DNA of 64,000 nucleotides from Methanospirillum lacunae (GTDB lineage: Archaea; Halobacteriota; Methanomicrobia; Methanomicrobiales; Methanospirillaceae), in assembly GCF_003173355.1 (NCBI RefSeq), contig NZ_QGMY01000011.1:1-64000 (forward strand), written 5' to 3'. Of the stretch, positions 1 through 64,000 are shown piece by piece. Position 1 is the first letter of the stretch; each line of letters opens with the position of its first letter. The translations under genes were made by a program, and so were the position numbers. The notes beneath the pieces are model-generated. The model was not told the DNA's origin. It saw only the letters and a list, made by a program, of their open reading frames with translations, and ran no database searches.

Positions 1-91
1 ACACCATCAGTATTCCTATGTCGAACCCGTTGCAACATCGCTGTTCACAGTTCGGGCTCCCATTAAACAGCCTCTTACGTTGTGTTCAAAG

Positions 92-134
92 GGATATATA
101 CTTTTGTATATGTCCTCTCGAACTTACATTCGAG
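92..134. other. Two tandem short inverted repeats
   Basis: Positions 92-101 and 106-115 form a 10-bp imperfect stem with a TTTT loop. Positions 117-122 (CTCGAA) and 129-134 (TTCGAG) form a second perfect 6-bp stem right after it. They lie upstream of aIF-1A, so they could be the end of a transcript entering from the left or a regulatory site. No gene was found in bases 1-292. Confidence 0.4.
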
Positions 135-183
135 CCATTTGCCACGTTCGTGATGAGCGTGGGATAATAAAGTTGCATCATAT

Positions 184-198
184 TCTATATATTATTTT
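184..198 (+). promoter_or_regulatory. TATA-like box upstream of aIF-1A
   Basis: An A/T-only stretch (CTATATATTATTTTT) lies about 95 bases before the GTG start of aIF-1A. This is the composition expected of an archaeal TATA box. The transcription start is not visible directly. Confidence 0.35.
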
Positions 199-292
199 TT
201 ATTTCTTCTTCACATAGTAATTCATTAATTATCAACATGATAATCTAGAATTAACAGTCCGTCTGCTCTTGCGGTGAGAAAAAGGAGTTGGT

Positions 293-613
293 GTGCTGAC
301 AGAAGATTTTGATTTTCGGGATAACTCATCTGATTCTGAAGAGATCATTCGTGCAAGACTTCCGAACGAGCGCAATCGGGAGATATTCGCCATTGCCGAA
401 TTAATGATGGGTGCAAATCACATCAGGGTGAAGTGCGTGGATGGAGTATCCCGGCTTGGCAGGATTAAAGGAAAGATTAAGAAAAAAGTCTGGATACGTG
501 AGGGTGATATTCTGATAGTAATACCCTGGAATTTTCAGGATGACAAAGCAGATATCATCTATCGGTATACTCGCCCTCAGGTAGAGTGGCTGAAGAAAAA
601 TGGCTATTTGTAA
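293..613 (+). CDS. eif1A: Translation initiation factor aIF-1A
   Basis: The protein is 106 residues, the usual aIF-1A length. This small OB-fold factor binds the A site of the small ribosomal subunit and helps place initiator tRNA. The acidic N-terminus is followed by the family-typical stretch with RLPN..R and GANHIRVKCVDG, then a basic segment RIKGKIKKKVWIREGD and the conserved IVIPWNFQDDKADIIYRY near residues 77-93. The start is GTG at 293, preceded by AAAGGAG at 281-287. It stands alone on the plus strand, with a T-rich tract directly after the stop. The assignment is firm. Confidence 0.95.
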   Translation: MLTEDFDFRDNSSDSEEIIRARLPNERNREIFAIAELMMGANHIRVKCVDGVSRLGRIKGKIKKKVWIREGDILIVIPWNFQDDKADIIYRYTRPQVEWLKKNGYL

Positions 614-616
614 CCA

Positions 617-641
617 CTTTTTCGTGTAATTTTTTTCTTCC
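617..641 (+). terminator. T-rich terminator after aIF-1A
   Basis: Two close T runs (CTTTTTCG, then ATTTTTTTCTTCCTT) follow the aIF-1A stop within 25 bases. Oligo-T tracts are the usual intrinsic termination signal in Archaea. Confidence 0.5.
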
Positions 642-680
642 TTACAAATATTACTTCCATCATCCAGTGCAATTTATTTG

Positions 681-702
681 GTTATAATTAAAAATTATTT
701 AA
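681..702 (+). promoter_or_regulatory. Probable promoter of the cbi operon
   Basis: A 22-base A/T-rich stretch (GTTATAATTAAAAATTATTT) lies about 90 bases upstream of cbiT, downstream of the aIF-1A terminator. It is the only TATA-like element in the gap, and the following eight genes are so tightly packed that they probably share it. The roughly 60-80 base leader shows no structure I recognise as a cobalamin riboswitch. Confidence 0.4.
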
Positions 703-790
703 TGTGAGTGTGATTGAAACCTTCCAACTGTAAAAAAACAAATGCGGCACATATCTCTTTTGTAAAACCCATCAAACATATACGAAGTCC

Positions 791-1333
791 ATGAATATTG
801 ATACACCAACAAAACCCCCTTCTGGTGGTCCTACTAAAGATGAAATTCTTGCAATTTCTCTTTTCAAACTAAATCTGTCTCCTTGTGATATCTTTGCTGA
901 TCTTGGCTGTGGTACTGGCAGGATATCGCGGGAAGTAGCACCTCTGGTGAAACAGGTCCTAGCTGTAGATAAGCGGGCTGAAGCTTGCAAATGGACTGAA
1001 AAGGAAGCACATGCGAGCGGAATCTCAAATATGTCAGTATTCAATGATGATAATAGAACATTTCTTTCAACGATTGATCATCTGGATAGTGCCTTTGTCG
1101 GGGGTTCACAGGGGCTTGAGGAAGTAATAGATGCTCTAGCAAAACTTAAGGTTAGATCTTTGGTGATTAATGCAGTGATGCTTGAAACTGCCAATACTGC
1201 AGTCTCTTATCTGAAAAAACATGGCATGTTCAGGGAGATAATTATGGCACAGATCTCGAGAAGTTACTCAATTGGGTCAGGGATAATGTTCAAACCAATA
1301 GATCCAGTCTTTATTATCTGTGGAGGTTTCTGA
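791..1333 (+). CDS. cbiT: Cobalt-precorrin-6B C15-methyltransferase (decarboxylating) CbiT
   Basis: 180 residues. CbiT methylates C15 of cobalt-precorrin-6B and removes the C12 acetate carboxyl in anaerobic corrin-ring synthesis. The family hallmark GGPTKDEI is at residues 12-19, the SAM-binding motif DLGCGTG at about 38-44, and an acidic AVDKR end of strand 2 follows. It is a free-standing CbiT; the partner CbiE is the last gene of the same operon, unlike bacterial fused CobL. The stop codon overlaps the ATG of cbiL by one base. The ATG at 791 has no clear Shine-Dalgarno sequence. Confidence 0.93.
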   Translation: MNIDTPTKPPSGGPTKDEILAISLFKLNLSPCDIFADLGCGTGRISREVAPLVKQVLAVDKRAEACKWTEKEAHASGISNMSVFNDDNRTFLSTIDHLDSAFVGGSQGLEEVIDALAKLKVRSLVINAVMLETANTAVSYLKKHGMFREIIMAQISRSYSIGSGIMFKPIDPVFIICGGF

Positions 1334-1941
1334 TGCTGACAGCAGTCGGACTAGGTCCTGGAGATCCTGAATTACTCACATTATCAGCAGTACGTCACTT
1401 AAGAGAGGCTGATCGTGTTTTTGTTCCCGGTGGTATTGCCAGAAATCTGGTGGAACCTTATTGCACCCCGGTTGAATTGTCATTCCCGATGAGTCATGAT
1501 GAAACAGCGATCTCAAAGCAGATAGAACAAAATGCTGAAATTATTGCTCCTATTGCAGAAACCGGGAATGTAGTCTTTGGAATTATCGGCGACCCAAATA
1601 TATTTTCCACATTTTCAAGACTCTGTGTTGTCATTAGGGAAAAACATCCAAACATTCAGATCAGTACAGTTCCTGGTGTTAGTTCTATTACAGCGCTTAC
1701 ATCAGTAACTGGCATACCTATCAACGGTGGTTTTTCAGTATCTGATGGAAGTTCTGATTCGGTGCGAATCCAGATGAAAGTCCGGCGTCCGCGTGAAACT
1801 GCAGAACGACTGAAAAAACAAGGATATCATCGGTTTGTTCTTGTAGAGCGGATGTATATGGAAGGAATGAAGATCTGGAGAGATGATCTTCCTGATGAAA
1901 GCAACTACTTCTCACTTCTGTTTGCGGAGAAGGCTCTATGA
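1333..1941 (+). CDS. cbiL: Cobalt-factor II C20-methyltransferase CbiL
   Basis: 202 residues, slightly short for the family. It transfers a methyl group from SAM to C20 of the cobalt-charged tetrapyrrole (cobalt-precorrin-2 / factor II), an early step of the anaerobic B12 pathway. The tetrapyrrole methylase signature VGLGPGDPELLTL starts at residue 5, and GDPNIFSTF and VPGVSSITA follow at the expected spacing. CbiL rather than another methylase is inferred from the GDPNIFSTFS and VPGVSSITA variants and from the absence of another CbiL in the operon. It is translationally coupled at both ends: one base with cbiT, ATGA with cbiF. Confidence 0.85.
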   Translation: MLTAVGLGPGDPELLTLSAVRHLREADRVFVPGGIARNLVEPYCTPVELSFPMSHDETAISKQIEQNAEIIAPIAETGNVVFGIIGDPNIFSTFSRLCVVIREKHPNIQISTVPGVSSITALTSVTGIPINGGFSVSDGSSDSVRIQMKVRRPRETAERLKKQGYHRFVLVERMYMEGMKIWRDDLPDESNYFSLLFAEKAL

Positions 1942-2654
1942 ATTCAGTATGGTTTGTTGGTGCAGGACCGGGTGATCCTGATCTAATAACAGTAAAAGGA
2001 AATAATCTGATTAGTTCAGCTGATCTCCTGATCTATGCAGGCTCTCTCGTAAACCCGGAATTAGTAAGGAGATCCTCCGCATCGGAAAAATATGACAGCA
2101 ATGGAATGTCACTAGAAGAGATGACTCCTCTAATGGTTCAGGCTGTCCGTGATGGGAAAAAAGTAGTAAGGCTTCATTCAGGAGATCCTGCTCTTTATGG
2201 TGCAATAATAGAACAGATGGAACTTCTTAAGAAAGAAGGAATATCTTTCGAGGTCGTCCCTGGTGTTTCATCTCTATTTGGGGCTGCTGCCGCGCTACAG
2301 ACTCAACTTACCCTACGTGGTGTTTCTGAGTCTGTTATCATCACAAGGCCAGCAGGAAAGACTCTTGAGCACGATCATATTACAGAATATTCGCAGCATC
2401 ATGAGACGATGGCAATATTTCTCGGATCAGATCGTCTGGCTGAAGTAGTTGCAAAAATATCACATCCACCTGCGACACCAGCTGTGGTCATCTATCATGC
2501 TACCTGGCCTGATCAGAAGATTATCAGGGGAACTGTTGGAACCATCGCGCAACAGGCAAAGGATGCTGGTATTTGCCGGTCAGCACTCCTGTTAATTGGT
2601 GATGTTTTTGGTGATGAACTTCCCGGACATGTCAGATCTGAATTGTATTCATGA
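1938..2654 (+). CDS. cbiF: Cobalt-precorrin-4 C11-methyltransferase CbiF
   Basis: 238 residues. It methylates C11 of cobalt-precorrin-4. The N-terminal VGAGPGDPDLITVKG and the strongly typical CbiF/CobM segment LLIYAGSLVNPE are at residues 7-42; HSGDPALYGAIIEQM and VPGVSSLFGAAAAL follow, and ITRPAGKT near 135 is also CbiF-like. ATGA overlaps join it to cbiL upstream and cbiG downstream, so the product is probably made in a fixed ratio with them. Confidence 0.93.
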   Translation: MNSVWFVGAGPGDPDLITVKGNNLISSADLLIYAGSLVNPELVRRSSASEKYDSNGMSLEEMTPLMVQAVRDGKKVVRLHSGDPALYGAIIEQMELLKKEGISFEVVPGVSSLFGAAAALQTQLTLRGVSESVIITRPAGKTLEHDHITEYSQHHETMAIFLGSDRLAEVVAKISHPPATPAVVIYHATWPDQKIIRGTVGTIAQQAKDAGICRSALLLIGDVFGDELPGHVRSELYS

Positions 2655-3526
2655 CTGGGACTATCGTTACTGCTCTTCCTTACTTTTCAGATCCTGCAAA
2701 GCGGATTGCTGAGTCAATCAGTGGAACTTTTGTGCCATATCACGACTCAGTTTTTACTGAAGTTATTGGGTCAGCAGATCGGATTGTAGCTCTGATGGCA
2801 ACCGGGATTGTGGTGCGAAAGATTGCTCCACTTCTTACTGACAAATGGCGTGATCCAGCCATTGTGGTAATAAGCCCTGATCTGAAGTATGCTATTCCAA
2901 TATCGGGGGGTCATCATGGTGCAAACGATCTTGCATATGACCTTGAAGAGAAACTAGGTTTTATCCCTGTTATCACAACAGCAACAGAATCAACCGGAAG
3001 AGATTCGGCAGAGGGTATTGCCAGGGAGAAATGCCTTCGCATTGTAAACCCTGCTTCAACACGGAGATCGAATGCAGCAGTCCTTGAGGGTATTGCGGGT
3101 ATTTATTCTGTTGAAGGGCCTGGGATGGTCATCGCTGGAAGTGGCGTTTCATTTCTTGTATCCGATGCCCCTTGCACAGCGGGCATAGGGTGCCGGAAAG
3201 GAACACCTTCTCACGAAATAACTGATGCCATTGATACAGCTTTACAATCGGTTTCATTGACGCGGGCTGATGTCAGTATTTATGCAACAAGTACTCTGAA
3301 ACTTCATGAACAGGGCTTGACTGAAGCAATTCGTGAGATAGGGGGGAATCTGATATTTCTTGATCATGAAACACTGAACAAAGAATCTGTTCATTCAGTA
3401 TCGGCAGCTGAACGATTTGGTCTTCCTGGTGTTGCTGAACCGGCTGCCCTGGCAGTATCATACAAAAAAGAACTAATTATGGAGAAAAAAGTTTATGGAA
3501 ATGTCACGGTTGCCTTCGCCCGATAA
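2651..3526 (+). CDS. cbiG: Cobalt-precorrin-5A hydrolase CbiG
   Basis: 291 residues. CbiG opens the delta-lactone ring of cobalt-precorrin-5A and releases the two-carbon fragment as acetaldehyde. The N-terminal domain carries MATGIVVRKIAPLL (about 49-62) and the SGGHHGAN motif (about 86-93). The C-terminal domain begins around GIGCRKGTP near residue 177 and ends in the usual GVAEPAAL segment near 257. It lies between cbiF and cbiH and overlaps cbiH by 32 bases, which fixes neither start unambiguously but supports coupling. Confidence 0.93.
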   Translation: MTGTIVTALPYFSDPAKRIAESISGTFVPYHDSVFTEVIGSADRIVALMATGIVVRKIAPLLTDKWRDPAIVVISPDLKYAIPISGGHHGANDLAYDLEEKLGFIPVITTATESTGRDSAEGIAREKCLRIVNPASTRRSNAAVLEGIAGIYSVEGPGMVIAGSGVSFLVSDAPCTAGIGCRKGTPSHEITDAIDTALQSVSLTRADVSIYATSTLKLHEQGLTEAIREIGGNLIFLDHETLNKESVHSVSAAERFGLPGVAEPAALAVSYKKELIMEKKVYGNVTVAFAR

Positions 3527-4295
3527 GTTAGTTACAGGCAGGCTTTATATTGTAGGGATTGGTCCCGGGTCCCCGGAAATGCTAACTCGTCGTGCTGAAA
3601 AGGTGATCGCAGAATCAGATGTCGTTATCGGCAATGATTTCTACCTGGATCAGATTTCTCATCTGGTTCAGGGAAAAAATGTCATAAGAAGCAGAATGGG
3701 AAAAGAGGTTGATCGAGCAAAGGAGTGTATCAATCTTGCCAAAACCACGAGCGTATCTATGGTGTCCGGTGGCGATCCCGGTGTGTATGGAATGGCAAGC
3801 ATTGTTCTTGAGGTCCTTGAACATACCGGACTTGCTATTCCTGTAGAGATTGTCCCAGGTATAACTGCCGCAACTGCTGGAGCTGCACGGCTGGGGTCCC
3901 CACTATCCGGGGATTTCGCTGTGGTAAGTCTGTCTGATCTCCTCACCCCTCGTGAAGTTATAAAAGCGAGATTATCAGCCCTCTTTTCAGTGAAGATGCC
4001 GGTTGTTCTCTATAATCCAAAAAGCAGAACCCGGACTGAACAACTGGGTGAGGCCATTGCCCTTGCATTAGAATATCTCCCCTCTGATACACCTGTAGGC
4101 ATAGTACGAAATGCGTACCGTGAAGATGAATCAGTTCTCTATACAACCCTCGGAAAAGTCTGGGAAATAGAGGATTTAGTTGATATGCATGCTGTTGTTT
4201 TTATTGGTGGAGAGGAGACAAGAATCTGGAAGAGAGGAGAAGATGTCAAAGGAATCATTACACCCCGGGGATATCATCGAAAATACCTATATTGA
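3495..4295 (+). CDS. cbiH: Cobalt-precorrin-3 C17-methyltransferase CbiH (ring contraction)
   Basis: 266 residues. It methylates C17 and drives contraction of the macrocycle, giving cobalt-precorrin-4. The methylase signature VGIGPGSPEMLTRRA is at about residues 20-34, SGGDPGVYGMA near 95, VPGITAATAGAARLGSPL near 121 and the CbiH-typical YNPKSRTR near 171. GGAG at 3481-3484 sits 10 bases before the ATG at 3495, supporting this start inside the cbiG tail. A second ATG six bases later is also possible. The 3' end overlaps cbiC by 53 bases. Confidence 0.92.
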   Translation: MEMSRLPSPDKLVTGRLYIVGIGPGSPEMLTRRAEKVIAESDVVIGNDFYLDQISHLVQGKNVIRSRMGKEVDRAKECINLAKTTSVSMVSGGDPGVYGMASIVLEVLEHTGLAIPVEIVPGITAATAGAARLGSPLSGDFAVVSLSDLLTPREVIKARLSALFSVKMPVVLYNPKSRTRTEQLGEAIALALEYLPSDTPVGIVRNAYREDESVLYTTLGKVWEIEDLVDMHAVVFIGGEETRIWKRGEDVKGIITPRGYHRKYLY

Positions 4296-4902
4296 TATTG
4301 GCGCTGATACCGAGGAGGGATATGATATATCATCCCGATCCAGGGAGATCGCACGTAATACTATCGGTGATAAGACACCCGAAGACCGAATCAGGCAACG
4401 ATGTTCCATTGCAGTAGGTGACTTTGCAATGGCTGAACTGATGCGGTTCTGCTATGATCCTGTGTTAGCAGGTCTTACAGCCCTTGCCAAAGGGGTACCC
4501 ATATTTACTGATATCAGGATGGTAGAGACAGGTATTCAGAAGAAAGGGCATACAAGTCAAGTGCACTGTGTTCTTGATATTCCCGCTGAAACAGAACAGT
4601 CTGGTACGATTACCCGGACCTCTGCGGGATTTCTTGCTGCCCGTGATCAACTTGATGGATCTATAATTGTTATTGGTAATGCTCCTTCGGCACTACTGGT
4701 TGTATGCGACATGATCAGGGATGGCTGTAAGCCCGCATTGGTAATCGGGACACCGGTCGGTTTTGTAAATGCAGCCGAATCAAAAGAGGTACTCAGAACC
4801 ATATTGATCCCCTCCATCTCAAATGAAGGAACCCGTGGTGGAACACCCATTGCAGTAGCAGCGTTGAACGAGATCATCACGATGTTTGTTTCCAGGCAGT
4901 AA
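4243..4902 (+). CDS. cbiC: Cobalt-precorrin-8 methylmutase CbiC
   Basis: 219 residues from the ATG at 4243, chosen because GAGAGGAG lies just before it and because an extension upstream to 4180 would add a non-homologous hydrophobic leader inside cbiH. CbiC moves the C11 methyl to C12, giving cobyrinate. Visible family features are SREIARNTIGD near residue 31, the catalytic-region RCSIAVGDFAMA near 52, DIRMVETGI near 88 and the glycine-rich GTPVGFVNAAESKE near 167. It overlaps cbiH by 53 bases and precedes cbiD by 12. Confidence 0.92.
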   Translation: MSKESLHPGDIIENTYIDIGADTEEGYDISSRSREIARNTIGDKTPEDRIRQRCSIAVGDFAMAELMRFCYDPVLAGLTALAKGVPIFTDIRMVETGIQKKGHTSQVHCVLDIPAETEQSGTITRTSAGFLAARDQLDGSIIVIGNAPSALLVVCDMIRDGCKPALVIGTPVGFVNAAESKEVLRTILIPSISNEGTRGGTPIAVAALNEIITMFVSRQ

Positions 4903-4914
4903 TCGGAGAATTGT

Positions 4915-5922
4915 ATGTTCGATCCGGTGAGTGGATTTGTTTATCCTGAATCATGGGTCGATGCCTGTGAGGATCCCAAGGCTCTGGAGGCAGTAGAATC
5001 CGGTCTTGCAGTTCTCACCGCAGATGGTAAAATTCTCCACCGAGGTTTTACTACCGGAACCACCGCTGCAGCGGCGGTAAAAGCAGCGATCCTCTCACTG
5101 AAGGATCCTGTTTCCGGACTCGTTACAATCCTCACCCCTTCTGGTATCAGGGTCCTGGTGAAGGCAAGTGGTGAGAACGGGCATGGAATATCAGAAAAGT
5201 ATTCTGGTGACTATCCAGATGATGTCACCGCGGGAATCCGGTTTCACGCCTTTGCTACACTTATAGCAGGGGGCTGTGAGGTTATTACAGGAGATGGAAT
5301 TGGGAAGTGGGATCGTGAAAACCCCCGTTACCCAAAAGGGTCGCCTGCAATTAGTCCTCCGGCAATGGCTGAGATTCGGGATGCCATGAACGAGGCGTTG
5401 AATGAGATTAATCTTTCAGGAGTCAGGGTAATCCTATCTGCTGAAAACGGTTCTTATATTGCATCCCTGACACTTAATGCAAAGGTAGGGGTAAGTGGCG
5501 GTATTTCAGTTTTGGGTTCCACAGGTTTTGTTGAGCCATGGGATGATCACCTGGAAGAAACAATGATAAACCGGATTTCCGGTACATCACGGGTTGTTTT
5601 GACCACCGGGAGGATTGGTCTCAAATATTCACGACTTCTATTCCCAAGCCATGAAGTAATTCTCATCGGGTCTCGTATTGGTCCCGCATTACACCATGCT
5701 CATGGTGACGTAATCCTCTGCGGGCTTCCTGCTCTGATTCTAAAGTTTATTAATCCCGCAATCCTCGAAGGTTCAGGGTTTGGGACAGTTGAAGAGATGA
5801 TAGGAACATCAGAGTTTGATAAACGGGTGCAGGAGTCGATGTTATGGTTCTGTGCAAAAAAGCCAGGGCTCCGCATTATTCTTCTAGATCGTATAGGGCG
5901 GATACTGAAGGAGGCTCCATGA
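4915..5922 (+). CDS. cbiD: Cobalt-precorrin-5B C1-methyltransferase CbiD
   Basis: 335 residues. CbiD is the anaerobic-pathway methylase for C1 and is unrelated in fold to the other tetrapyrrole methylases. The hallmark RGFTTGTTAAAAVKAA is at about residues 43-58; DVTAGI near 104, GDGIGKW near 126 and the NPAI segment near 281 match the family. GGAG at 4906-4909 precedes the ATG by five bases. Its stop overlaps cbiE as ATGA. The N-terminal 40 residues before the TTGT motif are longer than in many CbiD proteins. Confidence 0.93.
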   Translation: MFDPVSGFVYPESWVDACEDPKALEAVESGLAVLTADGKILHRGFTTGTTAAAAVKAAILSLKDPVSGLVTILTPSGIRVLVKASGENGHGISEKYSGDYPDDVTAGIRFHAFATLIAGGCEVITGDGIGKWDRENPRYPKGSPAISPPAMAEIRDAMNEALNEINLSGVRVILSAENGSYIASLTLNAKVGVSGGISVLGSTGFVEPWDDHLEETMINRISGTSRVVLTTGRIGLKYSRLLFPSHEVILIGSRIGPALHHAHGDVILCGLPALILKFINPAILEGSGFGTVEEMIGTSEFDKRVQESMLWFCAKKPGLRIILLDRIGRILKEAP

Positions 5923-6500
5923 AAATTGTAGGTGTCGGATGCGGCCCAAATCTCCTTACCTGCCAGGCAAAAATGGTTATTAAATCCGCGACTCTCATTT
6001 TCGGATCAGAACGGGCTATCGCTCTGGTACAGGATTCAATACCTCCTGAATGCGAAGTGAAAACCATAGAAGATTATCGGGCACTCAAGTCTCTTCCTGA
6101 TGAAACAGTCCTCTTGTCTACAGGGGATCCTATGTTATCAGGTCTTGGTTATCTCCCAGGTGAGGTTATTCCAGGGATCTCTTCTGTTCAACTTGGGGCA
6201 GCACGACTCCATATCCCTCTCACAAATCTCCTGGTACTAACGGCGCATGGCCGTGGCTATGATGAAACAATGCATACCGTCTGCGATGAAGTGAAACGGG
6301 ATCGCTCACTTTGTTTGATAACAGATCCTGAGTTCAATATTGGAAATCTTGCGGATAGGCTCAATCCATATCCTGATTACCGTCTTGTGATCTGTCAGGA
6401 TATTGGTTACCCTGAGGAAAAGATCATTAAAGGAACTGTGGATAGTCCTCCTCATGCGACATCTGGGATGTATATCCTGTTTCTTCTACCCTCTGTATAA
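5919..6500 (+). CDS. cbiE: Cobalt-precorrin-7 C5-methyltransferase CbiE
   Basis: 193 residues from the ATG at 5919, which overlaps the cbiD stop as ATGA and has GAAGGAGG just upstream. An earlier start at 5844 would add a charged tail from another frame of cbiD. CbiE methylates C5 and works with CbiT. The CbiE-type motif VGVGCGPNLLTCQA is at the N-terminus, LSTGDPMLSGLG near 67 and VIPGISSVQLGAARL near 82. It is the last gene of the operon. CbiJ (cobalt-precorrin-6A reductase) and the amidating enzymes are not present in the window. Confidence 0.92.
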   Translation: MKIVGVGCGPNLLTCQAKMVIKSATLIFGSERAIALVQDSIPPECEVKTIEDYRALKSLPDETVLLSTGDPMLSGLGYLPGEVIPGISSVQLGAARLHIPLTNLLVLTAHGRGYDETMHTVCDEVKRDRSLCLITDPEFNIGNLADRLNPYPDYRLVICQDIGYPEEKIIKGTVDSPPHATSGMYILFLLPSV

Positions 6501-6525
6501 TCTGTTTTTTACAGCGCTTTTGCTA
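6501..6525 (+). terminator. Possible terminator after the cbi operon
   Basis: CTGTTTTTTACAG directly follows the cbiE stop and combines a T run with a small self-complementary end (CTGT/ACAG). A second T4 run follows. This suits the end of an eight-gene transcript but is not conclusive. Confidence 0.4.
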
Positions 6526-6549
6526 TGCAATAAGAATTCTTCAAAAGGG

Positions 6550-6611
6550 ATTGGCCCCTGTGGTGACCTTTGGGCAGTCAACCGGTTGATTCAGGTTTCA
6601 CAAGGGCCAAT
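6550..6611. repeat. 62-bp imperfect palindrome
   Basis: ATTGGCCC at 6550-6557 is matched by GGGCCAAT at 6604-6611. The middle holds a perfect 12-bp palindrome, TCAACCGGTTGA, at 6578-6589. CCTGTGGTGACC after the left arm partly pairs with GGTTTCACAAGG before the right arm. Such a nested structure is unlikely by chance and suggests a mobile-element end, a non-autonomous element or a binding site. No open reading frame here looks real. Confidence 0.5.
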
Positions 6612-6650
6612 GGGGTCTTCATCGAACAATGCCCTCCTACAACAACAGAA

Positions 6651-6769
6651 GTGATAACCGCATTTGATGGGGGGTGTGAAATGAGGTATTTCACATGTAT
6701 GCGTCAGGTGTTATTCGGATGGGGGGATGTGTTATCACTACTTTGTCTGCTGCAGAGAGGTGATAAGTA
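6651..6769. repeat. Nested inverted repeats between cbiE and the transposase-like gene
   Basis: GTGATAAC at 6651-6658 pairs perfectly with GTTATCAC at 6731-6738. Inside, CGCAT (6659-6663) pairs with ATGCG (6699-6703), and TGTGAAAT (6675-6682) pairs with ATTTCACA (6688-6695) around a GAGGT loop. GTGATAA recurs at 6762-6768 and can pair instead with the GTTATCAC copy, giving alternative folds. Apart from these structures and the palindrome before them, the gap 6501-6935 shows no gene. Confidence 0.5.
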
Positions 6770-6935
6770 GTCTATTTTTGAGCTATATTAATTTTAGGGC
6801 TTGTTGGAAGGCATTTATCAAAACAGGCCAATAATTAGTGCTCAAAGATTAGGCAACCCAAATGTTGTCTAAATTGAAACCTTATCTCTTGTGTAATGGG
6901 ACAAGATTAAATAAAACGACTGCCTATTATGCTAT

Positions 6936-8477
6936 GTGAAGACTACTACCCGGGTCAAGAAAATTAACGGGCATGACTACTTGTACGAAATAACATATTA
7001 TTACGACAAGGAAACCCGTAGAACCAGACAAAAAAGCAGGTACCTGGGTAAGTATGTTGATGGAAAACCTGTCCGGGTACGGGAGAAGGCAAAGAACCCT
7101 GAACGGGTATATGTATATGGAGAATTGATTCCGTACCTGAATGCAATTCGCTCTCTTGAGCTTCATGAGATTCTGGGAACACATCTGACTGAACATGAGG
7201 CACGTATTAGTCTCACACTGGCTATTATCGCTCTTACCTGTCCTGATGCGATCTATAATCCTGGAGCGTGGTTTGAGGGAACAGCTCTCTCCCGCATCTA
7301 TCCCGGCCTAAAAATATCGTCACAAACCGTCTCTAAATTGCTTAAAAAACTGGGGGAAACTGGCCTCCCAATGGATATATGCCGTTCCTGTATAAGTAAA
7401 CAGGAAAGTGGTGATAGCAGAGTATATGATCTGATGATCCCTAAACGTCACCATTCCACCTCTTTAAGAAGACAGCAGGTAAATACCCAGTTCTTTGATC
7501 AGATCTCACTCTATTATGATTGGAGTATGAGTGTTCCTGCGGCATACTTTCCCCACCCTAAAAACCTGACTGCAACAAGACTGGTAAAAAATGCAGTAGC
7601 GGGGATGCATATCTTTCATTATCGCAGCACTACTCTAATCTCTGGCAGAGAGTTTAATTCTTCAATGAATATTTATGGACTCATTTTCAGTGGTACTCCG
7701 TTTGTAATTCCCATCAATCCGGATAATGAACTCGTGAGGGAGGAGATAAAACGGCGCCGAAGTGAATTGATGCATCCAAAGAATCTGAAGATATTTCACG
7801 GTGAAACACTCTTCGTGGTTCCAATATCCATTCCGGTTGAATCCGTACAGATGCATGGATATGTCTGTTATAGTCCCAGACAGGACGAAGAAGAGAGAAA
7901 TGAGTACAATGAGGATCTTGAACTCATCCTGGACAGTCTGCACAATACCCCAATTTATAAATGGACCGATCCCGCAGCAGCTGTTCATGATATAGCGGGA
8001 AGATATGAGCCATTTATTCAGTGGAAAGTTGAGGAAGGACGGCTCCATGTTAGTATCAAGCAGAAGGCTGTGTCACGCCAGCTTCGCGATGGAGGGATAT
8101 CTGTTATCCTATATGGTGGGGGAGATTTTCAATGGGATCAATGCATGCAATGGACCAGTGAACAAAAAGAAGATGAACTATTTTTTGGCACTGTTATTAG
8201 CAGCCTTCAGATTTATCCCCACACAGTAGATGCTGATATGATTAGGCAGGGTCTTTTTTTCATTGCATACATCAGCCTGATGCTTAAACGGTGGGTTGAA
8301 CGACAGTTTGAATCTGCGGGCCTTCTGAGTGTGTCAAGTGTCCAGAAGATCATGATTGATCTCGCCAAAATCCGTCTTATTGGGTTAGGCAATGACCGTA
8401 CTGTTGTTACTGGGTTGCATTCAAGGCAGCACGATATCCTTGAATGTCTAAAATGGCCTGCAGATCTTCAGGCTTGA
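6936..8477 (+). CDS. IS4/IS1634-type transposase-like protein, probably catalytically inactive
   Basis: 513 residues, GTG start, no strong ribosome-binding site. The N-terminal 40 residues, with basic KKINGHDYLYEI and RTRQKSRYLGKY, resemble the start of IS1634/IS4-family DDE transposases, and the C-terminal part around 430-500 also follows that layout. In my manual alignment the first acidic residue may be kept at about D165 (VYDLM). The second motif, normally DRGF, reads SGREF at about 236-240, so the Asp is replaced. A Glu is available near 412-414. No terminal inverted repeats or target duplications bound the gene. The frame is open over the full length, so it is either a recent casualty or a retained, repurposed protein. 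Relation to the family is inferred, not searched. Confidence 0.6.
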   Translation: MKTTTRVKKINGHDYLYEITYYYDKETRRTRQKSRYLGKYVDGKPVRVREKAKNPERVYVYGELIPYLNAIRSLELHEILGTHLTEHEARISLTLAIIALTCPDAIYNPGAWFEGTALSRIYPGLKISSQTVSKLLKKLGETGLPMDICRSCISKQESGDSRVYDLMIPKRHHSTSLRRQQVNTQFFDQISLYYDWSMSVPAAYFPHPKNLTATRLVKNAVAGMHIFHYRSTTLISGREFNSSMNIYGLIFSGTPFVIPINPDNELVREEIKRRRSELMHPKNLKIFHGETLFVVPISIPVESVQMHGYVCYSPRQDEEERNEYNEDLELILDSLHNTPIYKWTDPAAAVHDIAGRYEPFIQWKVEEGRLHVSIKQKAVSRQLRDGGISVILYGGGDFQWDQCMQWTSEQKEDELFFGTVISSLQIYPHTVDADMIRQGLFFIAYISLMLKRWVERQFESAGLLSVSSVQKIMIDLAKIRLIGLGNDRTVVTGLHSRQHDILECLKWPADLQA

Positions 8478-8482
8478 ACCCT

Positions 8483-8521
8483 CCACGATGAGCCATATCA
8501 ATCGATTTCGGTTGATCGTGG
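8483..8521. repeat. Hairpin after the transposase-like gene
   Basis: CCACGAT at 8483-8489 pairs with ATCGTGG at 8515-8521, and an inner ATCAA/TTGAT pair gives an alternative fold. It begins six bases after the stop, so it may be a transcript end. No T run follows directly. The remaining gap to 8665 is A/T-rich with nothing recognisable. Confidence 0.45.
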
Positions 8522-8665
8522 AATTCAGTATTTAGGCCTATATTTCTTCCTTTACTTCAATAATAATAGGTATTAGGCTTGTCAATAATCCATCCCTGTT
8601 GATTTTTTGCTAAATGGTCTGTTAATTTAAGGTAATCCTTGAAGATAATGCCAATTAATCAGATT

Positions 8666-9529
8666 TTATTCTGCAATCGTTATGATCCCGTTGTTTATAC
8701 TGAGAAGCCCTTCTTTGACCATACCTGCAATTATTCGTCTTATTCTCTGCGTATCCTCTTCGGAATTTTTTATTATTTCCTCAAGGGGTGAACTTTTTGT
8801 AGCAAGCAGTCTTTTAAGAAGAGAACTTCTGATTTGGCGATCTGACCCTTCAAACACTGATTGTCTGGAATAATGGTGGCTTTTTCTGTTTGGGTTTTCA
8901 ATCCTCCCGGCAAGCCAGGTACCGTAGTCCATAAGAGCATAATACCAGTCGCGGGGATTCTCATGATCAAGCGTTCTCTCTACAAGGGGACGAATTTCTG
9001 AATCCGCAATCTTTTCCCTATCAACAAAAAAATGATGAATAAACACTCGTCTGATATTGGTTTCAATAAAAACAACAGGTTTGTTGAAGGCAAAAGCAGT
9101 AATTGAACCAGCGGTAGCGCTGCCTATTCCGGGAAATGTTACCAGTATTTCTGGATCTGTGGGGAGCGCACCGTTCCAGTCGTTCACTACCGAACGCGCG
9201 AGTCCATGAAGATACTTTGCCCTTCTATTATACCCAAGGCCCTGCCATGCTTCCATTACATCTGTCAGAGAAGCATCAGCGAGAGATATAAAATTCGGGA
9301 ACCTGTTAATGAAAAGAGGGAATTTTTCTATCACTCTCGAAACCTGGGTCTGTTGAAGCATGATTTCAGATACTACGACCCTATATTGGGTTATCTCATC
9401 GCGCCATGGCATGGGGCGCCTCATTCTAGTGTAAAACTCATGGATAAGATTAATAAACGCTTCTAGATCATCAGGATCAGAGCCTTGGAAGGTATGGGCG
9501 ACACCGGTTTCGAGTTGATGCTGAGTCAA
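8666..9529 (-). CDS. MutY-like adenine DNA glycosylase without iron-sulfur cluster
   Basis: 287 residues from a TTG start at 9529, with GGGAGG about 10 bases upstream on the minus strand. HhH-GPD glycosylases of this group remove adenine mispaired with guanine or 8-oxoguanine. MPWR (40-43), SEIMLQQTQV (54-63, with the catalytic Glu at about 55), GLGYNRRA (98-105) and the helix-hairpin-helix PGIGSATAG (133-141) are clear. The position of the usual catalytic Asp reads IETN, with Glu at about 156. There is no cysteine in the protein, so the [4Fe-4S] site of classical MutY is absent, and the C-terminal NUDIX-like domain is missing too; a short winged-helix-like tail ends the protein. It lies 50 bases after mutL. 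Confidence 0.8.
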   Translation of the reverse strand: MTQHQLETGVAHTFQGSDPDDLEAFINLIHEFYTRMRRPMPWRDEITQYRVVVSEIMLQQTQVSRVIEKFPLFINRFPNFISLADASLTDVMEAWQGLGYNRRAKYLHGLARSVVNDWNGALPTDPEILVTFPGIGSATAGSITAFAFNKPVVFIETNIRRVFIHHFFVDREKIADSEIRPLVERTLDHENPRDWYYALMDYGTWLAGRIENPNRKSHHYSRQSVFEGSDRQIRSSLLKRLLATKSSPLEEIIKNSEEDTQRIRRIIAGMVKEGLLSINNGIITIAE

Positions 9530-9579
9530 TGGATATATCCTCCCATATCACTGAAAGAATCACATCAAAGATGGAGACT

Positions 9580-11367
9580 TCATCTCCTCCTGAAAAGTTC
9601 TTCCAGTTTAGACCTTGTGAATGAGATGATAGTGGGTCTTCCATGTGGGCAGGTATATGGTTCAGAGGTGCGGGAGAGCTGACTGATGATCTCCTCTCCC
9701 TGTTCTGGTGTAAGGATGACTCCTGCCTTTACTGCGCCACGGCAGGCAACCATCCGGGAGACAGATTCACTCATCCTGTTCTCCTGTCCTCCAACAAGAG
9801 CACTGGAGATGATCTCCTTGATTGCATCCGGATCCTCACATCGTCCGAGTACAACCGGAACACTTCTCACGCACCAGGTATCTTTCCCAAACGGTTCAAG
9901 ATGAAACCCTTCCTTTTCGAGATCTGATCTGATCTCGCTGAGAAGATGGACTTCTGATGTGCTTAACTGAAGGACGATGGGAACGAGCAACTCCTGTGAG
10001 AGGGTTCCCTCTTTCTGTTCCCTTTTTAATTGGTCATATCTGATCCGTTCGTGTGCTGCATGTTGATCGATGAGGATCAGATCACCGGAACTATTTGAGG
10101 CAAGAAGGTAGGTTGCAGCAACCTGCCCGATATATTTTAGAGGGGGGAACAGTGATTCCTCTTCTGCTCCTGTTGGTTCCATTAAAAGTCGGGTCCGTCT
10201 GAGTTGTCTTGCAGTGGTCCGATATCCTGCGAGAGTGGCCTCACAGACACGCTGCGCTGGTGTTTCAGATGTCCGGTATATTAGGCCCGGGCTTTGATTC
10301 TCTTGATCATCAGCCACAAGATGGAGTTCACTCTTAATGGAAATGCCTGAATGAGAGAGATCCTGGCCCTGCAGTGCTTCTTTTACTCTGGTAACGATAA
10401 ACCTGAGAAACTCAGGTTCATCAGATATCCTGATCTCCCGCTTAGTCGGATGGATGTTTGCATCAACACGAGCAGGATCCAGATTTATTTTCAGAACCGC
10501 AACAGGAAACGAATGGGACGGGATAAGTGTACCATACCCTGATCGTATTGCCCCGGAAATACGTGACGAGACGATCATCCTTCCATTGACCGCTACAAGG
10601 ATCCGCTGGGTATTCTGCCTGATAAGTTCTGGATGTGAGATGTATCCTTCCAGGGAGATTCCATTCTCTTCCCCACTTACCTGGATCATCTGTGCTGCTT
10701 CATCGGGCCTCAACGCCCGTAGTACCTCTCCGAGGGTCCTGGTTCCATGACTTGTGGATTTTTCCTGTCCGTTCAGAAGGTATCTGAAGGTTAGTTCCGG
10801 GTATAAAAGGCTGAAAACCTCGATCACCGACGATATCCGGGAGAGTTCTGTTGCAAGGCTCTTGAGAAATTTTCTCCGTGCAGGTGTGGTAAAAAAAATC
10901 TCTTCCACTGTGAGGGTTGTTCCGGTAGGGGCGCCTGTTGCCCTATTCTCAAGAATCTCCCCTCCACTGATGATAAGATGGGTTCCTGCATCTTCACCCT
11001 TCGAACGGGTCACCATGGTGACGTATGCGATGGCGGCGATGCTCGCAAGTGCCTCTCCTCTGAATCCGAGCGTGCGACAGGTGTTCAGATCCTCTGCGGT
11101 CTGGATCTTACTTGTGGCATGAGGAGAGAAGGCGAGTGAAACTTCCTCTGTCGGTATGCCACAGCCGTCATCAATAATGCGTATCCTGGTGACTTCTTTT
11201 CTGTTTGAACTGATCTCAACGGTTATTGTGGTTGCTTTGGCATCAATGGCATTTTCGATGAGTTCTTTAACGATAGACGCCGGACGTTCAACTACTTCAC
11301 CAGCTGCGATCTGATTGATTGTATCCCCGTCAAGAAGCCTGATATGCGGATTTGGCATCTCTATCAC
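9580..11367 (-). CDS. mutL: DNA mismatch repair protein MutL
   Basis: 595 residues. This GHKL ATPase couples MutS mismatch recognition to strand incision. N-terminal motifs are ENAIDA (about 39-44), DDGCGIP (about 66-72) and GFRGEALASI (about 99-108). The C-terminal half holds the endonuclease metal-site motif DQHAAHERIRYD, with Asp where Glu is commonest at its end, plus ACRGAVKAG and CPHGRP, so this is probably a nicking MutL. The start is GTG at 11367 overlapping the mutS stop as GTGA; an ATG nine bases later is an alternative. The bacterial-type pair in an archaeon implies old transfer. Confidence 0.95.
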   Translation of the reverse strand: MIEMPNPHIRLLDGDTINQIAAGEVVERPASIVKELIENAIDAKATTITVEISSNRKEVTRIRIIDDGCGIPTEEVSLAFSPHATSKIQTAEDLNTCRTLGFRGEALASIAAIAYVTMVTRSKGEDAGTHLIISGGEILENRATGAPTGTTLTVEEIFFTTPARRKFLKSLATELSRISSVIEVFSLLYPELTFRYLLNGQEKSTSHGTRTLGEVLRALRPDEAAQMIQVSGEENGISLEGYISHPELIRQNTQRILVAVNGRMIVSSRISGAIRSGYGTLIPSHSFPVAVLKINLDPARVDANIHPTKREIRISDEPEFLRFIVTRVKEALQGQDLSHSGISIKSELHLVADDQENQSPGLIYRTSETPAQRVCEATLAGYRTTARQLRRTRLLMEPTGAEEESLFPPLKYIGQVAATYLLASNSSGDLILIDQHAAHERIRYDQLKREQKEGTLSQELLVPIVLQLSTSEVHLLSEIRSDLEKEGFHLEPFGKDTWCVRSVPVVLGRCEDPDAIKEIISSALVGGQENRMSESVSRMVACRGAVKAGVILTPEQGEEIISQLSRTSEPYTCPHGRPTIISFTRSKLEELFRRR

Positions 11368-14036
11368 GTCAGATCCTTGGCTCTACTCTTGAGATCAGCT
11401 AGCAGGGAGAGGGCCTGAAGAGGAGTGAGTGAGTTTACATCTATCGAATCTAGTTCTTCCCTGATGGGATCTGGTTCTGGTGTCACGGCTGAATGGGTAG
11501 CAGGTGCATCAAGCAGTATCATTTGGGTATATCTTTTAACACCACCCCCTGGTGATTCCTCTCCCCTCATAACCTTCTTCATCAGGTCTTCAGCACGAAT
11601 AATCACAGGGCTAGGAACTCCTGCAAGTGACGCAACGTGGATACCGTAACTGCGGTCAGTTGCACCGGGTATGAGTTTTCTGAGAAATACCACGTCTTTG
11701 TCTGTCTCCCTGACTGCAAAGTGGCAGTTTCGCACCCGTTTCAAATCCTCTTCCACTCCGACGAGTTCATGGAAATGTGTAGCAAAAAGAGTTCTCGGCC
11801 CTTTGCTCTTCTTTCCATGCAGGTGTTCAAGCACTGACCTGGCTATACAGTACCCGTCAAGCGTGCTGGTACCTCTCCCTATCTCGTCAAGAATTACCAG
11901 ACTCTGATCAGTCGCATGGTTCATGATTGTGGCGAGTTCGAGCATCTCTACCATGAATGTACTCTGCCCACTAGCGAGGTCATCAAACGCCCCGACCCTG
12001 GTGAATATCCGATCTACCAGGCCCACTTTTGCGTATCCCGCAGGAACAAAACTCCCCATCTGTGCCATAACGATGATCAGAGCAACACTTCGCATATACG
12101 TGGATTTCCCAGCCATGTTTGCGCCTGTGATGATCAGGATCTGCTCACCAGAAGCACTCATTTCTGCGTCATTTGGCACAAAACCTGTCTCAAGTGAGGC
12201 TTCAACAACCGGGTGACGCCCCTCCCGCACGAGAAGAACAGGTTCATCAGTGAGATGGGGTCTCACGTATCTGAATTTTAGGGCAGATTCAGCAAGACCG
12301 GCAAAGAGGTCGATTCTTGCCATTGAATGTGCTGTCTCCTGAAGAGCCGAAACGTGCTCACGCAGGGTATCAAGAAGGGCAGTATAGAGTTCTTCTTCAA
12401 GACTTAGCAGACGTTCATCAGCGGTTGCTATCTGTGACTCTACTTCACGAAGAGCAGGAATCGTAAACCGCTCACCATTTGCTGTTGTCTGGCGCCTTTC
12501 ATAATCATCAGGGACTGATGAAAGATTTGCTTTTGTGATTTCTATGAAAAATCCGAAAACTGCGTTATACTTGATCTTCAGTGACTTTATCCCGGTCCGT
12601 TCTTTTTCCTGCTGCTCCAGGTCAGCGACCCATTGACGTCCGTCTCTTGAGATGAGCCGGAGCCGGTCTAGTTCTTCGTGGTATCCATCCCTAATGACTC
12701 CGCCTTTTCTTATTAACAGAGGTGGTTCGTCCACGATGGCTTGTCCGATTAGGGTGACAAGAGTCTGAAGATCTGAAATTTCTCTGACTGATATCCTAAT
12801 CGATTCAGGGATATCTGCAAGACTATCAAAGAGTCCCCTGACAGATGAAGCCACCGTGAGAGCATCGCTTAAAGTTACCAGGTCACGCGGACTTGCATTT
12901 CCATATGATATTCTGCCCGCAATGCGTTCAAGATCTGCATATCTGTAAAGTAGTTGCCTGAGGTCCTGGCGTAAAATGGTTTCATGAGTAAAAAATTCCA
13001 CTGCATCAAGACGCTGGTTGATGGCCTCAACTGATTTTAACGGTGCAGTAATCCATCGCCTGAGCAGACGTCTCCCCATAGGGGTCTGTGTCATGTCAAT
13101 GGTTTTGACTAGTGTTCCCTCTTCAGTTCGATCACGGATGTTTGAAACAACCTCAAGGTTTCTAAGGGTGACTGCATCAAGAACAAGATATTCTGATTGT
13201 AGATTCCGTGAGAGTGATCTGATATGCGAAAGCGGATCGAACTGCGTTTTCTGAGCATACGTGAGTGCAGCTCCAGCAGCAGTAATGGCTGCAGGAATGT
13301 CACAACAGCCAAGGGAGTCAAGGGATTGTATACTGAATTGCCGACAGAGGAGATCTTCTGCCCCCTGAAGATCAAAGATGGAGTTATCCTGTGGTGATAT
13401 GAGAGGAATAATGCGATTTAGTTTTCTCTCTATCTCCTGTTCAACCCCTTTTGGTACAATACACTCGGCTGGTCTGAACCTGACTGCCTCTGCTCTCAGT
13501 TCCTCACCATGCCCTTCAGCAGGTACTTCTGATATCTGAAAATCTCCTGTTGAAATATCGAGAAATGCGATTCCTATCCGCTTTCGTTTCTTATCTGGAA
13601 CTGCTGCCATCAGGTAACGGGCCCCTTCTCCTGGGAGAAGGGCTGCATCTATTACAGTTCCAGGTGTGACTACCCTGACAACATCCCGTTTTACAATCCC
13701 TTTTGCCTTCTTGGGGTCTTCGATCTGTTCACAGATAGCAACCTTGTACCCCCGGCTTATCATCCGGGAGAGATACCCGTCAAGTGCATGATACGGTATA
13801 CCAGCGAGTGGAATATCCTGACCATCTGGCATCCTTCCACGGGAGGTGAGTGTAATCTCCATCTCTCTGGCGCATATTTCCGCATCCTCACAGAAGGTCT
13901 CGTAAAAATCACCCATCCGGAAAAAAATGATACAATCCGGGTATTGTCGTTTAGCCTCGTAAAACTGCTGCATTGCCGGTGTTACCTTTCCCGGCTTTTC
14001 GCGCAGACCAGTGCCTGATTCCTGGGATGATGTCAT
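11364..14036 (-). CDS. mutS: DNA mismatch repair protein MutS
   Basis: 890 residues, full length for bacterial-type MutS1. It binds mispairs and small loops and recruits MutL. The mismatch-reading Phe-x-Glu motif is in GDFYETF at about 42-48. The lever and clamp domains follow, then the ATPase with GANMAGKST (Walker A), DEIGRGTSTLDG (Walker B/signature) and ATHFHEL. It is first in a mutS-mutL-mutY minus-strand run. The ATG at 14036 lacks a visible Shine-Dalgarno sequence. It is divergent from argC across about 220 bases. Confidence 0.96.
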   Translation of the reverse strand: MTSSQESGTGLREKPGKVTPAMQQFYEAKRQYPDCIIFFRMGDFYETFCEDAEICAREMEITLTSRGRMPDGQDIPLAGIPYHALDGYLSRMISRGYKVAICEQIEDPKKAKGIVKRDVVRVVTPGTVIDAALLPGEGARYLMAAVPDKKRKRIGIAFLDISTGDFQISEVPAEGHGEELRAEAVRFRPAECIVPKGVEQEIERKLNRIIPLISPQDNSIFDLQGAEDLLCRQFSIQSLDSLGCCDIPAAITAAGAALTYAQKTQFDPLSHIRSLSRNLQSEYLVLDAVTLRNLEVVSNIRDRTEEGTLVKTIDMTQTPMGRRLLRRWITAPLKSVEAINQRLDAVEFFTHETILRQDLRQLLYRYADLERIAGRISYGNASPRDLVTLSDALTVASSVRGLFDSLADIPESIRISVREISDLQTLVTLIGQAIVDEPPLLIRKGGVIRDGYHEELDRLRLISRDGRQWVADLEQQEKERTGIKSLKIKYNAVFGFFIEITKANLSSVPDDYERRQTTANGERFTIPALREVESQIATADERLLSLEEELYTALLDTLREHVSALQETAHSMARIDLFAGLAESALKFRYVRPHLTDEPVLLVREGRHPVVEASLETGFVPNDAEMSASGEQILIITGANMAGKSTYMRSVALIIVMAQMGSFVPAGYAKVGLVDRIFTRVGAFDDLASGQSTFMVEMLELATIMNHATDQSLVILDEIGRGTSTLDGYCIARSVLEHLHGKKSKGPRTLFATHFHELVGVEEDLKRVRNCHFAVRETDKDVVFLRKLIPGATDRSYGIHVASLAGVPSPVIIRAEDLMKKVMRGEESPGGGVKRYTQMILLDAPATHSAVTPEPDPIREELDSIDVNSLTPLQALSLLADLKSRAKDLT

Positions 14037-14119
14037 ATCTGGAGGAGTTCTCTCATGCCTTATGTTCTGATATTAGTCTCTCTTACTGGTGAAGGAAAGG
14101 AGCGTAACCTGATATTTAC

Positions 14120-14134
14120 GTTAATAAATATTTA
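14120..14134 (+). promoter_or_regulatory. TATA-like box for the arg operon
   Basis: GTTAATAAATATTTA lies in the divergent mutS-argC gap, about 125 bases before the chosen argC start. It is the strongest A/T element there. A GGGAGG at about 14217-14222 has no in-frame start at normal spacing. Confidence 0.35.
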
Positions 14135-14257
14135 GTCGCAATGCGATAAACACCCTCTCATCAGCAATTAAGATCCATTTTCAAGCCTTGTGTCCTGATG
14201 ATGACTCTGAAAAAGGGAAGGGAGGTTAATACCCGATGCAGAGCAGATATTGATATT

Positions 14258-15244
14258 ATGAAAGTTGCCATTATCGGCGCTTCCGGCTATACCGGGGGGG
14301 AGCTCTTCCGGCTCCTGCATGTACATCCCCGGGCCGAGATTGTCTGTGCAACCTCCCGGCAGCTGGCCGGAAAACCGGTGACCTCCCGGCACCCCCATCT
14401 CACCGGGTTTACAGATCTGACCTTTACGAACCCGGAAATCTCATCCATTGATGTGGATGTTGCCTTCCTGGCAGTACCTCATACAGCGGCAATGGCATAT
14501 GCCCCTTCCATGGTTGAACAGGGGATAAAAGTCGTTGATCTCTCAGCTGACTACCGTCTTCCAAAGGATGTGTTCGAAAAGGTATATGGTGTCCCTCACA
14601 CGGCATACTTCCCGGCTCCTTACGGACTCTGTGAACTGCACCGCGAACAGTGCAAAAATGCATCCTTTGTTGCAAATCCCGGGTGCTTTCCGACCGGGGC
14701 AACCCTGGCAGCAGCACCACTTGCGGAACGTGCCCACACAATCATTTATGATTCAAAATCAGGGGTCTCGGGGATGGGAGACAATGCCTCCGAAGGATCC
14801 CATTATCCAAATGTAGGAGACAATTTCATTGCGTATAAATGGACAAGTCATCGGCATCTTGCCGAGATGCGCCAGGAGATTGGATTCCTGAAGTCGGGAG
14901 CTAAGGCATACTTCACTCCCCATCTCCTCCCTGTAAACCGGGGTATCCTGACCACTGCTCATATACTTCTGAATGAGCCGATGGAGCAGAGGGAGGTGGA
15001 GCGGCTCTACCATGATTATTACAAAGACGAGCCCTTTGTCAGGTACCAGCGTCCGTCCCTGAACTCGGTACGTGGGTCAAACTTCTGCGACCTGATGGTG
15101 GAAGTATCAGAAGAGCGGGTTGTCGTTGTATCTGCAATAGACAACCTAGTGAAGGGTGCAAGTGGACAGGCAATACAGAATATGAATCTCATGTGCGGAT
15201 TCAGCGAGACAGAAGGATTATGGAGTCCGGCGATTCTGCCGTAG
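14258..15244 (+). CDS. argC: N-acetyl-gamma-glutamyl-phosphate reductase ArgC
   Basis: 328 residues from ATG 14258, where the family's usual N-terminus ([16 protein letters not shown], an NADP-binding Rossmann motif) begins. An in-frame ATG at 14198 would add 20 non-conserved residues. ArgC reduces N-acetylglutamyl phosphate to the semialdehyde, the third step of arginine synthesis. The catalytic Cys is in [14 protein letters not shown] near residue 147, with LSADYRL near 92. It heads a plus-strand cluster with argJ and argB. Confidence 0.94.
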
Positions 15245-15251
15245 AATTACA

Positions 15252-15734
15252 ATGTTAGTAAAGGATGCAATGACCCCGGACCCGGTGACCTGCAGTGTAG
15301 ATGACACTGTCTCTTCAATTGGGGGAGTGATGAGGACCAAACATATCGGTGGTATTCCGGTGATGGATGGAACCCGTCTAGCGGGAATGGTGACTGAAAC
15401 CGATCTGCTGAAACTTCTCATGACCAAAGGCCCGTCTGATGACCTCTGGCTTCCATCACCGCTTGAGGTGATAGAACTCCCGATCCGTGAGTTCATCAAT
15501 TGGGAGCGGACCAAAGAGGCCCTCACTGATATTGGCAGTAAAAAGGTGGGAATGATCATGAGCAGCCCGATCATAACCATAACACCTGAAGAGGACATTG
15601 AGGCTGCTGCAGATCTCATGCTCAAAAAGAAGATAGACCGGCTTGCAGTAGTGAGCGGTGAAACTCTGAAAGGAATAATTACCAGGGAAGATATCGTCTG
15701 GGCGATCTCTGGTGGTAAAGGGGCGAGTCCATGA
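15252..15734 (+). CDS. CBS-domain pair protein
   Basis: 160 residues made almost entirely of two CBS domains: about 1-58 (VKDAMTPDPVTC ... GGIPVMDGTRLAGMVTETDLL) and about 100-157 (MIMSSPIITITPEEDIEAAADLML ... LAVVSGETLKGIITREDIV). Such pairs usually bind adenosine nucleotides or SAM and act as sensors. It lies between argC and argJ, eight bases after argC and overlapping argJ as ATGA, so it is co-expressed with arginine synthesis. A role in sensing energy or SAM state for this pathway is conceivable but unproven. Confidence 0.85.
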   Translation: MLVKDAMTPDPVTCSVDDTVSSIGGVMRTKHIGGIPVMDGTRLAGMVTETDLLKLLMTKGPSDDLWLPSPLEVIELPIREFINWERTKEALTDIGSKKVGMIMSSPIITITPEEDIEAAADLMLKKKIDRLAVVSGETLKGIITREDIVWAISGGKGASP

Positions 15735-16891
15735 GTGAGATGCAATCCATTTGTGCAGTCGAAGGTGTGACCGCAGCAGGTATCAAGGAAGGGAAGTATG
15801 GACTGGCCCTAATTAAGGCAGAGGGCACTGCAGCAGCAGCTTTTACAAAGAATATCGCCCGGGCAGGTCCGGTTATCCTGATGCAGGAGAGAATCAAGCA
15901 TGGACGGCTCGCAGCAATCATTTCTAACAGCGGCTGTGCCAATGCCCTGACTGGACAGCGGGGTATTGATGATGCCGTGGAGATGGCCTCAATTGCCGCA
16001 GAAGAACTCTCTCTCGATCCACGTGAGGTAGGAGTTGCAAGCACCGGCGTAATAAGCAGATACCTGAATCTCCCTCTTATCAAGGATCAATGTCATCGGA
16101 TTGCACCTCTACTTGAGCGCAGCCCTTTAGCAGAGATCAGTGCAGCAAAAGCGATCATGACAACTGATCTTGTTGAGAAGCACTCACTTGTGAGACGTGA
16201 AGGATTCACCATTGGTGGAATTTGCAAGGGTTCCGGGATGATAGCTCCCAATATGGGAACCATGCTAGGGTACGTTTATACTGATGCAGAGATCAGTGCA
16301 TCAGATCTTCAGGTTGCGTTGAAGACCGCGGTAAAACGAAGTTTCAACAGGGTTGTTGTGGATGGGGATACCAGTACCAACGATGTGGTCTTCTGTACCG
16401 CAACCAGTACTGCAGGAAAAGTACCCCTGAATGAGTTTACAGCAGCACTTGAGGAGTGTTGTGTCAGCCTCGGACGACAGATAGCCAGCGATGGTGAGGG
16501 TGCGACCAAACTGATCGAGGTAATTGTCCGGGGGGCCCGCAGTGAGGATGAAGCAGACCTTGCTGCAAGAACCGTGGTTGGTTCTCCGCTGGTCAAGACA
16601 GCAATATATGGCGAAGATCCAAACTGGGGACGGATTGTCGCAGCAGCAGGACGCTCGGGTGCTGAGTTTGATCCTGAAAAGGTCTCATGCTGGATATCAG
16701 GATCAGGACTCAAAGCAGCAGTATGTGAGAGAGGAGTACTTACAGAGGATCTGAAAACTGCTAAGGCATCGCTTGCCGGACGTGAGGTCCAGATAGAACT
16801 TGATCTTGCTGCAGGAAATGGTAAGGCAATCGCATGGGGATGCGATCTGACCGAGAAATATGTCGAGATAAACGGAAAGTACACAACATGA
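15731..16891 (+). CDS. argJ: Glutamate N-acetyltransferase / ornithine acetyltransferase ArgJ
   Basis: 386 residues. ArgJ recycles the acetyl group from N-acetylornithine to glutamate, making the arginine pathway cyclic. It matures by self-cleavage before a Thr nucleophile. The site is visible as [14 protein letters not shown] near residues 168-181; the Thr is present but the residue before it is Gly where Ala is more common. TNAVFC-type and DGDTSTND motifs follow near 210. Other landmarks are [10 protein letters not shown] near 60 and EDPNWGRI near 298. The stop overlaps argB as ATGA. Confidence 0.94.
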
Positions 16892-17772
16892 AACGCGAAG
16901 ACGTCCTCATGGAGGCCCTCCCCTATATACGCAAGTTTCACGGCAGAACCATGGTTATCAAACTTGGTGGTCATGCCATGGTTGAGGGGGAGATTCTTGA
17001 TACCGTAGTCAGTGATGTAGTTCTTCTTCAGCTGGTCGGGATCAAAGTCGTCCTGGTTCATGGCGGAGGTCCTGAAATCACCGAGAAGATGAAGGCTCTT
17101 GGAAAAGAGCCAAAGTTCGTAGGAGGTCTCAGGATTACTGATGATGAAACTCTGGAAGTAGCCCAGATGGTTCTTGTCGGCAAGATCAACACAAATATTG
17201 TATCCCTGATTTCAAAGGCTGGAGGAAAAGCAATTGGGATCTCAGGTAATGATGCGAATTTGATTATTGCACGTAAGATGGAAAGGCAGCGTGTCCGGGT
17301 AAACAACAAAGAAGAGGAGGTCGATCTTGGCCATGTGGGAGAGATTGAGACGATCAATCCTGATATCCTGAATACCCTGCTGGATAATGGATACGTTCCG
17401 GTCATTGCTCCTCTTGCAATTGATCGTTCTGGTAATGATCTGAATATCAATGCAGACACGGCAGCAGGGGAGATCGCAATTGCGCTCAAAGCCTACAAAT
17501 TCATCAGTATGACTGATGTTGACGGGATCATGGACAAGGAGCGAACCAAGGTCTTCCGCCAGGTTACCAAATCAGATGCAGAACACCTGATAACAACCGG
17601 TGTTGTATCAGAAGGAATGATCCCCAAGGTTCAGGCTGTCCTTCATGCGATCCAGGATGGTGTACCATACTCTCATATCATCAATGGGAATATCAGCCAC
17701 AACCTGATTCTTGAACTCTTCACTTCAGAAGGTGTCGGAACCATGATCACCATGAAAGAGGTCGGCCTCTGA
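16888..17772 (+). CDS. argB: Acetylglutamate kinase ArgB
   Basis: 294 residues from ATG 16888, which overlaps the argJ stop; an upstream start at 16834 would only extend into argJ. ArgB phosphorylates N-acetylglutamate, the second step of arginine synthesis. The amino-acid kinase fold is evident from VIKLGGHAM near 24, LVHGGGPEI near 55, [12 protein letters not shown] near 80 and the C-terminal [12 protein letters not shown] and SMTDVDGI motifs. It ends one base into the next gene. Confidence 0.95.
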
Positions 17773-18965
17773 TGAGTATAAGGCAGTCTTGTCAGCACTA
17801 TGACAGGGTTCTTGCCTCTGTGCTGGCCGGCCTGCTTTTTGTGCTGATACTCTGTACAGGACCCGCATCAGCAGGGGTCTTCCTCAAAAACGGAAGCGAT
17901 GTAATCGGTGATCATCCTGCAGATACGATCCTCTCTGATCCAAACACCACACCAGGAGATTACTCTGCAACCTTTTTTTATAACACACACTGTGGTGCCT
18001 GTCATCTTGCGATGACCTATCTCAACGAATACAGCGCTGCCCATCCGGGAGTTGTGATCACCTCCTATGATCTCTTCAACAGTAGTGAAAACAAGGTCCT
18101 GTTCGAACAATATAAAGCAGAATATCACCGCCAGTATGTCTCGGTTCCTTCAGTCTTCATCGGGAATGCAGGCCTTGAGGGAGAGTCAGCAATCAGAGAG
18201 AATTTTGATTCACTCGTAACCTGGTATGGGCAGAATAAAAAAACCGGTTTATCTGACCCGAATTCGACGAATGTTCCAGTAAAAAAAGGAACCTGGAATG
18301 TTATCAGTATCCCCCTGGTTCTCATTGCCGGGTTGGTTGACGGAATAAATCCCTGTGCATCTGCAGTGCTTGTGTTCCTGCTCGCTCTTCTGATGACAAT
18401 CAGACAGAAACAGCGGTTACTTCTGGCCGGTATTGTGTTCACGTGTGCAGTCTACTTGATGTACTTCATATCAGGAACTGGGATATACAGCCTGCCTGCT
18501 ATCGCCGGTATTCTCCGGGGTTACACTCTTATAGCCGGGATACTTGCAGTGGTAATCGGACTCCTGTGGATCAGGGAAGGTATAATCTCTTCAAGAGTTG
18601 CCGAAACACCTGATCAGGGATCTTCCGGACTGCTCTGTGAGAAATTGCACACAATGACTATCCCAATTGCTTTCGGTCTTGGTCTACTCACCGGTGTCCT
18701 TGAACTCTCATGCACTGGTGGAATTTACCTGGCAATTCAGGATATGATTTCTTTCAGGGTGGACATTGTCCAGGGTCTTGTGTATCTGTTCCTGTACAAT
18801 CTCGCCTTTATTGTACCACTCCTGTTGATAACACTGCTCTTCTATTGGTGGATTCCGACTGAAGAAACCGAAGGAGGATGTGGCAGGAACCCGGGAAGGT
18901 TTACAATATTTGCCGGAATGTTACTGCTGGTCTTTGCATTTCTAATTATGTCTGGCCTGTATTGA
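17772..18965 (+). CDS. Thioredoxin-like domain fused to CcdA-type membrane protein
   Basis: 397 residues. A signal-anchor lies at about 13-34, followed by an extracytoplasmic thioredoxin-like domain with a CGAC active site (Cys74, Cys77) and a cis-Pro-like SVPSVF near 125. From about 175 there are roughly six membrane helices of the CcdA/DsbD type, with a Cys in GINPCASA near 191 and another in ELSCTGGIYL, the pair expected to pass electrons across the membrane. The likely job is delivery of reducing power to outside thiols. It overlaps argB by one base, an unexpected partner for arginine synthesis. Whether it serves cytochrome or disulfide chemistry cannot be told. Confidence 0.8.
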   Translation: MSIRQSCQHYDRVLASVLAGLLFVLILCTGPASAGVFLKNGSDVIGDHPADTILSDPNTTPGDYSATFFYNTHCGACHLAMTYLNEYSAAHPGVVITSYDLFNSSENKVLFEQYKAEYHRQYVSVPSVFIGNAGLEGESAIRENFDSLVTWYGQNKKTGLSDPNSTNVPVKKGTWNVISIPLVLIAGLVDGINPCASAVLVFLLALLMTIRQKQRLLLAGIVFTCAVYLMYFISGTGIYSLPAIAGILRGYTLIAGILAVVIGLLWIREGIISSRVAETPDQGSSGLLCEKLHTMTIPIAFGLGLLTGVLELSCTGGIYLAIQDMISFRVDIVQGLVYLFLYNLAFIVPLLLITLLFYWWIPTEETEGGCGRNPGRFTIFAGMLLLVFAFLIMSGLY

Positions 18966-18970
18966 GACCG

Positions 18971-19246
18971 CTATTCACTTCCCCTCTTTTTGTCCTGGAG
19001 ACTCTCGCTCATCCTGATAAGCGTTGAAAAGATATCCCTTATTGGACCGGGATCAATACCTGATAATCCAGCCTGCCTGGCAACCTGGTTCAGGACCACT
19101 TCCACGCGTTCAGGATCCCGGGTGGGAGCACCGACAGCCGCCTTTTCCTCTGCGATTTTAATTGCGATATCCATCCGCGCTTTAATCAGCTTTATGATCT
19201 CAAGATCAACAGCTTCTATCTCACCCCTGAGCTTATCCAGTGACAT
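18971..19246 (-). CDS. Chorismate mutase, AroQ type
   Basis: 91 residues from ATG 19246, where the usual LDKLRGEIEAVD start appears; a start at 19294 would add 16 unrelated residues. AroQ mutases convert chorismate to prephenate for phenylalanine and tyrosine synthesis. The three-helix pattern is clear: Arg in LRGEIE, KARMDIAIKIAEEKAAVG with its substrate-binding Arg and Lys, then RDPERVEVVL. It is monofunctional, with no dehydratase or dehydrogenase domain. It converges on the thioredoxin-CcdA gene (5-base gap). Confidence 0.88.
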   Translation of the reverse strand: MSLDKLRGEIEAVDLEIIKLIKARMDIAIKIAEEKAAVGAPTRDPERVEVVLNQVARQAGLSGIDPGPIRDIFSTLIRMSESLQDKKRGSE

Positions 19247-19363
19247 ATTCTGAGTACAGATATCTGCCTGGCAGAAATAAGGGCGTCGGGTCATTACAGT
19301 GAAGGTACCTTGACATGGATTGATGACCCTGATTTTTAAGACCTGATACTAAACCTGATACCC

Positions 19364-19996
19364 ATGCATATCTGGGAACAAATACCGCAGCGAGAGAGAC
19401 GAGATCTCCTGATCGCCTGGCTTGCACTTTCTGCGGCGTTCACCGTGGCTATGATCGGGACGAGCAGACTCATACCAACTCTGATCCTTGAAATGTTCCT
19501 GATCTCAATGATCACTGCGGGAGTGGCGTTTATCGTCCACGAGATGGCTCACAAATTCACTGCAATGCGGTATGGATACTGGGCAGAGTTTCAGATGAAC
19601 CCTACCATGCTTGTGGTTGCAGTCGCGGTAGCAGCTCTTGCAAAAGTAGTATTTGCTGCACCCGGGGCAACCATGATCTACGGTTCTCAAATATCAGAGG
19701 GGGAGAATGGAAAGATTTCACTAGCAGGACCGCTGAGCAACCTGCTTCTTCTCATCCCGTTTTTCCTCCTCCTGATTGCCGGAATCAATATTGGCATATT
19801 CGAAGTTGCTCTTGTAGGCATTATGGGAATAAGGATCAACGCAATGATCGCGGCATTCAACCTCCTTCCTCTTGGTCCACTGGATGGAGCAAAAATCCTG
19901 CCCTGGAACACCCCTGTTTACATTGCGATGGTGCTCATAGCGTTTGCAATTCTCTTTTCAGCCCTGAATTATAATCTTGCAGGACCTTTCTTCTAG
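19364..19996 (+). CDS. Site-2 protease-like M50 membrane metalloprotease
   Basis: 210 residues, five to six predicted membrane helices. The zinc-site HEMAH is at residues 59-63 within a helix, and the third ligand lies in NLLPLGPLDGAKIL near 168-181, the M50 pattern. No PDZ or CBS domain is attached, so it belongs to the compact group common in Euryarchaeota. Its substrate is unknown; relatives cut membrane-bound regulators or process signal remnants. It is monocistronic, followed by a T run. Confidence 0.88.
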   Translation: MHIWEQIPQRERRDLLIAWLALSAAFTVAMIGTSRLIPTLILEMFLISMITAGVAFIVHEMAHKFTAMRYGYWAEFQMNPTMLVVAVAVAALAKVVFAAPGATMIYGSQISEGENGKISLAGPLSNLLLLIPFFLLLIAGINIGIFEVALVGIMGIRINAMIAAFNLLPLGPLDGAKILPWNTPVYIAMVLIAFAILFSALNYNLAGPFF

Positions 19997-20010
19997 ACTT
20001 TTTTTGTTCT
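19997..20010 (+). terminator. T-run terminator after the M50 protease gene
   Basis: ACTTTTTTTGTTCT begins right after the stop codon, a typical archaeal oligo-T termination signal. Confidence 0.5.
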
Positions 20011-20073
20011 CCCATAATTTTAACGGATGTTAGAGAGTCTGTTATTTTATCATAAGCAGTCCACCCATCTGTT

Positions 20074-20649
20074 ATGAAAGTGGTGGCCTTCTCCGCAAGT
20101 CCCAGGAAGAAAGGAAACAGTGAGCTCATGATTAGAGTTGTTTTTGGTGTTCTTGAGGAAGAAGGGATAGAGACAGAACTGGTCAGGATTGGGTGCAACC
20201 CTCTCCAGGGATGCAAAGCCTGTAACCAGTGCTATGAAAATCAGGATAAGGAGTGCATCATCGGACTAGATTCTTTCAACGAGTTTGTGCAAAAGATGAT
20301 TGAAGCAGATGGCATTATCCTCGCCTCCCCTATGTACTTCGCAGATGTAACTGCTGAAATGAAAGCGTTTATTGATCGCTGTGGAATGATTGGGAAGGCA
20401 AACGGTGACCTCTTTCAGCGTAAGGTCGGGGTAGCAGTAGTATCTATGCGAAGGGGAGGAGGCATCCATGCCTTTGATACCATTAACCACTTCTTTCTGA
20501 CATCTCAAATGATCATTCCCGGGTCCAGTTACTGGAATGTGGGTCTTGGTGGCGGACCAGGTGAGGTTGAGGATGATGAAGAAGGACTTGCAGCAATGGA
20601 ACTGCTGGGTCATAACATGGCATGGCTCTTGAAAAAGATACACTCATAA
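20074..20649 (+). CDS. Iron-sulfur flavoprotein (Isf family)
   Basis: 191 residues. The flavodoxin-like fold begins with FSASPRKKGNSELM, an FMN-phosphate loop. A compact cysteine motif follows (Cys47, 50, 53 and 61; spacing CX2CX2CX7C), which in methanogen Isf proteins binds a [4Fe-4S] cluster. SPMYFADVTAEMKAFIDRCG near 90 is also typical. Isf proteins take electrons from ferredoxin and have been linked to oxygen and peroxide reduction. A simple NAD(P)H:FMN reductase is the alternative. Downstream is the unknown gene at 20723. Confidence 0.85.
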   Translation: MKVVAFSASPRKKGNSELMIRVVFGVLEEEGIETELVRIGCNPLQGCKACNQCYENQDKECIIGLDSFNEFVQKMIEADGIILASPMYFADVTAEMKAFIDRCGMIGKANGDLFQRKVGVAVVSMRRGGGIHAFDTINHFFLTSQMIIPGSSYWNVGLGGGPGEVEDDEEGLAAMELLGHNMAWLLKKIHS

Positions 20650-20722
20650 ATGTCTTCTTTTTGTGGCTCAGGCTGCCGGCAAGGATATCATCAGCAGAAA
20701 CAAAAGAAATGTGGAGTCCTCC

Positions 20723-21643
20723 ATGGTTCTGGAAGAAGAGATCTATTTTTCATCACATGATATTGCAAGGGATTTTGTAAAGGTCCTGAAGGATATGGGA
20801 GTATCATCCCAGGTAAAACAGAAATTTTCCCTTGATGTACGGTTGATGCTCAGTGGAACCTACCTGAATCTCGCTGCAATGTTTGATTGCATGATATCAG
20901 ATCCCAAGACCACAGAGGAGGAGTCAGAGTCTTTCTCTATGGCCCGCGATCAACTGACTCCGCAACGCGATGCAATCGCACAGGCGCTTGAGAAGTACCA
21001 GGTGGGAGATCGGGTGGGATCAGGTGTGATGGATCTCGTCACAGGCGACCGTACACTTGATGGAGATGAGAGCGAAGACATTCTTGAGCAGATCATCGAA
21101 GAAGTGTATCTTACCAGGTTGCTTCATCTGAATGAACTTCTGGATATCGGGGAGAGTGGTCTTGTTCTTTCAAAAAAGATAGAACCGGACGAGTCAACCC
21201 TGACGGTATTTGCAGATGAGATCCCTGAAATCAGGGATGAAATTCTTGAAAAATACAACGTGTCAAGCACCATAACAGCAGGTGATGACGGTGAATGGCT
21301 CGTCTCAATAGGTTCCGAATATGTATTCCTTGATGATCTGGATAAGATCGGGGAGTTTCTTGAGAAATATGAAGTTGAAGAAGAGGATGGTGCCTCATTC
21401 TTCCCAAGACTTCAGATCAAACACATCCTGGTATCTGAGATTCTCGCCCTGATAAAGGAAGAGGGAAAGGTCTCCAGAGAGAACATTATCAACGAGTTTG
21501 CAAACCGTGATGTAGAGACCAGCGACGATGGGGCTAAGATTGCACTCCATTTAAGCGCAGAGTACATCGATGGAATTCTGGATGATCTTAAAAAGGTCGG
21601 ATTTCTCAAAGGAAAGGATCAGAAACTGCGAATTGCAGTCTGA
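20723..21643 (+). CDS. Unknown protein with C-terminal winged-helix-like domain
   Basis: 306 residues from ATG 20723, preceded by GGAG at 20713-20716; a GTG at 20663 would add 20 residues. I do not recognise the family. It is acidic and soluble, without signal or membrane segments. Residues up to about 100 look helical. A central alpha/beta segment holds ESGLVLSKKIEPDE and EWLVSIGSEYVFLDDL. The last 75 residues (LVSEILALIKEEGKVSRENIINEF ... IDGILDDLKKVGFLKG) look like a winged helix. It ends five bases from the convergent cheW gene. A link to chemotaxis or to the upstream flavoprotein is possible only by proximity. Confidence 0.7.
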   Translation: MVLEEEIYFSSHDIARDFVKVLKDMGVSSQVKQKFSLDVRLMLSGTYLNLAAMFDCMISDPKTTEEESESFSMARDQLTPQRDAIAQALEKYQVGDRVGSGVMDLVTGDRTLDGDESEDILEQIIEEVYLTRLLHLNELLDIGESGLVLSKKIEPDESTLTVFADEIPEIRDEILEKYNVSSTITAGDDGEWLVSIGSEYVFLDDLDKIGEFLEKYEVEEEDGASFFPRLQIKHILVSEILALIKEEGKVSRENIINEFANRDVETSDDGAKIALHLSAEYIDGILDDLKKVGFLKGKDQKLRIAV

Positions 21644-21648
21644 TCTTC

Positions 21649-22233
21649 TTATTTATTCTGTATGGATCTCCAGTTGTCAGAGAAGAGGTACTGGGGATTG
21701 AAGAGAGCAGTCAGACGGAAAACGATATTCTGAGCTTTTTCTTCGTCAATGATGGTCTGGATCATATCCTCAAAATCTATCCAGACAACTTCATCACTTC
21801 CAGTTGCATATTTTCTGCTTGACTGGTTGAGGAACCCGGTTAGTGAGAACGTAAAGAAGCCGATCATGAAATTATTCTGGATGCCTGTATTTGTCCGGTC
21901 AAGAAGAGAGACACAGTCTGAAGGGATCTCCATAATCCCATAGACTTCATCCACGACCATACCGAATCGTGTTGAGGAGTCGTTTTCAGGCACAAATACA
22001 ATGATCTTCTTCTTTGTCCCTTCCCCGGATAACGGGATGATGCGTCTGATATCTATCACTTTGACAACATCACTTCGCAGATTGAAGACTCCCGGAATAT
22101 AATCCGGGGCATTGGGAAGAGGAATCTTCTGTTGATCCTGCACTATTTCTCTGATGTACGAGACGTCTGCCGCGTAGGTTCCTTCCCCGAGGGAGAAAAG
22201 AAGCAGCCTGTGTAACTGTACAGTTGTATCCAT
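21649..22233 (-). CDS. CheW-like chemotaxis adaptor
   Basis: 194 residues from ATG 22233, preferred because the CheW fold (LLLFSLGEGTYAADVSYIREIV) starts right after it; an upstream start at 22284 adds 17 unrelated residues. CheW proteins link chemoreceptors to the CheA kinase. The core runs through PGVFNLRSDVVKVIDIRR and FGMVVDEVYGI to about residue 145. A C-terminal extension of about 50 residues, ending the protein near FNPQYLFSDNW, is not part of the core. No CheA, CheY or receptor gene is nearby. Confidence 0.85.
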   Translation of the reverse strand: MDTTVQLHRLLLFSLGEGTYAADVSYIREIVQDQQKIPLPNAPDYIPGVFNLRSDVVKVIDIRRIIPLSGEGTKKKIIVFVPENDSSTRFGMVVDEVYGIMEIPSDCVSLLDRTNTGIQNNFMIGFFTFSLTGFLNQSSRKYATGSDEVVWIDFEDMIQTIIDEEKAQNIVFRLTALFNPQYLFSDNWRSIQNK

Positions 22234-22470
22234 GTCCCCTGCCCAAATCTTCTTGTACTTCAGCCCCTCGGCAGATGGCACCAAAGCATAAATGATCTTA
22301 TATTATCAATGAATCTGGATAGACCTTTGTATCTCTGTCCTGATTAATCGAAACAGTAAGATCTATCTGGCGAGACTTTGAATATGACTTTTGTAAGGTG
22401 TAACTCAGGAAGATATCAATATGGGCGAGACACACACTGATATAATACGTCTCCTGTGGGAGACAGGGGG

Positions 22471-23016
22471 ATGCAGGTGGAGGAATTCCTTACCCTTGTG
22501 GAGATACAACTTGGAAGAGATCATTACCTCATAGACAGCAACATTATCGATAAGTTCATTGTTCCACTCCCAACAGTCGAGGTGTATGATGCCCCCCCGT
22601 ATATTGACGGTATGGTCGAATGGAAACAGGAAATGATCCCTGCTATTAATGTTGCACCACTTCTTGGGATGGAAAAGGCAGCAGAATCCAATCGCAGGCG
22701 AACTATGATCATTCCGGCAGGAAAGGTGATGGGGACTCCCATGGCTGTTTCTGTAGATGAGGTTTCCATGATCAGAAAAGTGGAATTCAGGGAGGTTATG
22801 CCTGTGGACATATCTGCCTGTCATGGGATTGAAGACTACGTGAAAGGGATAATACGAGTTGTGGAAGAATCTGTGGGCGGCACTGAACAGATGGTTCTTC
22901 TGTACCTGAACCTGGAGAAGATGATGCGTGAACTTCTCAAGGGAAAAGTTGCTCGCCCGACACCAGGGTTCTATGTATGGCGATGGGATAGTGCAATAAG
23001 TTCTCAATCAGGATAA
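22471..23016 (+). CDS. Second CheW-like protein
   Basis: 181 residues from ATG 22471, with GGGAG at 22458-22462; a GTG at 22456 is an alternative. The CheW-like beta-barrel is visible in LTLVEIQLGRDHYLIDSNIIDKFIVPLP, APPYIDGMVEWKQEMIPAINVAPLLG and PMAVSVDEVSMIRKVE, with the typical hydrophobic MVLLYLNLEKMM near the end. It diverges from the other cheW across about 240 bases and shares little obvious similarity with it, so the pair is not a recent duplication. Confidence 0.8.
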   Translation: MQVEEFLTLVEIQLGRDHYLIDSNIIDKFIVPLPTVEVYDAPPYIDGMVEWKQEMIPAINVAPLLGMEKAAESNRRRTMIIPAGKVMGTPMAVSVDEVSMIRKVEFREVMPVDISACHGIEDYVKGIIRVVEESVGGTEQMVLLYLNLEKMMRELLKGKVARPTPGFYVWRWDSAISSQSG

Positions 23017-23068
23017 CGCCGACTATAGGCGTACTCATTTTTTACCGGGCATATCATACGTATATCGC

Positions 23069-24322
23069 ATGGTGTGGACCGCTCTCACGCTTGATACCTG
23101 GCTCTCCCGTCAGCAGGCAACACTGACGGATGTCTCAGGCGCTGTTCAGAATATCATTGATGAGGTAGCAGGGAGGGGGGATGAGGCCCTTTTCGATCTG
23201 TGTGAGCGGTTTGACAAGATCAGGCTGGATCACCTCAGGGTTAGTGAAGATGAGATAGATGAGGCATACGAATCGGTAGATCCTGAGATCGTCGAAGCAC
23301 TGACTGAAGCATTTTCACGGATATGGACCTTTCACGAACTGCAAAGGCAGAAAGATCTCTGGTTTTCCGGAACTGAAGATGGCATTACACTCGGGGTCAA
23401 AACTACTCCGCTAGAACGGATCGGGATGTATGTTCCCGGGGGTCGCGCGGCATACCCCTCAACTGTGTTGATGTGTGCAGTGCCGGCCCAGGTAGCGGGA
23501 GTGAGTGAGATCATCTGTTGTACTCCCCCTCCTGCAAACCCGCTGACCCTTGTTGCCGCTGACGTTGCAGGGGTGACAGATATTTATACAGTAGGAGGGG
23601 CGCAGGCTATTGCTGCGATGGCTCTTGGAACCGATACGATTAGGCCGGTCCAGAAGATCGTAGGTCCTGGTAATGCGTATGTTACCGCAGCAAAGATGAT
23701 GCTCAGGGGAAGAGTTGAGATTGACTTTCCTGCCGGGCCGTCAGAGATCGCGATCATCGCTGATCATACCGCTCGTCCGGATTTTGTTGCGGCAGATATC
23801 CTTGCCCAGTCTGAGCATGATCCCCAGGCTGCCTCTGTACTAATCACTACAGATCCCGGTCTTCCTGAACAGGTCGGAGACTGGATCGAACGTCTCGTAG
23901 AAGAAGCCCCAAGACATGAGATCATCAGGCAGGCACTTGGCCAGTCAGGATATCTGATTGTGGATACTATTGCTGATGCGATAGCGTCATCAGACAAAAT
24001 AGCACCAGAACATCTCTCAATCCAGGTACAGGATCCTCTTCCAGTTCTGCAGAAAGTAAGGAATGCCGGTTCAATATTTGTCGGCCAGTATGCTCCTGTT
24101 GCCTGTGGTGATTATGCTTCAGGCACAAATCACGTTCTTCCCACGGCAGGAAATGCCAAACTCTATTCCGGGCTTAATGTGTCACATTTTACCAAGACAT
24201 CAACGGTCCAGATCATCTCACGTGAAGGCATAGATGCCATTGGTGATGTTGTTGAAAGACTGGCAACTGCTGAAGGATTGCATGCTCACGCAATATCATC
24301 CCGCATCAGAAGAGAGATTTGA
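23069..24322 (+). CDS. hisD: Histidinol dehydrogenase HisD
   Basis: 417 residues. It oxidises histidinol to histidine in two NAD-dependent steps. Diagnostic segments are [17 protein letters not shown] near 112, [11 protein letters not shown] near 204, [13 protein letters not shown] near 222, the zinc and catalytic region [10 protein letters not shown] near 246, PEHLSIQ near 313 and [13 protein letters not shown] near 343. It is alone among other genes; hisC lies about 8 kb away. The ATG at 23069 lacks a strong Shine-Dalgarno and may be leaderless. Confidence 0.95.
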
Positions 24323-25621
24323 TCAGAATCTGATCTGCATTACCGCTTTTTCTTCGTCTGTGAGGATTTCCTGAAGGTCGAATGGATCTGTCTGGTACAC
24401 TGACATCGGATCATAATCAGGGTACAGGTCACATTTATCGAGAATATCGATGAACTCCTTGAGAAAAACCCGCGGGATGATATCGATCCTTCCGCCAAAT
24501 GCCGTGCTCACCCGGTTTACCATTGTTCTGATAAACCTGTGTGATATCCGGCTTCTGTCAACCTCGCCGTATGCTTCTTCGTATACTCCGGCTATTCGGT
24601 GGGCGACCTCTTCAAGCCGGTCAGGACTGAATGGTTTGAGCAGAATTTGTGGCTGTCTTGGGTTTGGAAACTCTCCTTCCTTTGGTGTCTGGCCTATTCG
24701 ATCGTACAGGGGAGTAACCGGCCTCATTCCACGAGGTCCGTCATACAGCATGGGTGTTCCTGCACAGATAAGATACCAGCGGGGAAGCAAACCTCCGTCA
24801 ATTGCATCGATTATTCTGACCAGGTTCTGAAATCCCCGCTCCCGAAGATTTCGTGGGAAGGTCTGGGTTATCTCAAGTTCATCTATGGCGACCACGCACC
24901 CCTGGTATCCGGCCCCGGTTACGAACACCGGGAGTGCTTCAAGCAGAGGGAATATTGATGAGTCACCGATATCGCCTCTGATTCCTGCCTTTTGCCTCAG
25001 GTCTCTCCCGATATTTGGATCCCCGCAGAGCCATCCAATGGCTGCCTGAGAAGTCCTGAAGTCTGCTGCGTTGTTTGCAAGATAATATGTTCTGATAACA
25101 GCAGCAATAGGAGCATTGAGCAAACTGATGTCATCAAGAGCATACTCGACCTCCTGGAGGGTGAGTTCTTCAAGACGTTCAGCTGGAATCGATGACCCCT
25201 CTCGTGCACTGACCCGCTGTTCTATCCCATACAGCCAGGCATCAATGATCGATCTGAACGCCTGCTGTTCACCTCCTGCATGAAGAGATGTTGCTATCTG
25301 CGCATACAGGGATCGAAGGCGGTGAAGAGGAGCAACCGGAGATATTGCCACATGGGCAGTTACAAATCCTTTTTTTCGTGCAATCTCGAGGGCCCGTGCT
25401 ATGAGAAATGTCTTTCCGCTTCCGTACTCCCCTCTGATGAACTTGATATCTGCCCCACCTTTTGAGACAAGATCCATCTGATCCCCGATCACCTGCTCCT
25501 CAGTGGAAAGGCCAACTGCGAACCTTCCAAGTCCCTGGGCAGGAACTGTCCCACGCCTGAGTGCATTGATAATCCCGATGCTCTCAAGGACCGATGCGTC
25601 AGAGATGTCAGGGGCCTGCAT
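24323..25621 (-). CDS. BrxD-like P-loop ATPase (DUF2791 family)
   Basis: 432 residues from ATG 25621, which has GGGGAGGTG eight bases upstream; an upstream start at 25678 would add 19 residues inside the preceding gene. The layout matches the DUF2791/BrxD group: an N-terminal INALRRGTVPAQGLGRFAVG, Walker A GEYGSGKT at about 64-71, VAIDELEI (Walker B) at about 244-251 and a sensor-like CAGTP segment near 295. Relatives are part of BREX and other anti-phage or Ter-type systems, where they are thought to load or move on DNA. Here no BrxA, BrxB, BrxC, PglX, PglZ or helicase is adjacent. It overlaps the upstream TPR gene by 14 bases, so the two form a unit. Confidence 0.8.
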   Translation of the reverse strand: MQAPDISDASVLESIGIINALRRGTVPAQGLGRFAVGLSTEEQVIGDQMDLVSKGGADIKFIRGEYGSGKTFLIARALEIARKKGFVTAHVAISPVAPLHRLRSLYAQIATSLHAGGEQQAFRSIIDAWLYGIEQRVSAREGSSIPAERLEELTLQEVEYALDDISLLNAPIAAVIRTYYLANNAADFRTSQAAIGWLCGDPNIGRDLRQKAGIRGDIGDSSIFPLLEALPVFVTGAGYQGCVVAIDELEITQTFPRNLRERGFQNLVRIIDAIDGGLLPRWYLICAGTPMLYDGPRGMRPVTPLYDRIGQTPKEGEFPNPRQPQILLKPFSPDRLEEVAHRIAGVYEEAYGEVDRSRISHRFIRTMVNRVSTAFGGRIDIIPRVFLKEFIDILDKCDLYPDYDPMSVYQTDPFDLQEILTDEEKAVMQIRF

Positions 25622-27392
25622 ATCGGTACACCTCCCCGAATTCAGAGCATCCTTCCTTGTCTGCAAGATGGATCCCATGCTCTTCAGATTTTCTCATGAT
25701 TCTGTTCATCAGCCCGGCAACCCGGCGGGTTCCTGCCACTTTCCTGAGATCCATCTCATTACAGACCCGGTGTTTTCGAAGGTATTCAACGACTGCCCCT
25801 TCACCCGGATCAAGCCATGAGAAAGATATCTGTCCTGTGGTGCTCACAGAGCCCGGCGGTTTTGTTACAGGACATATCTGTGACGGAAGAAAGTCCGGAA
25901 GAACCTGAGTTTTAGATTCAACGAGGAGGGCAAAAAGTAACTCGGCAACACTACTTGCATCAACCGGTACAACTGATAACCCGGTCAGGGCATGTTTGAG
26001 AGCTTTATCCGGACTTCCTGCCTGGAGTTCATGCTTTGTTTCCATAGAAAGGCAGCGGGCGTATAATTCACGTCCCTCCTGGGAGAGCAGAGAGACATAC
26101 CCTTCAAACCGCTGGTTCAGAAATGAGATGAGATCAGGTTCAGGCTCTGGTAATGTCAGGATTTTTCCTGCTATCATTTCAAGATCCCTTGCTTTTCTGA
26201 TCGTTTTCAGAATATATCCCAGAATCTTTTTCTGTTCCCTCTTCTCACTATTCCGTCCGAGGTACTGGGCATACGAAAAACCTGAGTTTGTCAGGTCTGA
26301 TCTGAATGCCTGAAGGAAAAGGCGTTTTGCATCTTCATGTCTCCTTTCCTCCTCACACCACTCTGCGATTCCAACCAGGATGGATGGCTGAAGATCAGGT
26401 CTGATTCGGGTAAGTGCTTCGTCTAGTGCTACAGTACTTCCTCTTGTTTCCACCAGAAGCCTGCGAAAGGAGGAGAGCCATATGTTCAGATTCAAATGTT
26501 CATGGATATCCTTTCCAAAAAGAACTTGTGAATAAAGTTCAAGCGCTTGTTCTGGCCCTGATACTGTCTCGATAAGAGAAGCTCCCTGCAATTGGTATGC
26601 CGGGTTTTCACTCTTTGCGAGCCAGGTTGACCAGACTCCGAGTGCTTCCCGGATAAGTCCCTGAGATTCAAGATATCTTGCATAATGGGAGGCAAGTTCG
26701 GCAGAGGGGTTTTTCCTGAGTTGGATGAGAAACTCCTGATCTGCCTTGTCTGAATTTATGTGAACCAGGGATTCACAGGAGAGGATTATAAGATCGTGAT
26801 CATCTTTGTTTGGAGATTTTTCGATCTCGTCAGCAAGTTCCTGGAATTTTTCTGATGCCAAAAGCAGATTGAGATATATCCTGAAGCATTCGTCAGGGGC
26901 TCCTGCCTTTTTGTATCGTGCAATACCCTCTTCAAAAAATCCCAGAGCACTATAACAGAGCATGAGTCCAGCAATATCTTCACCCTTGCCCGTGAGCAGA
27001 ACCAGTCTTTTGAGCAGACAGAGTGCAGCCCGATGATCTCCCGCTCCTGTAAGGTACCTGGCATATCTTCTGATACCTTCTGTCTGATCTGGTGCCAGCC
27101 TGACTGCTTCTGCAAACTCTGCCCTGGCTCCTTCGTCTCCTTTTCGTTCAAGTACTTTTCCCAGGTATAAGCAGACTTCAGATGAATCAGGAACCTTTGA
27201 CCTGAGATCACGTAGGCAGACTTCTGCTTCATCAAGGGACCCTACACTATACAGGCAGATTGCTTCAAGGATCCGGATTCTTGTATCTATCGACCTCGGA
27301 GGAATGGATTGGATAAGGTCAAGACAGGCTGAATATTTTTCCTGCTCAAACAGCCTGAATGCCTCGGCCGTGATTCTGTCTGCGTCAATCAT
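25608..27392 (-). CDS. TPR-repeat protein with C-terminal winged-helix-like domain
   Basis: 594 residues from ATG 27392; a start at 27479 would add an out-of-family hydrophobic leader from the glycosyltransferase frame. Degenerate TPR-type helical repeats fill most of the protein (for example ALCLLKRLVLLTGKGEDIAGLMLCYSALGFFEEGIARYKKAG). After a linker near residue 510 the last 65 residues look like a winged helix, with an EYLRKH... helix, a basic RRVAGLMNRIMRKS helix and a short wing. It overlaps the glycosyltransferase by eight bases and the BrxD-like ATPase by 14. A scaffold or DNA-binding partner for the ATPase is a reasonable guess. I do not recognise a named family. Confidence 0.7.
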   Translation of the reverse strand: MIDADRITAEAFRLFEQEKYSACLDLIQSIPPRSIDTRIRILEAICLYSVGSLDEAEVCLRDLRSKVPDSSEVCLYLGKVLERKGDEGARAEFAEAVRLAPDQTEGIRRYARYLTGAGDHRAALCLLKRLVLLTGKGEDIAGLMLCYSALGFFEEGIARYKKAGAPDECFRIYLNLLLASEKFQELADEIEKSPNKDDHDLIILSCESLVHINSDKADQEFLIQLRKNPSAELASHYARYLESQGLIREALGVWSTWLAKSENPAYQLQGASLIETVSGPEQALELYSQVLFGKDIHEHLNLNIWLSSFRRLLVETRGSTVALDEALTRIRPDLQPSILVGIAEWCEEERRHEDAKRLFLQAFRSDLTNSGFSYAQYLGRNSEKREQKKILGYILKTIRKARDLEMIAGKILTLPEPEPDLISFLNQRFEGYVSLLSQEGRELYARCLSMETKHELQAGSPDKALKHALTGLSVVPVDASSVAELLFALLVESKTQVLPDFLPSQICPVTKPPGSVSTTGQISFSWLDPGEGAVVEYLRKHRVCNEMDLRKVAGTRRVAGLMNRIMRKSEEHGIHLADKEGCSEFGEVYRYAGP

Positions 27393-28080
27393 GGGCTCCG
27401 ATACCCAGTCGCAGATGAAGAAGAGTGGAAAGCATGGAAAATGCGTCTGAAGTCTGAAGCCTGGAATCTCCGGTATCATTCCAGATAACCGGAACTTCCA
27501 GAACCTGAAATCCGGCCCTCCTCATGTGCCAGAGGAGTTCTACATCGAACTCAAACCCACGTGCCCGTAAAGCTGGGAGAATTTTATCAATCGCATCCTT
27601 GCGAAAGATCTTTGCCCCACATTGGGTATCATAGAACTGCAGACCAAAAAGCAGTCTGATGATGATATTAAATGCCCTGCTCTGGACCCGTCGCGACAGG
27701 GGCTGATGAATCTCCACGGTCGAATCAGGCATATGGCGTGAGCCAATGATCCCGTCATAATCACCGATCTGGTCAATAAGGCGGAGCATCTCAGAATATT
27801 GTGTTGAATTGTCTGCGTCCATGAATCCAATCAGGGGAGCTGTTGCAGCCCTGAAACCCTCATAAACCCCACCACCCTTTCCAAGCCTGTGTGAATAATT
27901 ATTCAGACACCGGACTGTGAGATCCGGGTGCCCTGATGAGAATTCCTGTATTACTTCCGGGGTCCTGTCTGTTCCATCGCAGACAAAGATAAACTCTGCA
28001 TGTGGGTCAGAGAGATTTTGCAGAAGATGTCCTATCCGTTTCTCTTCATTATATGCCGGAATAACGATACTGTATCTCAT
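27385..28080 (-). CDS. Family 2 glycosyltransferase (dolichyl-phosphate sugar synthase type)
   Basis: 231 residues, no membrane segment. The GT2 fold is shown by IVIPAYNEEKRIGHLL at the N-terminus, FVCDGTDRT near 32, the metal-binding DADN near 89 and the acceptor-site DTQCGAKIFRKDAI near 150. This layout is that of enzymes moving a sugar from a nucleotide donor to a dolichyl phosphate for N-glycosylation or lipid-linked glycans. Donor and acceptor cannot be read from sequence. It overlaps the TPR gene by eight bases. Confidence 0.88.
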   Translation of the reverse strand: MRYSIVIPAYNEEKRIGHLLQNLSDPHAEFIFVCDGTDRTPEVIQEFSSGHPDLTVRCLNNYSHRLGKGGGVYEGFRAATAPLIGFMDADNSTQYSEMLRLIDQIGDYDGIIGSRHMPDSTVEIHQPLSRRVQSRAFNIIIRLLFGLQFYDTQCGAKIFRKDAIDKILPALRARGFEFDVELLWHMRRAGFQVLEVPVIWNDTGDSRLQTSDAFSMLSTLLHLRLGIGAHD

Positions 28081-28142
28081 CGATCGTGGCTTCCCAGCTG
28101 TTCTCCGTCAGTGGTATTATAGATTCTGGGGACTGCTTCCCG

Positions 28143-28550
28143 TTATCGTACCGTAAATGACGCAGAACACCTGGCAAGTTCATACTTTGCGTCCGCACTG
28201 CAGACTCTCCCTTCTGTAAAGATGATCTGTCTGCCTTTCCTGACTACCCAGGCTTCTGCTACAACACACTCTCTGGCCCTGACACCCCGGAGAAATGTGG
28301 TAGTACAGGATATTGTTGCTATCATCTGACCGTCTTCAAGCAGAGTGTAAATAGCCAAAGCCATCGCCTCATCGACTAAGGACGTATACATCCCACCCTG
28401 GAGCCATCCCTCCCCGTTGGTCATATCGGGCCTGACGGTCATCATGAGAGATGCTTTGCCCTCTCCCCATTTTTTTGGTTCTATCCCCATAAGACAGAAA
28501 AATGGGTTTGCTTTCTGGCCTGAATTTATGACATCATCAAGATATGACAT
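28143..28550 (-). CDS. PaaI-type hotdog-fold thioesterase
   Basis: 135 residues, the usual length for a single hotdog domain. PaaI-like enzymes hydrolyse acyl-CoA thioesters. GEGWLQGGMYTSLVDEAMALAIY (about 46-68) is the long central helix with the catalytic-region Gly and Asp/Glu, followed by the strand ISCTTTFLRGVRARECVVAEA. A gap of 62 bases separates it from the glycosyltransferase downstream. Its CoA substrate is unknown. Confidence 0.85.
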   Translation of the reverse strand: MSYLDDVINSGQKANPFFCLMGIEPKKWGEGKASLMMTVRPDMTNGEGWLQGGMYTSLVDEAMALAIYTLLEDGQMIATISCTTTFLRGVRARECVVAEAWVVRKGRQIIFTEGRVCSADAKYELARCSASFTVR

Positions 28551-28735
28551 ATTACTTAGGGCTTCTTTAACCAGAGGGAAGAAGATAACGATGATCTGTT
28601 TCTTTGAATGCTCAAGTTCATCGGGTTTGGGAATTCTCCAGTTAAGTTTTCAGACAATCCTGCTTTCTGGTCTGGGGCCGTTTGGTATTAGAGGGATCGG
28701 AGCCAACTCTTTTGCTGAGTTTTTTGAGGGGAGGC

Positions 28736-30319
28736 ATGAAGTATATCTTTATTACCGGCGGTGTGATGAGTGGTCTTGGGAAAGGGATCACCGCCGCATC
28801 AATTGGGAGGCTTTTGAAAAACCGGGGATATAATGTCACCGCGGTCAAGATTGATCCCTACCTGAATATCGATGCGGGAACTATGAATCCAGCCCAACAT
28901 GGAGAAGTGTATGTTCTTCATGACGGGGGCGAGGTGGATCTGGACCTCGGCAACTACGAACGGTTCCTGGACATTGAGCTCAACTCATCCCACAATATTA
29001 CCACCGGGAAGGTGTACCGCCTCGTCATCGATAAGGAACGCAGGGGCGATTATCTTGGTCAGACTGTGCAGATCATCCCGCATATTACAGATCAGATCAA
29101 GGAATGCATCAGGATTGCGGCATCTGAGAAGGTCTTTGATGGGAAAGAAGCAGACATCTGCATTGTAGAGGTTGGAGGGACTGTCGGAGATATCGAGAGC
29201 ATGCCATTCCTTGAATCTGTCAGGCAGATGCGTAGTGAACTGCCACCCGAAGACCGCGCACTAGTTCATGTCACCCTGATGCCTTCTGACTCTATGGGGG
29301 ATCTTAAGACCAAACCTACCCAGCACTCAGTCAAGGCACTGCGTGAACTCGGGTTGTTTACTGATATCATCGTTGGAAGAAGTGAACGCCCGATCTCAAT
29401 CAATACCAAGAAAAAGATCTCCTCTCTCTGTGACATCCCCCAGTATGCAGTTATCAGTGCAACTACTGCACCTGATATCTATCAGGTTCCGATGGAACTT
29501 GAGAAAGAAGGGCTCTCAAAGGTGCTCTGTCAGCATCTGAAACTGGCAAACGAATCCCTTGATCCTGACTGGTACCGCGTGGTGACCCGGGAATATACCC
29601 AGCGGGTAACTATCGGGATTGTGAGCAAGTACGGAAAAGAGGATGTGTATCTCTCGATAAAGGAGGCCCTCAAGCATGCAGGACGGTCGCTATCAACCGA
29701 GGTTTCAATCAGGTGGCTTGATGCAGAGCGTGTTGAGAAAGCTGAACTCAAGGAATGCGATGGTATCCTGATCCCTGGAGGATTTGGTGTCAGGGGGATC
29801 GAAGGGAAAATCTGTGCAATTCAGTTTGCACGTGAAGAGAAGGTCCCACTACTCGGACTCTGTCTCGGGTTCCAGCTCTCGGTTGTTGAGTACGCCCGTC
29901 ATGTTCTGGGGTGGAGCGATGCGTGTAGCAGTGAGTGCAGCGCCGGCACTGAAGTGATTACCATCCTGCCTGAACAGGACGGTGTCGAAGAACTTGGAGG
30001 GACTATGCGTCTTGGTGATTATCAGATCACGGTCAAGCCAGGGACCCTTGCGATGAAGTTGTATGGTGGGGATGAAATCACCGAACGTCATCGTCATCGT
30101 TACGAGGTGGATCCATCATATATCGCTGAAATGGAGGCTGCGGGTCTTATCTTCTCAGGAACCTGGGGGAACAGAATGGAGATCGTCGAGATACCGGATC
30201 ATCCGTTCTTCTTTGCAACCCAGTTCCATCCTGAGTTCAGATCACGTCCGACAAGACCCTCACCACCGTTCCTCGGGTTTGTTGAAGCAGCGCTGAAGAT
30301 GAAGAAGGGAGCAGAATAA
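28736..30319 (+). CDS. pyrG: CTP synthase PyrG
   Basis: 527 residues from ATG 28736, with GGGGAGG just before it; an earlier start at 28682 would add an unconserved 18 residues. It aminates UTP to CTP using glutamine. The synthetase domain opens with [20 protein letters not shown], followed by [15 protein letters not shown] and [11 protein letters not shown]. The class I amidotransferase half starts near 290; its nucleophilic Cys is in LGLCLGFQL near 375 and the His-Glu pair is in FHPEF near 505. Its stop overlaps guaA(b) by one base. Confidence 0.97.
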
Positions 30320-31236
30320 TGGTCAAGGTTGAGAAGTTCATTACAGAATCAATCAGAAGGATTCAGGAAGAGGCAGGAGGTGAACATGCAGTCATTGCCC
30401 TGTCTGGTGGTGTTGATAGTTCAGTCTGTGCTGAACTGGCATCGCGTGCAATCGGTGACAAACTCATCCCGATTTATGTTGATACCGGGTTGATGCGCAA
30501 GGGAGAAACCGCACGGATAAAGGAAATATTTGGTCACCTGGGTGTCAGGATTATTGACGCAGGCGAGGAGTTCATTTCAGCCCTTGCCGGTGAGTCAGAT
30601 CCTGAGAAAAAACGTAAGATCATTGGTGAGAAGTTTATCAGGATCTTTGAACGTGAAGCCCGTGCAACAGGTGCCAGGTACCTGCTCCAGGGAACGATCT
30701 ACCCGGATTGTATTGAGAGTGAGGGAGGCATCAAAAGTCATCACAATGTTGGTGGTATGCCCCTCTCGATAGAGTTCAGCAAAGTGATTGAGCCACTCCG
30801 TGAACTATACAAGGATGAAGTAAGAGATGTGGCTGAAGCCCTTGGACTACCAGGTGAGATAGCACATCGAATGCCGTTCCCAGGTCCTGGTCTCTCAGTC
30901 AGGGTGGTCGGAGCGATCACCCGTGAAGCGATTGAGGTGGTCAGGGAAGCAAATGCAATCGTTGAAGATGTCCTGGTTGAGAAGTACCGTCCATGGCAAT
31001 GCCTTGCAGCACTCGTCGGTCTTGGTACCGGTGTAAAAGGTGATAACCGATTACATGGGTGGATCGTTGCAGTGAGAGCAGTGAACTCACGCGATGGAAT
31101 GACCGCTGATCCAATAGAGATCACCTGGGAAGACCTGGCAGAGATCCAGGGTCGTATAACCTCAACTATCCCGGCAGTTTCACGGGTGGTCTATGATATC
31201 ACGCCCAAACCGCCGGCAACTATCGAATATGAATGA
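30319..31236 (+). CDS. guaAb: GMP synthase ATP-pyrophosphatase subunit (GuaAb)
   Basis: 305 residues. This is the synthetase half of GMP synthase, which adenylates XMP and accepts ammonia. In many Archaea the glutaminase is a separate protein, and none is fused here. The PP-loop is [12 protein letters not shown] near 25-36; [15 protein letters not shown] near 133, [13 protein letters not shown] near 187 and the dimerisation-domain end PPATIEYE confirm the family. Its ATG overlaps the pyrG stop, giving a nucleotide-synthesis pair. Confidence 0.95.
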
Positions 31237-31245
31237 GATGTAACA

Positions 31246-32400
31246 ATGAATTTCGAATCAAATTATCGGGAACTTGAATCACAATATATCATGCCTGCAT
31301 TCAGCAGGGAGATCATGATCACCAAAGGGTCCGGATGCACTGTCACCGATGCTGACGGGAAGCAATATCTTGATCTTGTAGCAGGAATCGCAGTGTGCAG
31401 TACCGGCCACTGCCATCCAAAGGTAGTCAAAGCAATAGCAGAGCAGGCAGCAGAACTGATCCATTGTTCGAACCTGTTCTATGTTCCGCATCAGGGTGCT
31501 CTCGCAAAAAAACTGGTAGAGATATCAGGACTTCCAGGAAACGCGAAAGCATTCTTCTCCAACTCTGGAGCAGAGGCAATGGAAGGAGCCCTGAAATTGG
31601 CACGGATCAGAACCGGAAGAAAAGAGTTCATTGCATGCGAGGGAGGTTTTCATGGGCGGACTATGGGGTCCCTTGCCTGTACCCATAAACCTGCTATCAG
31701 AGAGCCTTTCATGCCTCTTCAGCCGTTTACATCGTTTGTACCCTACGGTGATGTACAAGCACTGAAGGGTGCAATTACAGAGGAGACAGCTGCCGTAATT
31801 CTTGAACCGATTCAGGGTGAAGGGGGTGTCATTATTCCCCCTCCAGGATACCTGAAGCAGGTCAGGGAGATCTGTGATGCCAAAGGTGTCCTCCTCATCG
31901 TTGACGAGGTTCAGAGTGGTATGGGTAGGACAGGTCACTGGTTTGCATTCCAGGAAGAAGGAATTCATCCTGATATTATTACCATGGCTAAGGCTATGGC
32001 GAGTGGATTTCCCATGGGAGCTATCGTTGCACGGGAAGGACTTGAATTTGGGAAATCAGAGCATGGAAGCACCTTTGCAGGGGGGCCAATAGCCTGCGCT
32101 GCAGCTCTTGCATCGATTGATGTTATTGGTAAAGTACTTCCTGAAGTTGCAGCAAAGGGTGAGCGGTTCAGGGCAGCACTCGCTCATCTCAATCCCCGGG
32201 TTAAGGGACTGATGATCGGGATAACAATTGGCGATCATTGTGCTGACGTTCAGAAAGAATGTGCAGTACATGGCCTGCTTGTTAACTGTGCAGCACACGG
32301 GAACCTGAGGCTTGTCCCCCCATTGACAATCACGAATGCCGAAATAGACAAGGCAACAGGTATCATCAATGCAGCAGTCAGTAAATTCGCGAGTTCGTGA
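31246..32400 (+). CDS. argD: Acetylornithine aminotransferase ArgD
   Basis: 384 residues, class III PLP aminotransferase. It converts N-acetylglutamate semialdehyde to N-acetylornithine. NSGAEAMEGALKLAR near 105, CEGGFHGRTMGSL near 132, VDEVQSGMGRTGHWFAF near 217 and the PLP-lysine segment TMAKAMASGFPMGA near 246 are present. It lies apart from argC/J/B and leads, with a 32-base overlap, into hisC. A broader succinyldiaminopimelate role is possible in some Archaea. Confidence 0.92.
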   Translation: MNFESNYRELESQYIMPAFSREIMITKGSGCTVTDADGKQYLDLVAGIAVCSTGHCHPKVVKAIAEQAAELIHCSNLFYVPHQGALAKKLVEISGLPGNAKAFFSNSGAEAMEGALKLARIRTGRKEFIACEGGFHGRTMGSLACTHKPAIREPFMPLQPFTSFVPYGDVQALKGAITEETAAVILEPIQGEGGVIIPPPGYLKQVREICDAKGVLLIVDEVQSGMGRTGHWFAFQEEGIHPDIITMAKAMASGFPMGAIVAREGLEFGKSEHGSTFAGGPIACAAALASIDVIGKVLPEVAAKGERFRAALAHLNPRVKGLMIGITIGDHCADVQKECAVHGLLVNCAAHGNLRLVPPLTITNAEIDKATGIINAAVSKFASS

Positions 32401-33442
32401 TATCTACAAGCAGGAAGGGTATGTGTATGCCCGCTCCCCTGAAGAGATAGCAGAGACCTATGGTTTTTCAAGGGTTGCACGGCTGGCAAGCAATGAAAAT
32501 CCCTTCGGTCCTTCTCCTCTTGCGGTTGCTGAAGTACAGAAAGCACTTGCTACTATTCACCGGTATCCTGATACCGGAGGAGCCGGGAGACTGATTCAGG
32601 CACTCAAGGATTACCATGGTGACTATGAGTTTGTAACCGGTGTTGGGATGGACGGGGTTATTGAGACCTGTATCCGTGTACTGGTAAATCCGGGTGAGGC
32701 CGTTGCCGTATCAGTCCCGACCTTTTCATTTTACGGGCTTGCAGCAAAGGCCCAGGGAGCAGAGGTTATCAAAATCCCACGGAGAGATGACTTCACAGTA
32801 GATGTTGATACTTTCATATCTGCAGCCAAAAATGCAAAGATAGCATTCCTATGCAGTCCTAACAACCCAACCGGAACCATGACTTCTCTGGAAGATGTTG
32901 AAAGGATCGCAGATGCACTGGATGGCATCCTCTTTCTGGATAATGCATATGTTGAATTTTCAGAGATCGATTACCGCTCCCTGATGGAAAAGCACGATAA
33001 CCTTGTTATCGGACGGACCATGTCGAAGGTCTTCGGCCTTGCCGGCTGTCGGATCGGGTATGCTTTTGTTCCATCGTGGCTGAAACCGGTGTATGAAAAG
33101 GCAGCAACCCCGTTCACGGTTAATACTCTGTCACTTTCTGCAGCAACCGGTGCCCTTGCTGATAAGGAGTACGTTGAGCGCACAATCAGGCATGTGAGAT
33201 CCTGGATCCAGAAATTCCACGATATATGCAAACTACCGGTTCTGCCGGGAGGAGCCAACTTTGTGATGATCGACACCGCACCAATGAGTGGAGATGAGTG
33301 CGCGGCACGGCTTGCAGAGAAAGGTGTCATCGTTAGATCATGCCGGTCCTTCCCCGGTCTTGCTGATCACTACATCAGGGTCTGTGTGGGTGAGGACTGG
33401 GAATGTGAACAGTTCCTCTCAGGAATTAACCAGATATGCTGA
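32369..33442 (+). CDS. hisC: Histidinol-phosphate aminotransferase HisC
   Basis: 357 residues, class I/II PLP aminotransferase. It makes histidinol phosphate from imidazole-acetol phosphate. SNENPFGPSPLA near 37, FLCSPNNPTGTM near 155, FLDNAYVEF near 190 and the PLP-lysine segment TMSKVFGLAGCRIGYA near 219 support the call. The chosen ATG lies inside the argD end (32-base overlap). A seven-base overlap joins it to the AK6-like kinase gene. Confidence 0.92.
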   Translation: MQQSVNSRVRDIYKQEGYVYARSPEEIAETYGFSRVARLASNENPFGPSPLAVAEVQKALATIHRYPDTGGAGRLIQALKDYHGDYEFVTGVGMDGVIETCIRVLVNPGEAVAVSVPTFSFYGLAAKAQGAEVIKIPRRDDFTVDVDTFISAAKNAKIAFLCSPNNPTGTMTSLEDVERIADALDGILFLDNAYVEFSEIDYRSLMEKHDNLVIGRTMSKVFGLAGCRIGYAFVPSWLKPVYEKAATPFTVNTLSLSAATGALADKEYVERTIRHVRSWIQKFHDICKLPVLPGGANFVMIDTAPMSGDECAARLAEKGVIVRSCRSFPGLADHYIRVCVGEDWECEQFLSGINQIC

Positions 33443-33948
33443 TTGCCCTGACCGGGACTCCCGGGACCGGGAAATCTACCGTATCTGATGAACTTACAAA
33501 CCGTGGTCATCAGGTCATCAGGGCAAACGATACTATCGGTCCATACATCATCGAAGAAGATGATGAAAGACAGGCACACGTCATAGATACAGATCGGTGG
33601 CGTGATGAGTTCCCTCTACTGGATGGAATTGTTGAAGGACATCTTACTCATCTCCTTCCTGTATCACGGGTTATCGTTATCAGGTGTCGTCCTGATGTTC
33701 TAAAAGAGCGACTTGTTGCCAGGGGGTATCCTGACGAGAAGGTTGCCGAGAATGTGGAGGCAGAACTACTTGATGTTGTCCTCATTGAGGCAATGGAAGA
33801 GCATACCCCTGAGATGATATATGAGATGGATGTAACCGATAAGACAGTTGCCGAGGTTGCAGATATGATAGAAGGGATCCTGACCGGAGATGTACCCCCC
33901 AAACATGGTGTTGTTGATTGGCTTTCCACCTGTGTGGACTTATTATGA
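33436..33948 (+). CDS. AK6-type archaeal adenylate kinase
   Basis: 170 residues. The P-loop GTPGTGKST is at residues 7-15. The Fap7/AK6-like VEGHLTHLL follows near 56, and RPDVLKERLVARGYPDEKVAENVEAE near 76 matches the family. Eukaryotic and archaeal AK6 proteins combine adenylate kinase activity with late maturation of the small ribosomal subunit. It overlaps hisC by seven bases and the phosphatidyltransferase gene as ATGA. Confidence 0.9.
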   Translation: MLIALTGTPGTGKSTVSDELTNRGHQVIRANDTIGPYIIEEDDERQAHVIDTDRWRDEFPLLDGIVEGHLTHLLPVSRVIVIRCRPDVLKERLVARGYPDEKVAENVEAELLDVVLIEAMEEHTPEMIYEMDVTDKTVAEVADMIEGILTGDVPPKHGVVDWLSTCVDLL

Positions 33949-34541
33949 CACTTGACTCGTACCGGGCACAGGTTAAACCTTTCATAGATCCTGTTGTATC
34001 CGCAACTGTCCGGATAGGTCTCACCCCCAACTTCTGTACGATACTCTCATTGATTGCTGCAGCAGGTGGAGGATATGCATTTTTCAGAGGCGATATTCTC
34101 TTCGGCACCTTTGGGGTGATTCTGAATGCGTTCTTTGATGGGCTTGACGGGGCAATGGCACGGGCACTCGGACAGCAGGGGCTCAGGGGTGATTTTCTGG
34201 ATCACACCGTTGACCGGTATGCTGACATCTTCATCCTGTGTGGTATATTTTCAGGCCCTCTCTGTGCCTGGTGGATTGGGATTTTCGGTCTCACAGGCGT
34301 TCTGATGTCATCGTACATGGGGACACAGGCGCAGGCTGTAGGTGTAGGCCGCTTTTATGGAGGTCTACTTGGCAGGGCTGACCGGCTCGTACTTCTGATG
34401 GGTGTCTGCATCGCCAGCCTGTTCATCCCGGCAGAAATTCTTGGGCTCAGTCTCTTTGCATGGCTGCTTCTGATCTTTGGTATATTCGGGCATGTGACCG
34501 CAGCACAGCGCTTTGCCCATGTTTGGAAACAACTTCCCTGA
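33945..34541 (+). CDS. CDP-alcohol phosphatidyltransferase, probably archaetidylinositol-phosphate synthase
   Basis: 198 residues from ATG 33945, overlapping the AK6 stop. The complete catalytic signature of the family, DGxDGxxAR...GxxxDxxxD, is seen near residues 64-90 (DGLDGAMAR, then GDFLDHTVD). Four to six membrane helices surround it. In methanogens this type joins inositol phosphate to CDP-archaeol for polar lipid synthesis. The alcohol substrate is inferred from organism type, not sequence. Confidence 0.87.
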   Translation: MTLDSYRAQVKPFIDPVVSATVRIGLTPNFCTILSLIAAAGGGYAFFRGDILFGTFGVILNAFFDGLDGAMARALGQQGLRGDFLDHTVDRYADIFILCGIFSGPLCAWWIGIFGLTGVLMSSYMGTQAQAVGVGRFYGGLLGRADRLVLLMGVCIASLFIPAEILGLSLFAWLLLIFGIFGHVTAAQRFAHVWKQLP

Positions 34542-34563
34542 TTCCGGGAAACAAAATTTTTGA

Positions 34564-37155
34564 TTATATTGCCGGTACCACAAGTGTTCCTGGTTTCTCC
34601 ATATAGAGCCAGTATCCCTGCTTTGGGTCTAGTAACTGCTCTCCATTTCCTTTCTGAATAGGTGGATAGTACTGCTGGGATTGTGCATTAAAGCCCAGAA
34701 TATATGACCATTGAAGGTCATCGAATACTTCTTCAGGGGCCGTTGCGTTTGCTCCTGGAAAACTTATCAGATTCCAGCCTGCTGAAAGTGATCTGGTCAG
34801 GTTTCCTTCAGGCCCTGATGTAGCAACCTGCAAACTGATGTCTACTGGTTTTGCTACATAGATCCAGACCGCTGTCAGGGGATCGAGATCTGAATCTTTG
34901 GTCAATCGCTTCCACTGTCCTGTAGTACTATCCCAGGAATAAAGTGAATGGCTTGCTGTATCTACTCCAGAAAATAAACTTATTGTATCCTGTCCTGGCT
35001 CAAGGGTAACCGGGGTTGATATGAGGTTCCATCCTTTTGAGAGAGTGATAGTCTGATAGGAGGATGGGATTGCAACAATATATCCGGATTTTATTATATC
35101 CTGACATCCGTCTGCATCGCAGACATGAAGTTTTGGACTGTACACACCGGAGGTTGTATAGGTGTGAAAAGGATTCTGCTCTGATGTAGGCTGACTTCCA
35201 TCCCCGAAATCGATTGACCACTGGTAGGGACTCCCAGTAATTTTAAAAGATGTTGACAGAGGGGCAACTCCTCTTCTTGGAAGTCCGGAAAGGTCATATT
35301 TCACCTCTTTCGGGTTGGATATCTGAACCTCTTTAGTTGTTGTACCATGACAGTCACCCTGACCCCAGACTGTGAGAGAAGCGTTGAACGTTCCTTCCTC
35401 TGTGTACTGGTGTTCCATCCGTGTATCAGTTCCGGTTACGCCATCTCCAAAGTCCCATGATCGTTTGGACTCATATCCTGTTGTTGTATCAGTGAACGTA
35501 ATAGTTGCCGGTGCAACTCCTGTTGTTGGATTCATTGAAAAGGACGGGTGAGGCACATCAAAAATATGGATCAAATCAGGCTTGGTTATGTTCTCCTGAT
35601 GGCCTGGATATTCTTTCACCAGGGTAACTGAGTATGTTCCTGCAAACTGGTAACTGTGGAATGGATTATTATCTGTGCTTTTCTCACCATCCCCAAAGTC
35701 CCACTTTTGCTTCTCTGCAAGTGATGCAGGTGGGGCAGTACTAAACTGAACACTGTGCGGAGCACACCCCTCAAGGGGGGTTGCTGTAAAATCAAGTACC
35801 TGTTTGGGGTTCACCGAAACTTTTGCAGAGGACTTAGCAGTACACCCGCAGGTTCCAAGCACAGAAAGGGTCACATTGTAGTCGCCAGGTTTCTCATACC
35901 GGTGAGTGGGACCTGCACTCTCTGATGTTGCAGAATCACCAAAATCCCAGATATATCTGAGCCCCTCACCTGCATCTGTTCTGAATTTTATCGTTGCCTC
36001 ATCATCACCACGTTCAGCAAAAATTTTTGGTGAATCTACTGTGACAAAACCAGGTTTGACAACATCGCTGCAGTATCCGTTGTAGCAGTAATGAAGCCCG
36101 ACATCATAACTTCCACTGAACCCGTAACAATGTGAACCATGGGATTCAGGTGATGTTGTGTTGTCTCCAAACATCCAAGTCCATGACTGGGGTTGGTTAA
36201 TCATATCAAGATCAACGCAAAGGGGAGCGATTCCTCTCCGGGGAGACCCGTTGAAATCAGGAGCATATTTTGAGGTTGTATGGATGTAATCGGGTCGTGT
36301 CAGAGTATAACTTGCCTCTTCTATCGAGTAGGTCAGGGTTACCATGTAATTGCCTGGTTTTTCATAGTAATGGTTGGGATCTTTCTCATAAGATGTAGTC
36401 CCGTCTCCAAAGTCCCATGAAAATGTTTCAGCAGGTCCGGTGACTGAAAACTTAGTGGAGAGGGGAGCCACTCCCTCCAGTTTTTCTGCAGTAAAATTGA
36501 CCTCTTCTCCCTGGGAAACCTGGATGTAATTATATTTTGAGATCTTATCGCAGTTTCCTTGGGCGCAGTAGGTCAAAGTTGGGGAGTAGAACCCAGGGTG
36601 CTGATACTGATGTTGAGGATTTGAATCAGAACTCTCTTGTCCGTCATCAAAATTCCAGAGAATATTTGTCGGATTTCCGGCAATCGTAAACTGAACATTA
36701 AGTGGAACTGTCCCGTTAACAGGGTCTGCAGAATAATCCACCAGGTTTGCGGGATCTTTAACTTTGATATAATCTTCTTTATTTACCTCACCAGATTTCT
36801 GACCAATTGAATACTTCAGTTTCACCCAATATGAACCCGATTTCTGATAACAGTGAACCGGGCTACGGGAGTTTGAAGTTGTCCCATCACCAAAATCCCA
36901 GAGGTAGTCAGCGAGGGGTCCGGAAACAGTGAATTTGGCACAAACCGGTGGGTAACCTTCAAGAGGAGTGGCTGAAAAATCAACAGCCCATTCTGAAGTC
37001 ATGGTCCCGTTCTCATATTGTGCCATGACCGATTCATTTTCCTGATTCTGATTATCAGCAGTTACAGAACAGATGATGGAAGATCCGAGTATCATTCCTA
37101 CGAGTAAGAACCCTAGCAAACTCCTGTGTGTATTCAAACCGGTCGTTCCGATCAT
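34564..37155 (-). CDS. Secreted surface protein with eight PKD repeats
   Basis: 863 residues from ATG 37155, chosen because AGGAG precedes it and a clean signal peptide (LLGFLLVGMILGSSIICSVTA) follows; a start at 37242 would place 29 polar residues before it. Eight PKD repeats of about 80 residues follow, each with a WDFGDG-like turn (variants WNFDDG, WMFGDN, IDFGDG) and a Y...G.Y strand. Paired cysteines appear in several repeats. The last 150 residues form two similar SKGWNLIS/SAGWNLIS modules. No membrane anchor ends the protein. PKD arrays in methanogens are common in cell-surface and sheath-associated proteins. Confidence 0.85.
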   Translation of the reverse strand: MIGTTGLNTHRSLLGFLLVGMILGSSIICSVTADNQNQENESVMAQYENGTMTSEWAVDFSATPLEGYPPVCAKFTVSGPLADYLWDFGDGTTSNSRSPVHCYQKSGSYWVKLKYSIGQKSGEVNKEDYIKVKDPANLVDYSADPVNGTVPLNVQFTIAGNPTNILWNFDDGQESSDSNPQHQYQHPGFYSPTLTYCAQGNCDKISKYNYIQVSQGEEVNFTAEKLEGVAPLSTKFSVTGPAETFSWDFGDGTTSYEKDPNHYYEKPGNYMVTLTYSIEEASYTLTRPDYIHTTSKYAPDFNGSPRRGIAPLCVDLDMINQPQSWTWMFGDNTTSPESHGSHCYGFSGSYDVGLHYCYNGYCSDVVKPGFVTVDSPKIFAERGDDEATIKFRTDAGEGLRYIWDFGDSATSESAGPTHRYEKPGDYNVTLSVLGTCGCTAKSSAKVSVNPKQVLDFTATPLEGCAPHSVQFSTAPPASLAEKQKWDFGDGEKSTDNNPFHSYQFAGTYSVTLVKEYPGHQENITKPDLIHIFDVPHPSFSMNPTTGVAPATITFTDTTTGYESKRSWDFGDGVTGTDTRMEHQYTEEGTFNASLTVWGQGDCHGTTTKEVQISNPKEVKYDLSGLPRRGVAPLSTSFKITGSPYQWSIDFGDGSQPTSEQNPFHTYTTSGVYSPKLHVCDADGCQDIIKSGYIVAIPSSYQTITLSKGWNLISTPVTLEPGQDTISLFSGVDTASHSLYSWDSTTGQWKRLTKDSDLDPLTAVWIYVAKPVDISLQVATSGPEGNLTRSLSAGWNLISFPGANATAPEEVFDDLQWSYILGFNAQSQQYYPPIQKGNGEQLLDPKQGYWLYMEKPGTLVVPAI

Positions 37156-37232
37156 ATTCTCCTGATCAGATATCGATGCAGACAAGAAAAAGTGTACCTG
37201 GTTCTGTTCTTTTATAATGGCAAGCTTTGAAT

Positions 37233-38234
37233 TTAGAACCAACTGTCAAGAGTCCGTTGTTTTCCCCTGCCACTGATCTTCTCAAGCACCGGGTTTATTC
37301 TGTCTTCAGAAAATCCGTAATCCCCACAGAGAAATGATATGATCCTATCATGATCTGGTTTTTTCCATTCGATAGGGTAATTCCCGGATACTGGGGGATT
37401 CAGGAAAAAATTCCGTATTGGTTCAGGATCTATGTCCGGAAGTTTTAAGGCAACAACCTCTTTGAATTCACCAGCTTTGATCTTTTTGAGTGCGGTCTTT
37501 GCACCGACTCCGACTGCTCCCTCGTTGAAATCAGTCCCAACCAGAATAGCCACATCAATAAGTTCCTCTCTTGTTAGATTGAGGCCCGTGAGTACATCAT
37601 CAAGGACTACTGTTTCTGGCAGGACATTTACCATCCTGCCGTGAGATCTTCTCTTTCCTGACACTGTCAGGTTCCGAACTAGGAGTGGTGCCCCAAAGAG
37701 CAGAGTATCGTAATCCTGGGATGCAACGTACCTGGCAACACCTGTTCTTACCATATTGGAGGCATCAGCCTCACCTTCTGATGGAGCATTAATAACCGGG
37801 ATTCCGAGCAGATCAAGTAAATTACGGGCTGAAGATAAGACTTCGTCATCAAGTTTTGATGACGCCATTGCATACCTGAATGCTCCGGCAGTATCGCCTT
37901 CTCGTTTTGCCTGATCCCATTTCTCCTGAGCTTCTTCTCTGACTGCCCGTCGTTCCCCTATTGTCCGTGCCTTTAATTCGGGAGGTTTACCGTCAAAGAT
38001 CCAAACCGGCTGAATTCCCTGTTGGAGAAAGTTAGTGGTACGGAAAAAGATCCCTGACAGATGTGAGGTTATCCTCCCTTCTTTATCCATGAGCGGTGTT
38101 CCATCCGGCTGTCTGATGATGGACAGAAACTGATAGAGCGCGTTGAATGCATCAACAGATGCAACTCCGGTAAGATCCTGTGATTCCGCCGGATGTTTAT
38201 ATGGGGCAATAATATCGCGTAAGGCTACACCCAT
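37233..38234 (-). CDS. fen: Flap endonuclease 1 (FEN1)
   Basis: 333 residues, the usual archaeal size. FEN1 cuts 5' flaps during Okazaki-fragment processing and repair. Catalytic acids sit in [11 protein letters not shown] near 27, FDGKPPELK near 79, SEGEADA near 155, [10 protein letters not shown] near 176 and [10 protein letters not shown] near 233. The C-terminus KQRTLDSWF is a PCNA-interacting motif. It is directly upstream of the PKD gene; the chosen PKD start leaves a 77-base gap. Confidence 0.95.
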
Positions 38235-38470
38235 GTGATTCTCTCCATATCAGTCAAACCGGTCATTAAAATCGATATGTACCAGATCTATGATGGGCAA
38301 TAATCCCACATTGAGAAAATTGATCTGATATGATTGTGACCGGTCTTCTGAGGTATGTTTTCTCTCTGTGTAATAGGGATTTGTTCTATGTAAGGCATGC
38401 GCGGGACTTATGGCGATAATGTGTTCCATCAGCGTGAAAGAGAACAAGTTGAGTTGCCTTTCCGTGTGGG

Positions 38471-38480
38471 ATATAATTAT
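38471..38480 (+). promoter_or_regulatory. TATA-like box before the presenilin homologue
   Basis: ATATAATTAT lies 31-40 bases before the ATG at 38511, a spacing that suggests a leaderless or nearly leaderless transcript. The rest of the FEN1-presenilin gap (38235-38510) shows no convincing gene. Confidence 0.4.
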
Positions 38481-38510
38481 GTACCATTCAGAGTCTTCCC
38501 TCTTAGGCAC

Positions 38511-39497
38511 ATGGAATCATCTGATAATCAGTTTGCAAATACTCACATCACAGGAGGAAGGGCACTAAATCCGATCCTTTCCCTTGCTGCAATGCCTCTG
38601 ATGCTCCTCATTGTTGAAGCAGGAGCAGTTGTCCTGTCAGTTCCGATGATCCAGTCGGGGTATGCGGTCTTTGAAGATCCATCATCGTATGAAAACCCGA
38701 TCTGGTTCATTGCAATGCTGCTTGGATTCACTGTGGTACTCCTTGCTCTGTTAAAGTACCGCCTGAAATGGGCTATACAACTAGTCATCTGGGCATCGCT
38801 TTTTCTCTCGTTTATCTATGTTTTCACAGGTCTGCTCTCTCTTGCAGGATTAGATATGGCTGTTTCTACTGCCATTGGATTACTCCTCTCGGTTGGGGCA
38901 ACCGCTCTCCTTGCAAAATATCCTGAATGGTACGTGGTTGATGTACTTGGAGTACTTCTTTCAGCCGGGATTGCCTCGATATTTGGAATATCACTCGAAC
39001 CTGTACCTGTCATACTGCTCCTCGTTCTTCTCGCAGTCTATGACGCGATATCAGTGTACCGGACAAAACACATGCTGACCCTTGCTGAAGGAATTATTGA
39101 AAACAGGATGCCTATCATGGTTGTTGTTCCCAAAAAAGAGGGGTACTCATTCATCAGGGACGGCGTCGGTGGTATGGTACAGCCTGCAAAAACTGGTGAA
39201 AGCTCTGATTCTCTTCATAGGGATCAGGACCAAAAACCCGAGCGGGCTGCATATCTGATGGGGCTTGGTGATCTTATCATGCCCTCTATCCTTGTAGTTT
39301 CAGCAGCGGTGTTTCTGCCAGCAAAAGGGATGTTTGGGTTTTCTATCCCTGTTATTACTACAATGATTGGTTCAGTTGCAGGGATGGCATTACTTCTCTA
39401 TTTCGTCTCGTCTGGGAGGCCTCAAGCCGGACTCCCGCCACTTAATGGAGGGGCGATCATAGGATTCCTTATCGGCTGGTTCCTCGTCGGGATCTGA
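38511..39497 (+). CDS. Presenilin/signal-peptide-peptidase-like membrane aspartyl protease
   Basis: 328 residues from ATG 38511. An upstream start at 38397 would add 38 polar residues before the first helix and span the likely promoter. About nine hydrophobic segments are visible. Catalytic Asp residues are in VYDAISVY (Asp178) and GLGD (Asp254). The site of the third PAL motif reads PPL at 309-311. This is the archaeal presenilin homologue family, which cleaves peptides inside the membrane; natural substrates are unknown. Its last 108 bases overlap the convergent NOG1-type GTPase gene. Confidence 0.85.
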   Translation: MESSDNQFANTHITGGRALNPILSLAAMPLMLLIVEAGAVVLSVPMIQSGYAVFEDPSSYENPIWFIAMLLGFTVVLLALLKYRLKWAIQLVIWASLFLSFIYVFTGLLSLAGLDMAVSTAIGLLLSVGATALLAKYPEWYVVDVLGVLLSAGIASIFGISLEPVPVILLLVLLAVYDAISVYRTKHMLTLAEGIIENRMPIMVVVPKKEGYSFIRDGVGGMVQPAKTGESSDSLHRDQDQKPERAAYLMGLGDLIMPSILVVSAAVFLPAKGMFGFSIPVITTMIGSVAGMALLLYFVSSGRPQAGLPPLNGGAIIGFLIGWFLVGI

Positions 39498-40490
39498 GTA
39501 TCCCTGACGTCCGGGGTGGTGGGCTGCACCGGGAGCGGGTTTTTCTGAGAGGAGCATCTCAAGTACCTCTTCAACCCCTTCACCCGATGCTGTTGACATA
39601 GCCTTGTATCCTTCAAGTGTTTTTACATCTGATTTGTTTACAACAGCTATAATCGGAACATGGACTAATTCCCTGATCTCATCCAGTAGGCGCATCTGAT
39701 CTTCAAGAGGAAATCCGCAGTAGGTACTTGGGTCAAGGATAAACAGGATAACATCAGCGGTGTTGATGATCGCTGAAATCGCCTGCTTTTCGATGGTGTT
39801 TCTCTCTTCTGCCGGGCGGTCAAGCAGGCCGGGTGTGTCGATTAACTGGATCTTTTCTCTGCGTTCAATCCGGTGACCGATAATCACACCCTTTGTTGTG
39901 AATGGATATGATGCGATCTCAGGCTCTGCTGAAGAGACTCTCCTAATGAATGAGGACTTGCCCACGTTTGGAAACCCTGCCACCACAATTGTGAAGACGT
40001 CCTCAATGACCGGGAGTTTACGCATGACATTCCTGACCTCATTGAGGTAGAGGAGTTGATCATCGATCTGATGAACCACCGATGCAAGTCGTGCCACGGC
40101 CTTTTTCCGGGAAGCGGTTGCATCCTCATCGCTGGAGAATCTGACATCCTTGGCAAGTCCTCCTTTATGATCTTTTGTCCATCTTGCTGCCCAGCCGACG
40201 GCTCCAAGAGCCTTGCGAAGATGTTCAGTGCCCCAGATTATGTCAAAGAGATCCTGGTAAAATCGGGGCAGATTATCCATTTCCGGGAAACCTTGGATTA
40301 CTGAGACGAGTTTATCGTGAACCGAAAGGTATGCTGCTCTTACAAATTCTTCTGATGCACGTTTCTTCTGTTTCTTCTCACGCATCTTAGCTGCAGCCCG
40401 GCGAAGTGCCCTGTCAAGGACCTCGTCTGCGGTTGGTACAGTAGGTATCCGTTCGAAGTTCATTGCTTGCTTATTATTATTGATATCCAT
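39390..40490 (-). CDS. NOG1-family GTP-binding protein
   Basis: 366 residues. NOG1/Obg-related GTPases assist large ribosomal subunit assembly. A helical N-terminal domain of about 165 residues is followed by the G domain with G1 AGFPNVGKSS, TKGVIIGH (G2 region), G3 DTPGLLD and G4 NKSDV near 282. The last 45 residues after EVLEMLL are polar, rich in Pro, Asp and Arg, and unlike the family core; they are encoded in the overlap with the convergent presenilin homologue. Confidence 0.9.
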   Translation of the reverse strand: MDINNNKQAMNFERIPTVPTADEVLDRALRRAAAKMREKKQKKRASEEFVRAAYLSVHDKLVSVIQGFPEMDNLPRFYQDLFDIIWGTEHLRKALGAVGWAARWTKDHKGGLAKDVRFSSDEDATASRKKAVARLASVVHQIDDQLLYLNEVRNVMRKLPVIEDVFTIVVAGFPNVGKSSFIRRVSSAEPEIASYPFTTKGVIIGHRIERREKIQLIDTPGLLDRPAEERNTIEKQAISAIINTADVILFILDPSTYCGFPLEDQMRLLDEIRELVHVPIIAVVNKSDVKTLEGYKAMSTASGEGVEEVLEMLLSEKPAPGAAHHPGRQGYSDPDEEPADKESYDRPSIKWRESGLRPPRRDEIEK

Positions 40491-40864
40491 ACGAAGCTCT
40501 GCGCTTGTGGGATTAGTGGGGGTGCTGACTGGATAATCGTTTACAACGATAAAAATTTCTTATCCATCTCTCTCGTTGTGGCTGATATTGCTTCATATTT
40601 TTTTGCCCCATAATTATTCTACCGGGACAGGTTCATGCGAACTAAAGACATAAGCCATGAGTGGGTTGCATCTCGCGGGAGAAAAATCAGACGATTAAGG
40701 GATTTGCACAGGTGAAAACATATTGAATCAGGTCTAACATGTGGTCGCGTTCATTTTTCTAGGTATTGAAAGGAGAAAATATTCAGGTAGGTTTCATCCT
40801 CTCTGGTTCTTTTTAAAGCTTAAAAACCATCATGATTTATCATGTAGATGAACTCAATTAAATC
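40491..40864. other. Long intergenic region
   Basis: This stretch lies between the divergent NOG1 and CBS/HTH genes. No open reading frame is convincing. Frame 3 around 40650-40713 reads a short basic peptide with RGRKIRRLRDLHR before a stop, which could be another eroded piece of the element described next. The rest is A/T-rich, with possible promoters for both flanking genes. Confidence 0.35.
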
Positions 40865-40960
40865 AGATATACCTGTACGCACTGTCCTACATGTGGATTC
40901 GCCAATTTAAGGAATAGTCGTGCAGTGAATAATGTCATGATCAACGTGCAAACGAGGTAA
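40865..40960 (+). pseudogene. Possible remnant of a TnpB/OrfB C-terminus
   Basis: One frame reads about 31 residues ending in a stop at 40958-40960. It contains CTHCPTCGFANLRNSRAVNN, which matches the end of IS605/IS1341-type TnpB proteins (zinc-ribbon knuckle CxxCG, then R..nAa.N). A stop lies immediately upstream in frame, so nothing longer survives. It ends four bases before the next gene's ATG. The piece is short and could be chance. Confidence 0.35.
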
Positions 40961-40964
40961 TATT

Positions 40965-41843
40965 ATGGATCTGTCTCTTATCCAGAACGATATCCTCATC
41001 ACCCTCATCAGTCTCTATGAGAAGAAGTCGATACCGATCAAGGGGGAGGAGATCGCTGATATCATTCGCAGGAATCCTGGAACTGTCAGAAACCAGATGC
41101 AGGCACTAAAAGCAATAGGCCTTGTTGATGGTATTCCCGGGCCAAAGGGTGGATATCATCCAACTGCTGTGGCATACAAGGAACTCAATCTGAAACGTGA
41201 TGGGGAGGTATATGAGGTTAAAATCTCTCGCGACAGCGAGGTCATCCCTGGTGTCAAGGTTGCCGAGATTATCTTCACCACCCTCTCACACGCTGATATC
41301 TGTCATGCCCAGATCAAGATCATCGGAAGCGTGAAACTCTTCAACATCGGAGATGTGATCACCATCGGTCCGACTCCGATGAATAAACTGATGATCAAGG
41401 GTGAAGTGTTTGGAAAAGATGAGAATGAGCCTGCACTCATTGTCTCAATCCTTGAAATGGTCTCACTTCCAAAAAAGCCTATCCGCAGTTACATGACTGC
41501 CCCCATTAAGATGCTCTCAACCAGGTCAACCCTGATGGACGCAATCCATCTCTTCAATAAATACCGGATCCACGGCGCACCGGTTATGGAAGGGAACTTT
41601 CTCATGGGAATCATCACGATGACCGATATTCTCCTGGCAATTGAAGAGAAGATAAGCCTGGAAGCACCGGTAAGCGAGGTTATGACCGAAGAGGTAATTC
41701 AGGCTGATGCTTCTGTCCAGATTTATGAAGTAATCCGCAAGTTTAAGGAGAAACAGATTGGGAGACTGGTTGTCGTAGAAGATGGACAGCCGATTGGGAT
41801 CCTGACTCAGTCTGACATCTTCAGGGTTATTCCCACACACTAA
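40965..41843 (+). CDS. HTH regulator with two C-terminal CBS domains
   Basis: 292 residues. A winged-helix domain fills about 1-75 (ILITLISLYEKKSIPIKGEEIADII ... TVRNQMQALKAIGLVDGIPGPKGGYHPT). A middle beta-rich domain of about 90 residues follows, with VAEIIFTTLSHADICHAQIKIIG. Two CBS domains occupy about 175-230 and 238-292 (RSYMTAPIKML ... and VSEVMTEEVIQ ...). This arrangement recurs in methanogen proteins annotated as predicted regulators. The ligand, perhaps an adenosine compound, and target genes are unknown. Confidence 0.85.
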   Translation: MDLSLIQNDILITLISLYEKKSIPIKGEEIADIIRRNPGTVRNQMQALKAIGLVDGIPGPKGGYHPTAVAYKELNLKRDGEVYEVKISRDSEVIPGVKVAEIIFTTLSHADICHAQIKIIGSVKLFNIGDVITIGPTPMNKLMIKGEVFGKDENEPALIVSILEMVSLPKKPIRSYMTAPIKMLSTRSTLMDAIHLFNKYRIHGAPVMEGNFLMGIITMTDILLAIEEKISLEAPVSEVMTEEVIQADASVQIYEVIRKFKEKQIGRLVVVEDGQPIGILTQSDIFRVIPTH

Positions 41844-41874
41844 CCTGTTGTCGAGTATTATGTGACTTTGGTAC

Positions 41875-42345
41875 CTACAGAGGGTATCCTGAATTTTTTC
41901 CTGTTATTGATATGGGTTTGATGACTAACACGGCAACATTGTCAAGTTTATCCTGAAAAAAGTTATCAACCGGGTATGACGCATATTTTTCAGAGAACAC
42001 TTTGAGCAGGCGGTTCTTCTCCTTATATTCTTCGACAAACCTTACTGTGCCACGTCCGATGACGCTCCTGTACCGCATCCCATACCCGCATACATTGGTA
42101 TCGGTGACGAGATCGATATCTGATTCAACCGCGAATGATGCGTGAGGATTGTTCTTAAGTAGACGTATCTTATCTCCGACAGGGGATGAGTGTAAAATAA
42201 GCCTCCCCTCATACCATACAAAATTCATCGGTACCAGACAGGGATACTCGTCGTCGCCAGGAATGGCAAGATGACAAAAAAGTGCCTTTTTGAGAACAGC
42301 ATCAATCCATCCCTGATCCTGGACTTCTTTATCTGTTCTGTGCAT
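41875..42345 (-). CDS. Flavin split-barrel protein (pyridoxamine oxidase/NimA-like)
   Basis: 156 residues from ATG 42345; a TTG at 42375 would extend it into pycA and lacks support. The fold is recognisable from ALFCHLAIPGDDEYPCLVPMNFVWYEGRLILHSSPVGDKIRLLKNNPHASFAVE (about 22-75), the typical FMN- or F420-binding split barrel, and RYRSVIGRGTVRFVEEYKEK after it. Substrate unknown. It is the last gene of the minus-strand run, 10 bases after pycA. Confidence 0.82.
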   Translation of the reverse strand: MHRTDKEVQDQGWIDAVLKKALFCHLAIPGDDEYPCLVPMNFVWYEGRLILHSSPVGDKIRLLKNNPHASFAVESDIDLVTDTNVCGYGMRYRSVIGRGTVRFVEEYKEKNRLLKVFSEKYASYPVDNFFQDKLDNVAVLVIKPISITGKNSGYPL

Positions 42346-42355
42346 ATAAATGGAT

Positions 42356-43831
42356 TTATTGCTTATTCTTTTCAATCACTGCGATCAAACCTGCACTGAT
42401 TGCTGCAATCTTTCGGTCATTCCGAAGTGGGGTTGCAAGTTGGGTCATCCTGGTCTCGTCTTCCTGGATGTACCGCTTGAGAGTCTTTGAGATATGTTCT
42501 TCCTGGAGGAAGTGTGTGGATGTGTTCCCGGAAATGAATTCTGGGTTATGCATGATGGCATGATGTAGCGGGAGTGTCGTTTTCACACCCAGAATTACGT
42601 ACTCATAGATTGCGCGACGCATTCTTGCAATTGCCAGATCCCGATTCATACCCCAGGCACAAAGTTTGGCAATCATAGAGTCATAGTGGGGAGGAATTGT
42701 ATATCCAGCATGAATACCTGAGTCAAGCCTGATTCCAGGACCCCCGGGAGAGCGGTACCTGACAATCTTCCCGGGATCTGCAGCAAAGTTGTTCAGAGGA
42801 TCCTCAGCATTGATACGACATTCGATGGCATGACCTCTGATGGTGATATCTTCCTGAGCATATTCTAGAGGATCTCCTGCAGCAACCACGATCTGTTGCC
42901 TGACAAGATCAATACCTGTTATAAGTTCTGTGATGGTGTGCTCGACCTGAAGCCTGGTGTTCATCTCCATGAAGTAATAGTTCCCGTTATCATACAGGAA
43001 TTCAACAGTACCTGCGTTCACATAATCGGCCGCATCTGCAACTTTCAGGGCAGAATCTGTCATTCGCTCACGCAGTTCTGGTGTCATCACCGGGCAGGGT
43101 GCTTCTTCAATCAGTTTTTGGTGCCTGCGTTGGATTGAACACTCACGCTCGAACATATGGACGCCATTATTATGCTCGTCACAGAAGACCTGTACCTCAA
43201 CGTGCCGTGGTTTCTGGAGGTACTTTTCGATAAAGACCGTCCTGTCTCCGAATGCAGACTCTGCAATTCGCATGGCTCCTTCGATCGCCTGTTCGATTTC
43301 TGAAGGGTCATGCACAATCTGCATCCCAATCCCGCCACCACCAGCACTGGCTTTAACAATCACCGGATATCCAATCTCATCAGCAATTTTTGCTGCCTTG
43401 CTGATATCATCAATACCTCCGTCTGTTCCTGGAAGGACCGGAACTCCGGCGTCTTTCATCGTCTGCTTGGACCTGATCTTGGATCCCATTGCCGCGATGG
43501 TCTTCTTCTTCGGCCCGATGAAGGTAATACCTTCTTCTTCACAAAGTCCCGAAAATGCAGCGTTTTCAGCTAAAAACCCGTAACCTGGATGGATTGCCTC
43601 AGCACCGGCGGTCTTTGCAACCGCAATGATCCGCTCCATGTTCAGGTAGGACTTTGATGGCGGAGCAGGTCCTACTGGAAAGGCTTCGTCTGCGTAATGT
43701 ACAAAAAGTGAATTTTTGTCAGCTTCTGAGTAAATAGCGACTGTATCAATCCCGAGTTCGCGGCATGCCCGCATAACCCTGATTGCGATCTCTCCACGGT
43801 TGGCAATGAGTATTTTGTCAAAATACTTCAT
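42356..43831 (-). CDS. pycA: Pyruvate carboxylase subunit A (biotin carboxylase)
   Basis: 491 residues. It carboxylates biotin on the partner subunit using ATP and bicarbonate. ANRGEIAIRVMRACRELGI opens the protein; HPGYGFLAENA near 80, the ATP-grasp loop KASAGGGGIGMQIV near 158 and EMNTRLQVEHTITE near 289 are the active-site landmarks. It overlaps the pycB stop as ATGA, so the two are coupled with pycB first. Acetyl-CoA carboxylase is unlikely, since no carboxyltransferase genes of that type are present. Confidence 0.94.
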   Translation of the reverse strand: MKYFDKILIANRGEIAIRVMRACRELGIDTVAIYSEADKNSLFVHYADEAFPVGPAPPSKSYLNMERIIAVAKTAGAEAIHPGYGFLAENAAFSGLCEEEGITFIGPKKKTIAAMGSKIRSKQTMKDAGVPVLPGTDGGIDDISKAAKIADEIGYPVIVKASAGGGGIGMQIVHDPSEIEQAIEGAMRIAESAFGDRTVFIEKYLQKPRHVEVQVFCDEHNNGVHMFERECSIQRRHQKLIEEAPCPVMTPELRERMTDSALKVADAADYVNAGTVEFLYDNGNYYFMEMNTRLQVEHTITELITGIDLVRQQIVVAAGDPLEYAQEDITIRGHAIECRINAEDPLNNFAADPGKIVRYRSPGGPGIRLDSGIHAGYTIPPHYDSMIAKLCAWGMNRDLAIARMRRAIYEYVILGVKTTLPLHHAIMHNPEFISGNTSTHFLQEEHISKTLKRYIQEDETRMTQLATPLRNDRKIAAISAGLIAVIEKNKQ

Positions 43832-45564
43832 TCGATCACCATGAGCACGTCGCCGCTCAGGACCGTGTCGCCAGTGTCGACAAAGATATCGGTGACAACC
43901 CCGTCACGTGGGCTGCTTATCGGGTTCTCCATCTTCATGGCTTCAAGGATAAGCAGGGTCTCACCGGCTTTTACCTCATCTCCACGGCCGACCTTCATCT
44001 CGAGAATCATCCCCTGCATATTACTCCTGACTCCGCCTGGCATATCCTGCTTTGGCGGACCCGAGACCTTTGGCTTCTCCTTTGCCTGTTGATCACCGAT
44101 TGCAAGGATCCGGACTGTGAAGGTCTCACCATCAACTTCCACCTGCATGGAATCGGGCATCTCAAAACCCGAACTCTTCTTAGCAGAACGAGTAGGGATC
44201 TTCTCAGCCTGCCTCTCACCCTTCAAAAATGATGGGGCAATTGCCGGATAAAGGATGTATGTCAAAACATCCTCTTCCTTCTTGATCAGGTCTGCATCCT
44301 GTGCCTCTTTCTTCATCTTTGCATACATTGGGTCCAGGAGATCAGCTGGGCGCTGAGTGATCACCTCCTCATCACCGATGATCAGATTGCGGATCTCATC
44401 AGAGACAGGGCCTGGTGAACGGCCGTAAAGCCCTTTGACATAGTCACGGACTTCTTTGGTAACGTTCTTGTACCGCTCTCCTCCAACCAGGACATTAAAT
44501 ACAGCCTGGCTCCCGACAATCTGAGATGTCGGTGTTACAAGCGGAGGATACCCGAGGTCACGACGTACCTCTGGGACCTCACGAAATACATCATCAAGCC
44601 GGTCAAGTGCATCCTGTTCCTGTAATTGGGAGACGAGGTTTGTGATCATGCCGCCAGGAAGTTGATAAATCAGAACATCACTATCCACCCGTTCGGCAAC
44701 TGGTGTAAAGAGAGCATCGTACTTCTGCCTGATTTTCATACATTCATCCCTGATCTCACGAAGAATGAGCAGATCAATCCCGGTATCCCGTGGAGTTCCT
44801 TTGACAGATGCAACAGTGCTTTCAGTTGGTGGCTGGCTGGTTCCAAGTGCGAACGGAGACATGGCGGTATCAAGGATATCGACACCTGCCTCAATAGCTG
44901 CCTGATATGCCATTGAAGCGATCCCACTCGTGGAGTGGGAGTGCAGATCTACGATTACGTCCATCTCATCCTTTATTCCGGTGATAAGGGCTCGTGTCTC
45001 TTCAGGCATGGCAAGGCCTGCCATATCCTTGATGCAGATAGAGTCACAATCATGGGCGTAGAGTTCCCGAGCCATTTCAATAAACCCTTTTGTTGAATGA
45101 ACCGGGCTTATTGTGTATGAGATGGTGGCCTGCAGGTGTGCCCCTGTCTCCTTAACCCGGGTCATTGACCTCTCCATGTTTCTGATGTCGTTGAGTGCAT
45201 CAAAGACCCTGAAAATGTCTACCCCATTTTTGTATGAGAGATCGATGAACCGATCTACGACATCATCTGAGTAATGCCGGTATCCGACAAGATTCTGGCC
45301 GCGGAGGAGCATCTGGATTGGGGTGTGTTTAAGTTCCTCCTTCAGGGTGGTGAGACGGTGCCATGGGTCCTCATTCAGGAATCTGATGCAACTGTCAAAA
45401 GTTGCACCTCCCCATGCCTCAACTGAAAAAAAACCGGCTTTGTCTATTGCCCGTGCGAGCGGGATCATATCCTCGGTCCTCATCCGTGTTGCGATAAGAG
45501 ACTGATGGGCATCCCTGAGTGTGGTATCGGTGATCTGAAGCTTCGTATTCCGGGCTGGACTCAT
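43828..45564 (-). CDS. pycB: Pyruvate carboxylase subunit B (carboxyltransferase + biotinyl domain)
   Basis: 578 residues. It transfers CO2 from biotin to pyruvate, giving oxaloacetate for biosynthesis. The HMGL-like domain has TDTTLRDAHQSLIATRM at the N-terminus, metal ligands in VDLHSHSTSG near 195, and QLPGGMITN near 303. After a linker, the C-terminal biotinyl domain has the modified Lys in LEAMKMENP near 545. Oxaloacetate decarboxylase alpha chains look alike, but no beta or gamma membrane subunits are adjacent and a biotin-carboxylase gene is. Confidence 0.93.
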   Translation of the reverse strand: MSPARNTKLQITDTTLRDAHQSLIATRMRTEDMIPLARAIDKAGFFSVEAWGGATFDSCIRFLNEDPWHRLTTLKEELKHTPIQMLLRGQNLVGYRHYSDDVVDRFIDLSYKNGVDIFRVFDALNDIRNMERSMTRVKETGAHLQATISYTISPVHSTKGFIEMARELYAHDCDSICIKDMAGLAMPEETRALITGIKDEMDVIVDLHSHSTSGIASMAYQAAIEAGVDILDTAMSPFALGTSQPPTESTVASVKGTPRDTGIDLLILREIRDECMKIRQKYDALFTPVAERVDSDVLIYQLPGGMITNLVSQLQEQDALDRLDDVFREVPEVRRDLGYPPLVTPTSQIVGSQAVFNVLVGGERYKNVTKEVRDYVKGLYGRSPGPVSDEIRNLIIGDEEVITQRPADLLDPMYAKMKKEAQDADLIKKEEDVLTYILYPAIAPSFLKGERQAEKIPTRSAKKSSGFEMPDSMQVEVDGETFTVRILAIGDQQAKEKPKVSGPPKQDMPGGVRSNMQGMILEMKVGRGDEVKAGETLLILEAMKMENPISSPRDGVVTDIFVDTGDTVLSGDVLMVIE

Positions 45565-45633
45565 ATTGCCACCTCTGAATCGGCAGGTTGCGATTCAAAC
45601 AGAAAAGGTTCAACCGGAGACTTTAAAAAAGTC

Positions 45634-46260
45634 TCAGAGTATCACGGAGACTGCCAAAATCAGCACGCAAAATGCTCCGGCACCGATATCAAAATATGAG
45701 GTCACAAAAGAGGGACACAGGCTGCCACCCCCCTGATATCCTCGAAGTGCAAGGACATCAGCTCGTTCACGGGCAAGCCTCAATTGCCTGACAAGAAGAC
45801 TGGCAATAATTGGCGGGAGATTTGTTCCTGAAAGCCGCTGATCTTTCTGCGAGAGCGCGATCCGGGTTCGTCTGAGCTCGTCAGCAAGGATCTCAATTGT
45901 AGATATACTCATTTCCCCGACAAGTCCGAGATCGAATCCATTTCTCCTCCCGAAAAGCCAGACTGAAACATCAAGGAGTTCTCCCGGATACCGCTCATTG
46001 TAGGCCCATGAGGCGATTACAAGTACAATCGATATTCGTATGAGATAGGACACTCCATCGCCTCCCGACCACTCTGTTGCAATAGCAGCTATTGCAGGAA
46101 GCATGAAGACCATGGCACCGGTGCGGAGATCGTGGAATGAGGTTCTTCGATTAGTACAGGTTAACCACCAGACCACTGTGAGAAATGCTCCGGTAAGGGA
46201 GAGAAAGGAAACAATCGAGAGGAGTAACACAACACCGAGCCTTATCCGCGGATCCTGCAT
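45634..46260 (-). CDS. ECF transporter T component (BioN-type)
   Basis: 208 residues from ATG 46260, with GTGGAGG before it; a start at 46284 lies further inside the ATPase gene. Four or five membrane helices and the cytoplasmic coupling helix with ADVLALRGY, the expected Ala-Arg-Gly motif, identify an energy-coupling-factor transmembrane protein. It lies in series with two ATPases and BioY, so it should complete a biotin importer. It overlaps the upstream ATPase gene by 19 bases. Confidence 0.85.
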   Translation of the reverse strand: MQDPRIRLGVVLLLSIVSFLSLTGAFLTVVWWLTCTNRRTSFHDLRTGAMVFMLPAIAAIATEWSGGDGVSYLIRISIVLVIASWAYNERYPGELLDVSVWLFGRRNGFDLGLVGEMSISTIEILADELRRTRIALSQKDQRLSGTNLPPIIASLLVRQLRLARERADVLALRGYQGGGSLCPSFVTSYFDIGAGAFCVLILAVSVIL

Positions 46261-46940
46261 GCCGCCTCCACAAGATCCTGCCATGAGAGTCCTGAAAGTT
46301 CAGGGTCATTCTTCAGAAGAAACCTGATGAGTGGAGGAGGGTTTTTCCAGTGGCGAAGTGCCCCTGGAATATTCCCGATTTCTGAAAGAATCCCCTCCTG
46401 CATCTCCCATAGATGGTTAATTGAGGGAAGAGTAGTGATATCATGACTGATGATAATAGTGATTCCATCCCGATTTTGAGAGAGGTGAGATGAAATCCAG
46501 TACCTGGCTTCCTCATCAAGGCCGGCAAATGGCTCATCGAGTACCATTAGATCATACTTGCCAAGAAGCATGCACGCGAGATGAATCCGTTTGAGTTCTC
46601 CCCGAGAGAGAGTAAGAAGGTCGTCGCAGCCCCTACCCTGAAGTCCGGCAGTCTCAAGAACCTGGTCGGGATCGCGTTTCCAACTAAGGATCTCTTCCAC
46701 GACTGTTGTTGTAGTGATGTGGTATTCAGGAAACTGCATTGAGAGTACAGAAGTCCGTATCCCGTCATATGTCATCCTGCCATCTGCTGGTTCAATCACC
46801 CTGCAAAGAATCTCTCCGAGGGTAGATTTCCCCGATCCCACCTTTCCTGTGAGAAGGTGAACTCCCTGATAAAATGTCCCGCTTGCCAGGAGTGAAAAGT
46901 TATCTCTCCTGATTGAGACCTTCTCAAGAGTCAGATGCAT
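46242..46940 (-). CDS. ECF transporter ATPase (second copy)
   Basis: 232 residues. Walker A GKVGSGKST is at about 32-40, a Q-loop in MQFPEYH near 68, Walker B LMVLDEPFAGLD near 130 and the switch His in ISHD near 158. The signature motif reads LSRGE instead of LSGGE, so this subunit may contribute a weakened site, as in asymmetric heterodimers. It overlaps the first ATPase gene by 17 bases and the T-protein gene by 19. Confidence 0.87.
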   Translation of the reverse strand: MHLTLEKVSIRRDNFSLLASGTFYQGVHLLTGKVGSGKSTLGEILCRVIEPADGRMTYDGIRTSVLSMQFPEYHITTTTVVEEILSWKRDPDQVLETAGLQGRGCDDLLTLSRGELKRIHLACMLLGKYDLMVLDEPFAGLDEEARYWISSHLSQNRDGITIIISHDITTLPSINHLWEMQEGILSEIGNIPGALRHWKNPPPLIRFLLKNDPELSGLSWQDLVEAACRIRG

Positions 46941-47634
46941 ATACGGCCCTCCAGAGGGCGGGGTCTCTAAGTGTCCGGAGAAGGGGGAATCGTTTAGAGC
47001 CTTTTATTGAGCTTTGGTATATCTCATCGGGGGTCCCTGTACGAAGGACCTCTCCTTGTTTTATTACGATCACATGATCAGCAGATGTTACTCGTTCAGG
47101 CCGATGGGTTGCAAACAGAACATGTGGCACACCCACATTCCTGATGATAATATCCACTGTGCCAAGTGTGAATGAATCAAGGTGGGAATCAGTCTCATCT
47201 AGGATTAGAACCTCAGGGTTTGTGATGAGGGCAGAAGCAAGTGCAATAAGGACTTTCTCTCCTCCAGAAAGGGAACGAACTGGCCTGTTAAGCAGATGTA
47301 TAATGCCCATGGTCCTAGCAAGTTCACGTACTGACTCCTCTATTACCCTGCATGGTTGAAATGAGAATCTGAGTGGTGAAGCGATCTCATCCATAACCCG
47401 GGTGAAAGTCATGTTGAGATCAGGGAACTCACCGACCCATCCGACAGTAGTCTTCCGGGGTTCCGTGTTGTTGATCCATATGTATCCTTGAATCGGAATT
47501 TGAATCCCTGCAATCATCTCAAGGAGTGTTGTCTTACCTGATCCATTCGGTCCGGTGATCGCTACCAGCCCTGGTTTAATAGTTAACTCAGGGATGGATA
47601 GACATCCGCACCTGATCGAACTGATGTGTATCAT
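46924..47634 (-). CDS. ECF transporter ATPase (first copy)
   Basis: 236 residues. Walker A GPNGSGKTT is at about 28-36, the signature is SLSGGEK near 122, and the switch His is in ATHRPE near 176. Walker B ends LILDETDSHLD, so Thr stands where most relatives have Pro, but the catalytic Glu is kept. It overlaps bioY as ATGA. Together with the next gene it should form the heterodimeric motor of the biotin importer. Confidence 0.88.
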   Translation of the reverse strand: MIHISSIRCGCLSIPELTIKPGLVAITGPNGSGKTTLLEMIAGIQIPIQGYIWINNTEPRKTTVGWVGEFPDLNMTFTRVMDEIASPLRFSFQPCRVIEESVRELARTMGIIHLLNRPVRSLSGGEKVLIALASALITNPEVLILDETDSHLDSFTLGTVDIIIRNVGVPHVLFATHRPERVTSADHVIVIKQGEVLRTGTPDEIYQSSIKGSKRFPLLRTLRDPALWRAVYASDS

Positions 47635-48179
47635 TGACGGGCTGAGTTATGCGGATTTTTTTCGAGCCTTGCCGCAATCACATAGACTGCTACACCTTTG
47701 ATAAGATCTCCGGGAAGGAAAGGAATCATTCCAGAAACAAGGGCTGCATTGATTGACATTCCTGTAGATAAAACAAGCCAGATGATCCCGAAGAAGTAGA
47801 TGAATGCCGTGGCCAGAAGAAGGCCCGCGATCCTGATTTCACGGGAGACATACTCATATGCAATCCCTGCTGTGAGAACTGCAGGAATAAACCCAATCAG
47901 GTATCCTCCGGTTGGGCCGAAGATGACCCCAAGTCCTGCCATTCCGTTATGAAAGACAGGAAGGCCAAGTGCACCAAGGACGAGATAGAGAACCAGAGGG
48001 ATGATTGCCTGTCTCTTCATCACAGCAGCTGCAAGAAGTACTGCAAGAGTCTGGAGGGTGATAGGGACCGGAAAGATAGGAAGAGGGATAGGTATTGAAA
48101 TCCAGGAAAAAACTGCTATAAGGGCAACAAAAAGGGAACTATTGGTTAGTGTTGTTGCACGGTCCAGGTTGCCAAACAT
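47631..48179 (-). CDS. bioY: Biotin transporter substrate-binding protein BioY
   Basis: 182 residues with about six hydrophobic segments. BioY is the biotin-specific S component of ECF importers. LIAVFSWISIPIPLPIFPVPITLQTLAVLLAA at about 17-48 and GPTGGYLIGFIPA near 89 are the strongest family signatures. It lies three bases after birA and overlaps the first ATPase gene by four. Confidence 0.94.
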   Translation of the reverse strand: MFGNLDRATTLTNSSLFVALIAVFSWISIPIPLPIFPVPITLQTLAVLLAAAVMKRQAIIPLVLYLVLGALGLPVFHNGMAGLGVIFGPTGGYLIGFIPAVLTAGIAYEYVSREIRIAGLLLATAFIYFFGIIWLVLSTGMSINAALVSGMIPFLPGDLIKGVAVYVIAARLEKNPHNSARQ

Positions 48180-48181
48180 CT

Positions 48182-49162
48182 TCAGATATGTACGCAGTCA
48201 CCAGCTATGACTTTCTCTATTTTACCGTTGTCTTTTCTGACTACCAGGGCACCACTCGGATCTATATCAACAGCCTCACCTTCGAAACTATTCCTGAGCG
48301 TGTTGATCCTGACTCTGCGTCCGATAGTGGAGGAGAAGTTTTTCCACTCTCTGATGACTGCATCGTACTCTCCAAGGGTAATCATGTCATACCGGGCCTC
48401 AAACTCTTTTAGGAATGCAGCCAGAAGAGCTGCACGATCGATGTCGTGGTTCACCTCTTCACTTATTGAGGTGATAAGGTGCTTGATGGGCTCGTTCAGT
48501 TTATCAATACTGATGTTAGCATCGATGCCCAAACTTACGAGGCAGTACTTGACCTGTTCTCCCTCAGCACCGAGTTCGAGCAGGATTCCTGCAACCTTCT
48601 TATCACCGATAATGATATCATTGGGCCATTTGATGAGTGCACCAATATCAAACATCTTGCGAAGGACCCGTGCAACAGAAACAGCACCAGCTAAGGTGAG
48701 CATAAACAAGTGGTCGATGGGGATCTTTGGGGTAAGTACGATGGTGATCCAGATTCCTCCGCTTGGGGAGACCCAGGCCCTGCCCATCCGTCCATAGCCC
48801 CCTGTCTGTTCTTCGGCGATGATCACTAAACCGTGGAGGTCGTCAAGTTCACCCTGGTCAGCGAGATCTTTGCCATACCAGATTGTGGAGGGGATACTGT
48901 CGAAGTACCGCATTCTTCTGCCGATAACCTTCGTCTTCAGATGCTTGTACACCACATGGGGTCTGAAATCCATGTTGCTCTTATCAAGCATGTATCCCTC
49001 TTCATCAGAAGCGACAATGTCGTATCCGATTATCCGGAGTTCATTGATATGTTTCCATACAGCTGAACTGGAGATGGAAAGTTCTGTGCTGATATCGCTG
49101 CTTGGTACCGGTTTATCGCTCTTTTCAAGGATTTCAAGGACTTTAAAGGCAGTTGCGTACAT
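48182..49162 (-). CDS. birA: Biotin-protein ligase BirA with N-terminal HTH
   Basis: 326 residues. An N-terminal winged helix (about 1-60, SSDISTELSISSSAVWKHINELR) precedes the ligase. The ligase carries the nucleotide loop GGYGRMGRAWVSPSGG near 128 and the KWPND motif near 176, and it ends with an SH3-like C-terminal domain. It activates biotin and attaches it to the Lys of PycB. The HTH suggests it also represses its own operon in response to biotin, as in E. coli, though no operator was identified. It is transcribed directly ahead of bioY. Confidence 0.94.
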   Translation of the reverse strand: MYATAFKVLEILEKSDKPVPSSDISTELSISSSAVWKHINELRIIGYDIVASDEEGYMLDKSNMDFRPHVVYKHLKTKVIGRRMRYFDSIPSTIWYGKDLADQGELDDLHGLVIIAEEQTGGYGRMGRAWVSPSGGIWITIVLTPKIPIDHLFMLTLAGAVSVARVLRKMFDIGALIKWPNDIIIGDKKVAGILLELGAEGEQVKYCLVSLGIDANISIDKLNEPIKHLITSISEEVNHDIDRAALLAAFLKEFEARYDMITLGEYDAVIREWKNFSSTIGRRVRINTLRNSFEGEAVDIDPSGALVVRKDNGKIEKVIAGDCVHI

Positions 49163-49166
49163 ACGT

Positions 49167-49589
49167 TCACCGTTTAGCGTTGATCTGTTCTGATGGAAGC
49201 GGACAAGGATCCTTTCCGCAGACTTGTTTTAGGATCATGGTCTGATGTTCCATGAGTGTGGCAAGGTCAAAAATGCCAGTGATATCGACGAGACCGATAG
49301 CTGCAATGGAATCTCCTGATTTGTCCCGGACCGGGGCAACGATGACCGGGACCCCTTTGTATGGTCCGGTTTTCGGGGTCTTTTTTATGACCTTGTTTGA
49401 GGAGAGAACCTCATCCAGTACAGGGCCCAGGTATGCACGATCAATAACAACTCCCTCCTCAATTCTGACGCCTGGAGTGTTACGAGCTTTTGCAGTCACC
49501 GGAAGTCTGCCGACAATCTCGTGGATTGACAAGCAGATGGGGATGAGATCTTCGGCTGTTGCATCAGCCGATATGATATAGTGGTCCAT
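49167..49589 (-). CDS. DUF2111 family protein
   Basis: 140 residues. I recognise the methanogen-specific DUF2111 layout: VGRLPVTAKARNTPGVRIEEG near 27-47 and KTGPYKGVPVIVAPVRDKSGDSIAAIGLVDITGI near 73-106. No catalytic motif is obvious; the fold looks PAS- or GAF-like, with small-ligand binding possible. It ends four bases before birA, so it may belong to the biotin unit. Function unknown. Confidence 0.75.
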   Translation of the reverse strand: MDHYIISADATAEDLIPICLSIHEIVGRLPVTAKARNTPGVRIEEGVVIDRAYLGPVLDEVLSSNKVIKKTPKTGPYKGVPVIVAPVRDKSGDSIAAIGLVDITGIFDLATLMEHQTMILKQVCGKDPCPLPSEQINAKR

Positions 49590-49619
49590 CGATATCCCTC
49601 ATATTTCCCTCGCATGCAG

Positions 49620-50240
49620 CTACAATAAGGTTTCGCCCTCGGTCCGGCAAATATCGCGCAGAAATCTTCTGGAAGGGTATTCATGGAGGCTTGTCAGGAT
49701 GATCCTACCTGCGCCGAGCGAGTATTCTACCAAAACCGGAGCCCCCCGCATTCTCATCCTGACTGCCGGCCCTTGTTTGTCAGGTCTATAGCCCTGAATA
49801 TGAGCGTCAGTTTCTGTGTCTGGGATCTGAAAATCACCATCAATAGAAATTGTTTCCGGATAATCCTCGATAATACAGTTGAGGGGATGATCATCCCTGT
49901 CTTCTGGTTTCCCTTCAGAGAACCCGAATCTATATTGAATTATCACTGGAAGCCAATCATATACATCCGGACGATCGATACCTGCGCCAAATGCTATGAG
50001 TGTTCCTCCTCCCTGGATAAACCGACGTATTCTGCCTTCACATGCCCGTAATGCAGGAATGACTGAAGAGTATGCGGGGTTGGCGAACCCTCCGGGAATA
50101 ATTACAGATGAGAATGTTCTTCGGAAAAAGGGTGCTGCGAGCAGATGGGGGGTGACCAGCTCAGCAGTAAAGCCACAGTCCTCTATGAGACGGGTGAACA
50201 TGGTCGGACTGTCCCATATGATTCCAACCCGTCCAGTCAT
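49620..50240 (-). CDS. Class I glutaminase-like (BPL_N-like) protein without catalytic Cys
   Basis: 206 residues. The Rossmann-like order of strands with VIIPGGFANPAY near 46 and GGGTLIAFGAGID near 76 resembles class I amidotransferase or BPL_N domains. The nucleophile elbow reads FGAGID, with no Cys. EYSLGAGRIILTSLHEYP near 172 resembles the end of such domains. It starts two bases after rtcB. In eukaryotes a BPL_N domain is fused to biotin ligase, so the position near birA is suggestive but only that. Confidence 0.6.
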   Translation of the reverse strand: MTGRVGIIWDSPTMFTRLIEDCGFTAELVTPHLLAAPFFRRTFSSVIIPGGFANPAYSSVIPALRACEGRIRRFIQGGGTLIAFGAGIDRPDVYDWLPVIIQYRFGFSEGKPEDRDDHPLNCIIEDYPETISIDGDFQIPDTETDAHIQGYRPDKQGPAVRMRMRGAPVLVEYSLGAGRIILTSLHEYPSRRFLRDICRTEGETLL

Positions 50241-50242
50241 GG

Positions 50243-51688
50243 CTATCCCTTGATGACTCCGAGTGGTTCGAACCGTACAACAAGCCGCGAGATTCCAAGC
50301 CTGTCAACAACCGAGACAACCTCACTACTTGACTTGTATGCTCCAGGTGCTTCCTCTGCTATGGCTCCATCATGAGGGGCCTTCACCATGATTCCTTCAC
50401 GGCCAAGACTTTCCCTCACCTGGCTACCTTTTATGGTCTTTTTTGCCTGGGAGCGCGATAGGATCCGTCCGGCTCCGTGGCAGGTGGACCCGAAGGTCCG
50501 CATCATTGCCTCATCTGTTCCTTTCAGGAGGTATGATGAGGAACCCATGCTTCCTGGAATAATGACTGGCTGACCTATCTTTGAGTAATCATGGGGGACA
50601 TCGGGGCATCCCGGACCGAATGCCCTGGTTGCGCCTTTACGGTGAACGCAGACCTTTGTCAGTTTCCCATCGACAACGTGTTCCTCTATCTTAGCTACAT
50701 TGTGGGCCACATCATAGACTAACTTGATATCATCGTATCCAATCCCACAGCATTTTGCGAGGACGTTACGGATCTGATGGGTGATCACCTGCCGGTTTGC
50801 CCAGGCATAGTTCGCAGATGCAGCCATTCCTCCAAAATATGCTCTCCCTTCTGGTGATGTCAAGGGGGCACACGCGAGTTGCCTGTCCGGCAGGCTGATG
50901 TGATACTTATCTACTGCCCGTTCCAGAATCTGAAGATGGTCTGTGCAGACCTGGTGACCCAATCCTCGTGATCCACAGTGGACCATAATACAGATCTGTC
51001 CTGCTTCGACTCCGAATACTTTTGCCGCTTCAGGATCGCAAATCTCGGATGCAACCTGAATTTCAAGAAAATGGTTACCTGCCCCAAGGGTTCCACTCTG
51101 TGGTACTCCTCGTGACCGTGCTTTTTGTGAGACATGAGAGGGGTCTGCCCCCTTCATACTCCCTCCCTCTTCGCAGTGGGCAACATCCTCCTTCGTTCCG
51201 AATCCTTCCTCAACAGCCCATGTAGATCCATGGATCATCATCTCATCAAGTTGTTTTGGAGAGAGTCGAAGTGAGGACCGGGCTCCGACCCCGACAGGCA
51301 CTGCATCATAGAGTTGATCCAGGATCTCCTTTTTCTTCGTGATATCGTTGATTGTGAGCGGGGTAGTAAGCAGCCTTACTCCGCAATTGATGTCAAACCC
51401 GACACCTCCCGGTGAGATCACGCCGGTATCGTAATCAAATGCTGCAACACCTCCGATGGGAAATCCATATCCCCAGTGAATGTCAGGCATTGCGAGTGAA
51501 TGCCTGATAATACCCGGCATGGTTGCAACATTGGCCAATTGTGTAACCGCTCCTTCCTCAAGTGTTGCTGTCAGGTTTTCAGAGAGGAAAAACCTGCCAG
51601 GCACTCTCATTCCTTCTATAAATCCTATCGGAACCTCCCACTCGAGATCACCGGTCCGCTTTAAACCATTAATCATTGAAGGACTCAC
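50243..51688 (-). CDS. rtcB: RNA-splicing ligase RtcB
   Basis: 481 residues, no intein. RtcB joins 2',3'-cyclic-phosphate and 5'-OH RNA ends, chiefly tRNA exons in Archaea. Metal ligands are in GFDINCGVRLL near 98, GTLGAGNHFLEIQ near 200 and HCGSRGLGHQV near 236; YDVAHNVAKIEEH near 326 and the GMP-accepting His in CVHRKGATRAFGPG near 350 follow. The start is GTG at 51688, overlapping the archease stop as GTGA; an ATG 12 bases on is an alternative. Confidence 0.96.
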   Translation of the reverse strand: MSPSMINGLKRTGDLEWEVPIGFIEGMRVPGRFFLSENLTATLEEGAVTQLANVATMPGIIRHSLAMPDIHWGYGFPIGGVAAFDYDTGVISPGGVGFDINCGVRLLTTPLTINDITKKKEILDQLYDAVPVGVGARSSLRLSPKQLDEMMIHGSTWAVEEGFGTKEDVAHCEEGGSMKGADPSHVSQKARSRGVPQSGTLGAGNHFLEIQVASEICDPEAAKVFGVEAGQICIMVHCGSRGLGHQVCTDHLQILERAVDKYHISLPDRQLACAPLTSPEGRAYFGGMAASANYAWANRQVITHQIRNVLAKCCGIGYDDIKLVYDVAHNVAKIEEHVVDGKLTKVCVHRKGATRAFGPGCPDVPHDYSKIGQPVIIPGSMGSSSYLLKGTDEAMMRTFGSTCHGAGRILSRSQAKKTIKGSQVRESLGREGIMVKAPHDGAIAEEAPGAYKSSSEVVSVVDRLGISRLVVRFEPLGVIKG

Positions 51689-52092
51689 ACATCGAACAAT
51701 ATATCCAGTACATACTCATCGTTCTGTCTGCTGATAGACAGGCCTGAAAATGATATTCCTTTCACTTCACTCCCACCTCCATGAATCTTTCGATCAAACG
51801 GCTCTCCTGAAAGCCTGGCAGTCAGGCCTCCCTCGTTCAAACTCACAGCGATCTCAGAGAAGACGACATTTTCGGTCTCGGTAAGACAGAGAAGTTCAGA
51901 GAGAAAAGCCTGGAGTATTTGTTCATGATCGATACCCGTAACAGTAAAAGAGTAAGTGCAATCAGGGCGGGCAGAACCCTGGTACATGACAGCCATAAGA
52001 GCGTGCCCACATTCTTCAAAGAGCGTCGGTATATCCTGTGCCCAGACGTGCATCAGGATGTCAGCGGTATGTTCACGCTCTTCATAGGGCAT
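51685..52092 (-). CDS. Archease, RtcB activator
   Basis: 135 residues, the usual size. Archease speeds guanylylation of RtcB. The family pattern is HTADILMHVWAQDIPTLFEECGHAL at residues 8-32, a metal-binding Asp in the ADI motif, and LSELLCLTETENVVFSE near 68. The stop overlaps rtcB, so enzyme and activator are coupled. Confidence 0.93.
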   Translation of the reverse strand: MPYEEREHTADILMHVWAQDIPTLFEECGHALMAVMYQGSARPDCTYSFTVTGIDHEQILQAFLSELLCLTETENVVFSEIAVSLNEGGLTARLSGEPFDRKIHGGGSEVKGISFSGLSISRQNDEYVLDILFDV

Positions 52093-52094
52093 AA

Positions 52095-52388
52095 TCAGGT
52101 AGAACCTTCGATCATAGATTCGAGGTGATAGGGAATCATATCCATGTGAATATGATCGATGTACCGTGCCTGGTACATTGAGATGTAAATAAGGTGGTCT
52201 CCTGCTTTAAGCGTAATATCAGTAGGCTTAGCAGGTTTGTATGAGACAGGTAGCAGAACTGGACCACCACAGGAAGTTGAGATTCGGAAATTGGTATTTC
52301 GCTTATTAATATAGGCGATTACGTCATCATCGATGAAGACAGAGTGTGCTCCGGCATCCACTTGGGTTCCGGTGTAGAGATCAGACAT
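52095..52388 (-). CDS. Small conserved-looking protein, unknown
   Basis: 97 residues, no signal or membrane segment. I do not recognise it. Features are STSCGGPVLLPVSYKPAKPTDI near 39-60 and a C-terminal YHLESMIEG. A single Cys in a TSCGG turn could be a metal or redox site. Its ATG lies within the end of the DUF2551 gene and its stop is two bases before archease, so co-translation with the RNA-ligase pair is likely. Confidence 0.7.
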   Translation of the reverse strand: MSDLYTGTQVDAGAHSVFIDDDVIAYINKRNTNFRISTSCGGPVLLPVSYKPAKPTDITLKAGDHLIYISMYQARYIDHIHMDMIPYHLESMIEGST

Positions 52389-52800
52389 CTTCCAGACAGG
52401 TCAGACGGTCAGGGAAAAAATGCTTCTGATGAGGATCTGAAGAAGGTGTCTGCTCTGGTCTTCCACAGTGGGATGAGATAATCCTGCGCACAATTGGGGT
52501 ATGTTTCTCACGCAGACGGTAGATGCGACACCGGTCACGGTCACTACGTGTTCCTACCAATATCCCTATCCTAGATGATACAATTCCGATCATACCTGAT
52601 ACTGAATGATAACTTGTCCTGAACGAAAGAGATAATTTTTCGTATATCTCCTGAATCGAGAGGTCATTGTGGTTTAGAAAGATTCTGAGCATTGCGTACC
52701 GGATTCCCTCATCATCCCCGGCGAGCCAGGACCTAAGGCGCTCCTCAACAATATCATGGCGCTCATCCTGATCAGTCATAATCCGAGGTATCTGGAACAT
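52381..52800 (-). CDS. DUF2551 family protein
   Basis: 139 residues; ATG 52800 or an in-frame ATG at 52779. The helical pattern RLRSWLAGDDEGIRYAMLRIFLNHNDLSIQEIYEKL ... HSVSGMIGIVSSRIGILVG looks like the archaeal DUF2551 family and resembles a winged-helix domain. The last 30 residues are Pro/His-rich and poorly ordered. It is the first gene of the long minus-strand run ending at the flavin protein near 41.9 kb and is divergent from secF. A role in regulating this run would fit but is unproven. Confidence 0.75.
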   Translation of the reverse strand: MFQIPRIMTDQDERHDIVEERLRSWLAGDDEGIRYAMLRIFLNHNDLSIQEIYEKLSLSFRTSYHSVSGMIGIVSSRIGILVGTRSDRDRCRIYRLREKHTPIVRRIISSHCGRPEQTPSSDPHQKHFFPDRLTCLEDV

Positions 52801-52902
52801 CGGCTAAATGGTTTCTTCTCTTGTATTTCTGATGATTAAACGGCTCCTCTCCGCGCAGAAGGCTAATGGTTTAATCTCTATACGAACCCAACTCAGTAAT
52901 GT

Positions 52903-53784
52903 ATGGGTTTTTTCAAATACGATATCAGCTCCTCCTCTCCTGCGAAACTCTGCACATTCCCAATGATAGTGCTTGCTCTTTCGCTGGTTATCGTGGGGAT
53001 GACTTTTATTCACACCGGGCTTCCGATTAAACCCGGCATGGAGTTTACTGGAGGTATCGGGGTGACTATTGTTACCGATGATACCGCAGATCAACTCAAA
53101 GCCATGTTTGCAGACTATCCTCTCATCAGTGTTGAGGAAGGGATCAATCAGGGGAAATATCTCAAGTTTGATACGATGAGTGACGATAAGGTCCTCTCCC
53201 TGAATAAGTTGATTGAGAGTAAATACAATGGTGCCAAGATTGATCAGATTGGCTCCTCATTTGGAAAGACCCTTCAGGATCAGGCGGCCTTTGCGTTGAT
53301 CATCTCCTTTATCGGTATGTCAATCGTCGTTTTCCTGATCTTCCGGACCTTTGTTCCATCTGCAGCAGTGGTTATTTCAGCTTTTGCTGACATGACCATG
53401 GCAGCTGCGGTTATGAACCTCCTTGGGATCCAACTCTCCCTCGGAACAACTGCAGCACTCCTGATGCTGATTGGTTATTCTGTGGACAGCGATATTTTAC
53501 TGACCTCAAGGGTTCTGAAAAGACAGGGTAAGTTTGATGATAAAGTCCATGGGGCATTTATTACCGGTATCATCATGACCTCCACAGCGTTTTGTGCCGT
53601 CTTTGCGATGTGGGTGGTCTCATGGATCGGGGGAATTGAGATCATTCACGTGATGTCTCAGGTTCTGCTGATTGGCCTTATTTTTGATGTAATGAACACC
53701 TGGCTGACCAATGTTGGTATTCTGAAATGGTATGCCACTAAGGGGAAAAGCAAACTCTCCTCAACCCTTCGTGGAGGTGCATAA
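52903..53784 (+). CDS. secF: Protein-export membrane protein SecF
   Basis: 293 residues with six membrane segments: one near 18-38, then an extracytoplasmic domain, then five from about 130. SecF with SecD assists late stages of Sec-dependent export. GMEFTGGIGV near 45 is the family entry motif, and GYSVDSDILLTSRVLK near 195 is the conserved SecF helix motif. Archaeal order (secF before secD) is seen; the secD ATG follows the stop directly. Confidence 0.94.
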   Translation: MGFFKYDISSSSPAKLCTFPMIVLALSLVIVGMTFIHTGLPIKPGMEFTGGIGVTIVTDDTADQLKAMFADYPLISVEEGINQGKYLKFDTMSDDKVLSLNKLIESKYNGAKIDQIGSSFGKTLQDQAAFALIISFIGMSIVVFLIFRTFVPSAAVVISAFADMTMAAAVMNLLGIQLSLGTTAALLMLIGYSVDSDILLTSRVLKRQGKFDDKVHGAFITGIIMTSTAFCAVFAMWVVSWIGGIEIIHVMSQVLLIGLIFDVMNTWLTNVGILKWYATKGKSKLSSTLRGGA

Positions 53785-55239
53785 ATGGATACTGAGAAAC
53801 TCAAGACGACACTCAAGGACTACAGGGTAGCCATCTATCTCATACTCATAATAGCCTCTATCATCGTTATATTCCCACATCCAGGCCCAAACGGAATTCA
53901 GACAAACCTCCAGTTTGGTCTGGATCTGTCTGGAGGATCCTGGATTCAGCTCGAGTTCCAGTCAGCAGTTGTAACATTCAAGACCAGTCAGCCGGTGGAT
54001 CAGTTTGTATCTGATCTGAGTAAAAAGCTCAATGCTGATGTCTCACTTGTGGGCACAGATAAAATAGAAATACGTAAACTGGTGCCTGAAGATGAACTGC
54101 GTCAGATCTTCAGTGAGAACAAGACTGAATTGGTCTCATACAGCCAGGGTGTTTCCAAGGAAACTGCTGATGATATCAAACGTATCCTTGAGAACAAGAT
54201 TAACAGCCTTGGTACTCGTGATGCCAAGACTTACGTAATCACCGGCCTGAACGGAGTTAGCAGGTACATCAGGATAGAGATGGCCGGCGTATCAATGAGT
54301 CAGGCTCAGGAGATCGTTGGTAAACAGGGTAAATTCGAGATTCGGGTTGTAACCACTGGAAACGAAACCGAGCATGTTGTGTTTGGTGACTCAATTGAGA
54401 GTGTTGCCAACCCGTCACAGAACCCGCCAAACAGTAACAGTTGGGGTGTCTCGTTTGCACTCAGTCCTGAAGGAGCGGAAGAGTTCAGACAGGCTGCAAT
54501 CAAGTATGGTGCAGTCAAGGATCCATCAAATCACAACCTAGCAATGATGCTTGACGGTAAGATGGTATATAGCGCTCCGCTCTCACCAGACCTTGCAGGA
54601 ACCCTCCAGAGCCGTGCAAGCCCGAATCTGGTTGCTTCAACCGGTGCTGGTGACAAAGGAAAAGAGGATGCAAAAAATCTTGAGATTCACCTTCGTAACG
54701 GTGCACTCCCGGTAGAAGTTAAGATAGCAGGTTCAGGTTCTGTATCTCCAGAGCTTGGTGGCCAGTTCAAGATGTGGTGCGTAATTGCAGGTATCTTTGC
54801 CCTGGTTGCAGTTGGAATCAGTATCCTGGTCAGGTATCACGAGCCAGCTATTGTGCTCCCGATGGTTCTGATCAATGCTTCAGAGGTTATCATCCTGCTG
54901 GCTATCACGTCATTCTTCCTCCAGCTCGATCTTGCCACTATTGCGGGGCTGATTGCAGTGCTTGGTACTGGTATCGATCAGCTGGTTATCCTGACTGATG
55001 AGATTCTTCACGAGGGGAAAGTTCCCTCACCAAATATCTACCTTAAACGGTTGAAACGGGCACTTGGGATCATCATCGCCTCTGCAGCAACGGTATTTAT
55101 CGCCATGCTCCCTCTCGCACTTATGGATCTCTCAACACTACGTGGGTTTGCCGTTGTCACCATCCTTGGTGTTCTGGTAGGAGTACTGGTTACGAGACCG
55201 GCATACGGTCATATAATCATGGCTATCCTCTCCAAATAA
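53785..55239 (+). CDS. secD: Protein-export membrane protein SecD
   Basis: 484 residues, six membrane segments. FGLDLSGGSWIQLEF near 44-58 is the family start; a large outside domain extends to about 325; GLIAVLGTGIDQLVILTDEIL near 388-408 carries the conserved Asp of the membrane region. SecD/F uses the ion gradient to help translocation. It is adjacent to secF with no gap. Confidence 0.94.
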   Translation: MDTEKLKTTLKDYRVAIYLILIIASIIVIFPHPGPNGIQTNLQFGLDLSGGSWIQLEFQSAVVTFKTSQPVDQFVSDLSKKLNADVSLVGTDKIEIRKLVPEDELRQIFSENKTELVSYSQGVSKETADDIKRILENKINSLGTRDAKTYVITGLNGVSRYIRIEMAGVSMSQAQEIVGKQGKFEIRVVTTGNETEHVVFGDSIESVANPSQNPPNSNSWGVSFALSPEGAEEFRQAAIKYGAVKDPSNHNLAMMLDGKMVYSAPLSPDLAGTLQSRASPNLVASTGAGDKGKEDAKNLEIHLRNGALPVEVKIAGSGSVSPELGGQFKMWCVIAGIFALVAVGISILVRYHEPAIVLPMVLINASEVIILLAITSFFLQLDLATIAGLIAVLGTGIDQLVILTDEILHEGKVPSPNIYLKRLKRALGIIIASAATVFIAMLPLALMDLSTLRGFAVVTILGVLVGVLVTRPAYGHIIMAILSK

Positions 55240-55249
55240 CCAATACCAT

Positions 55250-55270
55250 ACTTTTATCTGTTTTTTTAAC
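55250..55270 (+). terminator. T-run terminator after secD
   Basis: ACTTTTATCTGTTTTTTTAAC follows secD by about 10 bases, separating it from the thioredoxin gene. Confidence 0.45.
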
Positions 55271-55294
55271 GCAATTTCTGATTAGGTTATCATT

Positions 55295-55567
55295 ATGGCA
55301 AAACCGATCCTAATCGACTTTTTCGCTGAGTGGTGCGGACCGTGTAAAAGAATGGGCCCGATCATTGAGGAACTCAAAGGCATGATGGGTGACAAGGTGG
55401 AGATCAAGAAACTCGACGTTGATCAACACATGGCAGAAGCCCAGAAGTACCAGATATCTGTAGTTCCTACTATCATTATCGAAAAAGATGGTCTCCTGGT
55501 GCAGAAGATCCAGGGAGTTACCGATGCAGAGACCCTGGCATCTATACTGAAACCACTGGTGGAGTAA
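55295..55567 (+). CDS. Thioredoxin
   Basis: 90 residues, a minimal thioredoxin. The active site FFAEWCGPCKRM is at residues 10-21 and the cis-Pro is in ISVVPTIII near 56. It reduces protein disulfides in the cytoplasm. It is followed after one base by the F420:NADPH oxidoreductase gene, which could supply NADPH for thioredoxin reductase. Confidence 0.94.
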   Translation: MAKPILIDFFAEWCGPCKRMGPIIEELKGMMGDKVEIKKLDVDQHMAEAQKYQISVVPTIIIEKDGLLVQKIQGVTDAETLASILKPLVE

Positions 55568-55568
55568 C

Positions 55569-56219
55569 GTGAAGATAGGGATCGTCGGGGGAACTGGTAA
55601 GATCGGCGAGGGAATGGCGATGCGCCTGTCCCGGATCTATGACGTACTGGTAGGCTCGCGAGAAATTGAGAAGGCACAAGATACCTGCGAGTCTTGTTTG
55701 AGATATGCCGATGATAACGGGTTGTCCTGTACTGTCAGAGGCCTTACAAACCAGGAGGTTGTGGATGGAGCGGATGTAATTATCCTGGCTATCCCATACA
55801 AGCATCTTGATTCAACGATTGCAGGGCTCCATGGTCTTGAAGGGAAGATTGTGATAAGTCCAATCAATCCCATGGAAAAGCACGATTTCTTTGAGTATAT
55901 TCCTCCTACAGAGGGATCTGCTGCTCTTCACCTGAAGAAGATTCTTCCCGAATCAACCCGTCTCTGCGTCGCATTCAACAATATTGCAGGAAACCGGTGG
56001 CGTGACATCGATGGAGAACTGGAATATTCAGTTGCAGTATGCGGTGATGATGAAGAATCCAAACTCATTGTTATGGATATGATCGATAGAATCTCCCTGC
56101 TCAAATCATATGATGCTGGTCCGCTCACGATGTCACCAGTCATTGAGGGTCTGACTGCCCTGGTGAATAATATCGCCAAGTGTAATCATATGAAAGACGT
56201 TGGGGTCAGATTCGTCTGA
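55569..56219 (+). CDS. npdG: F420H2:NADP oxidoreductase (Fno)
   Basis: 216 residues, GTG start one base after the thioredoxin stop. It passes hydride between reduced F420 and NADP. The Rossmann entry IGIVGGTGKIGEGMAMRLS is at residues 3-21; GSREIEKA near 29 holds the Arg pair that reads the NADP phosphate; ILAIPYKH near 72 and SPINPMEK near 97 are typical. It gives this organism a route to NADPH for biosynthesis. Confidence 0.92.
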   Translation: MKIGIVGGTGKIGEGMAMRLSRIYDVLVGSREIEKAQDTCESCLRYADDNGLSCTVRGLTNQEVVDGADVIILAIPYKHLDSTIAGLHGLEGKIVISPINPMEKHDFFEYIPPTEGSAALHLKKILPESTRLCVAFNNIAGNRWRDIDGELEYSVAVCGDDEESKLIVMDMIDRISLLKSYDAGPLTMSPVIEGLTALVNNIAKCNHMKDVGVRFV

Positions 56220-56237
56220 TTATTATCAGGTAAATTT

Positions 56238-56792
56238 ATGGTATCAGGAGAAGAGGTGAGTGCTGATTTCAAGAGGTTCGGCAACCGGCTGGTTGTTGAG
56301 CATCTTGTCGGTGCTAACTTCGGTAATATGAGCGTCAAAACAGAGGATGACGGGTTTTTAATAACCAGAACCGGTTCTTATCTGGATGATCCGGGAGAAT
56401 TGGTTTACGCTCCAATGTCTGGAGAAGTTTCAAAAACAGCATCCAGTGAGTGGCGTGTTCACCGGGCAGTATACCAGAATACAAGGCATCGTGCTATTGT
56501 CCATGCTCATCCTCCTTATGCGATCGCTGCATCTCTCATGCTTGATGAAGTGGTTCCTCTTGATAGTGAAGGAAAGATGTTCTGTCCTATCATTCCAATT
56601 GCTCATGGCGAACCTGGAACACAGGAGCTCGCTGAAGATATTGCCGAATGTCTTGCACTCTCGCCGCTCTGCATTGCCCGGGGTCATGGGACATTTGCAG
56701 CAGGCAAGACAATTGAGGAGGGTTACCTCTTCACCTCTCTTGGAGAACATGCATGCCGTGTTCTCTCGCTCACACGATCGTTCCAGGGGTAG
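56238..56792 (+). CDS. Class II aldolase/adducin family protein (fuculose-phosphate aldolase-like)
   Basis: 184 residues. Zinc ligands are in HAHPPYA near 92 and HGTFAAG near 153; GNMSVK near 30 and RTGSYLDD near 47 form the phosphate-binding region. In methanogens such an aldolase (FucA) can make lactaldehyde, a precursor of the lactate in F420, which would suit its place next to Fno. Sugar-phosphate aldolase or methylthioribulose dehydratase roles are alternatives. Confidence 0.85.
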   Translation: MVSGEEVSADFKRFGNRLVVEHLVGANFGNMSVKTEDDGFLITRTGSYLDDPGELVYAPMSGEVSKTASSEWRVHRAVYQNTRHRAIVHAHPPYAIAASLMLDEVVPLDSEGKMFCPIIPIAHGEPGTQELAEDIAECLALSPLCIARGHGTFAAGKTIEEGYLFTSLGEHACRVLSLTRSFQG

Positions 56793-56795
56793 AAC

Positions 56796-57152
56796 ATGAG
56801 TATTGAAGAGAAGTTTCAAAGACTGAACCCAGCAGCTCAGAATGCAGCAGAGGCTTTCATTGATTTTCTTCTCTCCCGTGAAGAGCGTGATTTCTCTTCC
56901 GATGAAGAGATGAGTGAAGAGTTTGGAAGTATTGAATCAGATCCTGCCGTGAATCAGGTAGAAAGTAATGCATTCCGATCCTCTAAGACTGATAACTCTG
57001 GTATCATCCTTGCAGAAGAACGCATGATCGAGGAAGAGAGTGTTATCGATTTTGCAGATATAAACACCCGGTTTGCCCCAAAAGATTCTCAAAAGGGCGG
57101 AAAAGATAAGGCCGGCCCTGTAAGGCAGAAAAAAATGTTTGACTGGATCTGA
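56796..57152 (+). CDS. Small acidic protein with DUF2281-like start and PIP-box-like end
   Basis: 118 residues, unknown function. The first 30 residues (EKFQRLNPAAQNAAEAFIDFLLSREE) look like a DUF2281-type helix pair. A long acidic, probably disordered middle follows. The last eight residues are QKKMFDWI, matching the PCNA-binding pattern Q-x-x-(L/M/I)-x-x-aromatic-hydrophobic (Gln111, Met114, Trp117, Ile118), preceded by Arg. It begins three bases after the aldolase gene. A PCNA-tethered adaptor is inferred, not shown. Confidence 0.65.
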   Translation: MSIEEKFQRLNPAAQNAAEAFIDFLLSREERDFSSDEEMSEEFGSIESDPAVNQVESNAFRSSKTDNSGIILAEERMIEEESVIDFADINTRFAPKDSQKGGKDKAGPVRQKKMFDWI

Positions 57153-57183
57153 TATCAGGTGATGTCACTTCTTTTGTTGAAGA

Positions 57184-57801
57184 TTACACAACTCGTGATG
57201 TAGTTGAGAGTTCAATGCCTTTCTCGGTTACAATGAATGGCAATACTCTGCCGGGTGGCTGCATCCCAGAAATTTTTTTCACTTCAAGTGCCCTTATAAC
57301 CTCATTTCCCCTCATCTCTTCATGTAGTTCGATGACTACGTCACAGAGTCGTATCAGAAGTATCTCATTATAGAGCTCATGAAGGCCACGGTACAGAGTA
57401 AAAAAAGCGTGATCATGTGAATCTGAAATCCACTGCCGACAGGAAGATACTCCTGAAAGAACTGGTTCAATCCCCTCTCTTATGATCAATGTAGAGAGTG
57501 AATCAACGATTATCCCTTTTCCCTCTCCCTTAAAAATATCAGAGCACGGCATGGTTCTGGAATCGATCATTCCCTCTTCCAGGTATCCATCTATCATGAA
57601 AAATGATCGTTTTTCTGGTGATATGGACCAGAACTGCCTGGCAAACCTGTCAGCCCCTGATGTTGCAGATCCAATAAGAAGGATTGAACTACCTGGAATG
57701 AATCCACCTTCAAGTGCAAGATCAAGGCCGTTAATTCCGGTTGAGCTTCTTCCTTTATAAGCTCGGATTATAACCCGGCTAGTATCTGTATCATCGGGCA
57801 T
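57184..57801 (-). CDS. KaiC/RecA-like protein with degenerate Walker A
   Basis: 205 residues. The start STGINGLDLALEGGFIPGSSILLIG (about 20-44) is that of archaeal KaiC/RadA-like ATPases, but the next loop reads SATSGADRF at about 45-53, without the Lys-Ser/Thr pair, so ATP hydrolysis is doubtful. GIIVDSLSTLI near 98 resembles a Walker B strand and the C-terminal EVIRALEVKKISG strand fits the fold. It is divergent from the pilus motor genes across 160 bases. Archaellum ArlH is a related fold that binds the motor ATPase; a similar partner role here is inference. Confidence 0.75.
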   Translation of the reverse strand: MPDDTDTSRVIIRAYKGRSSTGINGLDLALEGGFIPGSSILLIGSATSGADRFARQFWSISPEKRSFFMIDGYLEEGMIDSRTMPCSDIFKGEGKGIIVDSLSTLIIREGIEPVLSGVSSCRQWISDSHDHAFFTLYRGLHELYNEILLIRLCDVVIELHEEMRGNEVIRALEVKKISGMQPPGRVLPFIVTEKGIELSTTSRVV

Positions 57802-57908
57802 GAATTATCTGGTAATAATCTGATGATGCGTACGGTATCATTATATTTTCCTCTAGTAATTAGTTATTACAATAGTATGGTGGGGGCTCTTTTCAGAATA
57901 ACTATAGG

Positions 57909-57961
57909 AAGTGCCGGTATGAAACCGGTGTGAAAGGCCCGCCCACTGATTGGGCTGAAAG
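57909..57961 (+). promoter_or_regulatory. Structured leader before the pilus ATPase gene
   Basis: CCGGT (57914-57918) pairs with ACCGG (57924-57928) around ATGAA, and GCCC (57941-57944) pairs with GGGC (57952-57955) around ACTGATT. The run AGGAAG, CCGG hairpin, then CCCGCCCACTG recalls the core of a cobalamin riboswitch. However, it ends at the ATG and lacks a B12 box before the gene, so function is open. No Shine-Dalgarno is visible between the hairpins and the ATG. Confidence 0.35.
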
Positions 57962-59860
57962 ATGGCGCTCAAGATCAAATTTGGCAAAGGAAAACCAAAG
58001 TCTGGTGGAGAGAGCCAAAGCCAGGACTCCACGTCTGTATCCTCCGATATTTCCATAAAAAAGCCACGGCTCATTTCGAGCCTTAAAAAGACCGAATCAG
58101 GATCAGATAAATCAGATATTACATCTCAACTAACTCCTGAACCAGTGAAGGCAGGTATCAAAAAGTTTCCTGGAGTGAAAAGAGTAAAACCCTCCGAAGA
58201 TGTAGGGATGCAAGATGCTAATCTGTCCGGTTCATTGAATCCAGAGAAGGGTGAGGAAAAATCTAAAAAAATCGGATTTTTCAGAAAATTTTGGAGTATC
58301 GCTCCCCAAAAGCGAAGAGAGGTATATAATCCTGATCTACATGGTTCTGTCGTTGATCTTACCTATATTCCACCACCGGGAGTAGAGGAGATAGAGGTAT
58401 ACCCTGTCAATCCCCCTTTTGCATACATCAGGATAACTTACAATTACCCAAACCATGAGTATCTCTACGAGGTTGTAGAACCCCTTTACACAGATTCAGA
58501 GAAGAAACTGCTTGATGAGTTGAAAAAGGGGATCTTTGAACGGGTGAATGTGAACACAAGACAGATCTCCCGTGAGATAGCTGCAGAGCTCCTTGAAGAG
58601 ATGATGAATGAGGTCTTTGCAGATTATGCGATTCACCTGGATCCAAGAACTTATGCCAAGATCCATTATCAACTTCACAAGGATTTCCTTGGTAACGGTA
58701 TGGTTGATGCAATCATGCATGACCCGTTGATTGAGGATATCTCATGTGATGGAATCGAGCGGTATCTCTTTGTGTATCATTCAAAATACGAGTCGATGGA
58801 GACGAACCTCAAGTACCTGGATCCTGGTGATCTTGACTCATTTGTCACTAAACTAGCACAGCGTGCCGGAAAGCACATCTCTGTCGCTGAGCCGATGCTT
58901 GACGCTACAATGTCTGATGGTTCACGTATCCAGATGACTCTCGGAACTGAAGTCACTGCTCATGGTTCGACCTTTACCATCCGTAAGTTCAAAGAAGTCC
59001 CCATCACGCCGACTGACCTTGTGGAATGGGGTACCTTTTCACCTCTCTCAATAGCTTTCCTCTGGCTTGCAGTGGAGAACGGGAAATCCTGTATTTTTGC
59101 CGGTGGGACCGCATCGGGAAAGACGACCTCACTAAATGCCATCTCCCTTTTTATCCCGCCTCTGGCAAAGATTGTTACTCTTGAAGATACCCGAGAACTC
59201 AAGCTTCCTCATGCAAACTGGATTCCAAGTGTTACCAGGGAGTCGTTTGATATTGCAGGGAAAGGGGAGATCGATATGTATGAACTCCTCAAGGCCGCCC
59301 TTCGTCAGCGTCCAGAGTATCTGATTGTCGGAGAAGTCCGTGGCAAAGAGGCTCTCACACTCTTTCAGGCAATGAGCACCGGACATGTTACATATTCAAC
59401 GATGCATGCTGATTCAGTTGCCAGTGCGGTTCATCGTTTAGAAAATCCCCCTATTTCTGTGCCCAGGAACATGCTCTCGGCCTTGGATCTTATTTGTGTG
59501 CAGGTCCAGGCAAGGGTCGGTGGGCAACGGATCAGGCGTAACAAGCAGATCATTGAAATCCTGGATATTGATCCCAGGACTAATGAACTTATCACGAATG
59601 AGGTCTTCCGGTGGCGTCAGGCGACTGATGAGATCACATATTCAGGAAAATCATACATCCTTGAAGAGATCATGGAAGCTCATGGATGGGACGAAGAGCG
59701 GATTAGTCGTGATCTGATGCAGCGTCAGGAGGTACTTGAATGGATGCGTCAGCATGATATTCGCGATTACCGGGAAGTGAGTAATATTGTTGTCTCGTAT
59801 TTCAGGGACTCTGAAGGGCTGATGGAACAGATTCGGTCCGGTGCCAATGAACTCATATGA
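57962..59860 (+). CDS. Type IV pilus/type II secretion assembly ATPase (GspE/archaeal pilus type)
   Basis: 632 residues. About 125 N-terminal residues are charged, Ser/Lys-rich and probably disordered. The secretion ATPase follows: an N-terminal domain to about 345, Walker A GGTASGKTT at 381-389, an Asp box VTLEDTRELKLPH near 405, Walker B YLIVGEVRG at 453-461 and a His box TGHVTYSTMHADS at 473-485. It powers pilin assembly with the two membrane proteins that follow. Length and context resemble archaeal type IV pili more than the archaellum ArlI. Confidence 0.9.
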   Translation: MALKIKFGKGKPKSGGESQSQDSTSVSSDISIKKPRLISSLKKTESGSDKSDITSQLTPEPVKAGIKKFPGVKRVKPSEDVGMQDANLSGSLNPEKGEEKSKKIGFFRKFWSIAPQKRREVYNPDLHGSVVDLTYIPPPGVEEIEVYPVNPPFAYIRITYNYPNHEYLYEVVEPLYTDSEKKLLDELKKGIFERVNVNTRQISREIAAELLEEMMNEVFADYAIHLDPRTYAKIHYQLHKDFLGNGMVDAIMHDPLIEDISCDGIERYLFVYHSKYESMETNLKYLDPGDLDSFVTKLAQRAGKHISVAEPMLDATMSDGSRIQMTLGTEVTAHGSTFTIRKFKEVPITPTDLVEWGTFSPLSIAFLWLAVENGKSCIFAGGTASGKTTSLNAISLFIPPLAKIVTLEDTRELKLPHANWIPSVTRESFDIAGKGEIDMYELLKAALRQRPEYLIVGEVRGKEALTLFQAMSTGHVTYSTMHADSVASAVHRLENPPISVPRNMLSALDLICVQVQARVGGQRIRRNKQIIEILDIDPRTNELITNEVFRWRQATDEITYSGKSYILEEIMEAHGWDEERISRDLMQRQEVLEWMRQHDIRDYREVSNIVVSYFRDSEGLMEQIRSGANELI

Positions 59861-60782
59861 ACGATTCTGCTTCAACCTGCTTGGGAGCAGGATGCTTTCC
59901 AGTCGTGAAAAGTATTTTGATCTGATCGCAAATCTCCGTTCTGCCCGAATGGGAATTACTTTTGAGGCCTACCTCGCAACAGCAGTTATTACTTCCGCAA
60001 TTGCTGGATTCTTCGGTTCCATTCTGGTAGCACTGATTGTATACCTGCTCAATATTCCTGCGTTGATAACGTTCAAAGGAAATATACCTCAGGACATTGC
60101 TTCTGGTATCAACCAGTTCTCTGTCTATTCCCTCGTTGCTGGAACGATAATCGCAGGTATCGTTTCCTTCATCACCTTTGGAGGGTTTACCTATTTGATC
60201 TACCTCATCTACCCGTCAATTGTAGCAGGCTCAAGGCGGAGAGATATCGAGTCAAGCCTGCCATATGCGATCAACTATCTTGCAGCAATGTCTACTGCCG
60301 GAATTCCTCCCGCAGAGGTCTTCAGGCAACTGGGCAGTTCAACAATATATGGTGAGTCTTCTGTTGAGGCCAGGTATGTCTCGCTCGAAATTGATGTATT
60401 TGGAAAAGACCTCATAGATGCTCTCAAAACTGTCTCCATGGCGACCCCGAGCCAAAGAATGAGGGAGTTCATGCAGGGAGCGATTGGAAGTGTGGCTTCT
60501 GGATCTAACATTTCTGATTATTTCAGAACAAAAGCAGAACAGTACACATATGAGAACCGGCAAACACAGAAACAATTCCTTGATACCCTTGCACTCATCT
60601 CTGAAAGTTATGTAACAGCCCTTGTCGCAGGGACTCTCTTCCTTATTCTGATCCAATCTGTCATGTCGATTCTTTCGGGGGAAGGAACCCCGTTCTTTCT
60701 CTATATCATCATTTACCTGATCATTCCGTTTGGGAGTGTGATGTTTGTGGTCATGATTGATGCTATGACACCGGAGTGGTAG
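59847..60782 (+). CDS. Pilus assembly platform membrane protein 1 (GspF/TadC type)
   Basis: 311 residues from ATG 59847; GTG at 59841 is an alternative start two codons earlier. It overlaps the ATPase gene by 14 bases. Hydrophobic segments near 38-68 and 90-125, and two at the C-terminus (about 250-300), frame a cytoplasmic helical domain with the T2SSF pattern SSLPYAINYLAAMSTAGIPPAEVFRQL near 134. It should bind the ATPase and anchor the growing fibre. Confidence 0.88.
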   Translation: MNSYERFCFNLLGSRMLSSREKYFDLIANLRSARMGITFEAYLATAVITSAIAGFFGSILVALIVYLLNIPALITFKGNIPQDIASGINQFSVYSLVAGTIIAGIVSFITFGGFTYLIYLIYPSIVAGSRRRDIESSLPYAINYLAAMSTAGIPPAEVFRQLGSSTIYGESSVEARYVSLEIDVFGKDLIDALKTVSMATPSQRMREFMQGAIGSVASGSNISDYFRTKAEQYTYENRQTQKQFLDTLALISESYVTALVAGTLFLILIQSVMSILSGEGTPFFLYIIIYLIIPFGSVMFVVMIDAMTPEW

Positions 60783-60784
60783 AG

Positions 60785-61789
60785 ATGAGACTCTTTGATC
60801 GGTTCAAAAAGAAGGATGAAGTAATACTCAGCCCTGATGATGAGGCGGCAAAGAAGATCCTTGATAAGATAGAACTCCACAGGCAGTATTCCAAAGGGAA
60901 CCTCCGGATTATCAGACATCCCTTTCGGACCCTTACCGAAAAACCTGTTAATATCCTTTTTGCATCTGTCCCCCTTGGTATTATCGTCTTTATCATCGGG
61001 TTTTCAATGGCAATCCAGAAAGATGGGATTATATCGCTGCTCAAGAATTCTTTTATTGACGATGTCATTGTGATTACACTGCTGATCATTCTCATACCGC
61101 TGGTTGTTCTGGATCTACGAGAATCTCGGAGAATCAGAAGTATCGAGATTGCACTCCCGAACTTCTTCCGGGATCTTGCAGGAATGCATGAGAGTGGAAT
61201 GACTCTTCAGGGTGCAGTCCACCTTGTTTCAATGAGTGAGTATGGCGCCCTCACTCCTCATATCAAACAGATGGATCAACGAATATCCTGGAATTTCCCT
61301 TTTATTGATGCAATTCGTGCGATGGGAGAAGAGATCCCTATCCCACTTGTCCGCAGAAGTGTGGATCTCATTGCCAGGGCGAGTGAAGCCGGTGGTGATA
61401 TTGTTGAGGTGCTTAGAGCTGCAGCAAAGGACTCGTTTGAGTATGTAACACAAAATACAGACCGGCGAAATAACATGTTCATCTATGTGATCATCGTTCT
61501 TGCTTCGTTCGGTGTGTTCCTTTTTGTGATGCTCATTCTCGTTTCATCATTTTTGAAGACCATGGCGGATCTTGGGACGACAACCGGTGCTTCATCAGCA
61601 CCCGGATTTAATCTCGGTGGTTTTGATCTCGCTCTCTATATTAGGATATTTTCACACGGTGCCATGTTCCAGGGTTTTTTTTCAGGGTTGGTTGCTGGTG
61701 TAATGGGTGAAGGACGGGTCACAGCGGGTCTCAAGTATTCAGTTATAATGCTCCTCATTGCCTGGATTGTCTTCAGGGTTGCTGTCTGA
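60785..61789 (+). CDS. Pilus assembly platform membrane protein 2 (GspF/TadB type)
   Basis: 334 residues from ATG 60785, with GGAG at 60773-60776; a GTG at 60776 is less likely. The T2SSF domain is visible in IALPNFFRDLAGMHESGMTLQGAVHLVS near 125 and LVRRSVDLIARASEAGGDIVEVLRAAAKDS near 190, with two membrane segments before it and two or three after. It starts three bases after the first platform gene. Two platform proteins with one ATPase are typical of archaeal pili. Its end overlaps the convergent kinase gene by 51 bases. Confidence 0.87.
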   Translation: MRLFDRFKKKDEVILSPDDEAAKKILDKIELHRQYSKGNLRIIRHPFRTLTEKPVNILFASVPLGIIVFIIGFSMAIQKDGIISLLKNSFIDDVIVITLLIILIPLVVLDLRESRRIRSIEIALPNFFRDLAGMHESGMTLQGAVHLVSMSEYGALTPHIKQMDQRISWNFPFIDAIRAMGEEIPIPLVRRSVDLIARASEAGGDIVEVLRAAAKDSFEYVTQNTDRRNNMFIYVIIVLASFGVFLFVMLILVSSFLKTMADLGTTTGASSAPGFNLGGFDLALYIRIFSHGAMFQGFFSGLVAGVMGEGRVTAGLKYSVIMLLIAWIVFRVAV

Positions 61790-63820
61790 TTGATCAATAT
61801 CCTGCAAAGGTCTAAAAACCCCCTCTGGTACCGTAATAATAAATTCAGCACCTATGCCGTAGGTACCAGATTCTTTGATACCCATTCCAGTGAGTCCGAG
61901 AACCTCCTTTGCAAAAAAAAGGCCCCATCCTGTTCCGGTTCCAACACCTCTCTCAAAGATCCGTTCTTTCATAGTTTCCGGAACACCCCCTCCATCATCA
62001 ACATAGACGATGAGAAGATCTGAGTTATACCGTCGAGTTGTAACAGTGATGTAAAAGACGTCTTTTCCATGTTTCAGACTATTTTCGATGAGGTTGTAAA
62101 AGACCTTCTGAAGGAGCTGGTCAGCATAGATCTCATAGTTCTCCCCTGTAACAGAGAATATAAGCCCTTTACGACGGGACATGGCATATGCAAGATTCCA
62201 CACCGTTTGGATGTCCTGCCATCGTGGCTTTTCGATACCAGCTTTCTGATATTCTTTGGAGAATTCGATGTGTTTGTTGATCTTTTCAGAGGCTTCTTCA
62301 GCACTACTGATAAGTTGGGTAAGCGATGTATCAATGTTTTTACGTCTGATGAGTCCGAGCATTCCCCTGATTGTTGTGAGTTGGTTTACAATATCGTGTC
62401 TGGTCATACTCCCGAGAAGTGAGAGTTTCTTGTTGGAGAGGAGGAGTTCACGCTCTGCACTCCGATACTGGGAGATGTCAGTAATTACACAGAGATAACC
62501 CTGTTTTCCTGTTTCAAGGGGATAGGATGCCAATGCAATTCTTACCCAAATATCTTTTCCATTTTTAGTCCGGGTATGTATCTCATGGTGCCCGGGTTGC
62601 ATTATCGGGGTTTGTTCAATCGTGCTCTTATCTTCCGGATTGTGTTGAGAGAAGAGTGAGTCGAGTCGTTTTCCGGTCAGTTCGTAGGAGGTAGTTTCAA
62701 AAATTTCTGCCAAAGCAGGATTTGAAAACCAGATCAGATTATCAGGTCCAATCAGACATATCCCCTCCTCAACTAGTTCTACCAGGCGGGAAAGCCGGTG
62801 TTCTGAGGAGATTCTCTCCTGTTGTGCCTGTTCTAGAGAACTAATCATATTGTTGATAGAACCAGCAAGATCACTGATTTCATCATCTCTCTTTGTCTTG
62901 ATTCGGCCTGAAAGTAGACCTGAGTTACCAATATTAATGAGGTCCCGGTTAAGATCCTGAAGTGGTGATATGATGATGCGGTTTATTAGCCATGATGCGA
63001 GGTACATAAAGATAATTGTCAGAAGAAGCAACGATGCAATCAGAAAAATCCGTGAGTATATACCTCCTCTATTCAAATCCTCTCGCTTGGTAATCTGGAT
63101 ACAGAGAACTGGCTGCCCTTCAATATCAGAAATAACAGCCTCATAGGCATTATTAGTACTTTTTTCCTGAGATGCACGAGAGAAAGATTCTAAATTTGTA
63201 TCTGAAACCAGGGTGACCGAAATGTTCTGAAGAAGGTTTTGCGACAGTTCGTTTATCTTGTCATTATCCAGGCGACTAAGTATAACTATCGTTCCCCGGG
63301 AAGGCCCCTGCATCATCGAATTTAAAATTGGATGTGAAGCAACCGCAAATGGAGTCTGGTTATCTACTATGATCCCCTGGATCCCATCTGGTGATGCAGA
63401 AAGAATAGGATATGTCTGCAGGAGTTTGTTTATGTATTCAGGGATTGGATCTGTAGTATTGTTCTGGGAAATACAGATCCCATTAACTAGGGTGTTATTA
63501 AGATTGTATAATGTAATCGAATAAAGTTTCATACCCCTGAGTGAAGATTGGACAAGGTTTGAGGAGATGTATTCAGGATTTCCCGAAACCATATATTCAT
63601 ATGTGTCATCCCATATCCCCCAATCCTGAGATATTGTGGAAAGACGAGATTCTTCTCCGTATAATGAGTTCTCAGCCCTGTGCAGGTCCTCTGATGCATA
63701 CTGTTGTTCCAGACCTGATAGACTCCCCATCACAGTGAATTCAAATGTTACAATTAAAATTACGGCAATCGCAAGTATTGAAATCCCGATAATGAGAATT
63801 GTTTGTGCATAGAGTCGCAT
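61739..63820 (-). CDS. CHASE4-HAMP-PAS sensor histidine kinase
   Basis: 693 residues. A membrane helix at about 7-30 is followed by an outside CHASE4-like domain (WGIWDDTYEYM near 66), a second helix near 257-280, HAMP to about 335, a PAS domain about 345-455 (IGPDNLIWFSNPALAEIF), the phospho-acceptor box TRHDIVNQLTTIRG near 475 and an HATPase domain (NLIENSLKHG, DDGGGVP, GTGWGLFFAKEV). The H box and short four-helix region are of the methanogen type. No receiver-domain partner is adjacent. Its 3' end overlaps the pilus platform gene, which may be chance or point to a shared sensory or surface function. Confidence 0.9.
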   Translation of the reverse strand: MRLYAQTILIIGISILAIAVILIVTFEFTVMGSLSGLEQQYASEDLHRAENSLYGEESRLSTISQDWGIWDDTYEYMVSGNPEYISSNLVQSSLRGMKLYSITLYNLNNTLVNGICISQNNTTDPIPEYINKLLQTYPILSASPDGIQGIIVDNQTPFAVASHPILNSMMQGPSRGTIVILSRLDNDKINELSQNLLQNISVTLVSDTNLESFSRASQEKSTNNAYEAVISDIEGQPVLCIQITKREDLNRGGIYSRIFLIASLLLLTIIFMYLASWLINRIIISPLQDLNRDLINIGNSGLLSGRIKTKRDDEISDLAGSINNMISSLEQAQQERISSEHRLSRLVELVEEGICLIGPDNLIWFSNPALAEIFETTSYELTGKRLDSLFSQHNPEDKSTIEQTPIMQPGHHEIHTRTKNGKDIWVRIALASYPLETGKQGYLCVITDISQYRSAERELLLSNKKLSLLGSMTRHDIVNQLTTIRGMLGLIRRKNIDTSLTQLISSAEEASEKINKHIEFSKEYQKAGIEKPRWQDIQTVWNLAYAMSRRKGLIFSVTGENYEIYADQLLQKVFYNLIENSLKHGKDVFYITVTTRRYNSDLLIVYVDDGGGVPETMKERIFERGVGTGTGWGLFFAKEVLGLTGMGIKESGTYGIGAEFIITVPEGVFRPLQDIDQSDSNPEDNPGNEEHYN

Positions 63821-64000
63821 AAAGAAGAACTCCTGTATCTGGATGAAGAATGACGAACGACAATACCTTAATGTAAACCCAAATAATTGTTTCGACTTTG
63901 GGCTCTAATTGGCATCCAGGTATTGAATTCAAAAGATATCAGGCCAGTTCTACCACGTGGGACGACTCAGGTGTGTTTACCTTGAAAGTGAAGTTGTGGA
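63821..64000. other. Right edge without identified gene
   Basis: This 180-base stretch lies upstream of the kinase gene on the minus strand and should hold its promoter. I see no tRNA, repeat or convincing coding sequence before the window ends. Confidence 0.4.

What the first reader, a model, noticed from the sequence alone, without database searches (positions are those of the whole stretch)
24323..27392. Two-gene TPR/winged-helix + BrxD-like ATPase module outside any BREX locus
Seen: a DUF2791-type P-loop ATPase with intact Walker A and B overlaps by 14 bases a 594-residue TPR protein ending in a winged-helix-like domain. Known: BrxD/DUF2791 ATPases occur in BREX and Ter-linked conflict systems with several other core genes. 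Here none of those partners is present; the neighbours are a glycosyltransferase and hisD. Inference: the pair may be a compact, stand-alone DNA-linked system, possibly defence, segregation or surface regulation, with the TPR protein as sensor and DNA reader.
Basis: partly seen in the sequence, partly recalled or inferred. Interest (0 to 1): 0.6.

Follow-up and report, generated by a model that had tools for sequence, protein, structure and literature searches.

The report
BREX-like helicase machine fixed in methanogens
A pair of neighbouring genes in a methane-making archaeon, together with a helicase gene found elsewhere in the same genome, appears to form a three-part DNA machine built from components otherwise known from virus-defence systems, but inherited like an ordinary core gene set.

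Summary
The pair is real. The 451-aa ORF is a BrxC/BrxD-family ATPase (Pfam 377 bits; NCBIfam BrxD 354.6 against a cut-off of 350). The 594-aa protein is a TPR superhelix with a C-terminal winged helix. Gene order and strand are the same in 33 of 33 loci measured. There is no PglZ, hence no BREX, in the genome.

"Stand-alone two-gene module" is not the whole story. Every other BrxD-like ATPase locus I examined (BREX-2, Shango and others) also carries an SF2 helicase, nearly always as the next gene. Here a BrxHI-like helicase (~705 aa) lies elsewhere in the chromosome. Among 132 well-completed Methanomicrobiales genomes, 83 carry pair and helicase, 49 carry neither, none carries only one. At least three independent gains or losses moved all the genes together, and their evolutionary rates co-vary.

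Best reading: a vertically inherited three-protein apparatus (TPR/wHTH adaptor, ORC/Cdc6-like BrxD ATPase, BrxHI-like helicase) encoded at two loci. Wide retention, single copy, housekeeping surroundings and no virus or plasmid copies favour genome maintenance or fixed immunity over a mobile defence island. Physical interaction and function are untested.

The parts
25608..27392 (-). TPR/winged-helix protein, 594 aa: TPR superhelix residues 4-497, disordered linker 499-521, C-terminal winged helix 529-591
   Evidence: ORF; Pfam TPR_14 1e-8; AF2 model pLDDT 89.7; 30-sequence alignment in which the C-terminal ~70 residues are the most conserved part
25608..25826 (-). coding region of the C-terminal winged-helix domain, found only in this protein family within the phylum sample
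   Evidence: Profile A3 found in 37 of 295 Halobacteriota genomes; 35 are orthologues of this protein and the other two are marginal hits; strands and helices in the AF2 model
24323..25678 (-). BrxD-like AAA+ (PF10923) ATPase, 451 aa by longest reading; 14-bp overlap with the TPR gene if the ATG at 25621 is used
   Evidence: tree: clade with BrxD, not SngB; Walker A and B motifs
27385..28080 (-). GT2 glycosyltransferase, upstream gene on the same strand; context only, not claimed as part of the system
   Evidence: Pfam Glycos_transf_2 1.2e-20; its cluster occurs in 19 of 36 loci
23069..24322 (+). hisD, convergent neighbour; context only
   Evidence: Pfam Histidinol_dh 2e-164; its cluster occurs in 24 of 36 loci

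Best explanation
The pair is two thirds of a vertically inherited three-protein DNA-processing apparatus of Methanomicrobiales. The TPR protein binds DNA through its C-terminal winged helix and a partner (or the ATPase) through its TPR superhelix. It recruits the ORC/Cdc6-like BrxD ATPase, which oligomerises and loads or gates a BrxHI-like superfamily-2 helicase encoded elsewhere in the chromosome (G000:C7:341926-344019). Shown here: family membership of all parts, fixed gene order of the pair, near-perfect co-occurrence and rate covariation with the helicase, vertical inheritance. Inferred: complex formation, helicase loading, and the biological role. Role: most likely genome maintenance (repair, fork or transcription-replication conflict processing) or a chromosomally fixed innate immunity, rather than a mobile defence island.
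For: ATPase family and BrxD affinity; tree puts the pair clade (100/100) with bacterial BrxD (97/97) away from SngB; 35-41% identity to a BREX-2 BrxD, 23-26% to SngB. In every other context examined, the ATPase locus also encodes an SF2 helicase, nearly always as the next gene, and none of the 14 pair loci tested has one. A BrxHI-like helicase in trans: PADLOC BrxHI 517 bits over nearly the full profile in G063 and 399 bits in the window's genome; tree: its own clade (SH 99) beside BrxHI, apart from the SngC and Lhr clades. Profile: 83 both, 0 pair only, 0 helicase only, 49 neither among 132 genomes >=90% complete. At least 3 independent co-transitions on a PyrG tree, including a loss inside the window's genus. 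Rate covariation corrected by PyrG: ATPase-helicase 0.91, TPR-helicase 0.91, against 0.26-0.40 for hisD. Helicase motifs intact. Published view that BrxD is an ORC/Cdc6 AAA+ ATPase in a tight dyad with BrxHI and may load it (PMC12839542). No hits in phages or viral contigs; purifying selection.
Against: No physical or genetic interaction data. The profile is partly explained by common descent: f2, f3 and f5 group together, so the effective number of independent events is about three. Rate correlations use non-independent pairs of 15 genomes. Eight genomes of <90% completeness hold only one component. The TPR protein and helicase evolve fast (dN/dS about 0.24 and 0.16 vs 0.025 for PyrG), unusual for a core repair factor and compatible with an arms race. 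The ATPase model is of medium quality (pLDDT 79.6) and Foldseek hits to ORC/Cdc6 and other AAA+ proteins are weak (E about 0.01). Helicase loading is only a hypothesis for BREX itself.
Confidence: 0.62

Rival explanations
1. The trio is an antiviral defence system: a BREX-2/Shango-like core with a new sensor subunit (TPR-wHTH) that has become fixed in the chromosome of these lineages.
For: All characterised relatives of both enzymes are antiphage systems (BREX-2; Shango, shown in PMC10250203). The slot upstream of the ATPase is held by TerB-type SngA in Shango, and in the window's own genome that SngA carries N-terminal TPRs. Repeated loss shows dispensability. Fast evolution of the TPR protein and helicase. 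All three trio-less genomes of the window's genus, G024, G046 and G058, carry a strong PglZ match.
Against: Single-copy presence in nearly all genomes of three families including small genomes; housekeeping surroundings at both loci; no close virus or plasmid copy; enzymes at separate loci, unlike defence operons; no recognisable nuclease, methylase or phosphatase effector at the loci examined.
Confidence: 0.3
2. The pair works alone as a two-protein DNA-linked ATPase/adaptor (regulator or STAND-like switch), and the BrxHI-like helicase has the same distribution only by shared ancestry.
For: Only the two genes are physically linked; the helicase is at variable distances or on other contigs.
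Against: All of the at least three independent changes are shared; rate covariation far above the hisD control; the homologous ATPase-helicase dyad is a strong rule elsewhere.
Confidence: 0.15
3. The pair serves the neighbouring glycosyltransferase (surface or N-glycan regulation).
For: A GT2 gene is upstream on the same strand in many loci; its cluster occurs in 19 of 36.
Against: In other loci (for example L106, L115, L116, L118) the gene directly upstream is not this GT2 and the pair is unchanged; the family pedigree is DNA-linked.
Confidence: 0.03
4. A degraded remnant of a BREX or Shango locus.
For: BrxD equivalog score only just above cut-off in the window.
Against: Intact motifs, purifying selection, 111 genomes with the pair, no other remnants at the locus.
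Confidence: 0.02

Closest known systems
Type 2 BREX (Pgl) BrxD-BrxHI dyad
   Same: ATPase clusters with BrxD (tree 97/97, 35-41% identity); helicase matches the BrxHI profile over nearly its full length
   Different: No PglZ in the window's genome and no BREX core gene at the locus; helicase gene unlinked; TPR-wHTH subunit upstream instead of PglZ; vertically inherited; PMC12839542 reports no archaeal type 2 BREX
Shango (SngABC)
   Same: Three-part logic: upstream adaptor, PF10923 ATPase, SF2 helicase; coexists in the same genome at C6
   Different: Adaptor is TPR-wHTH, not TerB; profile comparison of the two adaptors finds no homology (0.4% probability); ATPase and helicase fall outside the SngB and SngC clades
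ORC/Cdc6-type AAA+ helicase loaders
   Same: BrxD is classed there in PMC12839542; ORC, Cdc6 and DnaA structures appear among weak Foldseek hits
   Different: No sequence-level match; partner is an SF2 helicase, not MCM
Lhr helicases
   Same: SF2 core; weak WH_Lhr match
   Different: Separate clade; no DEAD_assoc domain hit; Lhr is present as well in the same genomes

Membership tests
BrxD / PF10923 ATPase family | Full-length PF10923 match over curated cut-off with intact Walker A and B | tested here: met
   376.6 bits vs 22.2; GEYGSGKT and VVAIDELE
BrxD / PF10923 ATPase family | Groups with BrxD rather than SngB in a tree | tested here: met
   Pair plus BrxD 97/97 against SngB 100/100; BrxD itself is not one clade because of two long branches
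Type 2 BREX system | PglZ phosphatase | tested here: not met
   No PF08665 match in the window's genome; few pair-bearing genomes have one
Type 2 BREX system | PglX, BrxC and PglW in the locus | tested here: not met
   No neighbouring gene conserved across the window and 35 relatives is one of them (conserved neighbours identified by clustering, Pfam or by eye); not searched genome-wide
Type 2 BREX system | BrxD and BrxHI in one operon | tested here: not met
   Helicase at another chromosomal place in all loci checked; about 46 kb away in the Methanospirillum relatives G012 and G052
Shango | TerB-type SngA upstream of the ATPase | tested here: not met
   No TerB match in the TPR protein; SngA profile not homologous
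Shango | SngC helicase directly downstream | tested here: not met
   hisD, or another unrelated gene in relatives, follows the ATPase
BrxHI helicase family (trans gene) | Near full-length match to BrxHI profile, better than SngC | tested here: met
   517 vs 357 bits (G063), 399 vs 289 bits (own genome)
BrxHI helicase family (trans gene) | Falls inside the bacterial BrxHI clade | tested here: inconclusive
   Own clade (SH 99) beside BrxHI (98) and Lhr (100); the order of the three is not resolved
TOTE conflict systems (TPR-OB-TBP-effector) | TPR fused to an OB/cold-shock domain, with a TBP-like gene and effector | tested here: not met
   C-terminal domain is a winged helix; no such neighbours; TPR-S hit below cut-off
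Antiviral defence | Reduces virus or plasmid success | not testable with these tools
   Needs an experiment

The most novel reading that the evidence does not exclude
The BrxD-BrxHI pair known from BREX-2 exists in methanogens as a domesticated or ancestral housekeeping machine with its own TPR/winged-helix targeting subunit, which would imply that these defence systems borrowed, or gave rise to, a cellular helicase-loading apparatus.
Probability: 0.4. Interest if true: 0.78.

Novelty: new variant of a known kind. Interest (0 to 1): 0.6.

Why it matters
What BrxD and BrxHI do is unknown even in BREX. A natural system that keeps only these two enzymes plus one adaptor, without methylase or phosphatase, is a minimal setting in which to test whether BrxD loads or gates BrxHI. 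It also shows that NCBI's 'BREX system ATP-binding protein BrxD' label, whose cut-off the window protein just passes, can be misleading in methanogens: it points to a BREX system that is absent. If the role is genome maintenance, it adds a DNA-processing machine to archaeal core biology and a direction for the traffic between housekeeping and defence.

Tried and rejected
Solved-structure sequence search for the ATPase: nothing. Winged helix in Pfam and PDB: only sub-threshold HTH hits. Foldseek on the TPR protein returns generic TPR proteins (OGT, Ski3, Ctr9, Naa15) and does not identify a function. Homology of the TPR protein to Shango SngA: rejected. TOTE membership: rejected. Glycosyltransferase partnership: not conserved enough. 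Phage, virus and plasmid origin: no phage or viral-contig hits; the listed plasmid hits are bacterial and haloarchaeal BrxD- and SngB-type proteins at about 35% identity or less. BREX remnant: rejected by absence of PglZ and by purifying selection. The codon-based rate estimate failed for the more distant pair G052/G012 for most genes.

Full report
What is there. On the minus strand, the window encodes a 594-aa TPR protein (27392-25608) followed, with a 14-bp overlap if the ATG at 25621 is used, by a 451-aa (longest reading) PF10923 ATPase (25678-24323). The ATPase scores 376.6 bits against BrxC_BrxD and 354.6 against NCBIfam's BrxD equivalog (cut-off 350); PADLOC prefers BrxD (360 bits) to SngB (141). 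AlphaFold shows the TPR protein as a long helical-repeat superhelix, a disordered linker and a C-terminal winged helix. That winged helix is its most conserved segment and, apart from two marginal hits, was found nowhere else in 295 Halobacteriota genomes.

The pair is conserved and linked. In 199 Methanomicrobiales genomes, orthologues of both genes occur together in 111, all in three of the six families (f1, f4, f6). In 33 of 33 loci measured they are on the same strand in the same order, and in 32 they overlap or abut. Walker A is present in 33 of 33. Outside the order, 295 genomes of the phylum yield only generic TPR hits and distant ATPases. There is no hit in phages or viral contigs. GC content is in line with neighbouring genes. 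The pair sits between pyrG and hisD in many relatives (pyrG named by eye). The genus is Methanospirillum by the nearest named loci (93% and 89% identity).

Not BREX, not Shango. The genome has no PglZ. It does have a genuine Shango locus on contig 6 (SngA with TerB domains and N-terminal TPRs, SngB, SngC), which serves as an internal control. Every non-pair PF10923 locus examined (Shango in archaea and bacteria, bacterial BREX-2, a three-gene set in family f12 and others) also encodes an SF2 helicase, nearly always as the next gene; the 14 pair loci compared have none (annotated BREX-2 and Shango regions). In the tree the pair ATPases form one clade (100/100) that joins BrxD (97/97) and not SngB.

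The missing helicase is in trans. Searching the order with a BREX-2 BrxHI helicase returned a distinct ~705-aa protein in the pair-bearing families and only Lhr- or SngC-type proteins in the others. Against the PADLOC BrxHI profile it scores 517 bits over positions 3-689 of 698 (G063) and 399 bits (window's genome, G000:C7:341926-344019). A tree separates it from SngC and from Lhr, both of which can occur in the same genomes, and places it beside BrxHI, though the exact branching among BrxHI, Lhr and this clade is not resolved. It often has a thioredoxin gene directly upstream and otherwise housekeeping neighbours such as lysS and infB (the last two named by eye from sequence).

Profile and rates. 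With a profile of this helicase the scores are bimodal: at least 670 bits (one contig-edge fragment at 420) where I count it present, all in the pair-bearing families, and at most 425 bits in every other genome, those hits being SngC or Lhr. Of 132 genomes at least 90% complete, 83 have pair and helicase, none has only one, 49 have neither; over all 199, 107 have both, 4 only the pair, 4 only the helicase by my criteria, and all eight exceptions are assemblies of under 90% completeness (sets compiled by hand from the tables). A PyrG tree needs at least three changes, with starred branches forcing three: a loss inside the window's own genus (G024, G046, G058), a loss in G001, and the f2/f3/f5 group. 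The Fisher p-value should not be read literally, because genomes are related. Pairwise distances of the three proteins, corrected for PyrG, correlate at 0.83-0.91, against 0.26-0.40 for the neighbouring hisD. dN/dS between the two closest species is about 0.24 (TPR), 0.16 (helicase), 0.04 (ATPase) and 0.025 (PyrG): all under purifying selection, the adaptor and helicase fast.

Mechanism. Published analysis classes BrxD as an ORC/Cdc6-type AAA+ ATPase, notes its tight dyad with BrxHI and suggests a helicase-loading role (PMC12839542). Foldseek of the medium-quality model is consistent with AAA+/ORC but weak. By position, the TPR-wHTH protein takes the slot of SngA in Shango or PglZ in BREX-2. 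I infer an adaptor that brings the ATPase to DNA, and an ATPase that loads or gates the helicase. Vertical inheritance, single copy, split loci and housekeeping surroundings favour a cellular role or fixed immunity; pedigree, dispensability and fast adaptor evolution keep defence open at about 30%.

Verdict. Observation confirmed; interpretation partly supported. The finding becomes more interesting, not less: a two-gene curiosity turns into a candidate three-protein, two-locus machine with a near-perfect phylogenetic profile.

Noticed in passing
G000:C6:53250-59275 (L120:7251-13276, minus strand): The window's own genome carries a full Shango locus (SngA-SngB-SngC); its SngA (832 aa) has N-terminal TPRs as well as TerB_N, TerB and TerB_C domains.
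   Followed up: partly
L165, L166, L167 (family f12): A three-gene set of a 258-aa protein (no Pfam match for the copy in L166), a PF10923 ATPase and a Lhr/BrxHI-type helicase; neither BREX nor Shango by gene content, possibly another adaptor-ATPase-helicase system.
   Followed up: partly
G024, G046, G058 (same genus as the window): The three Methanospirillum-genus genomes that lack pair and helicase each have a strong PglZ (about 211 bits, 877-887 aa frame), as do several other trio-less genomes; possible replacement or chance.
   Followed up: no
L116:12485-13462 and other f4/f6 loci (L115, L127, L129): An OB-fold plus HD-domain protein (YhaM-like) lies directly downstream of the ATPase in several f4 and f6 genomes.
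   Followed up: partly
L194:10043-10462 and many helicase loci: A thioredoxin gene is directly upstream of the trans helicase (13 bp gap in the window's genome); its cluster is present in 18 of 34 loci.
   Followed up: partly
window:24323-25678: NCBIfam's BrxD equivalog cut-off (350) is passed by a hair (354.6), so automatic annotation will name this BREX BrxD although no BREX exists in the genome.
   Followed up: yes
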